Source: Utricularia gibba
Taxonomy: Eukaryota > Streptophyta > Magnoliopsida > Lamiales > Lentibulariaceae
Length of the DNA stretch: 64,000 nucleotides
Direction: 5' to 3'
Assembly (NCBI GenBank): GCA_002189035.1
Contig: NEEC01000016.1
Coordinates: 1,426,001-1,490,000, forward strand
This document shows positions 1 to 64,000 of the stretch, in pieces; the first letter of the stretch is position 1, and every line of letters begins with the position of its first letter. The translations under genes and the position numbers were made by a program. The notes under the pieces are model-generated. The model was not told where the DNA came from, ran no database searches, and was given only the letters and a program-made list of their open reading frames with translations.

Positions 1-1764
1 ATTTTATAAGTTTTCAAAAATTTAGATCCACAATAATTAATTACAAACTTTAGGTTTTTTCTAACAACATATATATCAAATTGTTTTAAAAAATAACGTT
101 CAATCTTATCCTAATTCACTTGGAACTAAAATATAGTCAATTTCGCAAATACAATTGTTTATATTTATAATAACTGTAACCAATCATTTATAATTATATC
201 AATTCCAAATATATGTTGCATCTATATATAATAATGATATAAAAAGAGAAAATATTTTTATTGTAAAATTAAAAGCCCAAAATATCCTTATGATCATTAT
301 TTTTTCACTAAAATTATCATTATTTTCTCATAATACCATCGTTTATGAATTTTGTCTAGATATTTTTTTATAGATATTTAAAAAGTAAAGATATAGAAGC
401 ATCTTATGATCTAAAATATAGTGTATATGATCATACTAAAAATACTCATATTTGTTGAAATCTTGTAACCCTACATATTTTTAACAATTAATTGTATAAA
501 TTTTTATGTTAATTTGTTAATATGACACTCTAATTTATATAAATTAACAATTCACATTTAAAAAAATTGGATACTTAGAAAGAAACTCATTCAAATCTAT
601 CCTCAATAGAATGAATTTCTTGTTACCATATTATGAAAGATAATGAAATCGGAAGCCATACTTCAGAATGAAAAAGAATTAGAAGTGATTCTTCAATACC
701 ATAAGTTCAAAAGCTTGATAAGTAAAGAGTGTTCAAGCATTCAAAAAAGTAAATTTCTCATAAGACTCATGAAATAAGCTAAAAATTCTTCAAAAAATGC
801 AATATTCTCAACATTATTCAAATGTTTATCACCATTTTATTGCAGTTCATCACTTGCCATTAAGGAGTTGTTTAAATCAAGAAGTAATCATTTTAATTTT
901 CAAATTTGAGTATACAGTAGATAATCTATATGTTACTTTATAAGTATAGAGTAGAATCTATTTGGTAATTTTTCATATATCTATTTGTTTGATTGGGTTC
1001 AGTCCGAATGTAGAATATACATGGAAATATTTATTTATCGACATACAATATAATATTGATAAGCATTATTTTTCTTAATTTTGAATGCTCGTTAAGTAAC
1101 ACAAATGTGATATAGTGTAACTGAATCAATAAGACTATGATTATCTTTAAAATGCATCACAACATATAAATTTATTTAGTTTTTATTATAATAATCAAGT
1201 GAAATAGTTATATTAATGTCATTTGTCCACATAAATGATTCAACATTTGGACAAGTTTGAGTTACATAAATTTTATTATTCATCGATTCTTCTTAATATT
1301 TTAATATTTCATTGAATTTGATTATTTCTTCTTTATTAATACTAACTTCTTTATCAATATATATATTAATAGAGATATTTATATTATTTTAATCCAAATA
1401 TTAAAATTAGAGGAATTAGATGTGTACTTGAATCCGACTTGTGCAATTTAAGTCAGATAAGTCTAACCTACCATAAGTTGATATTTTACTCGATTCGTGT
1501 ATGTATCAGCAAACCTAATGCAAACTCAAAAGTATTAGCTCCAAAAGATTTCAAGCAGTTGCAAGTCAAATAATTCTAACAATCAATTTAAAAGAATATG
1601 AATACACAAAATCAAATTTTTTAAGTTTTTCTTCCTCCTTCATCCTAACTTGGGATTGACAATAATTATCAATTATGAAGTTAAAAAAAGTTTTTAAGAA
1701 AAATAAAAAGGAAAAACTCTACATTATATTCTTAATTAACAATTTCTATCTTTTCACCCACGTC
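1..1764. other. AT-rich spacer, no gene seen
   Basis: Very AT-rich sequence with stops in every frame. I recognise no exon, RNA gene or repeat family here. It probably contains decayed transposon sequence, since the stretch just after it is a hAT remnant. Confidence 0.6.
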
Positions 1765-2215
1765 TTAATCATCCTTGTCACTTGTTAACAAGTTTTGTAA
1801 TTTGTTGTTAACTTGCGACCAATCGTTTAAGGATATATAAGTTTCCAAAGTTGTTGATGCCAAACATGATCTCTTTAAAATAATAATTCTTCCACTAACA
1901 ATGAAAGTACTTGCAAAGGCACTCGTCGAAACTAGAGGTGTGAGAATATTCTTGGCGAATTGAAGCTACATTTGTTTTGTAAAATTAACAATAAATGTAT
2001 TATCACCTTCTAAAAAAGATTTTTTTATTAGCAATTAAAGTAAGCACATAATCAACTTCAACTATATTTGAATCAAATGTTAATTTGGAACTAATATTAT
2101 CACTGAAAACATGCAATTTTAGCTGTCTAAGATTTGAAGTATCTCGATCATGGTATTCGTCTTTAATATGATGTAAAAAATTGATAGTATGATTATCTTT
2201 ATTATGGTTATACAA
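1765..2215 (-). mobile_element. hAT transposase C-terminal remnant
   Basis: On the minus strand, an open stretch ending at 1765 reads like the C-terminal dimerisation (hATC) region of a hAT transposase: a TSAFASTFIVSGRII block followed by RSCLASTTLETYISLNDW and a stop. It corresponds to the family's SESAFSTSGRI...RSRL...LE.L....DW signature. A second short open piece (2003-2215) lies upstream in the same direction. I see no intact DDE domain, BED finger or terminal repeats, so this is a fragment. The block match is seen in the sequence; the family name rests on knowledge of hAT transposases. Confidence 0.6.
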
Positions 2216-3169
2216 AATTCAACAATGCTTACAAATTATTTTATTTTTCTTCATGTCATGCATGAAATGGCCATGCTAATCTAGTGAAAATGATTAGCAT
2301 TTATTCAAAGTCGAAAAAGCTCCTTTGGCATCTCCAGCACATTAGTCCTCTATTTTGATGGTATCGACATAAATGTTTTCACTGTCTAACATATTTATCC
2401 TCTATTTAACCATCTACAAGTAGTGAAAAGAAATAAAGTAGGAGAAAAATTGATTTAAAAATCGCAATGAAAACTTATAGAGAATTATAAAAGTGAAATT
2501 CTTTCAAATTCTAAATATAAAATTTGAAAAGTTAGTGTTAAATGTATTAGACTTGGACTTAATAATTAAACTTGACAAGAAAAAAAGAGATTGGATCATT
2601 ACATTAATTTCGAAGTATTTTTTGTTATAAAAAAATCGAATTTTTTATTTTTTATGGAATAGAATCATCACGATTTTAATCTGAATCTGAGGTTTTAAAT
2701 TAGTTCATAGGGTATTAATAAGAAAATAATATCAATTCAACAAAAAAGTAAAAAAAAAAAAGATAGATTATAAACAAAAAAATGAATTAAAGAAAAAATG
2801 GGTAAATATAAGATTCAAGAGACCCCTAAAAATAGACATAAAGACAATTGAGCCGACTTGATAGTTTGATAAGTCAACTTGTACTTGTGAATATGAACTC
2901 AACTTATATTCATTTTCACATAAGCACGAGTCATAAATCAACTTACTACAGGTCAAACACATCTCTTTTGATCAATGAATTGATTTGTTTTTGCGTTCAT
3001 CTGTAAAAGAAACAGAATTTAATTTTGAAGCTGTAATGAAATAGAATCTTTAAAAAAAATTATAAAATATAATTTCTAAATATTAAACTTTAAATCATTA
3101 AATTTTAAACTTTAAAACTTAAATTCAAAACCAAAAAAAAAGTGCCGATGACGGAGAGGATGAGTAACA
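2216..3169. other. AT-rich spacer downstream of ELP1
   Basis: AT-rich, no convincing exon. The part next to 3170 must hold the 3' UTR of the minus-strand ELP1 gene, but I see no single clear poly(A) signal. Confidence 0.5.
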
Positions 3170-6100
3170 TCAGAGCAGTAGTTTGCACTGCCAAGAGAAT
3201 GCATCGGAATTGGCAGTCTCCTTTTGGTAAGCCGCGATGTACCGATCCAGATCGAGAGCCGCATCGTCGATCGTATCTGAAGTCATTGCATCGTCTACTA
3301 GTTTAACAGCTGCGATCTGAGATATCTGGAAATTCTCGCAACATCGCTGCAGCTTCCGGGCCGCATCCTGCTCCTCGATGATGATCAGGGTGCTTATCAG
3401 AGACTTCAGCTCGTCTTTCGCTCCCTCGCTCAGAGACATCCCTCTCAGATGCTCCACAAGTGCCGTCTCTTCGTCGGGGCTGCAGGCCATGAAACCATCC
3501 ACACGTTACAAAAGAAATGGAAATGTACACAAGAGAAAGAAGGGAGTTTGCCAAACCTTCTGGCCCTGATTTTCCCCTTGTTTCTTTGGCGATTTCTGCC
3601 TTTTGTGTGCGTGTTGGTGGAGGCGGAAGAATTCGTACCCCTCAGTGTTCTGAAAGAAGACAGTTAGTTTACCGGTCGAAAGGAAAACTTTGGAAAACAA
3701 AGGAAGAGGATTTGTGGAGTGGAGGTAAGTAAAAGGTGTACCCTTTGGTGTATGCACTCATTCCGCTGACATCGCTGCTTGCTAGTGAAGATGTCTCATC
3801 ATCAAGGTAACCGTCTGGCTGCTCGTTTGACTTGATTGTTGCTGCAAGTAATATTCTTCTTTGACGAACTCCCAGGTAACGAGTCAAGTACTTGGCAACT
3901 TTGTCCGCCTCTTCGCTGTATTCCAGTGATAGTGTCTCAGCACATTCTACAGCAGATTTCTTTACTAGAGAAACTAAATCATCTCTTCTGTGCAAAAAAG
4001 CTATGCGCAATGCCTCTACCGATTTTCTAGCATCAATCATGAGGCGAACTCCACTATCAATATCGGAGCAGTACTCCGTAAGGATTTTAGCAGCATCTTC
4101 TGGCTTACCTAATGCCTGAAGCTCTTCAGCTAGCTCACGGGCAAGTTGCAAGATCTCATCCTCTCCGAATTTCATGAGGGAAGCAACCACGAGAGCCTTC
4201 ATCCAATTTCCACTAGACCGATATGCCTTTAATGCCTTATCCAAGTGACAACACTGCAAATACAGGGTTGCAGCGTCCTCGAAGCATTTTGTAGCAACGA
4301 GATGATCTCCAAATGCTTCAAGAACTTGCTGTTTTTTATGAGGGTCAGCAATGAGATTAAGTCCCAAAGGGTAGAGCTCTGGAACTTTCTTCATCAGGTC
4401 TAAGAAATCTTCATAGTATGCGTCGCCTGCAGATGCAATATTTCTCAAAGCACTCTCGTACCTCTGCAACTTAAGATCTACATTGTATTGCATCAACGGC
4501 ACTGACATTTGGTCCAGCTCTTGAAGAAGTGGCAAGAATTCTTTTGGATCCTTCTGTGAGTTTAAGGCAACTATGGCGGCAAGATTCAAATCATAAAGCC
4601 CTAAAGCAGCGTCAAAAACTGCCACTGGATCAGATAACCACAGTAAATGCTTCAGTGCCTCCTCGGACGAAGGATAAGATGATTGTCTAGGATCTGCAGG
4701 AGTAGACAGCTCCATTTCCCGGATAAACTTTACTCTCCTCAAAGACTCCTCCAGATCAGGGGGCTGCATTTTGCCAGAGTTGTCAAAATACATAGCTCCC
4801 TAGAAGGAGTTTCTTCAATCTGCTTTACAAGAGATTTCCTGATGGCCATCAAAACGCCATTTATTTTGCCACCAGCGTTTACCCTATTCAGTTCTTCACA
4901 GCTGGAAACTATGTTGCTACCTGTGGATGGCATGGGAACATAGTTTCTATACAGTGTCTCCATAACATTCTCTTCTTTAATAGCACAAACAAATTCAGTA
5001 ATATGGCTCAGATTATTGATCTGTCTAACGAAAGTGTCTGCTAAGTCAACAAATGTCTGCCAACCACAGTGGTCGGTAATGAAATTAAAATCTATCCTAT
5101 GCCTTCTAACCATGAGAAAAGCATCCCTAAGCCGCTCCTGAGACAATGCATTCATGATTGAACTGATCACAAGTTTCCTGGGATAAACACACTCAATATT
5201 TCCTCTTGGTGCTTGGAGTATGACAGCAGACTCATCTCCATGAAGAACACCGACAATTTCTGCACCTTTCTCCCATATGTAGCTGAAACTGCTTTCATCT
5301 CGCCCTTTTTTATTTTTTACAATGACAGGATGAAAATTCTCATACTTATCTTCCAGCTTCCCAAGCAAAATTTCATTCACATCAACAATAAACATCAAAT
5401 CTTGCTGAGTAGCAAGGACTAGATGTGTCATTGCATCTCCAGAATTGGAGTAAAATGCAAAACTGCGGCAGTTGTTGCACAAAATCTGTCTTCCCAGATG
5501 TAACCTTCCATGGCCATCCAGCCCAACCAGCAAGGCCTTATCATTTGTGGAGCCTAAGATTCGGACAGCAGTCATCCAAGGGCAGAGTGATGCAAAAGAG
5601 ATGTCCGGACGTCCCTGAAGGGCAGTTACCCGGTTCTTACCCAACTTGGACAAGTATTCTGAGACCTTTCCGCTATTAAATTGAATTAGTGCCGAATATT
5701 GAGTTAAAGGGTCCGGTGTCATACCAACAACAATATCTCCAACATGAATCTGATCAAGAATTTTAATATGCCATCCAGTGGCTGTCAGTGGACATAGAAC
5801 TGGACCTTCGGAACATTTGACTTCCATTTCTAGAATAGACATATTAGTGTCACTCTTAGCATGACTGGTATAGGTAACACCAAGGACAGCATGTGGACCC
5901 AACCACATCAAATGTTGCAGTATTCCGTAAGCTGTATGCTGAAAGGAAGCTTCAACTTCAAATGACCTGCCCTCAAACTGATCCCATTGATCAAGTGGTG
6001 GTAGTTCCACAAAAGACAAACTTCCATCAGCAAGAGATACAGCAAGCTTTTGAGAGATCTCAGAGGAAAATGCCATGTCCAGTACGGCAGCAGAAAATTC

Positions 6101-7850
6101 AAGGGTAAAAAAGTACATAGGAGGAGGTATCAATGACATGGAAAATGGTGTTACCCGTATTTTTGATCCATCAACGACAAAAGCTATTGAGTTATCCATT
6201 ACAGCAGTGATCCAGAAAAATCTGTAAGTGAAAATACGCCCATGAATTGTCCAGCAAATCAGATTCAATGGTTTTTCTGGATCCCAAATGAACTGCACTC
6301 TATCCTCCTTCAAATATTTGATTTCTTGCTTCAAGAACCAATGATAATTACTGAAATGCCATACTTTTAGAGAATCAAATGTCTCACCTCTGACAAGTGC
6401 TGCAAGAAGATCTGAATTACAACTGAACTTGAGACATTCTACGGTAACATCTAATCCCTCACTTACCTTAAATACACTTCTCTCAAGGCCGTTTTTCTCA
6501 AAAAGACCTATAAAGAGGCCTCCTTTTCCATCTTTTTTACCATAAGCAACTGCAATTTTAGATCCCCTACTTTCCCAATCCAAGGCGGATCCTATGAAGG
6601 GCTTTGACTCGGAAACAGAGTGAAGGGCCCCAGAATCTCGTTCCCAGACTTTCAGCTTCTTAGGAAGCTCAACAGAATGACGCATCCTTGCCAAGGATGT
6701 AAAATATTGTCCATCCCCTCTCCATGCAATCAAATCTCCAAAAGAATGATCAGCTAAATGTGATGAATCATCTGAAAGAAAAAGAAGGTCACATTACTTC
6801 ACATAGGAAACCGCACTTTTCAAGGCATGGATTCTAAGTGTCCATTTAAAACGTTTGGTCTGGAACTTAAGTTCAACTGTTCAAAAGGATACCGAAGCTA
6901 AGAAAAATCAGATACAAGAGAAGTAAACTGAAAGAAAATCACGGACCCTATAAAGCAAATGTCATGTCTCCAGACCCAGTCCTTTCACGGTAAACAAATA
7001 AAGCTCAACAGTATGAAATATATCCATAGCATGAAGATGTTTGAAACAAGTCCTTACGTACGTCAGGGTCATCAGGAACATCGTTCAGAGGAATCTCATA
7101 CAGAAGATCCCAATCAAGACTCATCACCAGTATCAGCCCCAAGCCAGTAGTGATGGCAAGAAGACCTCCATCAGGACTCGGTGAAATGCAGCAGACCCCG
7201 CCTTCTACATGACCAACAGTTTCTGTTGAATTATCATCGAAGGAAACAAGTAACAGCACTCCTTTCGAAGTTCCAATTATCAGCGACTCCTTTTCATACA
7301 GATATTCCAGGCCAGTAACAAAATCACCATCATCCAAATCAAGCAATTCTTCTGAGACTGAAGGAGTCTTTTCCATTTGCCCTACATCCTAGCGCCAAAA
7401 TAGGAAATGCAATCAATAAACCATAACAGAATACAATTCCGGAAGCGTAATTCAAAAAAAAGTTAAAAGCTTTCTGCCAACAGTGTGTTAGATTATAAAC
7501 TGACAATTTTCCACCATATGCTATCTTGCAATCTTATTGTCGCTCCTCCGCTTCCATTATACATCAGCTTACGACCCAAAAAGCACAGTTTCCTCCCCCC
7601 AGAAGGAATCAGCATCCCCATAATACACATGACCAAAAGCCGCAAACAAAACGTAGATAAACGAAGTAGAGAAAATAACCTTCACATTTGGAGAAGGAAT
7701 TTCGGTAGAGTATATAATATTGGCCGAGGAAGCGAAAAATATCCGGTTCCTCTCCATGTCTACAGCACACGACCGAATGAATTCGGCTCCTTTCCCTACT
7801 CGCAACTGCAACTCCGTCGAAACCTCCCATAAAAGCTTCAGGTTGTTCAT
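3170..7850 (-). CDS. ELP1: Elongator complex protein 1 (ELP1/ELO2), one frame break
   Basis: Scaffold subunit of the six-subunit Elongator, which is needed for wobble-uridine modification of tRNA and affects transcription elongation (Arabidopsis ELO2/ABO1). Coding exons, in order: 7850-7680, 7388-7058, 6771-3742, 3649-3557 and 3479-3170, with GT-AG borders and matching phases. The first residues (MNNLKLLWEV, then RIFFASSANIIYS) are the ELP1 start. The N-terminal WD40 half is followed by the helical TPR-like half. Near the end lie VSGMSAYTKG, the basic stretch GRNRQRNKGKIRAR and the final block SQIAAVKLVDDA. Summed length is about 1311 residues, close to the roughly 1320 of Arabidopsis. One base is missing from a C run at 4759-4763, which shifts frame in the large exon; restoring one base makes exon length and phases agree exactly. 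The break is either an assembly error or a real disabling mutation. Confidence 0.93.
4759..4763 (-). other. Single-base frame break in ELP1
   Basis: The upstream frame reads through ILTTLAK and then runs into a stop at 4739. The adjacent frame carries the expected continuation PPDLEESLRRV with no gap in homology. The switch falls on a run of five C (minus strand) where the family needs six. There are no splice sites here, so an intron does not explain it. Confidence 0.85.
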
Positions 7851-9125
7851 TTTGGATTCCCCACGCTTTCACTCGAACCACATCCGGAATAGAAATGGCG
7901 GCAGAGAAAGCCTCGGAGAAGAAGAACCTTGGACTGCCTTTTTGAGCTTTCCACTATTCCCACGATTCATTGGGCTAAAATGTAATAAGCCCTAGGCCTG
8001 CTTTCCCATTTAGAGGCCATACATATTCCTTAGTTTTCATAAAATAATTTTTCAAAAATACTTATTAAAAATAAAAATTAAATTCTATAGTACCCTTCCT
8101 AACTTTTAAGTTTTTAAAAATAAAATCATTTGTATTTGATAATAACCTAGTTTCTAAAATTCTTTTTAAAAAATCTAATTTATTGTTATTTTTTAGTTAA
8201 AGTCTATTGATGATATTGAGAATTACAGTTAATATAAATAATTTAATATCTAAATTTCAAAATTACATTATAATTTCTTTAACGTTTTTTTTGTAATAAT
8301 TTGATTTTGAATTTATGAAATTTTATATTTAACCCCTCATAATAATAAAATTAACTAGTTTTGATTCTAATATTATTATAACGATGTTATAACGATACAT
8401 CGTTGTGAACAATATCTACAATTTTTATTCCCCCATTCTAATGGTCTTTACTTCTTCAAATACCAAAAATCATGATATGTGAATATGATATAAATCTAAT
8501 AGAGGTATTATTTGATTTATTGAATTTTAGATGTGAATACAAAAAATCTTAACCGAAATTTTGTTGGATTTGAAACCAAAGCCAATTCATGATGATGTGA
8601 ATAGATTTATCTTTTAAAAATTTTAAAAGCTTTTTGAGTGTTGATAATTTGAGATGTTTTTTTTCTATTAAACTCTTTATGATGAATGAAATTTTGATGT
8701 GTTTTTTTAATAATTTTTTATATTATATTTTATTTATTAAGATAAATTTTACTTGGTGTTTGATAGACTTGAATCGTATTTAAAACCATATTTTACTATT
8801 TGTTTTGTAATTGGTTACCTTTTTAAATTAGTTACAAAATATGTAATCAGACTAAAAACAATTTTTGTCAATTCCAAAATATTTATTTTTTAAAAAAAAC
8901 CTAAAATGGAGATCCAATTGTTTTGGAATTCTCTGTTGGGTCCCCCCTTGGAATTCCATCCACATTCACTCACCTCACCTATGCTTTGAATCCAGGTTCA
9001 TACGCTCACCCATTACATGGCGAGGTCAGTTGATTGAAACAGAGAGTCACAACACACACAGAAAGAAAAGAAAAGACAGGTAATGGATCAAGGACAGCCT
9101 CCTCATCGTTGCCTGAATTGGTGGA
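7851..9125. other. Spacer between ELP1 5' end and AP2 3' end
   Basis: Contains the ELP1 promoter and leader (next to 7850) and the AP2 3' UTR (next to 9126), separated by about 850 bases of AT-rich sequence with no exon or repeat I recognise. Confidence 0.5.
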
Positions 9126-11126
9126 TCACATTTTCCTACAGCCAATCCTTCTGAGGGGGTAGTCTTTCACCAAAGAGAATCCTGATGATGCTGCAAACAC
9201 TGATGTTTGGTTACTGTTTTTGAGTTGTCCATTTATGGCTATGGACAATGGAGTTTCCCCCACGGTCCTGTGCTGCTGATAGTGATGAGCCTGTGGGAGA
9301 CAGCACTATGCGAGTAAGATCATGTTCTAAAAAATAGGGAACAGTCGAATGGTTCTGGATGCTTACACTGTAGCGTTGGAGGGTGGATGGGGAAGACGAC
9401 ATTGGAACCAGACGGAGTTGCTCGTCTGGGGACTTCAAGTTGGATTGGCTCAGAAGCTGCAAGGCTTCCATTTCTCCATATCCTTCCTTCCACTGGCAGC
9501 CGTCTCCGCCTCCCGGAGACGCCGTTGCCACAGATCCAACCTGCTGTAAAAGATTGGAAATCTACTTCATTTCTACACCCAAAGGAGAACGAGTAATGAT
9601 TTGTGCACACTGACATCTAACGAGCGTTTCCGGCCATCGGAGCCATGGCCAGAGTCTGCTGTACCCGGTTTTGTGACTGCATTCCCCAAACTCAGATCCA
9701 GATTGTAATCTGCTACTCTATTTGAAGACTCTGATGCACACGTTTCTGCGTTAGAATCATCTCATTTTGACATACTTGTGATGGATAGAATCCCAAATAC
9801 AGTAACCTGCAGTCATGGTCTCCTCATCGTAGATCCTGGGATCAAAGTTCGTAGCAGCTTCTTTCCCGTTGCATCTTAGTACAGCTCTATCATAAGCCCT
9901 GAAAGTGCATCAGACAGGCAGGAAACTAACCTCCCAGTTCAAGTATATGAACATCTGGTTGAGGATTAAACATGAAACCCACCTCGCAGCTTCGATTTCT
10001 GTATCGAAGAGACCCAAATAAACGTACCTGCGTTTCGTAAGATGTAGAAATGTTAGCTATGAGTAAATGACTCAGGATTTCAGGGTCGGGAAATTCGGAG
10101 GATTTTTAGCTCACTTTCTGCCCAGAAACTGGCCCATTCGAGCTTCCCATTTACCACACTTGTGCAAAGTTACTCCCTTGTATTTTGAACTTCCTCTAGG
10201 AAAAGCACTGCCTTGTCTTCTCAGAGCGTGCACAAGTTCTTCCTTGGTCAACTTCGCCATCTGGGGAGAAAGAAATTAAGGTTTAAGAATCAGAGTAAGT
10301 GGAAAAAGGGAAGATGAAATTTGGGCAGGTTCAGATACATGTTTAAGATCTTCGGCATAATCTTCAATGCAGAAATTTATGTCAGCATCGAGTCCTCGGA
10401 ACTTCAAAGCAGCTCTATCGTATGCTCTGCAATTTCCCGGAAAGGAAATGAAGGTTAAAATCAGTGCATTTTGATGCGGTTTTGTGAGGAGTACGAAGTC
10501 TGGCGAACGGAGAAATTACCGCGCCGCCGTGTGGGGGGTGTGGAAACCGCCTAAATAAACTTGCTTTCCACAGTCCCTGTGAAAATGAAGAAAAAAAGAA
10601 GGAAACTGTGAACTGCTGCATGTGAAGGAGATGAAACGGGAAAAGGACACCGACGAATTAAATTTATAATACTATTTGCCAGTTACCATATGTGAGATTC
10701 CCACCGGCCAGTTCTCCGGTAAAACGTGACGCCGCGATATTGTGAGCTCCGGGAACGTGGCCCACGGCGGTTCTTCTTATGCGGATTCGCTGCCCCCATG
10801 CCTTCCCCGCCGACAACTTGGCAGACTGTGGCTCCCATCCAGTTCGCTCTGAGGAAGCTTCTGGGTGCCCCTATCACTTCCTCACCGCCGCCGCCTACTG
10901 GAAAGAACTGCCGTGTTACCAGCGGCGCGGGGTAAGGAAACCCAATCATTTTTCCTGCGGTGTTCCTATTTGTCCCCCATCTCCTGTCCACATCCTCCTC
11001 CTCCGACGGATCCAAAACAACAGCCGTTGAGGAGTGCGAATCCGAACCGGAGTGATCGCCGACTCCTTTCCCTTGATCATCCCTTGATCCTTCCCTCCCC
11101 ACCAGAGAATCGTTCAGATTCCACAT
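9126..11126 (-). CDS. euAP2 transcription factor (APETALA2/TOE/RAP2.7 type), miR172 target
   Basis: Nuclear DNA-binding regulator of floral organ identity or flowering time in the known family members. Nine coding exons: 11126-10687, 10576-10520, 10426-10339, 10260-10115, 10027-9983, 9898-9807, 9745-9615, 9543-9367 and 9290-9126, all with compatible phases, giving about 446 residues. I chose the start at 11126 because MWNLNDS matches the conserved euAP2 N-terminus; an in-frame ATG nine codons upstream gives an atypical one. Visible in order: VTRQFFPV; first AP2 domain ([20 protein letters not shown], split by introns, through DADINF); second AP2 domain ([42 protein letters not shown]); an LDLSLG repression-type motif; and LQLLSQ. 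The short last intron (9291-9366) puts the miR172 site in frame as AASSGF. The exon 7/8 join is the least certain. Confidence 0.9.
9176..9195 (-). promoter_or_regulatory. miR172 target site in the AP2 coding sequence
   Basis: The minus strand reads TGCAGCATCATCAGGATTCT, the canonical miR172 complementary sequence apart from the outermost base of the usual 21-mer. It lies in the last coding exon of the euAP2 gene and encodes AASSGF, as in other family members. This points to post-transcriptional and translational repression by miR172. Confidence 0.95.
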
Positions 11127-12616
11127 TATTTCCAACACAGAGCAACTACGCACGACAAACCAGGCCCATCATAGGTTGGAGTTAAAATCTCCCAGCCCTT
11201 CCTTCTCGACTGCAGTTTTTTCAAACAATTTCTAGCTCCCTGCTCATACTTCTGGGAGCCGAGTCAACAACTGGAAACCCCCCCATCACCAATCCCCATG
11301 TCTGCTCCTGTCCTTGAGCTCCCTATATATTTATATCCAGAATCCCCCTCCCTGCATCCACGACTTACCTTCGAGTAGGAATCTGTTGCCGTTGACTGTA
11401 TCGCCCTCTCACCCCCACCACTGTCGCCTCCCCCACCATAAACGACATTCCCGAAGTCAAGGGTGGGAAAATTGCAATAACACAAGACCGGAAAATGGAA
11501 TCCCCATTACCTTAACCCTACGTTAACCAAATCGAAAAGCGACAAATCCTCGCCCCGCGAGTGTCTGTCCCTCCAACGTCTGACTTGCAAGAATTATTGA
11601 ATTCTAAATAACAACGACATAATGAGCCCAATTGGTTACCAACACGTGGCAAGCTGGATTCCCGGAGTCGACAATTAGGACACGCAGATGCATGCGTGAC
11701 CGTACATAAATAAATAAATGCCTTAATTACCCCTAACAAGTAAATAAATCAGTCTTTTTTATCTTCCCAATTTGATAGAATTAGGAATTTATTTATCGTA
11801 TTTTTTATTTCCTTTTTTAACCTGTTAGTATTTATTTCATCTTGAGTGAATTAAATGGCACTTCGCCACGTATTATACGGAAGGCACACATACGGAATGA
11901 CGGATTGCGTCGGAAATTGTTTACCGTACATTTTTATAAAAAAATAAAGTAAATCCCTACTAACAAATCTTAACAAAAAATAAATTTTACAAAGGTGGAA
12001 TAAAAGCTATTTTTTTTATATAATTTGTTTGATTGGTAAATAAGAAATAGAAAGAGACTAAAATTATTTAAAATATTTTATAAAAGAATGATAAAATAGA
12101 CATATACTACATGATAATAATAATAATAAAATTATTTAAAGATTCTAATCTTTATTAGTTTCGTAATAAAATCAGAAATTAATATTCTGTAATTAAATTC
12201 AGAAATTATTGAATTTTTTAAATATCTATTTATAAAATTTAATTAGAAGAATTATATTATTCAACTGTTATCTATTTTAAAAATACACTTATAACATAAT
12301 ATTAAAGTATACAATAATTTGATATATTTAAAATACAATAATTTTATGTTACTTTACAAAACAGTTTTACAATATCAAACTGATTTTTTCATATAATCTT
12401 AAAACTGATTCGATGTTACATAATGTGAAGCATAGCTTAAAATTAACCAACATGCCCTTAAATTGAATGGGATTAAAAGTGCGTGTTCCTTCCTTTCTCG
12501 GTCCGGAATTCTGGGCTGGGTTTTAAAAAGTGGCTACGTGTCTGTCTACGGTCAGCTCTTGGGGTACTTACCTACCTACTTAAATATCATGTCTATCATT
12601 TCTTTATGTGGCAATT
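11127..12616. other. AP2 promoter/leader and spacer
   Basis: The first 600 or so bases upstream of the AP2 start are relatively GC-rich and pyrimidine-rich on the plus strand, consistent with a leader and promoter for the minus-strand gene; exact transcription start and any leader intron cannot be placed. From about 11750 it becomes AT-rich with no gene seen. Confidence 0.45.
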
Positions 12617-13127
12617 CAGTGTTTTAAAAACGTGGGTTAAAACCATGGTTGGACCCAGTTAGATCCGAACCCATGTTTTGGTGGGTTGGATCCAACTCTA
12701 TTCTTTACTTTTATTTTTTAAAATTTTTATTATTTATTTTATGATAATGGTTATGAATAAATATAAAATATGTCATACATATTTGATATATATTTTAAAT
12801 AAATCTTAATAATTATATTTTTACATATGTATTTATATTGATAGTAGAAAATAATTATTTATATTTAAATTATACATTATTTGAATGAGATATTAAATGA
12901 TAAATATGATTTTGATAAAACTTTTTAATGTAATTATATCAATTATTGAGAGATATATTTATATTTTTTATATTTTTAATATTGTGATATACTAAATTAT
13001 GATTTTATAATTATATTCTAATATTTTGATAAATATAATTCAAAATTAATGAACCCGGTTCAACCCATTTTAAAAACGGTTGAACCCAAAACCGGTTTAA
13101 TGGGTTCAACCCGTTTTAAAAACACTG
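12617..13127. mobile_element. hAT-like MITE with terminal inverted repeats
   Basis: The element starts CAGTGTTTTAAAAACG and ends with the near reverse complement (CGTTTTAAAAACACTG), and the inward sequences keep complementing (AACCCGGTT/GGGTTGAACC-type blocks). It is 511 bp, AT-rich inside and has no coding capacity. Flanks read TGGCAATT on the left and TGGCATAA on the right, a degenerate 8-bp duplication. Termini starting CAG/ending CTG with 8-bp duplications fit the hAT superfamily. The repeats are visible; the superfamily call is inference. Confidence 0.7.
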
Positions 13128-13656
13128 TGGCATAATTACTAACAAAATGTCATCACTCCACGTCATTTTTTTACTTATTTCCAACATCTAGAATGGTATT
13201 TGCGGCAGCCCAATAACATCTGGGCCGATCTCCATCATTTTACACATTAGAGTGCAAGTACAGGGGCGGCCCAGTTATAAGATGGGCCAGAGAGACATCC
13301 TCTTTTTCATAAAGGGAGCAAGTGCAGTAATGAACATTCTCGGACTCCTTGCTGATCTCCAGTATCCGTATCCTAATGCCATTTATCTCGAAAAAAAAAA
13401 AAACAGGAGATAGGATTCTGGAGGAGGGCGACCGGTCTGAGAAATGTTTGAATGGTGGAGAAACGCGACGGAGAGGATCAAAACGATCACTGGTGGATCA
13501 AATTTGCATTCTTTAGAGAGGCTGTTTTGGCGGTGGCCCCTTTGGGCCTGGTGATTCAGAAATGATGGATTGCATCGCATAGAGGAAAGGAAGAGGCTGA
13601 TGAGATGTACAGAGCGAACCTGATCAACCAAAATGAGAAGAGCTACGAGTGGGCAG

Positions 13657-14735
<1,079 letters not shown>

Positions 14736-14869
14736 CGCCGGAGAAGAGGTCCCTGAAACGCTGCGTTTAAAGGGCAAAAGTAAACAGTAGGTGACCAATA
14801 GGAGGACACTAGAATGGCTCGTCTCGTCAAAAGAAGGAGGGGAATGGGCCCACGTATTCAATGGTCTTA

Positions 14870-15015
14870 TTGACCAATTAAACATTAAACTAATCCACCC
14901 ATTCTTCCTCCCTTGTCGAATTCCTTCCCCAAGTAGCGGCAGTATTTAGTTAACAGGTGTCCGATTCGCGTGTCGGTCAACAGCTACATAGTCTTTTGGG
15001 AAACCCTAGTTTGAC
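14870..15015. promoter_or_regulatory. Cluster of W-box cores upstream of the WRKY gene
   Basis: TTGACC at 14870-14875, GGTCAA (its complement) at 14975-14980 and TTGAC at 15011-15015 lie 135-280 bases upstream of the WRKY start codon. WRKY genes are often auto- or cross-regulated through such boxes. The sites are visible; function is inference, since TTGAC occurs often by chance. Confidence 0.4.
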
Positions 15016-18000
15016 ACCATGGCCTCACTTGTTCTTCATCTTGTCCTGCCCACCCAACACAATTATTAGTTATTGAGAGTGGGGTACGTATCCCACATAG
15101 AGTTATCAACATTTAGTGGTGATTGAAATAAATAATGGATTCATGAAGATGCATATCTCACACGGAAAGGACGGTATAAGTATCACAAAATAAGTTATAC
15201 AGGCTACTATATTAGTTCGTAACAATCTAATATACTTTTATAATTTTACGTTGGAAATAAATAATTATTATAACCACTTGATGAATTCTTTAGTTTTACA
15301 TTAGGTGGAGTTGTGTATTTCAAATGTTATTCTTATTCTATAAAAATGAATCTCTCTTTTATAATGTATTACTTGAATTCAGAAGTTAGCAATCAAATGT
15401 GTTTTCAAAATATTGAATTATCGTATCTATGATTTTTTATTTGTTTTTCTTTTTTTTTTCTAGCCAAGAAGCTTAATGTATTTTCAATGACATTTGACAT
15501 CATAGATGTTACCAATGCCCCCTACTTTTTGTTCTTAACCGGTAACTAGGATCTGAGCTAAATTGAAGCAATTAATCAATCATATCATCGTTGAGGCGAA
15601 AACAAGAAGACTCAAAAATGTGAACAGAGTTTTCTACAAGCTTATTTGGTACAAAACAATCAAATGAGATATAATTAAAAACTCAATTAAAAAAATTTAA
15701 TTTTTTTGTTATCACTAAAAAATCTTATAAAAAAGAAAAAATATAAATATTTTGTCAGTATAAAATGATGTCATCATGCACCACAATGCAAGCACATGAA
15801 ACAAGCAAAATTGATGATGAGCCCCCAAAGCTATGACCATTATGGCAGTTTCTAAGGGAGAATAACCTTTCATTATTATAATTAATCATTTAAACTTCAT
15901 CAATCTGAATGATGATTGGATCTTCAATTTTAAAATCATATTTCATATGCATACAAAGAAAAAAAAATCACTTCCAACTATGCATCTTTTGAGACAAATG
16001 CACAACGGTTAATTTGAATATGAATATAGTATTTCTATATTTTAAAGGAAGATATCATTTTAAAATTTACTTTTGAAAAGACTATTGTTCCTAAATATAA
16101 TTTACATGTATTTACGATAAAAAAAAACATTATCCTTGCAATCAAAATAGATTGAGTTGGTTTTAATATCTTTTTGAATAGTAGAATTGCTATTATCACA
16201 AAAAAAATGATATCTTTACAGAAAACAATTATATAAGATTCATGGCTTTGTATGTGATGAACTTAATTCTTTATGTATTTGCTTGTGTGTTTTCATCTAA
16301 TATGAATAAGACTGTTTGCATTTATGTTTCTACTATTTAATTCAATACATGACATGCTAGATTACTATATGCCGATTTTAACTATATGAAAAAATGTAAA
16401 AAGCTAGATTTAATTTCAAAATTACATAATTTCGAAGTGAAATATAAAAGATATATAAAGAAAAAATTAACTAATAAAATATTTTATCTTGTGATTAATG
16501 AATAAAAAGTGTTTGAGTTAATTCATTAATATGTGTATAATTATAAGATGTGCATGTCTGGAAAATGTGCAATAAAATTATTGATATATTGATGATCTTT
16601 CAAGATATATTCATATTTATTTGTTAAAAAATAAAAAATAAACATTTGATAAATTTCTCATATTAAAAAATAAGGTAAAAAATCAGCAAGATAATAGAAT
16701 TATATGAAATAAAAATAGAGAGTATGTATTATTTGTTGAATTCTATGATAAATATAAGATAACACATGATAAAATTCCATCTTATTCCCCGAAGTTGAAA
16801 GATACCGAAATAAGAAAATAGAATATTGAATGAAATAATGAATTCAATTTTTATAAGATTTGTTGCTTCTAAAACTTGTGATTGGAAGTAATCCTAAATT
16901 CATATCATATCCAAAATGAAATTCTACATAATAAATTTAAGAAAACTCTATATGAGATATGAAAAAACTATAAATTCTCTACGAAAATAGAATTTCATAT
17001 ATGAAAACTAGAAAAATTCTATACGAGATACGGACAAACTACACATTCTCATTACTTTCATTTTCATAATTTATGTCGTCATTTATAGTTTGTAATTAAA
17101 ATTAAAAATTATATTTGACACATAAATGCATGAACTTTCATATGAAAGCATCAGCTCATTGAGTTTGATCCCTAAATCATTATACATATTGTATTTAATT
17201 TGTCTTTTATGAGAATTAAAATTTTATAAATTTACTTGATACAAAAAATTATGTATTCGCAACAACAAAAGAAATTTTCATTTATCATTGAACCTGGAAA
17301 CTTCAATTGTATACTTAATATACAATTATGTTATCAAATTTTAGTGGAAGTTGAAATGAAGAATGTACTTGTATAGTTCGAAGTGTAATTTGGCTTGTAC
17401 AATTACAAATCTAGCTCTGAAAGGCCTATATGTGTAGCATTCATGATGATCCATTTTGCTTTAACTCAATATGGTGCAAGACTTATTTTATAACCAACCA
17501 ATAGACTTGGTTAATCTTATTTAGGAAATAATTAATTGTTGTAATCGCCTTCTAAGTCTTGCAAGAGAAATGGAAGTTATTGCAACAATCTAACAATTTT
17601 CCTATTTTTACAAGAATTTGCTTTGTATTTCTAGATATTCTTTAAAAAGAACAATCTAAATTTTAGAGCTAGTTAGTAACACATGTGATCATAAAGTAAT
17701 AGATTATATGATTTTTGTTTTTTTTTCTTTTCATCCAATATCTACATCTTTCAAAATCTAGGTTGTTAATGTTAAGATTGATATATGTGCATATATGAAA
17801 TTTCTAATAAGAGTAAGAAAATACAAGATTGTGGATTTATTTTTGGATATGATTCGAATAGACTATTGATATTATATCATCACTTATCATATATATAAGA
17901 TCGTGGATATGAATAATATTTGATATTGGGTATTTGACATTATTGAACATGCTTTGAAATATTATACAAGGGCTTTTAACACTTGTGCATTGGCGCAACA

Positions 18001-18086
18001 ATGCATTGTTAAATGAGTTTTTACTTATCCACACTCAGCATATACTATATTTTGACTAAGAATTGATTAATTCTTGGCCCACTAGA
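15016..18086. other. AT-rich gene-free stretch
   Basis: About 3 kb of AT-rich sequence with stops in all frames. I recognise no exon, RNA gene or transposon domain here. It is probably old decayed repeat DNA. Confidence 0.55.
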
Positions 18087-19307
18087 TGTAATGACCTCAG
18101 AAGAGGGCTTGGCCGCTATGGTCATTACCTCACCCAGAAACATGGTCAATCTCTTGGATGGCTTTGTTTTGATCCGTTTAACCTGCCTAGACATAAGATT
18201 ATTAAGGAATATTTTATTTATAAATACGAGAAAACCATTCAACATAAGGAAAACACGAGTAAAACAACAACTTTCTATTCCCGAGTCCCCTCTATCCTTC
18301 GGGTTCACTCCGTCAGCCCTTCTCCGTCTCCACCAATCTCTACATGACCAGAACCCTTACCTACACATAACTTCGTAAGGAGTTAACATATGTGTAAGGT
18401 AGAGCACATTACCAACAATAAACATATCATCATAAGCATGACATGTATTATCATAAACATAGCATCATCACATATCATTATAAAAATATAAACTTGCATA
18501 TCATAAGTACTTGTCGGTCACAAGGGACATGCATCCCATGATGGCACATCATGTTGCTTTCGGGAGTGATCCTAGCCACAATGATCCTACCACGAAACTC
18601 ACGTTGGGTTGTTGTTAGAGATACCTTGGTCAAGGGTCCAAATCCGCCTCTTAGAGCTCATCATCTTACGACCATTCAGCCCTTATTCATACGTTCCTTC
18701 TCATACTTCCCCTTATCTTTGTATGGCTCTTTGCCCTTTTGCCAAAATGTGACCTTGTTCTTTCGTATCTGACATGGTGATGCCCCTTCTTTGAGTTTCC
18801 AAACTCCCAACTCACCGATTGCCTTTCCCTTATGTACCACCATCGATTGGTTGACTTTTGAGCTTTTTCCTCTTCCAACCTTTCACCTGAAGGATTTAGC
18901 ACATGAATGATTGACCCCTCTTACTGTTCTTAGGCTCTTAGGCCCTTTTCTACCATCACATTGGATCAATTCTTATCAATTATGTCTCATCGAACACTTG
19001 GGCTCATGACCAAACTCTGCCCAACGTTCAACATGTCACTTACCATCCTTTGGACACACATGCTTGCTCAATCGCACAAAATCCCTTCTGCTAAAGTGGG
19101 TCTCTCCCTCGAGCACTCTCGAGGTTCACTCAAGAGCTCGATATGCCTTCGCCAAGAGTTGCACATCGTGTTCAGATCCGATCGATTCCTCGCATGTGGA
19201 TAGCCAAATAGAGGGTTTCCTCATAGCCCCTCCATGTTTTTCCCCTTTGCTTCTTTGCACGCTGATTCATCATTGAAACTCAACATAATCCTACTTGGGT
19301 TATGACA
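18087..19307 (-). mobile_element. 3' LTR of a Ty3/gypsy-like retrotransposon
   Basis: Read on the minus strand the unit begins TGTCATAACC and ends GGTCATTACA, so it has TG...CA termini with a short inverted repeat. Immediately outside the minus-strand start is a polypurine tract, and next to that a decayed integrase end, which together define a 3' LTR of about 1.2 kb. Its interior holds no gene. The matching 5' LTR is not seen in the window, so no target duplication can be checked. Confidence 0.7.
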
Positions 19308-19323
19308 TCCCCCCCTCCCTTTT
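19308..19323 (-). repeat. Polypurine tract of the gypsy element
   Basis: On the minus strand this reads as an AAAGGGAGGGGGGG-type purine run directly upstream of the LTR start. Such a run primes plus-strand synthesis in LTR retrotransposons and marks the 3' LTR border. Confidence 0.75.
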
Positions 19324-20350
19324 AAGAAGGTTTCGTTCCCAAATTTTACCTGTAAATAGTTTAGAATGTTGCATCCTCATCTAAACTTCTATCTTTCATG
19401 TTGCATCTTCAGGGCTAAGGTTTCTCCCATGGACCTTCAACTACACAATCAACTTTTCTCTAATAGTTGTCACTTTTTATCCCAAATTTCATAATGGGTG
19501 TACCCAATAGGTGAGGTTATCTGTAATCCCAAACTCATTTCCACGTATCTCGTGTCTCGCATCTGGCATCTTCTTCCTAAGCTATGACACATGAAAGACA
19601 TTGTGCATCCCTGACAACCTTGGTGGTAAAGCCAACCGATATGTCAACTTCCCAACATGTTTCGTGATCTTATACGATCCAATGAACCGTGGCTCTATCT
19701 TTCTGAACTTGGCACTTCATGTAAGTCCTCGCTGGTGTGATAGCCGTAGATAAACCTTGTCTCTCAACTTAAAGTCCAACGGCCTCCTCTTGATGTCTGC
19801 CTAACTCTTTTACGTGTCCCAAGCCACCTTAAGTCTTTCCCTGATTACCTGTACCTTCTATTATGCGTCTTAGATTAAGTCAAGTCCCAATAGTGCTCAT
19901 TCTCCCACTTTGTCTCAATGCAATGGAGTTTTGCATTTCTGTCCATATAGAGTTTCGTACGGAGACACCCCAAGCTTGATTGATATCCATTATTGTATGC
20001 AAACTCCACAAATAGATGTACTCATCCCAATCCTCTTAAAACTCCAAGCCACAAGCCCGCAAAAGGTTCTCCACTGTTTGAATCGTCCTCTCTAATTGCC
20101 CATCTGTTTGGGGGTACATCGCGGTACTCATATTGAGCTTGCTGCCCCTCCTATTTAGCTTGCCATAGCATAGAGGTGAACCTGATATCACAGTCAGAAA
20201 CGATGCTCAACGGTACCTTGTGCAATCGTACTATCTTCACTATGGATTCTCGAGCAAAGCAACTGATGCTCCACTTAGAATGAATTGGCAAAAAGTAAGC
20301 ACTCTTCTTGAGGTGGTTTACCACCACCTAAATTGCATCCTTCCCCATGC
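19324..20350 (-). pseudogene. Decayed gypsy integrase C-terminal region
   Basis: Minus-strand translation shows broken pieces resembling the end of a Ty3/gypsy polyprotein after the integrase core (basic GDLV..K-type and YRLALPP/VFHVS-type segments), interrupted by stops and frame changes. It joins the polypurine tract at 19308, as expected, and ends about where copia sequence begins at 20360. The internal part is therefore truncated; reverse transcriptase and gag of this element are missing. Confidence 0.55.
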
Positions 20351-20359
20351 GAGTCTTAA

Positions 20360-23177
20360 TCAATCCTTCTTCAATATATAAAGAGTTGTATCATTCTTAC
20401 TTCTTTGAAAGCCCTTCGATTGAAAGTATGAATCATTTCTAGTATACCAAGCGCATAGTGCTTGTTTGAGGCCATGCAAAGTTTTGTAGAGCAAGAGCAC
20501 TTTACAATTCTTTTTGGATTTAATTTGGTGTGAAGAATTCATTCGATTTCTATTTATCTTCCAATTGTTAGGCTTGAAAACTAATTTTCATGTCCCATTC
20601 TTTTTAATGGACTTAATTTCAGATTGCATTTCTACTTTTCAATTAGGAGCATGGTAGTCTACATCCCTAGGTGTTGGTTCTTGAGCATATAAGCATCTTG
20701 TATATATCTCACTTCTATCTCTATAAGCTTTTGCATGTACTTCCACATCATTTGTACCATTTTCGAAGGTTGCACAGGTTCAATTTCGACATTCTACATA
20801 GCTTGTGAATCATCATCATTAAGTGGTTCTAAATTTGATCCAGAATATTACTTCTCATCCAATTGAATATCATCAGTAGTTGGAAAATGTTCTTTAAAGA
20901 TGTCATTCTATAAGTGGGAGGTAGGAATATTTTCAAGAGTCTAATCCCAATATTTTCTCTCATCCACAAGAACGTCCTTGTTCACAACTATTTTCTGTGT
21001 TTCTAAATTCAACATTCTGTATGCCTTTGAGACATCATTGTAACATAAGAAGATTCCTTTTTCGGTGAATTTATCAAGTTTTCCTTGTCTCTTCTCTTTT
21101 AGAACATGTATAAAATAACGGCTCCCAATGACTCTCAGATGCTTTACCCGAGGAATGGTGTCGTGCCAAGCTTCATAAAGAGTCTTATTTGACAGTGAGA
21201 ATATAGCAAATTGATTTAAAAGGTAAATCATAGTATTTACTATATCACTCCAGAAGTAGCTTGGTAGACTTTTTTGAAAAAGGAGACGTCTTCTCATATT
21301 CATAACTATTCGAGTCTTTCTTTCAAAGGTTCCATTTTGCTGAGGTTTGTATGGCACCGTTCGTTCATGCTTGATGCCCTAAGAATTACATTGTGTAACC
21401 AGCTCAATTGGTGAATATTCCCCTCTATTGTTTGTTCTTAGTTTAAGAATCCTTTCCTTAGTTTCATTTTCCATTCTAGCCTTGAACAATTTGAAGTAGT
21501 TGAGAATCTATGATCTATACTGTATAAGAAATATCCAACTGTATTTAGTAAAGTCATCAATAAATAATAGAAAGTAACAATTACCACTTGGAGTTTCATA
21601 ACTCATTGATCCACACACATTTGAATGTGTCAATTCTAGCCTTCTAGTGATTTTCCAAGTTCATGTGTCAAAGTGAAATCTACTCATTTTTCCTTATTGA
21701 AAAATTGAACGTATTTCTTTTGATGTTTCAATTCAAAGATTTCTTCAACTAGATTATTTCTCTTTATGTGAAGTAGATTTTTATGATAGATATGCCCACC
21801 TTTAATGCCACATATTTTTTTTGTTAGGCTACTCAAGTAGATATCTTTCTCAATCTCAATGAAAATATGTGATAGGATATATTCTGTTGTCTTTCAACTT
21901 TGAAGAGTATATTTTCAATTGAGTTTCTAACAGTAATAATAGTAGTTTCATGTGTATAGGAAATATTTTGGTTTTGTAGTTGTCCATAGTTAATAAGGTT
22001 GTGGTGAACTACTAGAATATAGTTTACATTTTTTATGATTTTTCCAAATATTAGGATATCATTAATTCCATCATATATTAGTTTTTTTTCTTATCCTACA
22101 GCTTGCAAGCTCTTTTTTTTCAGGAAAAGATTGCAAGGTTTTGAAGCAGCTGATGTTATACTTCAAGTGATTACTATTGCCATTGTCCAAGTACTAATGT
22201 TTATTTTTTGTAATTGATTTTTTAGTGGCAAATAAGTTGGCATAGGTTTAAGTAATGGCAAAAACATATCATTAATATATTGCAAAAGTTTAGAAATCCC
22301 AACTATAGCCAATCACTTTTAGTCTTTTGTTTTTCATGACAAACCCTCTCGATATGCCATTTAGTTGAACAATGTACGCATTTGTTCGAGGGATTCTAGA
22401 AGCAATCTTTGCTAAGGTGACTTTGCTAAGGTGACTTTTTCTTATACATAGTTGACAAGGTGGGTGATGTTCTATTTTTTTTCCTTTTTACCTCGGTTTT
22501 CATTTGATTTTTAGGTCATGTATGTAGTTTGTAGAATCTTTTATTGAGGTTTCTCTTGCTCTTTCAATATGATGATCCATTATTCTTCACCTCTCAAGGT
22601 ATTTAATAATTTTGATGGTGTTAGGTTTGTTTGGCTTCTTGTTGTAATGAGAGCACTTATGATGAGGTTGAATTTTGAGGGCTTGTACATATTTTATTGA
22701 TAATCTCTCATCTTCTATTGTTACTCATAACAACTTGATCTTGGTAATAGGTTTTATCATATTATTTGCAAATGACTGAATAGAGTCTGAGTTTGATATT
22801 TTTACCAAGCCAATTTCCTCCATAAATTCAACCTTTCCGCTTGTCTTTCAGTTCCATAAATTCTATCTCAAATATTTGTCATGGTTCTCTAGTTGTTTTA
22901 TAATTTACTATCATCAAGAAGACTTTATTAGTAAGAGAGGTGTGCATAGCAACTAGTGCTTTCAAATTAATCATCTTTTTGTGAGTTCTCTATATTTTTC
23001 TTCCTTATTTGTGGGTGGATATTTAATCATTGTGTCCCATAGATCCAAAGATTGCATGCACCACTTTATTTTTGTTTTCCAAATAAGGTAATTATTGCCA
23101 TCGAGTTAAGATGATTATAATGGTATATATATATATGGGGTAGTGTGTAGTGTTATACCTAAGTCATTGATTGAAAT
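20360..23177 (-). mobile_element. Decayed Ty1/copia retrotransposon
   Basis: In minus-strand order: a gag zinc knuckle CVHCSTKWHIERVC (C-x2-C-x4-H-x4-C) at 22339-22380; the integrase core with YFLLFIDDFTKY near 21530-21570; PYKPQQNGTFERK and LLNQFAIFSLSNKTLYEAWH (20941-21357); and a reverse transcriptase piece with LHGLKQALCAWY (20360-20542). The gag, integrase, reverse transcriptase order identifies copia. Frames are broken by stops and shifts, and the region beyond the early reverse transcriptase is lost at the junction with gypsy sequence. A primer-binding site lies just upstream at 23178-23190. Confidence 0.8.
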
Positions 23178-23190
23178 CACTTTGATACCA
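23178..23190 (-). other. Primer-binding site of the copia element
   Basis: Minus strand TGGTATCAAAGTG, close to the initiator-Met tRNA primer site (TGGTATCAGAG) of plant copia elements, located upstream of the gag remnant. The 5' LTR that should follow at higher coordinates is not clearly bounded. Confidence 0.65.
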
Positions 23191-23842
23191 TGAAAACATT
23201 TGTACTATTAACATAAACTATTATTGAATGAAAAATCCTTGCAATAAGAATGAAGATTAAATGTTGAAGAAAATATCATAAAAACACATAGTAGATTTAA
23301 AAATTCTAACACTATAGAGCAAGTTCAATAGATATTTAAAAACAACAAACTAGTCGTTAGTCGACTGTTAAGATAGAGCTTAGAAGGTTTAAATTAGTTA
23401 GTCCAATTAGATTTTTTTGAGTGATATTGGATATTAGCACTGGGTTATTCCTTCGTTTCACATTTATTACATCTTCTGCAAGAGTTTAGGAGAGCAGAAC
23501 CTTTCACACTCACTCATAAATGCAGCATAATTCAACGGTAAACAGTAAGCTTAAGCCCACGTAGTTTCTGAGGAGAGGGCTGGCACACGTGTCATATGGT
23601 AATGATGTGATGCTGATAGAAAATATTGGGCTTGAAGTAAGCCCGCTATTATTCTAATTGGGCCTCCTAGGCTTGAGGTTCAAAGCCCAAAACCTAGCGA
23701 TGTATGCCGTTGGGCCATTAGATATTTCGGTCGCAAGTGTAAGCGTTTGAATGTAAAATCGCTGCCGTTTCTTCAAAACCAGTCCAGGGCATTAAAATAA
23801 ACTTGTAGGTTCCCAGTGGATCGCGCGGGAAATTCGGGCACC
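23191..23842. other. Probable copia LTR remnant and POLD1 promoter
   Basis: The first 200-250 bases are AT-rich and probably a decayed copia LTR. The stretch from about 23560 onward has a G-box core (CACGTG at about 23586) and GC-richer sequence leading to the polymerase start, so it is the likely promoter and leader. Confidence 0.4.
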
Positions 23843-26800
23843 ATGAGCGCCAACGCCAACGGACGGAAACGCCCTCCGCCGCCGTTGGCCGCGAAGGAGT
23901 CTCCTCAGCAGAAGCATCCTGCGTCTATGGAGGAGGAGGAGTTCGATGAAGATGTGTTTCTCGAAGAAACACTTCTCCAGTACGAGGAAGAAGAGTCCCA
24001 GCATCGTGCATTTGCGGAGCGTCTCTCGAAGTGGAAGCGTCCCCAGCTTTCGCCTTCCTATCTCGATCAGTCCCAGAATATAGGTAGGTCGTGTATTCCA
24101 AGCTTTTCATGGCTTATTTTTTGATTGGTTTCCTTGGGTACATCAGCGATCACCGAATACCCATGATTTTGTGATTCGTATTTATGTGTTGCCGTTCATT
24201 CTGCAAAGGAGGATTTGAAGCGAACGTTGATTTCTGTACAGGAAGTATTGGGGAATTTATTTTAATCTTTCGTACCCGTCAATTCTCATTCTGCAGTGTT
24301 TCAACAACTGGAGATTGACTATGTAATTGGGGATAGCCACCGGGAACTGCTCCCGCATTCAGCTAGTCCAGCTGCAATTATTAGAATTTTTGGTGTGACC
24401 AGAGAAGGTTGCTCTCTCTCTCTCTCTCTCTCTACCTTCTCCCACTCGATTTGCGTGTTTCTTTATGTTCCTCAAATTTTTCAAGCCGTTGTTTGAAATA
24501 AAGTGGACTGTCGCCTTGCAAAGTTCGGTTGTTGCTCGATAAATTTTTGGAAATAAAATTGCTATTCACAAACAACTTAATGGAAATAGCTTTTGTCAAC
24601 TTGATTACAAAAAAATTTCGGTATCAAGTTAATCACATGATGCTAGAATTCTTTATGTTTGTTGCAACCTTCTGTGTTGTGCTTTCACGTTGTCACCTTG
24701 ATTTGATTTTTTGCTTCAGAGGTTATTTTCTCTTGGGAGTCTTATACGTGCTCTCATTGATTCGTTCTCACACTAACCTTGTGCAGGACATAGTGTTTGC
24801 TGCCTTGTACATGGATTTCAGCCATATTTTTATATAAATTGTCCCCCAGGAATGGGTCCTGATGATATCTCAAATTTTCATCGAATTCTTGAGGTACGAA
24901 TGCTAATCTGTTTGGGAAATTGCATTTACTCTTGAGAACATGCCAATGTGCGTTTTCTTCATCCGTTCTCACTCTTTGTTTACATTTTACAGGGGAGAAT
25001 GAGAGAAGCAAACAGGAATAGTAAGGTTCAGAAATTCGTTCTTCGAATTGAATTGGTTCAAAGAAGAAGCATTATGCACTACCAGAAGCAGAATTTGATG
25101 CCTTTCCTAAAAATTGTGGTTGCACTGCCAACACTAGTTACTAGCTGCCGTGGTAGGGTTATGTTTTACCGTACTCTTCCCTCTGCAATTTGATGTGAGG
25201 AAATTCTTAAAAACTTTTGTCCATTTTTTAGGTATCCTTGATAGAGGAATACAGATAGATGGGATTGGTATGAAAAGTTTCATGACATATGAGAGCAACA
25301 TTCTCTTTGCTCTTCGTTTCATGATAGATTGCAACATAGTTGGTGGTAATTGGATTGAGGTTCCTCAAGGAAGATATAAGAAGACTTCAAGAAATTTAAC
25401 TTGTTGTCAATTGGAGTTCGACTGCCTGTATCCTTGAGAATTGAAAATTCATCAGAGTCCTCAAATAATGTCTCACGTATCTTTTGAAACTTTGTATCCT
25501 TAAGACAATGTTCATTAGCTTTTCAGATTTGATCAGCCATGCTCCTGAAGGAGAATTCTCAAAAATGGCTCCATTCCGCATATTAAGTTTTGATATTGAA
25601 TGTGCTGGAAGAAAGGGAATATTTCCTGAACCGACCCATGATCCTGTCATCCAGGTTTGTTGATGGTTGATCTCAAATCTCACGCTTTATCTTTAGAATT
25701 AGGCTTAATTGTTTCCACTGGGTGCCAATTTGCAGGTTGCTAATCTTGTAACCTTACAAGGGGAACATGAACCCTTTGCTCGTAATGTGATAACCCTTAA
25801 GTCTTGTGCTCCTATTGTTGGGGTGGATGTTATGTCATTTGACACAGAGAAGGAAGTTCTACTAGCTTGGAGGGTAATGTAGTTTACCAATCTAACTAAT
25901 AGGATGCTCTGTTTCCTTCCTTTTTTCGTATTTCCTTACACAGTTGTCTGTATGAAATTCTATGTTGAAAGTCTGTTTCATATGTTTTCCCTTCATTTTA
26001 GGCCGTTATTTTGTTCTCATTCTTCTTTGGTTTGCACATGCTTTTTTACAGGACCTAGTTCGTGAAGTAGACCCAGATATTATAATTGGTTATAACATCT
26101 GCAAATTTGATTTGCCGTATCTCATTCAGGTGAAATTATTAACTCATCATCTGTCCACGTATTTAAATAGTTCTATTATTTAATGATCATTATTTGTTTT
26201 CCATTTTTCGTTGTATACGAGGGCAGAGAGCAGAGGTGTTGGGAATATCTGAATTTCCTCTACTTGGGCGTGTTCGTAACAGCAGAGTCCGCACGAGAGA
26301 TACCACATTTTCTTCCAGGTTAAACCCTTCATTCAATGGGCACCGCAAATTTTATGTGTGATGTAGGATGAGTGTTCTTGGTCATGAGATTTTGGTAATC
26401 TGTGAATGATAATGGGTCACCATAAGATTCTCGTAATATTCTTTTGTTGATTTAACTGAATAAAGCCTCTGCACATGCAGACAATTAGGTACTAGAGAAA
26501 GTAAAGAAGTAACTATTGAGGGGAGAATTCAGTTTGATATTTTGCAGGTGCGCTATCATTAGTATCTTGTGCACTCTCTTGTATATATTAATATATCAAG
26601 CTACTCGATAGTTTCTGCTTGTTTTATGCTACTTGTATCATGCCTTGGCACATGGATCCTTGACATCCTATTTTTGCAGTCTGTTCAAAGGGATCACAAG
26701 TTAAGTTCTTATTCACTCAATTCCGTTTCTGCGCATTTTCTTAATGAACAGGTGGGATCACAATATATATGCTGCTCTGTTCAATCCTCACATTTGCATT

Positions 26801-29800
26801 TTTAATGATATTTGAGTTGTTTATAAAAATGTTTAATATAATGAACAGAAAGAGGATGTCCACCATTCAATTATTTCTGACCTTCAGAATGGCAACTCAG
26901 AAACTCGAAGGCGTCTTGCTGTCTATTGCTTGAAGGTAAGCAAATAAACAGTATCGGTCTTCCTTGGTATTTCTTCTTTTTTTGGCTGCATGATTATGAA
27001 ATCTGGACATGTCATTTTTTGCATAATGTTGTTGAAGTTAAGAGTGTGAAACTCAACATCAGTACCATGAAAAGTTATATCGATTTAATTTTCAGTGGTT
27101 TGAGATGCTTGAGATGATGATTTGATATCTTAAGAGCATAATGGAAAGAGCCTCAGAATTTATTTTGAATTAGTTTGATTCCTGTTGAAACCAACTACTG
27201 CGGTATAGAGTTTCACGTATTACTATAATCTAAATAACATTCATAGGATGCTTACCTGCCTCAACGACTGTTGGACAAATTGATGTTTATTTATAACTAT
27301 GTGGAGATGGCTCGAGTAACTGGTGTTCCTATCTCGTTTCTCCTGTCCAGAGGGCAGAGTATAAAGGTTAACACCGCACCAACCAATTATTTTGGTAGGT
27401 CGTCAATGCGAGTTTTTTGTTGCTAATCTATCTTCATACCCTCTTCAGGTGCTGTCTCAGCTTCTAAGGAAGGCAAAACAAAAGAACATGGTTATACCAA
27501 ATGTAAAACAAGCTGGGTCGGAACAGGGAACGTATGAGGGTGCAACTGTGAGTGTTCAGTTCTCTATTTGCCATTTGTCACAGCAGGTCTCCATGTTTGA
27601 GTTTTATCTCAGCGTTATCAGATAATGGAAGCTACATAGACTTGATTCTATGCAGGGCCACATGGCAGTCCCTGTTACAGTGAAAATTCATCTATGTATA
27701 GCCTGAGATATCTAATGTGCATGTCTGACAGTAAGTACATTTGGTTTGTAGGTTCTGGACCCTAAAGCAGGATTCTATGAAAAGCCTATTGCAACCCTGG
27801 ATTTTGCTTCATTGTATCCATCAATTATGATGGCGTACAATTTGTGTTATTGCACGTTGGTTAGGATGGAACACTTAATTATTTCTGTTTTCCTTGCTGC
27901 AAAAATAACCATCTTCATGAATTTCTTATTATATTTTCAGGTAACTGCTGACGATGCCCGGAAGCTCAATTTGCCCTCTGAATGTGTGAACAAAACTCCA
28001 TCTGGTGAAATATTCGTCAAGTCTAGTTTGCAGAAGGTCTTTGGTCTGTTAATCTTATTTTCTAAAACTAATCTGAAACCAATTTTTATATCCCGCTGCA
28101 TCACAGTGTGTAATGTAACAGGGAATATTGCCCGAAATTCTGGAAGAACTTTTGGCCGCTCGTAAAAGGGCTAAAGCAGATTTGAAGGTAATAATTCTAA
28201 CAAAAATGTAGATCGTTAGATACTATTGTAAACAATCATTATATCTCCATAAGTTTAAAATTTTGGTAAAAATCGCTAGTTGTCCTACACATAACACATT
28301 GTATGATTAAATTTCGTCCCTGGATAAACTAGCAACCACCTATAATCTCTAGGAAGCGAAGGATCCGCTTGAGAGAGCTGTGCTGGATGGTCGGCAACTG
28401 GCCTTGAAGGTGAAATTTGTAGTTTTTATCTCTCTCTGTGGTGTACGATTGGAAATGCATTTTAGTACATCCCATCTACACTTAATACCCTTTATTTTGG
28501 TAATTTTACTCTTTTCATCCTCTGATGAAGAAACTACTGGAATTTCCTACGTTTCTATTTCCCTCCAGGTAAGCGCCAACTCTGTTTATGGTTTTACTGG
28601 AGCTACAATTGGTCAATTGCCTTGTTTGGAGATCTCTTCAAGTGTCACCAGCTATGGTAATTATTATTTGAATTTCCGTAGGAATGTGTTTCTATGTTCT
28701 TATTTTCTAATTATCACTTTCTTTTTTCAGTCATGCCCATTAAATTGCTCATTGATAAACATTCTTATGCTTTCAAGGTCGACAAATGATTGAAGATACG
28801 AAAAAGCTAGTTGAGGAAAAGTTCACAGTGCTGAATGGCTATAATCATACCGCTGAGGTACAGTATCCATGGGGCATTTACACTAAAGCTTTGGAATGAG
28901 GTTTCTACATTTGCACAAATCCTCTCATTCATTAATCTCACCATTCCAAACTCTTGCTACCTTTATGTGGTTATAAGTTTTCTTTATGTTATTGTTTGGT
29001 TAACTTTTCTAATATAAGGTGAAATGTGCTACTTCAAAAATATTGCATGATATTCATTAATGGAAGGAGGGATTAGCAAGTGTGGTTCAGGAGTTTGTAG
29101 TGTGGATGCTGAAATCAGTGAATTTTTTTTTTCAAGAATATGTCTTATCTGACTGTTTCTTCGTTGTTTTTCCGTATGTTGTATTTGTTTATTGGGAGGC
29201 ATTTTAGAACCTTAATCCATGCCAACACAGGATATTCCGTTATATGTCAATGTGAGTCACTTTCACAAATTTCATCTGTTGTGTTTCAGGTTATATATGG
29301 GGATACAGATTCAGTCATGGTGCAGTTTGGTGTTTCATCAGTGGAAGAAGCCATGAGCTTGGGTAGGGAAGCTGCAGACTACATAAGTGGAACTTTTATC
29401 AGGGTAAGTTAGCGTAATGATCTACCTCGTCCATTCATGGTCTTTTCATCTCCCAACTAGAAGCTTTCTTCGACAAGCTTGAAACCAACAATTTTATGTA
29501 GCCATTTGGAGCTGCAGTACCCTAAGTAGAGAAAGTAGGTAGTCTTTTATTAAGCTCCTAGCTTTTTTTTATCAGAGCATGCTACTTTAAAAAATATATA
29601 TATATTTCAAATTACGAAGTGTTGCCGATGCTGTCTTTACTATGAATGAGGCTTTGGCATTGCCGATTTGTTTCTCGTATTTTTTTATTCTTATTTTGCC
29701 CCTTTATTTCATCAGCCTATTAAGCTGGAGTTCGAAAAGGTCTACCACCCGTACTTACTAATTAGTAAAAAGAGATATGCTGGTCTTTACTGGACAACAC

Positions 29801-31500
29801 CAGTGAAGTTTGATAAAATGGACGCCAAGGGTTAGTTTATTCTGTTTACGTGTATTTATTATCTGTTTTGTCTCTTCAATTCCTCATCAATATGGTGCTG
29901 TTACTGGATGCACTGTCATCCTCGTGAGTTGTTCTTGAACACTTGTCGTTCTTATTAGGGATTGAGACTGTCCGAAGAGATAATTGTCTGCTGGTTAGGA
30001 ACCTGGTGAGCGAATGTCTCAATAAAATATTGATCGACAGAGATATCCCCGGTGCAGTTCAGTACGTCAAGAACACAATAGAAGATCTTCGTATGAATCG
30101 CATGGATCTATCTCTTTTAGTCATAACCAAGGTAAGGTTTTGTTTAAGGCTAGTAGAAATCCTTGGCAGCGAAGCTCTACCCTGTTTTTTCAATTTGACC
30201 TCACTTTTAATGCTGAACCCTTTCTCAATAGGGTCTAACAAAAACAGGGGATGATTACGAAGTCAAAGCCGCACATGTTGAGCTTGCAGAACGAATGCGC
30301 AAGGTTGGCATTTTGAAATATGTTTGTCGGCTTTCTTCAACAGGAATTCCTTCATTTTATTGAGAAAAAAATCAATATTTACCTTCTATCTAAAGATTTC
30401 TTAATTTTATTGCTGTGTTCTAGAGCTCGCGATGTGTAATCTCCTTTTATTGATTTAATTTCTTGCAGCGGGATCCTGCGACTGCTCCGAATGTAGGTGA
30501 TCGTGTGCCGTATGTAATCATCAAAGCAGGAAGCAAAGCCAAGGTGTGAAAGTTTTTTTCAATTTTCCAGCTAAATCGTTGGGTTACTTACCATCTGTTT
30601 GTTAACAGGCATATGAGAAGTCAGAGGATCCCATCTATGTGTTAGAGAACAATATTCCTATCGACTCCATGTACTACCTTGAAAATCAAATCAGTAAGGT
30701 TTGTATTTCCATCTTCAAAGTTTTCATTCTGCAATTAATTTTCCATGACTAAGAATTCTCCTTTGCAGCCATTGCTCAGGATCTTCGAACCTATTCTGCC
30801 AAATGCCAAAGCAGAACTTCTCCATGGGGATCATATGAGATCCATTTCCCTTTCTTCCCCTTCAAGTGGTGGTATCATGAAGTTTGTTGAAAAGAAACTA
30901 AGTTGCATTGGGTGCAAAGTACAGCTTGGGTAAGGCTTGCATATGATTCATATCCGACTTTCAGGAGTTCCCCCATGTGGAGTCTCCAGAAATGCTTCAA
31001 AAATGGCTGCCCATAATGCTTTTGCATGCTGCAAAACAAGTGCTCTATTTTCTAATTTCTGTTACAGAAATTCAGAGCATACCCTGTGCCGTCACTGCAA
31101 GGGACGGGAAGCAGAGCTGTATTGCAAGTCTGTCGCTAATGGTGCCGCCATCTTAAGCATTGTTTATTTCTTCGAATTTTCCTATCCCTTTCTTGTAATA
31201 ACCCATCTCTGTTTGCAGTGGCTGACCTCGAGGAGCTTTTCGGTAGGCTTTGGACGCAATGTCAGGAATGCCAAGGCTCCCTTCATCAGGATGTGCTTTG
31301 CACAAGGTCAGACATGTGCTTCTCTTCTAGTTAAATTGCTCAAATAGTTCCCGATTTTTACCTGCATCTTCCTTTTCATTCTCTATGCTTCTCACTACTC
31401 GTGTTCCGCCAGTCGGGATTGCCCCATTTTCTATCGAAGGAAAAAGGCACAGAAAGACATGGGAGAAGCAAGGCTACAATTAAATCGTTGGAACTTCTGA
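23843..31500 (+). CDS. POLD1: DNA polymerase delta catalytic subunit
   Basis: Replicative B-family polymerase with 3'-5' proofreading, acting in the nucleus with the delta accessory subunits and PCNA. I traced 30 coding exons with consistent phases, about 1082 residues (Arabidopsis about 1095): 23843-24083, 24297-24407, 24787-24893, 24993-25152, 25232-25427, 25519-25654, 25736-25873, 26052-26129, 26227-26318, 26481-26547, 26680-26751, 26849-26935, 27247-27366, 27449-27547, 27752-27859, 27941-28036, 28122-28187, 28353-28409, 28569-28656, 28778-28857, 29290-29403, 29716-29830, 29959-30131, 30232-30303, 30469-30543, 30609-30698, 30769-30929, 31068-31141, 31219-31306, 31413-31500. Visible: exonuclease I motif [10 protein letters not shown]; polymerase A motif [18 protein letters not shown] motif [14 protein letters not shown] motif YGDTDSVM; and two C-terminal cysteine clusters (CIGCKVQLG...CRHC; CQEC...[10 protein letters not shown]) for zinc and iron-sulphur binding. 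No break found. Confidence 0.97.
24411..24432 (+). repeat. (CT)n microsatellite in POLD1 intron 2
   Basis: A run of about ten CT units beginning a few bases after the 5' splice site of intron 2. It is likely polymorphic and too close to the donor to be ignored when judging splicing. Confidence 0.85.
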
Positions 31501-33326
31501 TCACTGGTGAAGCAGAAGCTTGCATGCCTTGGTACACTCTGAAGTTCGGATACATCACAATGGCTATGCTGTCTTTATGTTTGCAGCTGCCTTCCTCTTG
31601 CAACCGGATTCAGTTCCTCATCCTAGTTTTTGGCCTGTGCCCGGGATCGTTACGAAGAACTGCAGTTTTTCCTTATCCGGTAAGAACTTAGCGCAGAACA
31701 TGAACTCGGATCGCACCTCCCCTATCGTTGAAGGCCTGCATCTGATGGTTGCTGCACTTTTTGTGGCGAGGAACTGAGGCTTCAGCCAACCTGAGCATAT
31801 CTTTTTGCTTCTCTGTTGTACAGATGCGTTGTACTGATGTATGCCAAGAAACGTAAACCTGTTGACAATCCCGCCTACGCATTCACCAATGGAATTCTCA
31901 TCCTGTTCTGGATGAGTAACAAGAAAGAAAAGGCTGCTGGTTTGCAGTGTTTTGGTGTACGTAGGATATCGCCAGTTGTCGTCATTGTCCGGCTTAGGCA
32001 ACGAAGAAGCTTGGGAGAAGGGTAGAGGAGACAGGTGGCGATCATTCGCCATGGAGGGGGGCTGTGGAACAGGGGAAGAAGAATAGACGCCGCCGCTCAA
32101 TCCTGAATTCCGATGATAGGTTTGCGCTTGCTTCGATACGTTCGGCTACTGTCCTCCCGGGTCTCTGAACTTGGTAAGATGAATTTTAGACGGAAGCTTC
32201 AAACCCTGGTCGACTCGGAAATGCATTCCTGTGCGGCTGCTTTGCTTCCTTGAGATCTTGCAGTTTCCTGTATCACTCTCTTCGTAATTCTGCCGTGGTT
32301 TGCGATTGAGAAGACGCGATCATGTTCATTGTTGTTGTTAGTATCATTGTTGCTGTTATCGGAATCGGTGGAGTTGGAGGAAGAGGTTTCTGGGCAGGTG
32401 CCCCCCCTTCTTCGATATTTTTACCCTTCCGGGCTTCATGTTTCAAGGGAAATGTGAGGACTGGGGATTCTTTTCTTGTTTCTTTTCCAACAATTTCTGG
32501 GAGAAGGAGAAGAATTCAGGGCGATACAATCACGCGGGGTTCTTACAGGGGCACCATTTTTCGGTTCTTTGTTTGGTCACAGTCGAGGAGATGATTCTGA
32601 GCGGATCCGAGGATTCGACGATTCGGATATGGATAAATATGAACTGGCGCCCATTTCTTGTTAGCAATCACTGTTGGGATATACGGAAGTGTTGGAATTT
32701 CAGGCAAACCATATGGATGTCTTATTTAGATTTTGGAGCAGTAGTAGTGCTTGTGATCAGACATGCATTTTCTTAATCGAGAAACAGGCACATGCGCACA
32801 CCACCGACGGACCTTTGGACGTCTGATGCTTGCCATGGACAAACTCTTTGTACTCAGATTCTTCTTCATCTTTTCGTGCAGAGAACCTGGCTGTTCTCCC
32901 AACAGGCAGCAACATCATGTAAAAGGAGAGTGAATGAATCATTTCACTTGCATAAGATGCAACTCAAGGCTTACTTGAAGAGCTGGAGGTCTCCGCGAGT
33001 TCTCTACCCGCTGTTTCAGATGAAATCAGGGCTGCAATCAAGAGTAAGGCAACAAGGAGACGTGACCTGAAGCCCATATTTGGATGCAGACGTTGGAGGT
33101 AGTTTTCTTTGTTATTTAATTAAACTCACCTTGAAAGGTGTCACTGATTCAAGAATCACGTCTATCTGATACCCTCAGCGTCTTCCACGTATTTTCTTCC
33201 AGTGGGAATTGGATAGACTTGCTTCTCTGTAAATTGAAGATATTGGCTTTGGCTTCATGTTAATCAATCGTAAAATGTTCATTCTACAGGAGTTAAGAAG
33301 TAAAGATCGCGTTTTGGGTGCGTGAT
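31501..33326. other. Unassigned region with a WD40-like segment
   Basis: It includes the POLD1 3' UTR. On the plus strand 32550-32632 translates to a WD40-like blade ending ILSGSEDSTIRIW, preceded by an AG acceptor-like site. A later open piece in another frame (about 32966-33102) ends in RRRDLKPIFGCRRWR and a stop. A minus-strand stretch near 32200-32400 is open and Asn/Ser-rich. I could not link these into one gene model or name a product. It may be a gene I do not recognise or a gene relic. Confidence 0.3.
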
Positions 33327-35434
33327 TTATGGCGTAGGTGGGATTGAGAAAATCCCCTTGATTCCGGAGCCAGAGCACTTGCACCTGAGAATGATGTAAA
33401 CCGTGAGTCTGTAGACCAAGATGAAGCAAACCATGATCACGTAGTTTCTGTTACGAGCCTCAGTCGTAACTGCTCCTTGAGCTCTCGTCACCGGACGAGT
33501 GCGAGTGAAATCTTTTGCGGTCAGAGGTCTGAACGCAGCCCTCTTCTTGTTCCCTATCTTGCAAGATGTGAACAAGCCAATTAATTTCCAAAGCTGTCTC
33601 CACACAGACGTTCTACCTATTTATCCCTTACATGAGGTGGGCCTCACTGAAGCCCAAGCTACCTCACCCTACATAACACAACACTCGACAAAATTTAACA
33701 CCTAACAGGTCACAACGACATTAGTCCTCTTAATTCTTGGCACTTGGCCTTCTTGAGTAACATATCGGTTCCTTGGTAGCGGTGAGGTTCCTCACAGTTT
33801 CTCCATCTTTTGTTGTCGTCTCTAATGAATCCTTGTTCTCTCAGGACATCTTCCCCTGTAAAAACGCACTGCCCCATCATGAAATCCAGGCATTTCATGC
33901 CTGAGAACTCGTTGATCACCAATCCTTCGAAGGGGTACTTGAACAGGGATATGTAGTGCATGAATAGCCAGTAGTTTGGGATCCCCTGGTTGAACACGAA
34001 ATAGCCAGAGAAAAGGAAGAAGCCACCCATCACGGCTGATATTACTGAGAATGATCCAGATGAGGAGTAGGAAATGGCCGAACGCTGTGAAGCTCGGGTT
34101 CAGTCCTACGAGCCAATACAGTGGAACGGAGAACAAGATTGCTTGAATGAACAAGAAGGGAAGGTAAACTATCCCATTAGCAATTGCATAAGATGACACC
34201 TTGTAGCTTCCATTTGATGTTTCCTTCATTAGAATCTCCTTTTCTTGCAGAAAGATCGGCAGAGCGTCTATGGTGCTCGTGAGCAATAATGTCAACATGA
34301 ATGCAAATAACCCCATTCTCTCTTGTGTTCCTGTTATCCCATCCTTCAGATGGTAGAAGATAGAGCCAAGAACTAGCCCAGAAACCAGCATTGCGATTGA
34401 TCTGAAAGCAAATAGTTCTTTCGTTCTGCTGATGTTCATCCAGAATCTGTGGATGAGAATAGCGGTTTCACGGATCCATGAATTGGCAAATGTTTGGGGG
34501 AAATCAGGTGCGATTTTAATGGTTCCCTCGTCCACCGCTTTAGACTGCTGAAAGAGTTGTTGCAGAGTGAATCTCCCTGTTTTGCTCAGGCCTTCTTCCT
34601 TTCATGAATATGGACTTTCCTGATCCCTTTTTTCCAGTTGCTTCATGGCGTCGATCGATTCGATTGCGTGCTCAACGATATTGACATGATGCGGGATTTC
34701 GAGTCCCATCACCGCCATGTTGACGGAGAGAAGATCGACTCCGCCGTGGTGAAGAACACCACCATCAGCTAGGAGGAGAACAGAATTGAATTGCTTCACA
34801 AGTCTGAAGGCAGGCTGATGAATGCTCAGAACTATGGTACGTCCCTTCGTCTCCGCCATTGTTTTCAGCATGTCGATGATCTGAAAGGCAGAGCAACTAT
34901 CCAACCCTGACGTCGGCTCATCGAGAATCACCACCTTAGGTGAGTGAATAACCTCTACACCAATGGACACGCGGCCCCGCTCCCCACCAGAAATTCCCCT
35001 GACTCTGTCATCCCCCACCCTTTCCCCAGCCACATGACTCAGTCCAGCTCCTTCATCAAGGACTCCACCCGGAGACTCAGCTCCGGCTCCGGTAGACCCA
35101 ACCAGAGCTTCCCGCTGAACCTGAGAGTTTCCTCAACTATCAAGAAGGGAAACAATGTATCCCTCTGTGTTACATATCCTGACATTTTCCTGAACCAGGC
35201 TTTCTCCACCGGCTGTCCATTGACGACGAGGGAAGCCGATTGCGGAACGAGTCTTCCAGCGAGAATTTCCAGCAGCGACGACTTGCCGGCTCCACTGGGG
35301 CCAACGATGGCCAAGATCTTCCATGGCCTTGCCCTCAAGGCAACATTTTTGAGTACCCTCCGCCGTGCCCCGTTCACGTTTATGAAGTAGTTGATGTCGG
35401 TGGCCTCGATCTCACAGCCCTGCTTCTTCTTCAT
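33327..35434 (-). pseudogene. ABCG half-transporter pseudogene (ABCG5/ABCG10-like)
   Basis: Single-exon, minus strand, start at 35434 (MKKKQGCEIEA, as in ABCG5-type proteins). Visible: Walker A GPSGAGKSS; ABC signature SGGERGR; Walker B VVILDEPTSGLD; the H-loop SIHQP; then ABC2 membrane segments ([39 protein letters not shown]). Intact relatives export lipids or hormones across the plasma membrane. Lesions: one base lost from a G run at about 35044, after LMKEL; an in-frame TGA at 34602-34604 between the two halves; a deletion of roughly 70 bases near 34040-34046, removing a transmembrane stretch and shifting frame; and an insertion at 33450-33795 that separates RWRN from the C-terminal YVIMVCFILVYR segment. 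Several independent breaks make it a pseudogene. Confidence 0.88.
33450..33795. mobile_element. Small insertion element in the ABCG pseudogene
   Basis: A 346-bp segment lies between two copies of AGTTTCT (33443-33449 and 33796-33802). Removing the segment and one copy joins RWRN directly to YVIMVCF in frame, so it is an insertion with a 7-bp target duplication. Its ends are short palindromes (GTGAGGAACCTCAC at one end, GTTACGA...TCGTAAC at the other) that loosely match each other (10 of 13). It codes for nothing. It is a non-autonomous DNA element of uncertain superfamily. Confidence 0.7.
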
Positions 35435-37687
35435 TGCAGATGTTGTTCCAAGAACGAGGAAGAGGAAGCCTGTTTCGCATGTGCCTTGCCCCTCCGTGAA
35501 GTTGTAATGTGGAGTCCGGAGCAGATCATTGGCTCCTCGTTTATACAAGCGACCTATCTGTCTGGTAATTCACGTGCTGCTTGAAGATATGTTGTGCAGT
35601 TGTTTGGAGCAACGATGGTGCTTGAGCTTGAGAAGTTGATTTCAAAAAGACAGTTAGCTACAACAGGTAAGTCTTGGGAATATTTAAACTACTTACTATG
35701 AAAGAGTCGACCGTTGCGGTAGATAGTGGGCTTCATTTGATGATTTGGTTTTGGGCTTTTCCATGCTGATGTCGGGCCTCATTCTCTAGTCGACCCAGGT
35801 TTCCCTCTCCTCCAGAATCGCAGCATTACAGAGACGCGGGTGCGCGGAGTCCTTCAGGGTTTTGGGTTTAGGGTTTCCCTAAACCCTAAACCCTAAGTCC
35901 TTCAGCATGGAGAGCTGATGCAGCACAATCTAACACTACTCCCGTGCCCTGGATTCGAAATCGCCATCTTCTAACACATGGCAACATGTTACATGGTACA
36001 CCTGTCTAGTCGATGAAAAAAACCGTCAAATATCTGTCTGGTACTGGGGGCATATATGGGATATCGTGGACATGGACAAGCCTAGATGAGTGCATAATGC
36101 CTTGTGTTCTGTGGTGGAGATTGCATGTGTTTTTTGTACAGGTGGGCGAGGGGGGCGTTTGCTCTGCAGTATCAGCCTCAAGATCTTTCTACCCTCAGAA
36201 GGAACAATATCTAGTGTCCGTACGCTCCTCCGACAAGAGGCCTAGGCAGGGACACAAGACAAGAGCAACAACCCAGGCCTCGTATCTACATTCAAAATAT
36301 CAGATAAAATGGTTCGCATGAAAGAAAGAAAGAATTTCTGGCCACAGGAGCAGAGAAATATCGGAGGGTCTCTCTTCCTGTGTCCTCTTCTCCCGAGGTA
36401 TTCAACCCGTGAGCTTCTGATGAAAACACTTGGCCGCATTTAGGAAGACCCTAATGACCCCCGTTTCCTTTCAGGCCAAGTGGAACCACGGCATGGCGCC
36501 CGTCTCAATGCAGCCCCCGGAGAAAATGGACATGGGGTTTGCAATTGCAGAAATGTTTGCTGCTAAAAGGTTAGACAATACTTTCGGGGTGGGTTTGTAG
36601 GATTGTTTTGAATAGGGTTTATTAGGTTATGGGAAACCAAGTGGCGGTGGGTGTCCGAATGGGAAGATTCCATTGTTTTTGTCATTTTCTTTATAAGGAT
36701 CTACTCATTCAATGCAGTGCAGCACCTAAAAGAAGAATATGTATACCTTGTGACTTTCTGATAACTACATTTTAACCCCCAATACTTGCGAAATTAACGC
36801 AAGACGCCATTTGTGAGCCATCCCTTCCCCGCTGTCGCTCTGCAGTGGAAGTTTTGTTAATCTCATGTCCACCTCCTCTGCTCTGTCTATTGAAGTGTGC
36901 TACTGAGAAACTCGCATCTTGGGATTGTTTGTAAAATGGGGTCCTTTTCTCTTCTTCTTTTTCTTTATCGCGTATATTGTTGCTCCCTAAAACGCTCGAG
37001 TCTGTTTTTAATTTAGGGAATGATCCACGACTCTTCTGATTTCATGCAATGTGTTTGATCAATGCTCCTTGAGAAAAAAAGAAGAACAAGAAACGAAAAG
37101 ATTCATTTTTCTTGATGCGTGATGCAAAAACTTTTAATTTTTTATGCTGGAGGTTTAAAATCAGGAAGTGGAGATTTTCCTACTACTTGTCCGATGCATA
37201 TGATTCATTTTGTTGAAGAATCAAATAAGTAGAGTAATAAGAATAACAGAAGTAATAAAAAAGAGGACAAATAAAGAAATTGATAATTCTAAATTAGAAA
37301 TGAAAATTATAAGATGATTCAAAATCATTTATTCAGTTAAAGGAAAGTCAAGCCATGTGTTTCTACATTTTAAGAAAATCATCTCCAAGATCAAGGAAAT
37401 AATTAAAAATAAAATGAAGATAATATTTTTTAACCATAAATTATGAATCTAAAAACAACTCTTGTGTTATGAATGATTTATGTTCCATGTTTTTCTTATT
37501 CTAATTTATGATGTAAAAAACAAACTTTATGCATACTTTTTTTTTATTTATTGTATTTTTTGTTATCATAGTAATTTATAATTTTTTTTCCTATGGATTA
37601 TTCCTTTCTCATTGATTCAATAACTTCTATGCCATCTTCTATCATCACAATCATGATAGAGACTCATGACACAACCAATAACCCTAC
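35435..37687. other. Gene-free stretch upstream of the ABCG pseudogene
   Basis: Apart from the telomere-repeat insert listed separately, I see no exon or repeat family. Sequence is mixed-composition to about 36900 and then strongly AT-rich. A short open plus-strand stretch near 36480-36600 has no recognisable homology. Confidence 0.45.
35849..35905. repeat. Interstitial telomeric repeats, head to head, with 9-bp flanking duplication
   Basis: Two copies of GTCCTTCAG (35849-35857 and 35897-35905) flank 39 bases made of TTTAGGG-type units running into CCCTAAA units in the opposite direction. The plant telomere unit is TTTAGGG. The inverted arrangement gives a near-palindrome. Confidence 0.85.
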
Positions 37688-38715
37688 TGTTGTGGTCAAA
37701 AACCAGTTTATGGAAGATAATCAATTTTCGGGTAACAGATTTGATTGCCTCGGATTCAATTTGTGTGCTTTGGGATCCCCGGGTTGCTATGTTGATGACG
37801 GAAATAACAAGGGATAAGGATTTTTGCATGGAAAATGTTGGAAGAGGGAAAAACCATGGAATTGACAAAGCTCGTCAAAGTAATGGGGTTTCACTAAAGG
37901 TGGAGAAATTGAGGATACAAAAAGGAATGTAGAGAATTCAATATTTTCTTCTTCAAATTTCCTATTTATAAATGGAGTTGTTATGGGTAACGAAATAAGG
38001 CCGATTTAGGGTGATAGGTACGATCGGGAATATCACACTTAGTTATGTTTTTCGCAGTTTTTTCGATTTGATCGGTTGAAACAAGAGTAGGTTAAGATTT
38101 TTACGTGGAAATTACCGGAGGGCGGAAAAACCATGAAGCTATCGGAGCTCGCCGAAGAAGATTTCCACTCGACAGAGATGGCAAAATAAGACACAGGTTG
38201 GGAAGTTCAAGGTCCAATCCTTTTCTCTTTAGGATTTGTTTTACTTATAGGAGGGGTCGAACTGTCAGCTCCCGAATTTTAGGGTTGGCGATTGCTTTTC
38301 GTGCCTGTATTATGATTCTGCTTTTTAGCGGATCGCCGTCTGCACTACATCAATTCGGCCGCTTTCTAGACTATGTCTCTGACCTGCATCGTTCGGTCGG
38401 CTGGCGTGATCCTATAAGAACATCTTTTGGCAGCTTTTCAGAGATCGGCTAATTATACCCGATTTGTACCCTCATCAGGAGCTAATTCGATCGAATTTTG
38501 CATATGTCAACTACTTTATGTGTCTGGTAGTCGTATTGTGGTTCTATTAACAAATAACTATCGATTGCTCTAACATCATTGTAATTCCATTACTTTTCAA
38601 ACTACCACAATGGCTGCTACAACCTAGTTCTAACACTTATCGATCTGTTGGTCTGCTGCAGTCTATCAAAATATGACTGAGACCTCCCAATCGATATTAT
38701 GCGAGAAGAAATCAA
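37688..38715 (-). mobile_element. Older gypsy LTR, split by a younger solo LTR
   Basis: The parts 37688-37978 and 38478-38715 are a diverged copy of the LTR family seen at 37979, 40757 and 62188. The left part keeps the GGAAAAACCATGG...AAAGCTCGTC block and the CTATTTATA box; the right part keeps the equivalent of ATTCGATCGAATT and an end like CCCAATCGAT. The younger LTR 37979-38477 sits between them. Outer borders are approximate. Confidence 0.65.
37979..38477 (-). mobile_element. Solo LTR (gypsy family of 62 kb), nested
   Basis: Plus-strand ends are TGTTATGGGT and CCCTCATCA, matching in reverse complement the ends of the 5' LTR at 62188-62734. The block GGAAAAACCATG followed by GAGCTCGCCGAAGAAGA is shared with the other copies. 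Flanks are GGAGT and GGAGC (4 of 5 identical). No internal retrotransposon sequence adjoins it, so it is a solo LTR left by recombination between LTRs. Confidence 0.82.
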
Positions 38716-39105
38716 TTTTGTTATCTTCTAGTTCACCAATTTATAAGAATCTCCTCTGCTCATCTCCACATGACAACTATTGATCTCAGGTTTCATCACC
38801 CACTATCCTCAACATTACAAATTTCATCGACGTAAACTTAATCATAACAATTACCATCATTAGAAAGAGATGACGTTAGAGATTACTTACTTCTAAGGTC
38901 TCTTTTGTCATCTCACTAGAGAAACATCTCCATTATCCATATATATTGTGATAGATATTTGCAAAAAATCTCTTGCATCACAAATCTAGATCCTTGAATA
39001 TATGAAGTTGTAAAAATTAGATCGATTTCTTTGTAGTTGGATAATAGTTATTATGTTAGAGTAATCTTGGCCCTTGATTCTTGGATGTGAGATAACCACA
39101 ACGAT

Positions 39106-39303
39106 ATGAGAGGTTTTAAGGGATGCTTATATTCAAAGTCTAAAGAGCAAAAATTTGCTCTTGGATATCAACTTGTTCAACTATATAAACAAGTAGATCA
39201 ATCTCTAGATTATCACCTCATGAAACTTAAATCACTACTTGATCAATTGGTGGAAATTAGAGAGCTCATCAAACCTAACAATCATTCATGTAACAAAACA
39301 TAA
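39106..39303 (+). pseudogene. Copia gag fragment
   Basis: About 65 codons resembling the conserved copia gag block: LYSKSKEQKFALGYQL, then LKSLLDQLVEI, matching the L..LY.SKSRA....L...L....SI.EY...LKS..D.LA pattern. No neighbouring pol sequence, so it is a fragment. Confidence 0.5.
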
Positions 39304-39666
39304 GTTTAAATCTACTTAAATCTTTGTTTTTCCCTAATTTTTTTGTCTACATCTAACTAAGACTATTTAAGATAAGAATCACTACTTATCCCTTCGGGAT
39401 ATATCCTAGTTTGATAAAGAATCAGTGTGATTAACCAACTAATGTAGTCTAATAAACAATAATCATGCACAATTTCTTTTGCCTCAAGGCATCACATACA
39501 TTTAGCCACTTATGTTGAAGTAAAATAAAATAATTTCATAACATAACATCAAAATCATGTTCATGGCGTAGCTTAACAAAGAGAAGATAAACAATAGCAC
39601 AAAATCAAAATAACAAAACGCTTAAATATTATTTTCAATGTACTCCTAGCTGGGAGTAATTTGTCT

Positions 39667-39774
39667 GATAAAGAAATTTTCAAGTTTAGGCTTAGTTCCT
39701 ACGTTCTTCTATATAGTAATGATGAAGAAATTTTCAAGTATGGACTTAGTTCCTACGTTCTTCTGTTTTGTGTT
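39667..39774. repeat. 54-bp tandem duplication
   Basis: Two adjacent 54-bp units share GAAATTTTCAAGT and CTTAGTTCCTACGTTCTTCT with a few differences. No function evident. Confidence 0.85.
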
Positions 39775-40756
39775 TTCCCCATTTTTTCTCAAGATCTCCT
39801 TCTTCATAATATTTGCGTGTTCCAAATGGTAGATCTCTTCTCTTTTCTTATCATGTCCAAAATCTGATTTTCTTGTTTGTTTGGATTTTGGTGTCCTTCA
39901 TTTCAGCTTTTATCCTCATCTTCTACCTTCTTTATTATTAACTTTCAACTCTTTGAGATTTGAATTGTTGAAAATGTATTGTATTGATCAAAGAATATTA
40001 AACAATATTATATGTTATGAACTAAAAATTTTCATTAGAATTTATTTTCAATTATTACAATGAAGTGTAAATATATTTGAAAACAATATTTTTTTTAAAA
40101 ATATGATTTCCAACATAAAGTAACACTATTTTCAAATAATATATGTTTTCTAAAGTATTATTTAAATATTTATAACAAAAATTAGTAATATTTCAAATCA
40201 TAATATACTCTTATTGTGTTTGAATAAAAATAAAATGGTATATTCATTTTTTAGTAATTTATATTCGATATATTTTTATTATTATTCATTACATTTCTTT
40301 TATATTGAATAACTATCAAATAATTTAATGATTTCATAAAAAATAAAATTAAATGAATTAATAAAAATAAAATTTTTAATATTTTTATAATTTAAAAAGA
40401 CAAAATATAATTCATAATTATTTTAGATAAAATATTATCAATTATTATTATTAGAATTTGAACGTAAAAAAATATAAAATAACTCTAAAAAGCAGAGAAG
40501 TAGAATGTCGAGATGATCTTAGTACTTATTCAAATGGATTTAAAATAAATATCAATAAAGAATCTGATAATTGTGAGACATCTGATAAAAAATATCTACT
40601 CATTTAGATTGTAGAAATAGGAGGAGCCAATATTCTTGTATATGATGAATGTCTAAATCTTGAACTTTGACATATTTGGAGATTGGTATTTAGAAGATTC
40701 TCATCATATCTCTTGTCCAACTCATCAAGCATACGTCGAGTTTGAGGATGACATCT

Positions 40757-41281
40757 TGTTAAGGGCAAAAATCGGTATGCCGGTTTAGACCGATTTTCGT
40801 GTTGCTGGTGGTGTCGTTTTCCTTGTTTATCGTCTGTTCGGTTCATTTGGATATAGCAAAGATAGACGGGGATTTTTTACGATGAAATCACCGTGAGGCG
40901 GAAAAACCACGGAACTGTCAGAGCTCGCCGAAGAAGAATGTTTACTAGATGAGGGTGACGAAGAAAAGTACAGGCTAAAAGGCTTGAAGTCCCTCCCTCT
41001 CTTGTTGCTATGATTCCTACTATTTATACGGAGGGGGTCAACTCGACCGAATCATGAACTTCACAGGTATCGGCTGCCTTTCTGCACTTGTGCTATGATC
41101 CTGCTTTTCAGACAATCACCGCCCATCCTGTCGTAACTCGATTATTCTTCAGACTGATCCATGCCGCTCTTGTCATATCTCCTGACAGGGATCGATCTGC
41201 TGTTAGGCACTATCTTATCGGAAATCTCGCCTGACAGCCTTTTTGATAAACCAACTTCCCCAACCGATTTATATCCCATCA
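40757..41281 (-). mobile_element. Solo LTR with perfect 5-bp target duplication
   Basis: Plus-strand termini TGTTAAGGGC and CCCATCA; 525 bp; flanked by CATCT at 40752-40756 and again at 41282-41286. It shares the GGAAAAACCACGG...GAGCTCGCCGAAGAAG block and a CTATTTATA box with the other copies of this gypsy LTR family. A single LTR with intact duplications and no internal region is a solo LTR. Confidence 0.9.
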
Positions 41282-41286
41282 CATCT

Positions 41287-42454
41287 TTTATTTGACTGAG
41301 TATAATCATGAGTGTGTGTAGATATTACATTTGAGGGAATGATCTGAACATATACGAGTTCATTAAGATATTTTTGCATTTTGTGTAAAGATGTCTTCAG
41401 GATCATGTACTTGTTGTATTCGATTACCACATTTCAATGACCTTGAAAAATCAAAACAAAAATGATTATGTAGGCTAATTTACGTGGAGTATGGGAAATT
41501 GGGTTACTTCGCATTGAGTTAGCATAAATAATAAGATGTGCTTCACATAAGCAAGAGTCTCATTTGATAAGCAAGACTCTTACCCACTAAATAGGATGTA
41601 TGCATTTTTTTTTTATATGGAGCAAAAGAATTTAAATGGTATCGGAGGTACATACCCCTCCTATTCTTGCACGTTCAATGATTGCGACTTACGAGAGGTT
41701 TATGGTTAGTTTTTTAGTTTTTTTCAGAATTAATTGTTTACTTATTAATTTTCCTAAAAAAAATGTATGTAAATAATTGAAAGTGTATATTATTATTTAT
41801 TTTCCTTTAAAATTATTCATTAATAATATATTACATTTTTGTTGATTTATTTAAAATATGATTTTATTTATTTATTAATTATTAAAAACCCTCATTTTAA
41901 AAAATAATGAATATAAAGTTTGGGAGATTATGGGTATTATGGATCTTCTTTATTGTTTCGATTGAATTTTATATTTTTCTTTTATTTGTAGTCTATTTAT
42001 GTAATTTAATTATATTTTTAATTTAATTAATAATTAATTCTTTATATTAATTTCAAGTAATATTTAATTTTTTTAAAAATTTGTTATGATTTTTTTTAGA
42101 TTAAAGAACACATAAACTTATACAATCTTATCAAGGTGACAGCTACTTTCTATCTCAAGTATTCTCGATAAAGTTCTAATTCTTATGAATTTATTGTGTT
42201 ATGATTATGTTTTTATGACTGATTTTTAAAAAATATGCATCTAATTTATTAATATTAATATAGTTTATGTTATAATTGTATATAACTTGATTTATTTAAT
42301 TCAATTTTTTATTTAATCTTTTATATACTTTTTGTATTTTAATTATGTTATTTTTTAAAAAAAATTTAGAAATTCAAATATTCTAATATGTTTAGTTTTA
42401 TTTTAAGTTGATAATATTTTAGTATTTGATTTGTTTTAAATGATTTGTCAATAG
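41287..42454. other. AT-rich spacer
   Basis: No exon seen. A motif AATGGTATCGGAGG near 41635 resembles a copia primer-binding site but nothing around it supports an element. Confidence 0.4.
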
Positions 42455-42464
42455 ATATTCAATA

Positions 42465-43139
42465 GAAAAATTGTCAAAATGTCATTTTTATTTTCTTCAT
42501 TTTCGATTTTAGATATTACTATTTTGTAATTCCAAAATTATTCTTAATTTTTTAGTTAGTTACAAAATAAAAAGTATTGTTTACAAAATGTTTGCAAATT
42601 TCAATTTGTAATGATATTTCACTATTAACCCACGTGCCCCTCTTTTAATTTTTACGAAAATCAATTTGAAACTCTAATTGTAAGTGAAAGTTTCGAATAT
42701 ACATCAATATTTTTCTTCGATCGCAATGGGTCTCTATAATTTTAACTTCAATCATGTTCAGGGTCGTATAACAAGGTAGATCTACTTATTTCAATCATTA
42801 TTTTTCATTTTTTACAGCTCTATTTGTGTTTGATTCTAATTGAATCTTGGCACATATTCGATTGCCTTACATGATCGAAGGTAAAATCTTAGAGATCCAT
42901 CAAGATTGAAGTGAAACTTTGATGTATATTCGAAACTTCCACATACAATTAGGATTTTAGATTGTTTTCGCAAAAATTGAAAGAGGGCATGATGGTTAAC
43001 GGTAAATTATCATTATGTAACAATAATGTCGTATTTTGTAATTAACTAAACAGTTAAGACTAATTTAGGAATTATAAAACAGTAATGTCTAAAATCGTAA
43101 ATAGATAAAACAAAAGTGACACGTTTGACAATTATTTCA
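42465..43139. mobile_element. Mutator-like non-autonomous element with long inverted repeats
   Basis: The two arms (about 42465-42765 and 42865-43139) are imperfect reverse complements over roughly 270-300 bases, for example AGTTTCGAATATACATC on the left against its complement GATGTATATTCGAAACT on the right. The target duplication is ATATTCAATA (42455-42464 and 43140-43149), ten bases and perfect. Long terminal inverted repeats plus a 9-11 bp duplication are the hallmarks of Mutator-like elements. There is no transposase inside. Confidence 0.85.
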
Positions 43140-43449
43140 ATATTCAATAATTCATTTATTTTAGATTTTATATGTCAATAGATACTTTAAATATTCTATT
43201 AGATTGTAGTTTATTGTAAATGTAGGATCAGGATATTTCGAGTCAAATTTTGAGCCGTAAAGTTTTGAACAATGTTTAAATGTTTACACTCACTAAAGTA
43301 TCATCACTATTTTTTTATATAAATTACACACAATTGAGATAACATCTATATGGTAGATTTAAATGTTTGTCTTGAATTTTTCTTCTCAAATTTTTTCATT
43401 TTCTTTAGATAATATTTCAACTTACAACAATGTTGTATCTCTTTTAAAA

Positions 43450-44460
43450 GAAAATTGTTTACCGATCTTGGATGAATTTTTTTTCATTATAAATGTATAT
43501 GTTATATTTTCAATTTATATATATAAGATGAATTGAGTATTTTCAATTTATTTTACATTTTAGGCATTCAAGTACTAGGAGAAATGAAATGAAATGTTTA
43601 TATTTGAAGTATAATTTGTCATTGAAACATTTTATAGTTGATTATAAGATTAGGTAGAATTTGACTTATAATATACTAGCAATGTTACTTAATTATAAAA
43701 TTCTTATGATTAAATTTTTTGAGAATATACATGATGTTAGTGGAGTGATTGATGAATGTTCATTTTCTATTATTGATAAACTTTTTAACTTGATTGAAAT
43801 GTTTTATTCTACCGCTAATTTGCTAAGTGATTTATATATTCCTACTACACATTTAATTCTTTAAACACGTGTTAGCATTTCTTATGTTTTTTTTTAATTT
43901 CTCCTGAAAGTTTCCATTTCATAATATAATAAGTGATATGTAAAAGAATTTTTAAAATACTATTATAAAATTTTTGAATTATATCTTGTTGTTATCATTT
44001 TAGATCCTAAATTAAAGGAAAAATGATTGAAAACTTTACTTGATATATTTGCATATTGTTTTGATACATAAAATGTATTTGTTATTGATGTTAGAAAAAT
44101 GGAGAGGGAACAAATTTTAAATATTCAATTTATGATTGCATTATATGAAATTGAGCATGGTATATTGAATATGTTTATAATAAATGTTTTTATTTCTTCA
44201 TCTTACTTTTTATGTTCTATTACTATTAATCTTATTATAGTTCTTCTTCCCAATTCTCTAGCTCACATGGACAATATACAATACTATGACCATTGTTGAA
44301 GATAATTATGATGATTCTTTTGATATACTAACATGATGGAAAAGTAATGCTATAAATTTTTCAATATTAGACAAGATGACCAAATATGTACTTACTCCTC
44401 TAGTTTTTAACCATGTCTATGGATAGTGATTTTCATGCTAGTAACAAAATGTTTTCCAAA
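43450..44460 (+). pseudogene. hAT transposase remnant
   Basis: Plus-strand fragments in the order of a hAT (RICESLEEPER-like) transposase: LFNLIEMFYSTANLLSDLY around 43780-43840, the ILDPKLK motif near 44005, and near 44335-44400 KSNAINFSILDKMTKYVLT, equivalent to the WWK.N...YP.LS.MA..IL start of the dimerisation domain. Frames are broken by many stops. No termini found. Confidence 0.65.
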
Positions 44461-44493
44461 AAAAGATCAAAACTTGTTCATAACATATTAAAG

Positions 44494-44519
44494 GTATATA
44501 TATATATATATATATATAT
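44494..44519. repeat. (TA)n microsatellite
   Basis: About twelve TA units. Confidence 0.95.
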
Positions 44520-45300
44520 TGAATGATTGGAATAATATGGCAAAGAGGAAAAATAAATTACAAGATGATGAATCAAATTCAGAAAGAGGAATATGGAAAA
44601 TACGAATAGCATGAAATAATAATTTTTTTTATTATACTTTGATTTTTATTTTTAAAGATTTGAAGATGAATAATATAGTATTAATCAGTTAAAAAAATGA
44701 AGGTAAATTAACAAAATTAGAAATATGATACTCTTTTAAAAATCTTATAAAAATATTAATTTTATAAATATTTTGATTTAATTATTAATATAATTTGATT
44801 TAAAATTCAAAATAATATTTTTTTTCAAGCTTTGAGCCAAACAACCCGTCGACCCATTAACTTGTGATCAATACACGATTTGAACGAAATTTGATTAAAA
44901 CCTGTGAAGCTGACCCATATAGGAGTCCAAATTATATGCTCGTCCATAAATTAGATCCATCGATTTGACAAACCCATCGGGCCCAACCCATACCCACCAC
45001 TATTTGAAACCTTCTGCTTGGCGAGATCTTGGCATCCAGTGAAGTTATTAGGGTTTGTTTGGTTAGAGATATTGCTAGGTATGGGATTTGATGATTATTA
45101 GGTATTTGAGAGTAATTGGTATGGGATGGAATATGTTAATGATGTGTTTGGTTAGAATAAAAAGGGATAGGATTTGTTTTAATTTTTTTTATTATTTTAT
45201 ATCAATTACAATTATACCCCTAAATAAAAAAAAAAATAAAATTCTATTTAATAATGTGTCTTCTTTATTTTTTGTCACTAGGGTTCTCCCGCTTTAGAGA

Positions 45301-46574
45301 ATGGTGCGAAGTTCTTCAAGCAATCGTCCAAGAACAGCTGTGGTGGCTGATGAAGGTCAATTTTGAGAGTTTCATTCTTGTTCTATGATTAGTATTGTAT
45401 ATAGCCCATGTTTTTAGTTGTTAGAAATGAAACAATTGATTGTTTATGAAAAAAGTTCAATTCTTTTGCTTTAACATTTGATTATTTCCATTGTTGTTGC
45501 GAAATGACACAAGTGATTTCATTGTTGTGACAAGTGATTTTTGCTGTTGTTGCTCTTTTATTCGTTTTAAAAATATGCAAGTTTGTGTAAATGGCAGCAC
45601 CTTAATTTTAATCCTATTTACTAATGCATGACTATATTAATTTGTGGTGTAGATGAGGATCATGGAAAAAGAATTTGGGTTGAGGAAGAAGAAAACGCCT
45701 TGATCCTTGCTTTCAAACAGATAATTGTAGATAAGTGGAAGTGCAATTATTCATTTAAAGCCGGATATCTTAATGTATTGGAGGATATCTTAAAGAAAAT
45801 GTTACCAAGGGCTAACATTAAGGGTAACCCCCATATTTCTTCTAAATATAAGGTTTGGAAAAGGAACTTTGGAAAGGTACATGACTTTGTTTCAAGATCT
45901 AAAAACAGCCTTGATTTAATCACACATAAGATTGATACAACTAAGGAGCATTGGGATGAGTTGTTAAAGGTACAATTTAATTGAATTTTCGATTTAACAT
46001 TATGTATACTAATTCATACAATTTTATTGTTTTCTTTTCTTTTGCATAGCATGATAAGAAAACTTATATTACTTTGAAAGATAAAGTTTTTCCCTACTAT
46101 AATGATTGGCTTGAGATCTTTGGTAAAGATCGTGCAAATGGAAGTTGTACAATAGGAGCGACTAATGAAAGATTAGAGGATATTGCTGCCTCTTCACCCA
46201 ACCTTACAAGTGAATCTGGATTTTCAGCACATATGGGTAGTGGTACTAATCTTGAAGAGTCTCCTTCAACTTATGGTGAAAGTAGTAGACCAAAGAAAAG
46301 GAAAAAAGTTGACGATATTAGTCCGTTTTGGGATAGAATGGAGGCTTTGGCGAAGAGAAACAATGACTCATTCATGAATGCGATGCAAATGTTAACAGTA
46401 GCAGAAATTGAAAGACAAAAGGCTCGTGACATAATACGTGGTATGAACATTACTAAGGTCGAAAAGATTGCAGCTTACACCAATCTTCTTAATGATTCAG
46501 CTCGTGTGTCATGCTTCATAGACTTGAATGAAGAAGATCGTGAAGATTATCTGAAAGACATTGCTTTCTATTAG
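45301..46574 (+). CDS. Harbinger ORF1: Myb/SANT-like DNA-binding protein
   Basis: In PIF/Harbinger transposition, ORF1 binds DNA and cooperates with the transposase, helping it reach the nucleus and the element ends. Three exons (45301-45355, 45653-45969, 46050-46574) with matching phases give about 298 residues and no break. The N-terminal half has the trihelix-like Myb/SANT pattern: W at IWVEEEE, W at VDKWKC, then FKAGYLNVLEDILKKMLP and ISSKYKVWKRNFGKVHDF. The middle has a basic SRPKKRKKVDD nuclear-import-like stretch, and the C-terminal part is helical. It lies inside the element's left half, running towards the transposase gene. Confidence 0.85.
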
Positions 46575-46644
46575 TTATGCTATGACTACTTTTTGTAGTA
46601 GACTGATCTTTTGTTTGGAGTTGCTATTCCCCTTGTTCTAGTTA

Positions 46645-47045
46645 ACTGCAGAATATCGAACTGCACGATTGTCATGTTTCGTAGTATTTCTGTTATGAGC
46701 CGTTGTGATTCAGAAAATGTGTTTAACATGAAAATTGTAGCCCTTCGAATGTAGTTTCCGTAGAATTTCAAAACGCTCAATTTGGATCACTATGTCAAAA
46801 TGTGTGTTTAATTTCCTATAAATTGCCGTTTGACAGCATTGGCTGCAAAATATTGAACTGCACGACTGTCATGTTTCGTAACATTTCTGTTATGATCCGT
46901 TGTGATTAAGAAAATGTGTTTAAAATGACAATTGTAGCCCTTCGAGTGTAGTTTTTTTGTAGAATTTTAAAACACTCAATTTGGATCACCACGTCATAAT
47001 TTGTGTTTAATTTCCTATAAGTTGCTGTTTGATGGCATTGGCTGC
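46645..47045. repeat. Tandem duplication of about 200 bp between the Harbinger genes
   Basis: Two adjacent copies of about 200 bases, both containing TGTCATGTTTCGTA, TTGTAGCCCTTCGA and CTCAATTTGGATCAC, and ending in a CATTGGCTGCA-type junction. They differ at a modest fraction of positions. They lie between the 3' ends of the two convergent genes. Confidence 0.85.
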
Positions 47046-47124
47046 AGACAATATAGAGTTAAAAAATTTTACATACGATAACAAGTTCATGACTTAAAAC
47101 AATATAGAGGTTCAACACTTGAAA

Positions 47125-48558
47125 CTAAACATTCAACCATTCTTCAGACATTGTAGTAGCAAGATCATCACATAAACCATTCCAAGCAGGGGTAGATTCA
47201 ACCGTATCAATGTAATCTTGACCTTCTTTATTTACCTCTTGATAATCTTCTGGGACTTTCTCGACGTATGAAATTATGGAGTAAGACACATGCGATGATC
47301 ATTCTCGTTTGTGTCTGGATGGCATAGAAGGATGGACTCCGTAGAATACCCCATCGTTTTTTTATTATTCCCCATGCTCTCTCAATTACGTTTCTTGCCT
47401 TCGCATGTCACATATTGTAATATTCCTTTTCATTTTGTGGTACTTCCATTCCAGACCCCCATTCCTTTAGATGGTAGCGTACACCACGATACGGGGTTAG
47501 AAACCCCTCACAATTAGTATATCCACAATCACCTAAATAGTAATAAACTACAAAAATAATCAACTTAGATAGTCACTCAAATTGTCACATTTTTTCAAAA
47601 ATTGCAGCTTGTTTTATGTAAAATGACTGATGTTCATCATGTAATCTGAAATTTAATCAAGTTAACAACAAAAAGAATAATTTGATCACATAAACATTCA
47701 TAACTTAATAAAAAAACAAAGATAATCAACCAGTAAATAGAATCTATAAGGTCATATACACCATGCATTAAAAGCAACAACATAAAAAAATGATATGTAG
47801 TCAAAATACTCATAAAAATAATCACATTACCTGTGCGAACACGAAAACTTAGATTCCGAGTAAGTGCATGATGTAGAACACGCCCATCCGCAGCCGAACC
47901 TTTCCAACCGACAAGTATATATATAAAGTTCATTTTCTCGTTGCAAACCCCTAAAATGTTGGTTGATATTCCACCTTTATAACTTCTATAACGCCCTTTT
48001 TCAGACTTTTTATCCGTAACATCTACAAATGTTCCATCTAAAGCCCCCAAACAATTTTTAAAATATTTGAAAGGAGTTTCCAATTATAGGTTCCGGTTTC
48101 ACTAACAAAATATCATGTAATCTCAAAATACACTGAATTACGGATTTAACATACTTGCTAATAGTCTCACTAGACCTTTTAAAGTCGAACTTAAGAACTC
48201 TCATTTTCTTGTGATGACTTAGAACACTAAGAAAAATGGCTACTTTTTCAGATACTGTAACATATTTCGATGATTTCAATCCACCACGAATAGATAATAA
48301 AACACATAAACGTTTGAAAATATCTTCGTTGATCCTAAGATTTTCAAGAGAAGCACCTCGACGATCACTAAATAAATCTCTTAAATATGTAATTTGTCTA
48401 GGAATTCTTTCTTTCATAGAGTAGGTGATTCGGGCTCTAGAATTTTGACGCAGCTTCCTAACCCAAAACCAGAAAAATGCATACTCCATTTGTAACAAAT
48501 TATTTGAATGAAACTTCAACATGAGCATTAAAAATTCAGTGAAAACATTTGGATTCAT
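47125..48558 (-). pseudogene. Harbinger DDE transposase, frame-broken
   Basis: ALP1/PIF-type transposase (DDE_Tnp_4). N-terminal part 48558 to about 48084 (RITYSMKERIPRQ, YVTVSEKVAIFL, KRSSETISKYVKSV). Catalytic part: first D in GALDGTF, then SAADGRVL. Intron at 47830-47533 (GT-AG). Second D in GDCGYTN, then LTPYRGVRYHLKEW. Third residue E in NVIERAWGIIKKRWG, then LLHNFIRRE. The C-terminal piece has TPAWNGL, ending at 47125. Breaks: a frame change around 48060-48083 between EPI and YFKNCLGALDG; an in-frame TGA at 47408-47410, where homologues have Arg in NMRHAKARN; and another frame change after HNFIRRE. The DDE triad is intact but this copy cannot make a full enzyme. Confidence 0.85.
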
Positions 48559-49587
48559 GGATAGTATAATTAATCAAACACTATGACAAAAAAATATTTC
48601 CAATTATTGAATTTAGGCATTAACTTGAAAACATGAAAATAATATCAAATTTAACATATGCTAATTTCATTGAACATTGAATTCTAATATCAAAAATTGT
48701 GCGAATCTAGGGATATTGAGCGAATTTAACCAAATTCTAAAAAAATAAACAACAAACCTGAGAGGAAATAAGGTAAATAGATCGCACGCAACTTTTCCCC
48801 AAAAGCCCAGCAAGAATCAATGATTCAATTGGCCAACTCGGAAATCTAGGTTTTTTGGGATGCTTCAATTGACCAGCGAAAAACGATGCTTCAAGTGTGA
48901 GAAGAAGGTATGTTTTATTTCAGTTTTTTTAATTAAATAGAAATTATAAAATTAAGGGTAAAATTGTAAATAAATTATAATGTATAATAAAGTTCGAGGA
49001 TTCAAGTCTTCACACCCAAATCCTATATCTTAGATATATTGAAGTAATTTTTTAAAAACCCATGGAATAAGCATAATTAATACCAAACATGAGATTTGTA
49101 GTCCAATCCTTCTAAAATAACCCCAATACCTCATACCAAACACATTCTTAAGGAACTTGCAAGTTCCGAAATTCACAGTGTTTTGCTTAGGCCAAATTAG
49201 CACCACTGGTGCCCAGCCCCTTCTTGTCATTCAACAATTAAATGCTCTTAGTAGTTGAATTCCTACAACTTTTCAACAAGAATTGTAGAAACTAATCTTG
49301 TTTGCTTTGCTTCTTTCCAAGCAATACTCAATGATGCATTGGCAGCACTGGCAGAGGAGACCATGACCGTGAAGACAGCAGCACCGACGCCAAAAAGAGC
49401 AGCCCTTCTTCCAGATTCATCAGAGTTTGAAACTTTGACCTGCTGTGCCTTGATCACTAGAAGTTTCTGTGCCTTGATCACTAGAAGTTGACCAGAAGCA
49501 GCGTAGTTACAGGCCAGAATTCTGGAGTTAAAGAATGGAGAATGAGCTTCAAAAAAATAAAAATATAAAACAGTAAATATGGATAGT

Positions 49588-49607
49588 GGGGGGGGGGGGG
49601 GGGGGGG
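49588..49607. repeat. Poly-G run of 20
   Basis: A homopolymer of 20 G, just upstream (minus sense) of the psaN pseudogene. Its length is likely uncertain in any assembly. Confidence 0.9.
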
Positions 49608-50535
49608 AATGCGGATAAGGTGAGATCGCTTCATCCCTTTGCCAAACTCTTATCCAGGAGCCGGTCTAACCTACCGGCTAACAACAAAGCACGTGTGTCT
49701 TTTGCCCCATGTCTGAATAGTAAGATTTATTTAAGTTTATCCGAATAAAAAATGATATATGTATTTAGGGCAATTTTCTTTCAAGAAGATAAAAATAATA
49801 ATATGAGTACGGTAATAGGGGTCTAGTGTCATCACCTAGCCTAGTGGCTCCCGTATCCACCAATGGCTGAATAAGCTGGTGACATGTGTGGGCCCACTAA
49901 GAGTTAGAGTATTTAAATGTATTACCATGAAAACAATTTTAAAAAAATAAATATTATTTGTACCACAAAAAATATATTTCATAATTAGAAAAAATAGCCC
50001 TAGCATATAAACGTATTTGAAAAGAATAATACATACAAGCAGACGTCGGAATAGCAGCCGCCGGCTGCCGGTCGGCCCCCAGCCAGCTTTTCTTGTCGTA
50101 TCCTTTATTTTTTTTTCTACACAAAATAAAATTGAAAATGTTAAAATTGTTTACTTTTCACCAAGCTGGGTGGATGGTGTTCCAAAGAGACAATTTCCTC
50201 ATCTCATTCACCAAAGTTTTGTTTCACGACGGTGAAATTTAGGATGTCGGATTTCGATAGCTTGGTTTTGTAGGATTAAAAGGGAAGTGATAGTAAGAAA
50301 TGCAACATGCTCGCTCCACTTGTGTTGTTGAGAAAATCAAATATAAATTTCTTGCATCTTTGATATCTTTCTCGGGAGTTCAACCCTTTATTCGTTTAGT
50401 TAATTTGATGAAAGTTTGGAAAGCTCGGCGACCGGGGGATGGGATATCGGGCATGGGTGTGATCTGAGGGGTGCGCCGGGGATTGGTATTCTGGGTTTGT
50501 GGTATGCTTCACTTTTTCTTTTGAGTGGGTGAAAG
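49608..50535. other. Spacer and probable MAPKKK promoter/leader
   Basis: No gene recognised in the first 600 bases. The 250 or so bases before 50536 are the likely leader of the kinase gene on the plus strand. Confidence 0.4.
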
Positions 50536-53500
50536 ATGCCGGTTTGGTGGAGTAGAAGATATGGGAGGAGCAAGGATTCAGCTTCCGTTGATGGAAGGAA
50601 CAAGGGGAGGGAAAACGATGATGGTAAAACCAGGAGCTTTGATGAGGCTTTACTGCAGCCGCCATCAAGGAATTCGCCGCGTAAAAGCACGGACCACTCG
50701 CCGATTGGAAGGGAATTAGGGAGCAGGAATTTATCTGGGTTTTCTGGGTTTGATTCGTCTTCGTCGTTAGATATGCCTCTTCCTTTGCCTAGGCCGTCGG
50801 AGTCGCCAAATGATCATGCCCATGGTCCCGGATCCGGATCCGGGACTGCATCTGTTTCAAGTGTCAGTTCATCTGGGTCCTATGATGATCACGCTCATGG
50901 TGGTGCTGATCATCCAGTTTATAGGTTTGATTTAAATTGGATCCTTTGGTTTATGTTGGAACTTGTTTCTCTTATATTTAGAATTGCAAGTTTATGCTCA
51001 AATCTTAGCCGAGGTCTCCTTTTTTTGCTGTTGAAGGTGTGCTCTGCCTTATATATATGAATTATTCTTAGTTTTCGTCTCGGAAACATGTTTCCGAGGC
51101 ACAGGTTGGAGGTTCTTTTCGAGATTTTCCCCTTCCCTACACTGCTTGGAAAATGAATGATCAATCTTGGACTTTGTTTTACTTCGTTTTGATGGTCCTA
51201 TTCCTGTTTCCCTTAAGAGGTTTCTTTTGGTGTTCGCTGGTTACTTTTCTGCTTGTTAAGCTAAATTTGAGGGGTGCTTGCCGTATTGATTTTTTTTGGC
51301 AGAGGAAACGCTGAGACCATCTGTCCGGTGATAGTAAACCGTGATCCAGGTTCGAGATGTAGTTCGTCTGCAACTTCGCCACTTAGTGTCCGACTTAGAG
51401 CTATCAATTCAGAATCTCCAACCGCAAAGCCTGAAGAGGGGAAGAGTGAGCTTCATAAGCTGCCCCTTCCACCTGGTTCTCCAACAAGCCCAGCAATTTT
51501 TCAACCCTCAAAATGGACAAAGGGAAGACTTTTGGGAAAAGGCACTTATGGTCATGTTTATCTGGCCTTCAACAAGTAATGCAAGATGCCTAGACTTTAA
51601 TTATATTTATGACAATTTTCTTTATCACTGAGAAGCAGTTTTTTTCATCCGCTCTTACTGCCTAGACTTGTGTGTATGCGTTTAGTTGCTGCGACATTTG
51701 ATGGTTGTTTGTAAGTTTTGATTTTGCATCTCTTAAAATATGTGGCAGTGACAATGGGCAAATGTGTGCAATAAAGGAAGTTAAAGTTGTTTCAGATGAT
51801 CAATCTTCGAAAGAATCTCTTAGACAGCTCAACCAGGTCTTCCTTTCTTCTCGAAATGTTCATTTTTTAAGCGATCTCTGTTCTCAAGTGTTTACTGTTT
51901 CTAGGAATATATTGATGTTCCTGTTTACCCCTTGTCGTGCTGATGCTTTCTAATGGTTTGCTCAGGAAATATCATTGCTTCGATGCTTTTCTCATCCAAA
52001 TATTGTTAGATACTACGGCAGTGACCTGGTATGCGATGCTTTTAGTCATTTCATTCATTCCGTTCGCACAGAAAGTACTGGATTCTTTGCTCATCTATTA
52101 AGCTTTTCTGTATCTCTTTCTAGAGTGAAGAGACGCTGTCCGTGTATTTGGAATACGTTTCTGGAGGTTCCATCCATAAACTATTACAAGAATACGGCCC
52201 CTTCAGAGAGCCTGTCATACAGAACTATACTCGACAGATTCTTTCAGGTCTAGCTTACTTGCATGGTCGCCATACAGTTCATCGGTAACTTTTAGTTCCA
52301 GTGGCCACCTCTGATGCTGTTGTTGTAACATCATTCCATTCTTCTGACATACCTCATCTCTCATCTCCAGGGACATCAAAGGAGCAAATATTTTAGTAGA
52401 TCCTAATGGTGAAATAAAACTTGCAGACTTTGGCATGGCAAAACATGTATGTTGCCTGTTTCAAATAGCGCTTTCGCCTCATGGTTGCCAGATTCGTAAT
52501 ATTTTTGCATCACCATCTTCAGTCACTGTAGTTTAAAGAGAAGTGCTTGAGTAGTTTTCACACAGTTTATTGATCTTCTTGCAGACGGCTTCCGCTTCCT
52601 CAATGCTTTCATTCAAGGGAAGTCCATACTGGATGGCACCTGAGGTTTTCCTCACTCACCCCCTCACATCTGTTGAAGATGATTTTCCTAAGAACAATGT
52701 CCGACAGTGTGTGTGTTCTGCATAGATTGTTTTGAACAAAGCTGGATACAGTCTTGCTGTGGATATCTGGAGCTTGGGATGCACCATTCTTGAAATGGCT
52801 ACCTCGAAGCCACCTTGGAGCCAATTCGAAGGGGTTAGCGTCCTCGATTCTTGCTCCTCGGATGTCGAAACAAGGCTGATGTATCGTTTTTCATGTATCA
52901 GGTTGCTGCTATATTCAAGATCGGAAACAGCAAGGATCTTCCCGACATCCCTGATCGGCTGTCTGCTGATGCCAAGGACTTTATAAAGCTGTGTTTGCAG
53001 CGGGAGCCATCTTCCCGGCCGCCAGCTTCTCAACTCCTGTGCCATCGCTTCGTCACAAACCAGAGCATGGTACGAGGAAGCACTCTCCCTGTGTCACGAG
53101 AGGTATCGCCTCATCCCTTCGATGGAGGTTCCACGCCGGTGAGTACGACCAACACCAATAAGCAACAGAACCTTTCTCCTGCTTGTTTTCAATGCTTTCT
53201 GCTCAATTGCAATGCAGCCTATTCTGGAGATGCATTCAGGCCGTGGTAGAAGAAGCTCCTTCGAAAGAGAAGATGCAGCAATGCTTCGAGCGCCAAGAAC
53301 CTTAATCAGCCCAAGGTATGTGTTTTTTCTCTGCGCAGTGCTGATGCGCCATTGAAACTTATGATGCCACCACTTCAGGGATAACGCAAGAACCATAACC
53401 TCACTACCCGTATCGCCATCCTCGAGTCCATTACGGAACAATGGAGCTCAAAATGGGGACTTTTTCCTCACACCACCGCACCCATCTTACACTGCACCTG

Positions 53501-53643
53501 GGAACAGTGACCATTTTTATGTTATCAACAACATTTCCCCACTGAGGCGCCCCAACTCCAGAAACTTGTTCGAACCCCGGGTGGAGAACCCCCTGTTCAG
53601 GCCCCGGGAACTCGCCATATCTCCTACAAGAACACTTAGATGA
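50536..53643 (+). CDS. MAP kinase kinase kinase, MAPKKK3/YODA type
   Basis: Cytosolic Ser/Thr kinase at the top of a MAPK cascade; the closest known relatives (MAPKKK3/5, YODA) signal in immunity and stomatal or embryo development. Eleven exons: 50536-50924, 51303-51575, 51749-51836, 51966-52028, 52124-52284, 52371-52446, 52585-52644, 52726-52833, 52902-53138, 53218-53315, 53379-53643; phases agree; about 605 residues. Start MPVWWSRR is the subgroup's N-terminus. Kinase domain: glycine loop [18 protein letters not shown]-type Lys in CAIKEVKV; alpha-C Glu in EISLLR; catalytic loop [13 protein letters not shown] in LADFGMAKH; activation segment to [31 protein letters not shown]. Long Ser/Pro-rich regions flank the domain. 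No break seen. Confidence 0.95.
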
Positions 53644-54359
53644 GCTCCCCATAACGGGGAAACAGGCATCCTGGTAATAAAGATCAACCATGACCCATTT
53701 CTCAGTAGCTTTTACATGCTTTATGACCGTATTTTTCCAACTTCTTCCATGGCAGATGATGGATGCTAGCTTTCTCATTGCAACTGCAGCCATGGATACG
53801 ATACGATACACCTTTTCTTCCACTGCTTGGAGTTATGCTTGTGTCTTTTGTAAAAGATTGGAGATACAGCCACGGAATTTGTTAGTAGAGAGGAGGTCAT
53901 CCTTCGTGACCCAAGGATGCTCTGTTTCAGTATCTGTATCCATATATTTGTGTGTATTTCTGAGATCCCACGTCGGTTAGGGACCAAATGTAACTCTGTT
54001 TATAGCAGCTGTTCAATGGCACATCGGCTCTCGTATATTCTGCAACCCATTGGAGCTCAATGACGAATGCTGTGGCACATCGCCCATCACACTGTGACTT
54101 CGGACCGGTGTTACCACTCACCTGCCATTGCCAGGAAGCTCATGAACAGCGCACGCAACATCTGTAAAAGCGCATCTTACCCACACCGGGAAAAATAAAC
54201 CTGCCCACCATGTTGTTTCTGGAGGAGAGGAGCTCGTTTTCAATCATCTGAAACATCTACCGTATGATTATTACATAAATGCGAGGATTTCCTCTATAGT
54301 ACCATAACACTCATTATAAATTGGAAGCCCTTGCAACAGAAACAGCGTGAGAAGAAGCC

Positions 54360-55978
54360 ATGGAGGTGTACTCAGTCATGTGTGCTCTCATCGTCTTCTT
54401 CGTGATTTCTTTGGTTTGGGTTAAGAAACGCCATCCCTGCTCCGCCGCAAGCTGCCGGATCACGTCCCTTCACCGGTCATCTTCACATCCTTGGGGGAGG
54501 CAGCAATGAGCTACCGCACGTCAAGTTAAGTTCCTTAGCCGATGTTCATGGCCCAATTTTCACTCTCAACCTCGGCCTCCGCCGCGCCGTTGTGGTGAGC
54601 AGCTTCGAGCTAGCTAAAGAACTGTTCACCGTGCATGATCGGAAGATATCCTCCAGGGCCGGGATTAGAGCCATAAAAATCTTGAGTCATGACTACACCA
54701 TGTTCGGCTTCACCCCCTACGGCGTGTACTGGAGACATCTCCGCAAGCTCGCCACGATAGAGCTTCTCTCAAATCGCCGGATAGAGGAGATGCGTCCGAT
54801 TCGAGAGTCAGAAATAAAGGCAGCTATCAAGCAGCTCCATGACCGCATCTCTTCAGAAGGCAAACCAGTAGACATGAAGGAGTGGCTCCAAGACCTTAAT
54901 TTCATTGTGATCCTGACGGTGGTTGCCGGAAAAAAGTTGGATCCTGTCGAGAAGCTGCAGTTTATCCAAATTGTGAAGGATTTTTTAAAGCTTTCTGGCA
55001 CGTTTGTTGCTGGGGATGCCATTGGTGCTCTCGATTGGCTGGATTTGGGAGGCTACGAGAAGAGAATGAAGAAAACTGCCAGGCAACTGGATGTAATTGT
55101 GGGACGGTTGTTGTCGGAGGCGGAACTGCGACGGAATAAATATTCCGATGAGGATCACCCTCGGAGTTTCATGGATGTGCTGCTGTCTGTTTTACCATCA
55201 ACGCAACTTCAGTCCACTAAAGATGCTCATGCGATCATTAGAGCCACTTGTGAGGCATGTTTTCTGCTAACTCTATTTCTTCTGATATCTTCATATACTA
55301 ATTGTAAGATAAGTGATGCCATTCATTCTTTATATTGAGCTTCAGAGCATGATACTTGGAGGATCAGACACAACCTCGGTCACGTTGACATGGGCTATCT
55401 CTCTGCTACTAAATCATCCAACCACATTGAAAACCGCACAGGAAGAACTAGACAGCAGAATCGGTAGAAACCGACTGGTAAACGAATCAGACTTGCAAGA
55501 TCTCGTTTATCTCCGAGCCATTGCCAAAGAGACTCTCAGGCTATACCCCGCCGCCCCATTGGGTTCTCCCTGCGAATTCACCGAGGACTGTGCCGTGGGG
55601 GGCTTCCGCATTCGAAAAGGGACATGGTTGATCGTCAATATCTGGAAGTTGCAAAGGGATCCCAGGTGCTGGCCGGAGGCGCCATCGGAGTTTAAACCAG
55701 AGAGATTTCTCGGAGAAGGAAAGAAAGCCGACGTTATGGGGCAAGATTTCGAGCTCATTCCGTTCGGGGCCGGGAGGAGAATATGTGTGGGCATGAACAT
55801 GGGTTTGCAGATGGTCCTTACAGTGCTTGCCACTTTGCTGCATGCCTTTGAGATCAGGACCGCCGACGATGAGCCGGTGGACATGAGCGAGAGCTCTGGA
55901 TCGACGAACCCTAAAGCCACGCCCATCAGTGTTGTTCTCAAGCCAAGACTGGCTCATCATGCCTACATGAGCATGTAA
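54360..55978 (+). CDS. Cytochrome P450, CYP82-like, N-terminal frame break
   Basis: ER-anchored haem monooxygenase; CYP82 enzymes act in specialised metabolism (terpenoids, alkaloids, coumarins), substrate here unknown. Exon 1 is 54360-55254 and exon 2 is 55346-55978. Visible: hydrophobic anchor MEVYSVMCALIVFFVISLVW; the proline hinge IPAPPQAAG; WRHLRKLA (C-helix); I-helix ILGGSDTTSVTLTW with the oxygen-binding AGG/GGSDTT pattern; the ExxR in KETLRL; PERF-type KPERFLG; and haem loop PFGAGRRICVG. The intron has GC rather than GT at its donor (GAG|GC), with an AG acceptor; phase 0 agrees with the family's intron position. After KKR (54429-54432) there is one base too many (or two too few) before IPAPPQ, so the anchor and catalytic part are out of frame: recent lesion or sequence error. 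Confidence 0.85.
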
Positions 55979-57339
55979 TAATGCAGTCACTACTTCCAAT
56001 AAGGAATACTTTATATCCAGAAATATTCACTTTATTTTAGATTTATTGTTTAACTCAATTTTTTTTTTTGCAATAATTTTTTTTCAAAATTTATTTATAA
56101 AACCATGATAATTCATAATTTATTTTAAATTTTACTATTTTTTGAAATTCACCCCTCCATCCACACTATTTGATAAAATTGACGCGATTAGTTTTCAATA
56201 TTTAATTAAAAATACACAACTGATTCTCATTGATATATTTAGTTTCCAAAATTTGGCATATTGAAAATTTTTAATCTCTAACTTTTAACATATCGAACAT
56301 ATTTAATTTTCATTTTTTAGCTTAATTATTTTATCTTCATTATTTAAATAATAGTTATAATTATTATATAATACTTAAAAATCAAATATATTTAATATCT
56401 ATTGTTTAATAGTTTGATAAAATTCATTTCTATTTTTTTGTTATCATCCACCACTGGCAACACCCCTGCCGCCCACCACCTTTTCATCAGTTTAAATAAT
56501 GAAAATTATTTGTCTCGATTTTAAAACAGGTAGATCAATTATAAATGGTTTTGAAATAATGGAAATTAAGCTACTGTTTTCGTGGACGAATTATATTATT
56601 TTGGTAAAGAGTAGTAGATATTGTTGCCATGTTCCCATTTTTCGAACCACAAGGAGAACTCATTTGCTATGATTACGTTTATTAATTAAATTTAGTTGAG
56701 GATTAAGTTGTGTATTGATATATTGGAATGGGCCTAGCTCTGGAAACTTGGGCCAAAAGCTTACTGGGTTTAAGACATGGGAATGGGCCCGTGTATCAAT
56801 CACTATGTCCTTTTTTTTTTTTTTAATTGTCGTAGGGTTTGGTTTCTTTTATTTGCCACTTTATCGTGCGTCTGCGCCCAATCTTCTTCTTCGTTTTAGC
56901 TCTCGCACATCTGTGAAGGTAAATCTTCCATTCTTGGTGCGGTGTGCATGTTTCTTGTTGCTTTTCTATCCACTAAAGTTTCATTGTTAGTTTCCTTCTG
57001 GAGTGTTGTTGATTCTTTTGAGGCTGGCTGTCAGGTGCTAGGTGTTTCATCATTTTTTGTTGTTTTTTTGAGTTGTGTACTCTCTGGAGAGCAAATGGAA
57101 TGTGCTTTATGTTGAATTCTTGCAATTGAATTGTTGGGTTTCTACTTTCTTGTGTAAAGAGGTTAAGAGCATTTTGTGCTTGTTGCGAGTGATTTGTTCC
57201 TGTGTTTTTATCTCTCGTAGCTGGTGTTTTTGGTGCTCAAATGCTTTTATTTGTTGTTAGTTGGAGTGCTGCTTTTTTAACTGTAATGATTCTCGGAAGT
57301 GCGAATTAATGTTATCTTTATCATGATGTTGAAATGCAG
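55979..57339. other. Spacer plus BTF3 leader exon and intron
   Basis: AT-rich to about 56700 with no gene. A GC-richer stretch ending TCTGTGAAG before GTAAATC (about 56920) looks like the 5' UTR exon of BTF3, with a leader intron running to the AG directly before the ATG at 57340. Inference from splice-like motifs. Confidence 0.5.
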
Positions 57340-58314
57340 ATGAACGTGGAGAAGCTAATGAAGATGGCTGGTTCGGTGCGTACGGGTGGGAAGGGTACCG
57401 TTAGAAGGTTTGAATTACAGAAAGAGAGATTTTGTCTGAGACTCATTGCTTCAAACTAGCTAGTATTCAATACGCAATTTTTTGAGGCATGCAGAAAGAA
57501 GAAGGCAGTTCATAAGACGACCACCACAGATGACAAGAGGCTTCAAAGCACACTGAAGAGAATAGGGGTGAACGCTATTCCTGCCATTGAAGAAGTTAAT
57601 ATTTTCAAGGAGGATGTTGTTATCCAGTTTATAAACCCCAAGGGTATGCTCTCTACATGGCTTCTTTTCAGTGGTTTTAACCTTGCGTTTGCTGATTTAT
57701 CTGCCTTCTCCGTTTCCTTAAACAGTGCAAGCTTCCATTCCAGCAAATACCTGGGTTGTGAGTGGAACTCCACAGAACAAGAGTATGTTTCACATTCCCT
57801 TCCATCTGCGTATACCTTTTTTCTCAACCAGGATTTTGCGCATCTTCCTGATGATTGATTTCGCCTGTTCTCCTCGTTTTGAGCACTTGTGTGTTAGTTG
57901 GCAGATGGTTTTATGATTGGGTAGATGGGAAGACTGATATACATGACCTCTTTACTTATTGGATTATGTTACCATGAATTAATTTTTGTTATTCTATGGC
58001 TGCATTCAGAACTGCAAGACATTCTTCCCCAAATTATCAACCAATTGGGTATGCGTTCCTTTCCATCCTTCTCTCTTTCTCTTTCTGAGCTTCTTCACGA
58101 GTACCATCTACCAAATGCACGTGCAGGGCCTGATAACTTGGAGAATCTGAAGAGGTTGGCTGAGCAGTTCCAGAAGCAGATCCCTACTACTGGAAGCGGT
58201 GCAGGCACCGCTGCTGCTGGGGCGCCCGAAGGTGACGATGATGATGAGGTGCCTGAGCTTGTGGCCGGACAGACATTCGAGGCTGCTGCCGAGGAGGAGC
58301 AGAAACATAGTTAG
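57340..58314 (+). CDS. BTF3: BTF3, nascent polypeptide-associated complex beta subunit
   Basis: Pairs with NAC-alpha at the ribosome exit to shield nascent chains and prevent mis-targeting to the ER; also named basal transcription factor 3. Five exons (57340-57407, 57495-57643, 57726-57782, 58010-58048, 58127-58314), consistent phases, 166 residues, the usual plant length. Visible: [20 protein letters not shown] with the basic ribosome-binding stretch [10 protein letters not shown]; the NAC domain [33 protein letters not shown] and TWVVSG; then [17 protein letters not shown]. The C-terminal tail is acidic ([18 protein letters not shown]). The ATG directly follows the AG of a leader intron. 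Confidence 0.96.
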
Positions 58315-59020
58315 TGAGGTTCCCTGTTCAGTCAACTGTCATGCTCCAGCCCACACTTTCAGATTTGAGTTCCTCTGCGCTTTGAATTGTTAACAATGCC
58401 CGAGATTAAACCCCTCGTTCTCTTTTTTGCTTCATATCTGCCACTCGGTTACTTCTTCGTATAGTATTCCCTAAAATTACACAATTTTTAGATAAATAAA
58501 ATCGAATAATAAAAATATAAAACTAAATATCGAATTGTAGTTGAATCTAATACCTAGGCTATCTTTGGTATATCTTCTTAAAAAGTATCTTTCGAAAAAA
58601 CAATTTAAAAAAATAAAAAAATAAGATTTTACAACATAAGAAGAAGTGTTCCTGAATATTTTTCATAAAACTCGGGATTTCGATTGGATTCAATCCAAAT
58701 TCATAATTTTTTGAATTTGGAATTCAGTAATTTTTGTAAATTTAAATAATTAATTTCATTTTTTTATAACATATTCATAATGAATTAACCTAGTTTAATT
58801 CATTATAAAGGAAATTCAACTTAAAATCAAATGCAAAATGTAGTATGGATTAACCCGATTTGAAAACAGTACGCATTCCACATACATAGTGGAGGAGTAG
58901 AATGAGGGTGTTTCAGAACAATGTGCAGATTGAGTACAAAGAAGAGCCTGAGGCAGTGCTAGCTCTCTGCTTCTTAAAAGACATGCTGCTGCTACTACTA
59001 CATGGCGAGCAAATGGGTGT
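58315..59020. other. Convergent 3' region of BTF3 and the BTB gene
   Basis: 3' UTRs of the two convergent genes separated by about 400 AT-rich bases. Nothing else recognised. Confidence 0.5.
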
Positions 59021-60706
59021 CTAGGATCCAGAAGGAAGGGACGAATGCGATCCTCTGGGAAGGGATCTGCGCCACCAAACCTGGAATGCTTTGCTTAGAT
59101 TCGGACAGTCGGTGCTGGTTTTGGAAACACGGTGGAACCATTCCATGAACAACGCATCCTGTTCCTTCAAGGGGAGTGTAAGCAGCCCCTGCCCGATGGA
59201 CTCCTCCAAGCTGTCCATGTCAAGTCCCTTTTTGCATCTTTGTAGCCAGCTGAAGTCACACAGCATAGGCCCGAACCATGTGTGGAACAGACGGGATCTT
59301 GTCTCCGACCGGCAGTGCAGCTTCCGATCACCTATCGCAATGAACAGCAAGGCTGAAACACGGCTCAGTGCATACCGTACCATTGGAGATAAACTCTTGT
59401 GAATCCTCAGAAGTTCCTGCTGACTTGACCACAGATCCACGAACCCTTCAGCCATCTGGTGATCCAGGAGGATGTCGAGTAGCCAACTGATGTCGTCCAT
59501 GTGTTTCGAGATGTATCCCAGCAAGGGCCTATCCTTCTCCTTTCTTGAAGTAGACGTATCACCATCATGTGCCTCTATCAGACGGCCTGTTAGAGAAGCC
59601 AGAGACAATCTGCAAGCTTTGATTATGTCCTGGCCCAGATCAGCGTAGCTCTTCTCGTAGACTGAGCTTTTACCAAGGAGGCCTTTAACCAGAGACTTCA
59701 CCTCATTCCTGGCATGGATGTTACTGCTTCCAGTTATGGAACAAACAAGGTTTTGGGTCAGTGTCTGTTGGGAGTAGACAGCATCGTGGGAAGCAAGTCG
59801 ATCTAAGATGGCTATAGATTCATCATCTTCATAACTAAATCTTCCAAACGATTCCTTCAGCTTCTCCTCTTCCTCTTCAGTCCATGGTACTGCATCAAGG
59901 TATCTCAAGCACGCAGAGACTCCTCTGCCAAACTTGATGCCGGAAGAGACCTGCCAATGCAAGGGACAGTGTTCGCTCAAGAGAATCACATGGAGCAAAT
60001 CAGATACATGCGGATGTCGATTTTCTAAGCATGAGCAGAGCAAAACGAGAATGCTAGCACTAAATAATCTAACCAGTAAACAACACCAATGAGTGCAAAG
60101 AACGAGCTTTCTCCATCGCCCCAAGCGTGATCTAACCAGTAGAAGAACGAAGAACAGGAAGAGTAGTACCTCTAGAATGTTGATAGCTCTGAAAACCCCA
60201 AGCTTCTGAAGCTTCTTCGGAATATCTTCCTCGAACATGAGCTCAATTGTTTCACGAAATTCAGTCAAATTCTCCACGTCGGCCACCTCAATCCTGCATA
60301 CACTGCTTGAATTGTTGGCCTTGGAGGCAATCAAATCACCGAAAATTGGGCTGCTTGCAGCCAAGACCTTCGATCCCAGCTCCAGAACCAAGGATTCCCC
60401 ATTCTTCCCCCTCGCATTCAACCTCACGTCAAAATTCCTCGATGCAGCCGGTTTTAGGGCACTAATTTGGTGATCAGGAGGTACAATGGGCGACTTGGTA
60501 CGCGTTAGGTTTTGGTGCATTTCTTGGGTAACCGCCACCGGGTGATCCGAAATTGGGGAAACTCGGCCTGGGGAGAGGATCCGTCTCGCAAACGGCGGCC
60601 GTAACTGCTGCTGGCTCTGGGGCGAGGATAATGACCCCTCGAGGGTCTTTTTACCTCTGGCAGATGAAGACACGGAGCCCGATGGAGGAAAACAGTCGGG
60701 GCTCAT
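59021..60706 (-). CDS. BTB/POZ domain protein (AT1G63850/AT3G50780-like)
   Basis: Plant BTB/POZ proteins of this group are probable substrate adaptors for CUL3 ubiquitin ligases; no target is known to me. Two exons: 60706-60170 and 59950-59021, phase 0 intron of 219 bases with GT-AG, about 488 residues. The frame also stays open through the intron, so a naive reading merges it; homology (INILEV then SSGIKFGRGVSACLRYLDAV) shows the splice. BTB region: FDVRLNARGKNGESLVLELG, VLAASSPIFGDLI, FRETIELMF. Then a conserved WTEEEEEKLKESFGRF and a long helical C-terminal region. I chose MSPDCFPPSG as start because residues upstream are unusual (His/Arg-rich), but the ORF continues upstream, so the start is uncertain. 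Confidence 0.85.
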   Translation of the reverse strand: MSPDCFPPSGSVSSSARGKKTLEGSLSSPQSQQQLRPPFARRILSPGRVSPISDHPVAVTQEMHQNLTRTKSPIVPPDHQISALKPAASRNFDVRLNARGKNGESLVLELGSKVLAASSPIFGDLIASKANNSSSVCRIEVADVENLTEFRETIELMFEEDIPKKLQKLGVFRAINILEVLLFLFFVLLLVRSRLGRWRKLVLCTHWCCLLVRLFSASILVLLCSCLENRHPHVSDLLHVILLSEHCPLHWQVSSGIKFGRGVSACLRYLDAVPWTEEEEEKLKESFGRFSYEDDESIAILDRLASHDAVYSQQTLTQNLVCSITGSSNIHARNEVKSLVKGLLGKSSVYEKSYADLGQDIIKACRLSLASLTGRLIEAHDGDTSTSRKEKDRPLLGYISKHMDDISWLLDILLDHQMAEGFVDLWSSQQELLRIHKSLSPMVRYALSRVSALLFIAIGDRKLHCRSETRSRLFHTWFGPMLCDFSWLQRCKKGLDMDSLEESIGQGLLTLPLKEQDALFMEWFHRVSKTSTDCPNLSKAFQVWWRRSLPRGSHSSLPSGS

Positions 60707-61347
60707 CGGCGGAGAGAAGGTGCAGCACCAGTGACGCCGCCGCTGAACGGGGCGGTGGCGGTGGCAGCGATGCGCGTTGGGATGCTTGGGATCAGGCATG
60801 GAAATGTAAGTTGAGCAAGCCTCTGTGTTGGTAGAAAGGTAAGATCTTCCCCTACACAAGAAATTGGAGTTACGGAGTAAGGACAAGCTAAGTTTCCCAT
60901 ACCCGATGCTTGCCTATCTGTGTTGACATATAACCCATAGTAGCAGTGCTGGTGAAATATATCAAAGATGCTAACTTTGTCATTTCCCTGCCAGCCCTCC
61001 CCCTCTACCTGAAAGATTCCGATGGGGTCGGGTTTATCCACCAGAGCGAGCTACTACTCTTACTTTTCTTGAGCGTCATCAAGTTAACTTGGAGAAGATG
61101 GGGAGAAGCTTTTTGTCGGCACAAATGTAGCAAATTCGTTTTAGAAATTGGATTTCAGTAGTCAGTCTCTAAACTATGGAGATATCTCGGCAATAATGAG
61201 GAGTTAATCTTAGCAATCAGACAACTAACCGCGGGCGGTGTGGCCCGGGCCATTAATGTCCACCCATTGAAGTTTCTCCTTGCGACTTCACAGCGATAAA
61301 TGATCAAGAAGCGTTTCCGGATCAACTTCATGCCCAAGACTCTGAAC
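60707..61347. other. Divergent promoter region
   Basis: Lies between the minus-strand BTB gene and the plus-strand glycine-rich protein gene, so both promoters should be here. I see no clear TATA pair. Confidence 0.4.
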
Positions 61348-61824
61348 ATGGATGTTTCCAAATCACTTCCCCTTTCCGGGGTTTTCTTAGTGGTTGCGCT
61401 CCTCGTTTCTGCAAGAGACTTGGCACAAACCTCGAACTCCAACACTGGTAACTCGATTGACTGACTCGTGTATCAAAGTGTTCCTTTATTCTTGTTTTTC
61501 TGTGCTTTTCAATGTTTGCTGATGTTTTGGTTCACTGGGGCGAAGTTGACCATGTTGAGGGCTCAGAGGCCACGGGTAGTGGCGGCTGCAAACGGGTGCA
61601 GCGGTGGCCGCGGTGGCAGTGCTAGCGGCGGTGCCGGTGGAAGATGCGGTCCGAATGGCTGCAGCGGTGGTGCCGGCGGAGGAAGCGGTGGCGGAGGAGG
61701 AGGCGGCGGCGGTGGCGGTGGCGGAGGCGGAGGAGGAGGCGATTACTGTGACTGCTGTGACAGCAGCGCGTGTAAGTGTTGTTCCGTAGCAGTGGATACT
61801 GAAACTGAGGAGCCGATGAACTGA
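61348..61824 (+). CDS. Secreted glycine/cysteine-rich protein (GRP family)
   Basis: Small cell-wall or extracellular protein of the plant GRP type; role unknown. Exon 1 (61348-61447) encodes a signal peptide (MDVSKSLPLSGVFLVVALLV) followed by ARDLAQTSN, like the start of GRP family proteins, and ends at a GT. The second part, to 61824, has NGCSGGRGG and GRCGPNGCSGG, a run of about 19 Gly, then a cysteine-rich tail DYCDCCDSSACKCCS and VDTETEEPMN, like the Cys-rich ends of GRP-3-like proteins. The acceptor is uncertain: the obvious AG sites near 61526 and 61569 give the wrong frame after a phase-1 donor, so either another site is used or one base is wrong. The C-terminal part is also open on its own from 61468. 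Confidence 0.65.
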
Positions 61825-62187
61825 TGCAGGCTTTGCTTGAAGAAGCTCGAGATATCCACATCTCTCTGTAATTGTCGTCCAAATAAAAACTCAACGGTGG
61901 CATTTGGAGTGCAATTCTTGTGCTCTGTCCTCACTCCTCAATTTTAATTATATTAAATCATATTTAGAAGGGGATCCATATAGATTTTTATATTATCATT
62001 TTGATTTTTTTTTAAAAATATTAGATGAATTTACTTTTATAACTATAGCTTTTTCAATTCACTAAAAAATATCAAAACCCTATCACAAGAAATATATCAT
62101 TTTTAAACCTTTTTTTAAGCAACCACAGTGAATAAACGTATTTTCAAAGATTTATATTTTTTAGACACTCATATGTATTATTGTGAG

Positions 62188-62734
62188 TGATAAGGGATAA
62201 ATCGGAAAGGTTGCCAAAAATGATCCTGAGGGGATAACGCGAGACGACATATCGATATCTATTAGAAATCTGACAGGTATGGCCATATGATGCAGTCTGA
62301 AAAGCAGCCAAATTACGATACAACAGACGGCCGATGTTTGAAAAGCGAGATCATATAGCAGGAGCAGAAAGCAACCGATATTTGCAGACGTCAGAATTTG
62401 ATCAGAGTGAGTTCTCATATAAATAGGAAGAATCATGACGAAGGAGGGGGTTGGACACAAAAAAAAAAAGAGAGAAAGACATAGTTCTTAGACTTATAAC
62501 CTCGTCTTTCCCCCCACCCCCTCCCCTTTTTTTTTGAATCTAGTGGAAATCTTTTCCGGCGAGCTCTGGCAGGTCTATGGTTTTTCCACTTCTCGGCAAT
62601 TTCCACATAAAAAACCCCTGTTCATTCTTGTTTCAATCGAACCAACTACGAAAAACGCGACTAAGTGTGGCAATTTCGATTGCACTTATCACCTTAAATC
62701 GGTCTTATACCGGATACCGATTTCACCCATAACA
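62188..62734 (+). mobile_element. 5' LTR of a Ty3/gypsy element
   Basis: Starts TGATAAGGG and ends CCCATAACA, directly followed by a primer-binding site and gag, so it is a 5' LTR in plus orientation (547 bp). It contains a TATAAATA box near 62419 and the conserved block CGAGCTCTGGCA...ATGGTTTTTCC that also occurs, reversed, in the LTRs at 37.7-41.3 kb. Part of this block is U5-like, being downstream of the TATA box. Confidence 0.85.
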
Positions 62735-62737
62735 TTT

Positions 62738-62757
62738 TTGGTGCCCACCGTGGGGCC
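62738..62757 (+). other. Primer-binding site of the gypsy element
   Basis: TTGGTGCCCACCGTGGGGCC follows the LTR end after three bases. It is the TGGCGCCC/TGGTGCCCACCGTGGGG type common in Tat-lineage plant gypsy elements. Confidence 0.8.
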
Positions 62758-62812
62758 TTGTTCCACAGCCCCACTCGAGAAACCCACAAGAACCACCCGT
62801 TAATCACGGATC

Positions 62813-63856
62813 ATGGTGGAAAATAGCACAGCCACTGACCCGACTCAAGACGGAAGCGCCGACGCGCAAGACCTCGGCCTTATGATCACCAGCAGGGAGC
62901 AACTGAAAGCCCTGCTAACGGAAATCCTCGCCGACCTCCGGGCACCTTCAGGCCTCAACTCCAACGCCCAAGAGGGAACACCCGAAACTGCACCACGAAC
63001 GGAGAAACAACCTCTTATTCCGGATTACCCCCTAGACACGGAGACTGAATCGGAAACCAAGGAGGAGATGCTGCGAAGAATGAGGCGTAACCAAGTCATA
63101 TATGAGCCAGGAACTGATAGGGAAAACATGGCTGGAAAAATATTGGAGGAAAGGGAAGAAGAGCTGAAAAGAGAATTGGATCAGATCCGGGAAAAACGAA
63201 AGATCATCGCCACTCGAACGCCACTGGGAAAGAAAGAGAGTAGGGGCTTTAGAGACACTTTCGACCAGAACGTCCACACCGGAAGAGGAGACGTCCTTGC
63301 CAACATCGATTTAGCCTTGAAGAATAATGTTGAAGGAACTGCGAAGACCCTTGCACTTTGTTTTGATCCCTTCTTCGATGAGTTGATCCAAGAGGAGCCC
63401 GAAAGGGGATTCAGAGTCCCCGATGGACTACCCACCTACGATGGGAAGGGAGACCCTATATCTCACGTTACCGACTTCGACATGAGAATGGCCACGGTCC
63501 GGCACTCCGAAGTCATGAAGTGTAAGTTGTTTGCCTGCTCGCTCCAGAAGGGAGCCAAGATCTAGTTCAAATAGTTAGAACCATGTAGCGTGGGATCCTA
63601 TTGGGAGTTGGTGCTACTCTTCACCACCCGATATGCTGTTAACATCGAAGCCTTACCATCAAAGGCAGCGTTGTACTCCATTCGGTATGATCACAGAAGA
63701 GAAAGCTTGAGGAAATTCATCAACCGATTCAACTGCTTGGCACAGGACGTCCAGTTGGATTTGAAGGAAAGGGTGGAAATAATGAAGCGGGCCTTAGGAA
63801 CGTCGAAATTGGGACAGTGTCGAAGTCCCCACCAAAGGATCTTGGAGAATTGCTAA
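62813..63856 (+). pseudogene. Gypsy gag with in-frame stops
   Basis: Starts MVENSTATDPTQDG shortly after the primer site. A coiled-coil-like charged stretch (EEREEELKRELDQIREKRK) is followed by the gag core: FDPFFDELIQEEP, LPTYDGKGDPISHV, FDMRMATVRHSEVMKCKLF. At 63563-63565 and 63572-63574 two TAG codons interrupt the frame at the place where relatives have a Trp-containing segment. The same frame resumes with WELVLLFTTRYAVNIEALPSK, matching the FARFA.NIEAERSKA block, and RRESLRKFINRF. Frame is lost again near 63830. Pol should lie beyond the window's right edge. Confidence 0.8.
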
Positions 63857-64000
63857 GGAAAATCATGAAGTATATCTGAGTTGATGATGATCTCAGAGCC
63901 GAGATGATCTCAGAGCCGAGATGAAAGGCCGCATGGAGCTCCGCTCAATCCCACAGCAAGAGACCCAACCTAACTGGGGGCCTAGGCCGAATAAGCACTG

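Follow-up and report, generated by a model that had tools for sequence, protein, structure and literature searches.

A PIF/Harbinger-type transposon within exon 2 of a psaN pseudogene of Utricularia gibba

A transposon that sits within a copy of a photosystem gene raises the question whether its insertion destroyed a working gene or whether it arrived in a copy which was already decaying. We address this question for a copy of psaN, encoding photosystem I subunit N (PF05479), in Utricularia gibba. The copy lies in a contiguous stretch of 64,000 nucleotides which was analysed as a whole and is termed the window in the following.

The element and its target site

The element and its parts are located as follows.

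45051 to 49147, no strand: PIF/Harbinger-type transposon, 4,097 bp, structurally complete (from the sequence and sibling comparison)
45048 to 45050, no strand: target site duplication TTA, left copy
49148 to 49150, no strand: target site duplication TTA, right copy
45051 to 45063, plus strand: left terminal inverted repeat GGGTTTGTTTGGT (siblings: GGGTGTGTTTGGT)
49135 to 49147, minus strand: right terminal inverted repeat, reverse complement GAATGTGTTTGGT (sibling: GAGTGTGTTTGGT)
45300 to 46574, plus strand: ORF1 gene (Myb/SANT-like), frame open, exon borders inferred by eye
45303 to about 45356, about 45655 to 45971 and 46050 to 46574, plus strand: proposed exons of ORF1, borders by eye
46646 to 47048, no strand: tandem duplication of about 200 bp between ORF1 and the transposase gene (element positions 1596-1797 versus 1793-1998)
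47150 to 48558, minus strand: DDE_Tnp_4 transposase gene with one intron (inferred), frame broken (from the profile match and siblings)

An earlier reading of the sequence only had proposed a 4.1-kb element with TTA on both sides, and this was confirmed to the base. The terminal inverted repeats of 13 bp are imperfect, GGGTTTGTTTGGT and GAATGTGTTTGGT being alike at 10 of 13 positions. Both start with G, and PIF/Harbinger repeats start with G or A; the sibling repeats GGGTGTGTTTGGT and GAGTGTGTTTGGT conform as well. Several other genomic loci match the element over long stretches (75-94%). At two of them, L027 and L028, both ends have been kept. Since these two siblings terminate at the same bases as the element and have TWA duplications (TTA/TTA at L027 as here, TAA/TAA at L028), chance is excluded. 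For the window copy a paralogous empty site is moreover present on contig C505 (see below).

The transposase gene is recognised by the DDE_Tnp_4 profile (PF13359) in two parts with 27.4 bits (cut-off 24.8) and 50.1 bits, respectively, and the codons of the catalytic residues D, D and E are recognisable within 48050-48018, 47900-47874 and 47395-47369 of the minus strand. Compared to the siblings the gene is damaged at three places: 2 bp are deleted near 48079, a TGA codon occupies 47410-47408, and a further 26 bp are missing near 47256. ORF1 of the window copy scores 17.6 bits against the Pfam profile Myb_DNA-bind_3, below the cut-off of 23.6, and is assigned as Myb/SANT-like via its sibling at L031 with 27.9 bits. 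The N-terminal part of the transposase and exon 3 of ORF1 were not recognised by Pfam. The window copy has an open ORF1 despite its broken transposase, and stops or large deletions are found in ORF1 of every sibling examined. The arrangement of the tandem repeat of about 200 bp differs among the siblings.

By the TWA duplication, the terminal repeats starting with G, the DDE_Tnp_4 transposase and the Myb/SANT-like ORF1 the element is a PIF/Harbinger transposon, which upholds the proposed Harbinger identity. The published features of these two-gene DNA transposons (e.g. PIF, Ping and Pong) are a TWA duplication, two genes, short terminal inverted repeats and a length near 4.1 kb (PMC4482050; PMC2836001), with an average of about 4,124 bp (PMC4482050). 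The window copy shows no difference in kind, except that its transposase gene is broken. The earlier designation as a complete transposon thus holds for the structure and fails for the coding capacity, as the transposase is frameshifted and contains a stop. With this gene broken the element, as judged from its reading frames, could no longer supply its own transposase nor move by its own protein.

A decayed psaN copy opposite an intact gene

The host gene is present in two pieces.

49151 to 49529, minus strand: right piece of the psaN pseudogene with exon 1, intron 1 and the start of exon 2
45006 to 45050, minus strand: left piece with the end of exon 2 and the first bases of intron 2

The end of exon 2 in the left piece is NNFTGCQDLAKQK (45011-45049, minus strand). 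With a single TTA left between them, the flanks read on the minus strand FGTCKF-LNNFTGCQDLAKQK, in full FGTCKF-L-N-NFTGCQDLAKQK, which is PsaN. Solved PsaN relatives (PDB) have FG[TS]CKFPENFTGCQDLAKQK in the region of the join. The insertion point lies between codons 122 and 123, and codons 121-125 are continuous over the joined junction. Searching the genome with the PsaN profile, in an assembly that may be incomplete, detected one sole gene (C505:942833-943363), whose three exons encode a complete protein of 164 residues. The joined flanks align to this intact gene with 295 of 377 positions identical (78%, E = 1e-85) and no gap at the junction. Thus the flanks are contiguous with psaN, the frame resumes exactly across the element as the sequence-only reading had claimed, and the functional second psaN which it had demanded was found. 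The gene on C505 can be taken as the paralogous empty site of the insertion. Its first intron (L004, C505:943.1 kb) is of the GC-AG type.

The earlier reading had also seen further lesions in the interrupted copy. We count at least seven, and the copy is a pseudogene. The start codon is gone. Exon 1 carries a clustered deletion (49472-49491) and a 4-bp deletion (49335). Intron 1 has lost its donor at 49296, where GC, itself the rarer type, is changed to AT, as well as its acceptor at 49237. In exon 2, Arg110 is replaced by a TAA stop (49189-49187) and 1 bp is inserted at 49184; in all there are two frameshifts. The homology to psaN reaches only the sixth base of intron 2, ending at about 45005, with the donor of intron 2 being kept, and exon 3 was not found in a search of the whole window. 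One piece scores 15 bits with the PsaN profile (cut-off 21), and the frame is not intact. Compared to PsaN, exons 1 and 2 and the position of intron 1 are still recognisable, but the window copy lacks the start codon and exon 3. It is therefore a gene fragment and not a gene which is otherwise whole.

Two further observations concern the surroundings. A dispersed repeat (43343 to about 44975), older and with at least seven further copies that are 71-77% alike, adjoins the breakpoint in intron 2 and may be a trace of the event in which exon 3 was lost. On the other side a long G run (49589-49607) is found immediately upstream of the expected position of the start codon.

The two segments can be aligned past the ends of psaN. 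The window and C505 share the same gene order of ABCG, psaN, MAPKKK-like kinase and P450 (names from translations, by eye). In both segments the kinase and the P450 are located to the right of psaN and the ABC transporter (ABCG-type) to the left. The psaN copies differ by a dS of 0.43 and a dN of 0.137, and the dS of ABCG and of the clean kinase exons is about 0.3-0.7 between the two segments. The duplication was segmental or, more likely, one of the whole genome. The ABCG-type gene of the window (33324-35442) is a pseudogene with a 62-bp deletion near 34048, frameshifts and a stop at 34604-34602, and its partner on C505 is open; loss of redundant copies on this segment is thus not limited to psaN. 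A single P450 gene (54406-55978) in the window corresponds to a tandem array of at least three on the collinear C505 segment.

Order of events and rival explanations

Whether psaN was already dead when the element arrived had been left undecided by the earlier reading. The question can be answered in part, and the evidence leans clearly to a copy that was already decaying or dead. On the minus strand the target site is CC-TGA-G in the intact gene versus CT-TAA-T in the window copy. Codon 123 encodes a glutamate (FPENFTGC) which is constant in the five PDB relatives aligned. As the element requires TWA, the first base of this codon must have changed from G to A, with loss of the glutamate, before the insertion; a single missense mutation alone is no proof of a dead gene. 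The terminal branch of the element is 0.029 substitutions per site, and the insertion is possibly older than this branch if the copy on C244 descends from the window element. Had psaN died only at the insertion, its mature part should carry about 4-6 missense changes (functional dN/dS 0.02-0.1); about 11.5 are observed (P = 0.004-0.04). The numbers are small (about 12 substitutions in the mature part), and significance is lost at a functional dN/dS of at least 0.15 for the mature part or of 0.3 overall. Small indels amount to about 5 in 3.3 kb of the element and to 6 in about 340 coding bases of psaN, or to 3 when the clustered deletion is taken as one event. The excess over the element's own rate has a probability of 1.8e-5, or of 0.016 with the cluster as one event. 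Because the mutated target codon, the missense load and the indel load agree, it is most likely that the element inserted into a psaN copy already in decay or dead.

It is conceivable, instead, that a second psaN still worked until the element inactivated it by inserting, and that every other lesion came later. The element does sit in coding sequence, and dN/dS over the whole interval since the duplication is about 0.32, so that the window copy was under selection for part of this time. The account becomes compatible with the data if a high functional dN/dS is assumed. It conflicts, however, with the TTA target, which needs the earlier missense change at an otherwise constant residue, and both the missense and the indel loads are too high for the short branch of the element. 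We consider it unlikely that the second psaN kept its function up to recent times and that the Harbinger insertion then eliminated it. If true, a transposon would here have driven one step in the loss of a photosystem I subunit gene following genome duplication. Much less probable still is an origin of the psaN piece as a retrocopy or as a gene fragment that another transposon had captured. The missing exon 3 and the older dispersed repeat next to the left piece would fit such an origin, but intron 1 is present in the same place and can be aligned, intron 2 retains its donor, and the neighbouring genes on either side follow the order seen at the intact locus. Because the neighbours are collinear and intron 1 is present, we regard the window psaN as the remnant of a duplicated segment and reject the retrocopy or gene-capture origin. 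For a chance match or an assembly chimera we found no supporting point; the join is gap-free at E = 1e-85, and siblings in other contigs have the target site duplication and the terminal repeats in common with the element, so that this explanation is close to negligible.

Proposed history and its meaning

We prefer the account in which duplication was followed by decay and only then by insertion into exon 2, and give it a probability of roughly 0.88. The join, the empty site, the duplicated segment and the lesions are seen directly. We infer the succession of events and the kind of duplication to be as follows. A chromosome segment would have been duplicated, probably by whole-genome duplication, giving two psaN copies. 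The copy on the C505 segment remained intact, and the window copy presumably lost selection and decayed. A missense mutation could then have created the TTA in exon 2 of the decaying gene, into which a PIF/Harbinger element would later have been cut and pasted with duplication of the TTA. The transposase gene of this element is now broken.

A literature search yielded no paper on a psaN pseudogene together with a transposon insertion. The insertion in melon CmEIN2 (PMC11161486) is likewise a Harbinger element in a plant gene; in melon the element struck a working gene and a phenotype resulted, whereas here it is a redundant and decaying duplicate.

The case adds one more instance of Harbinger transposition and of the loss of duplicate genes, both well-known processes. 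As the genome retains an intact psaN, nothing of wider consequence follows for photosystem I. The transposon, its target site, the empty site (in the duplicate) and the decayed host gene can here be read together, and the added value is that the order of events is read from the target site, which records that the host codon mutated first. A transposon within a gene thus need not have killed that gene.
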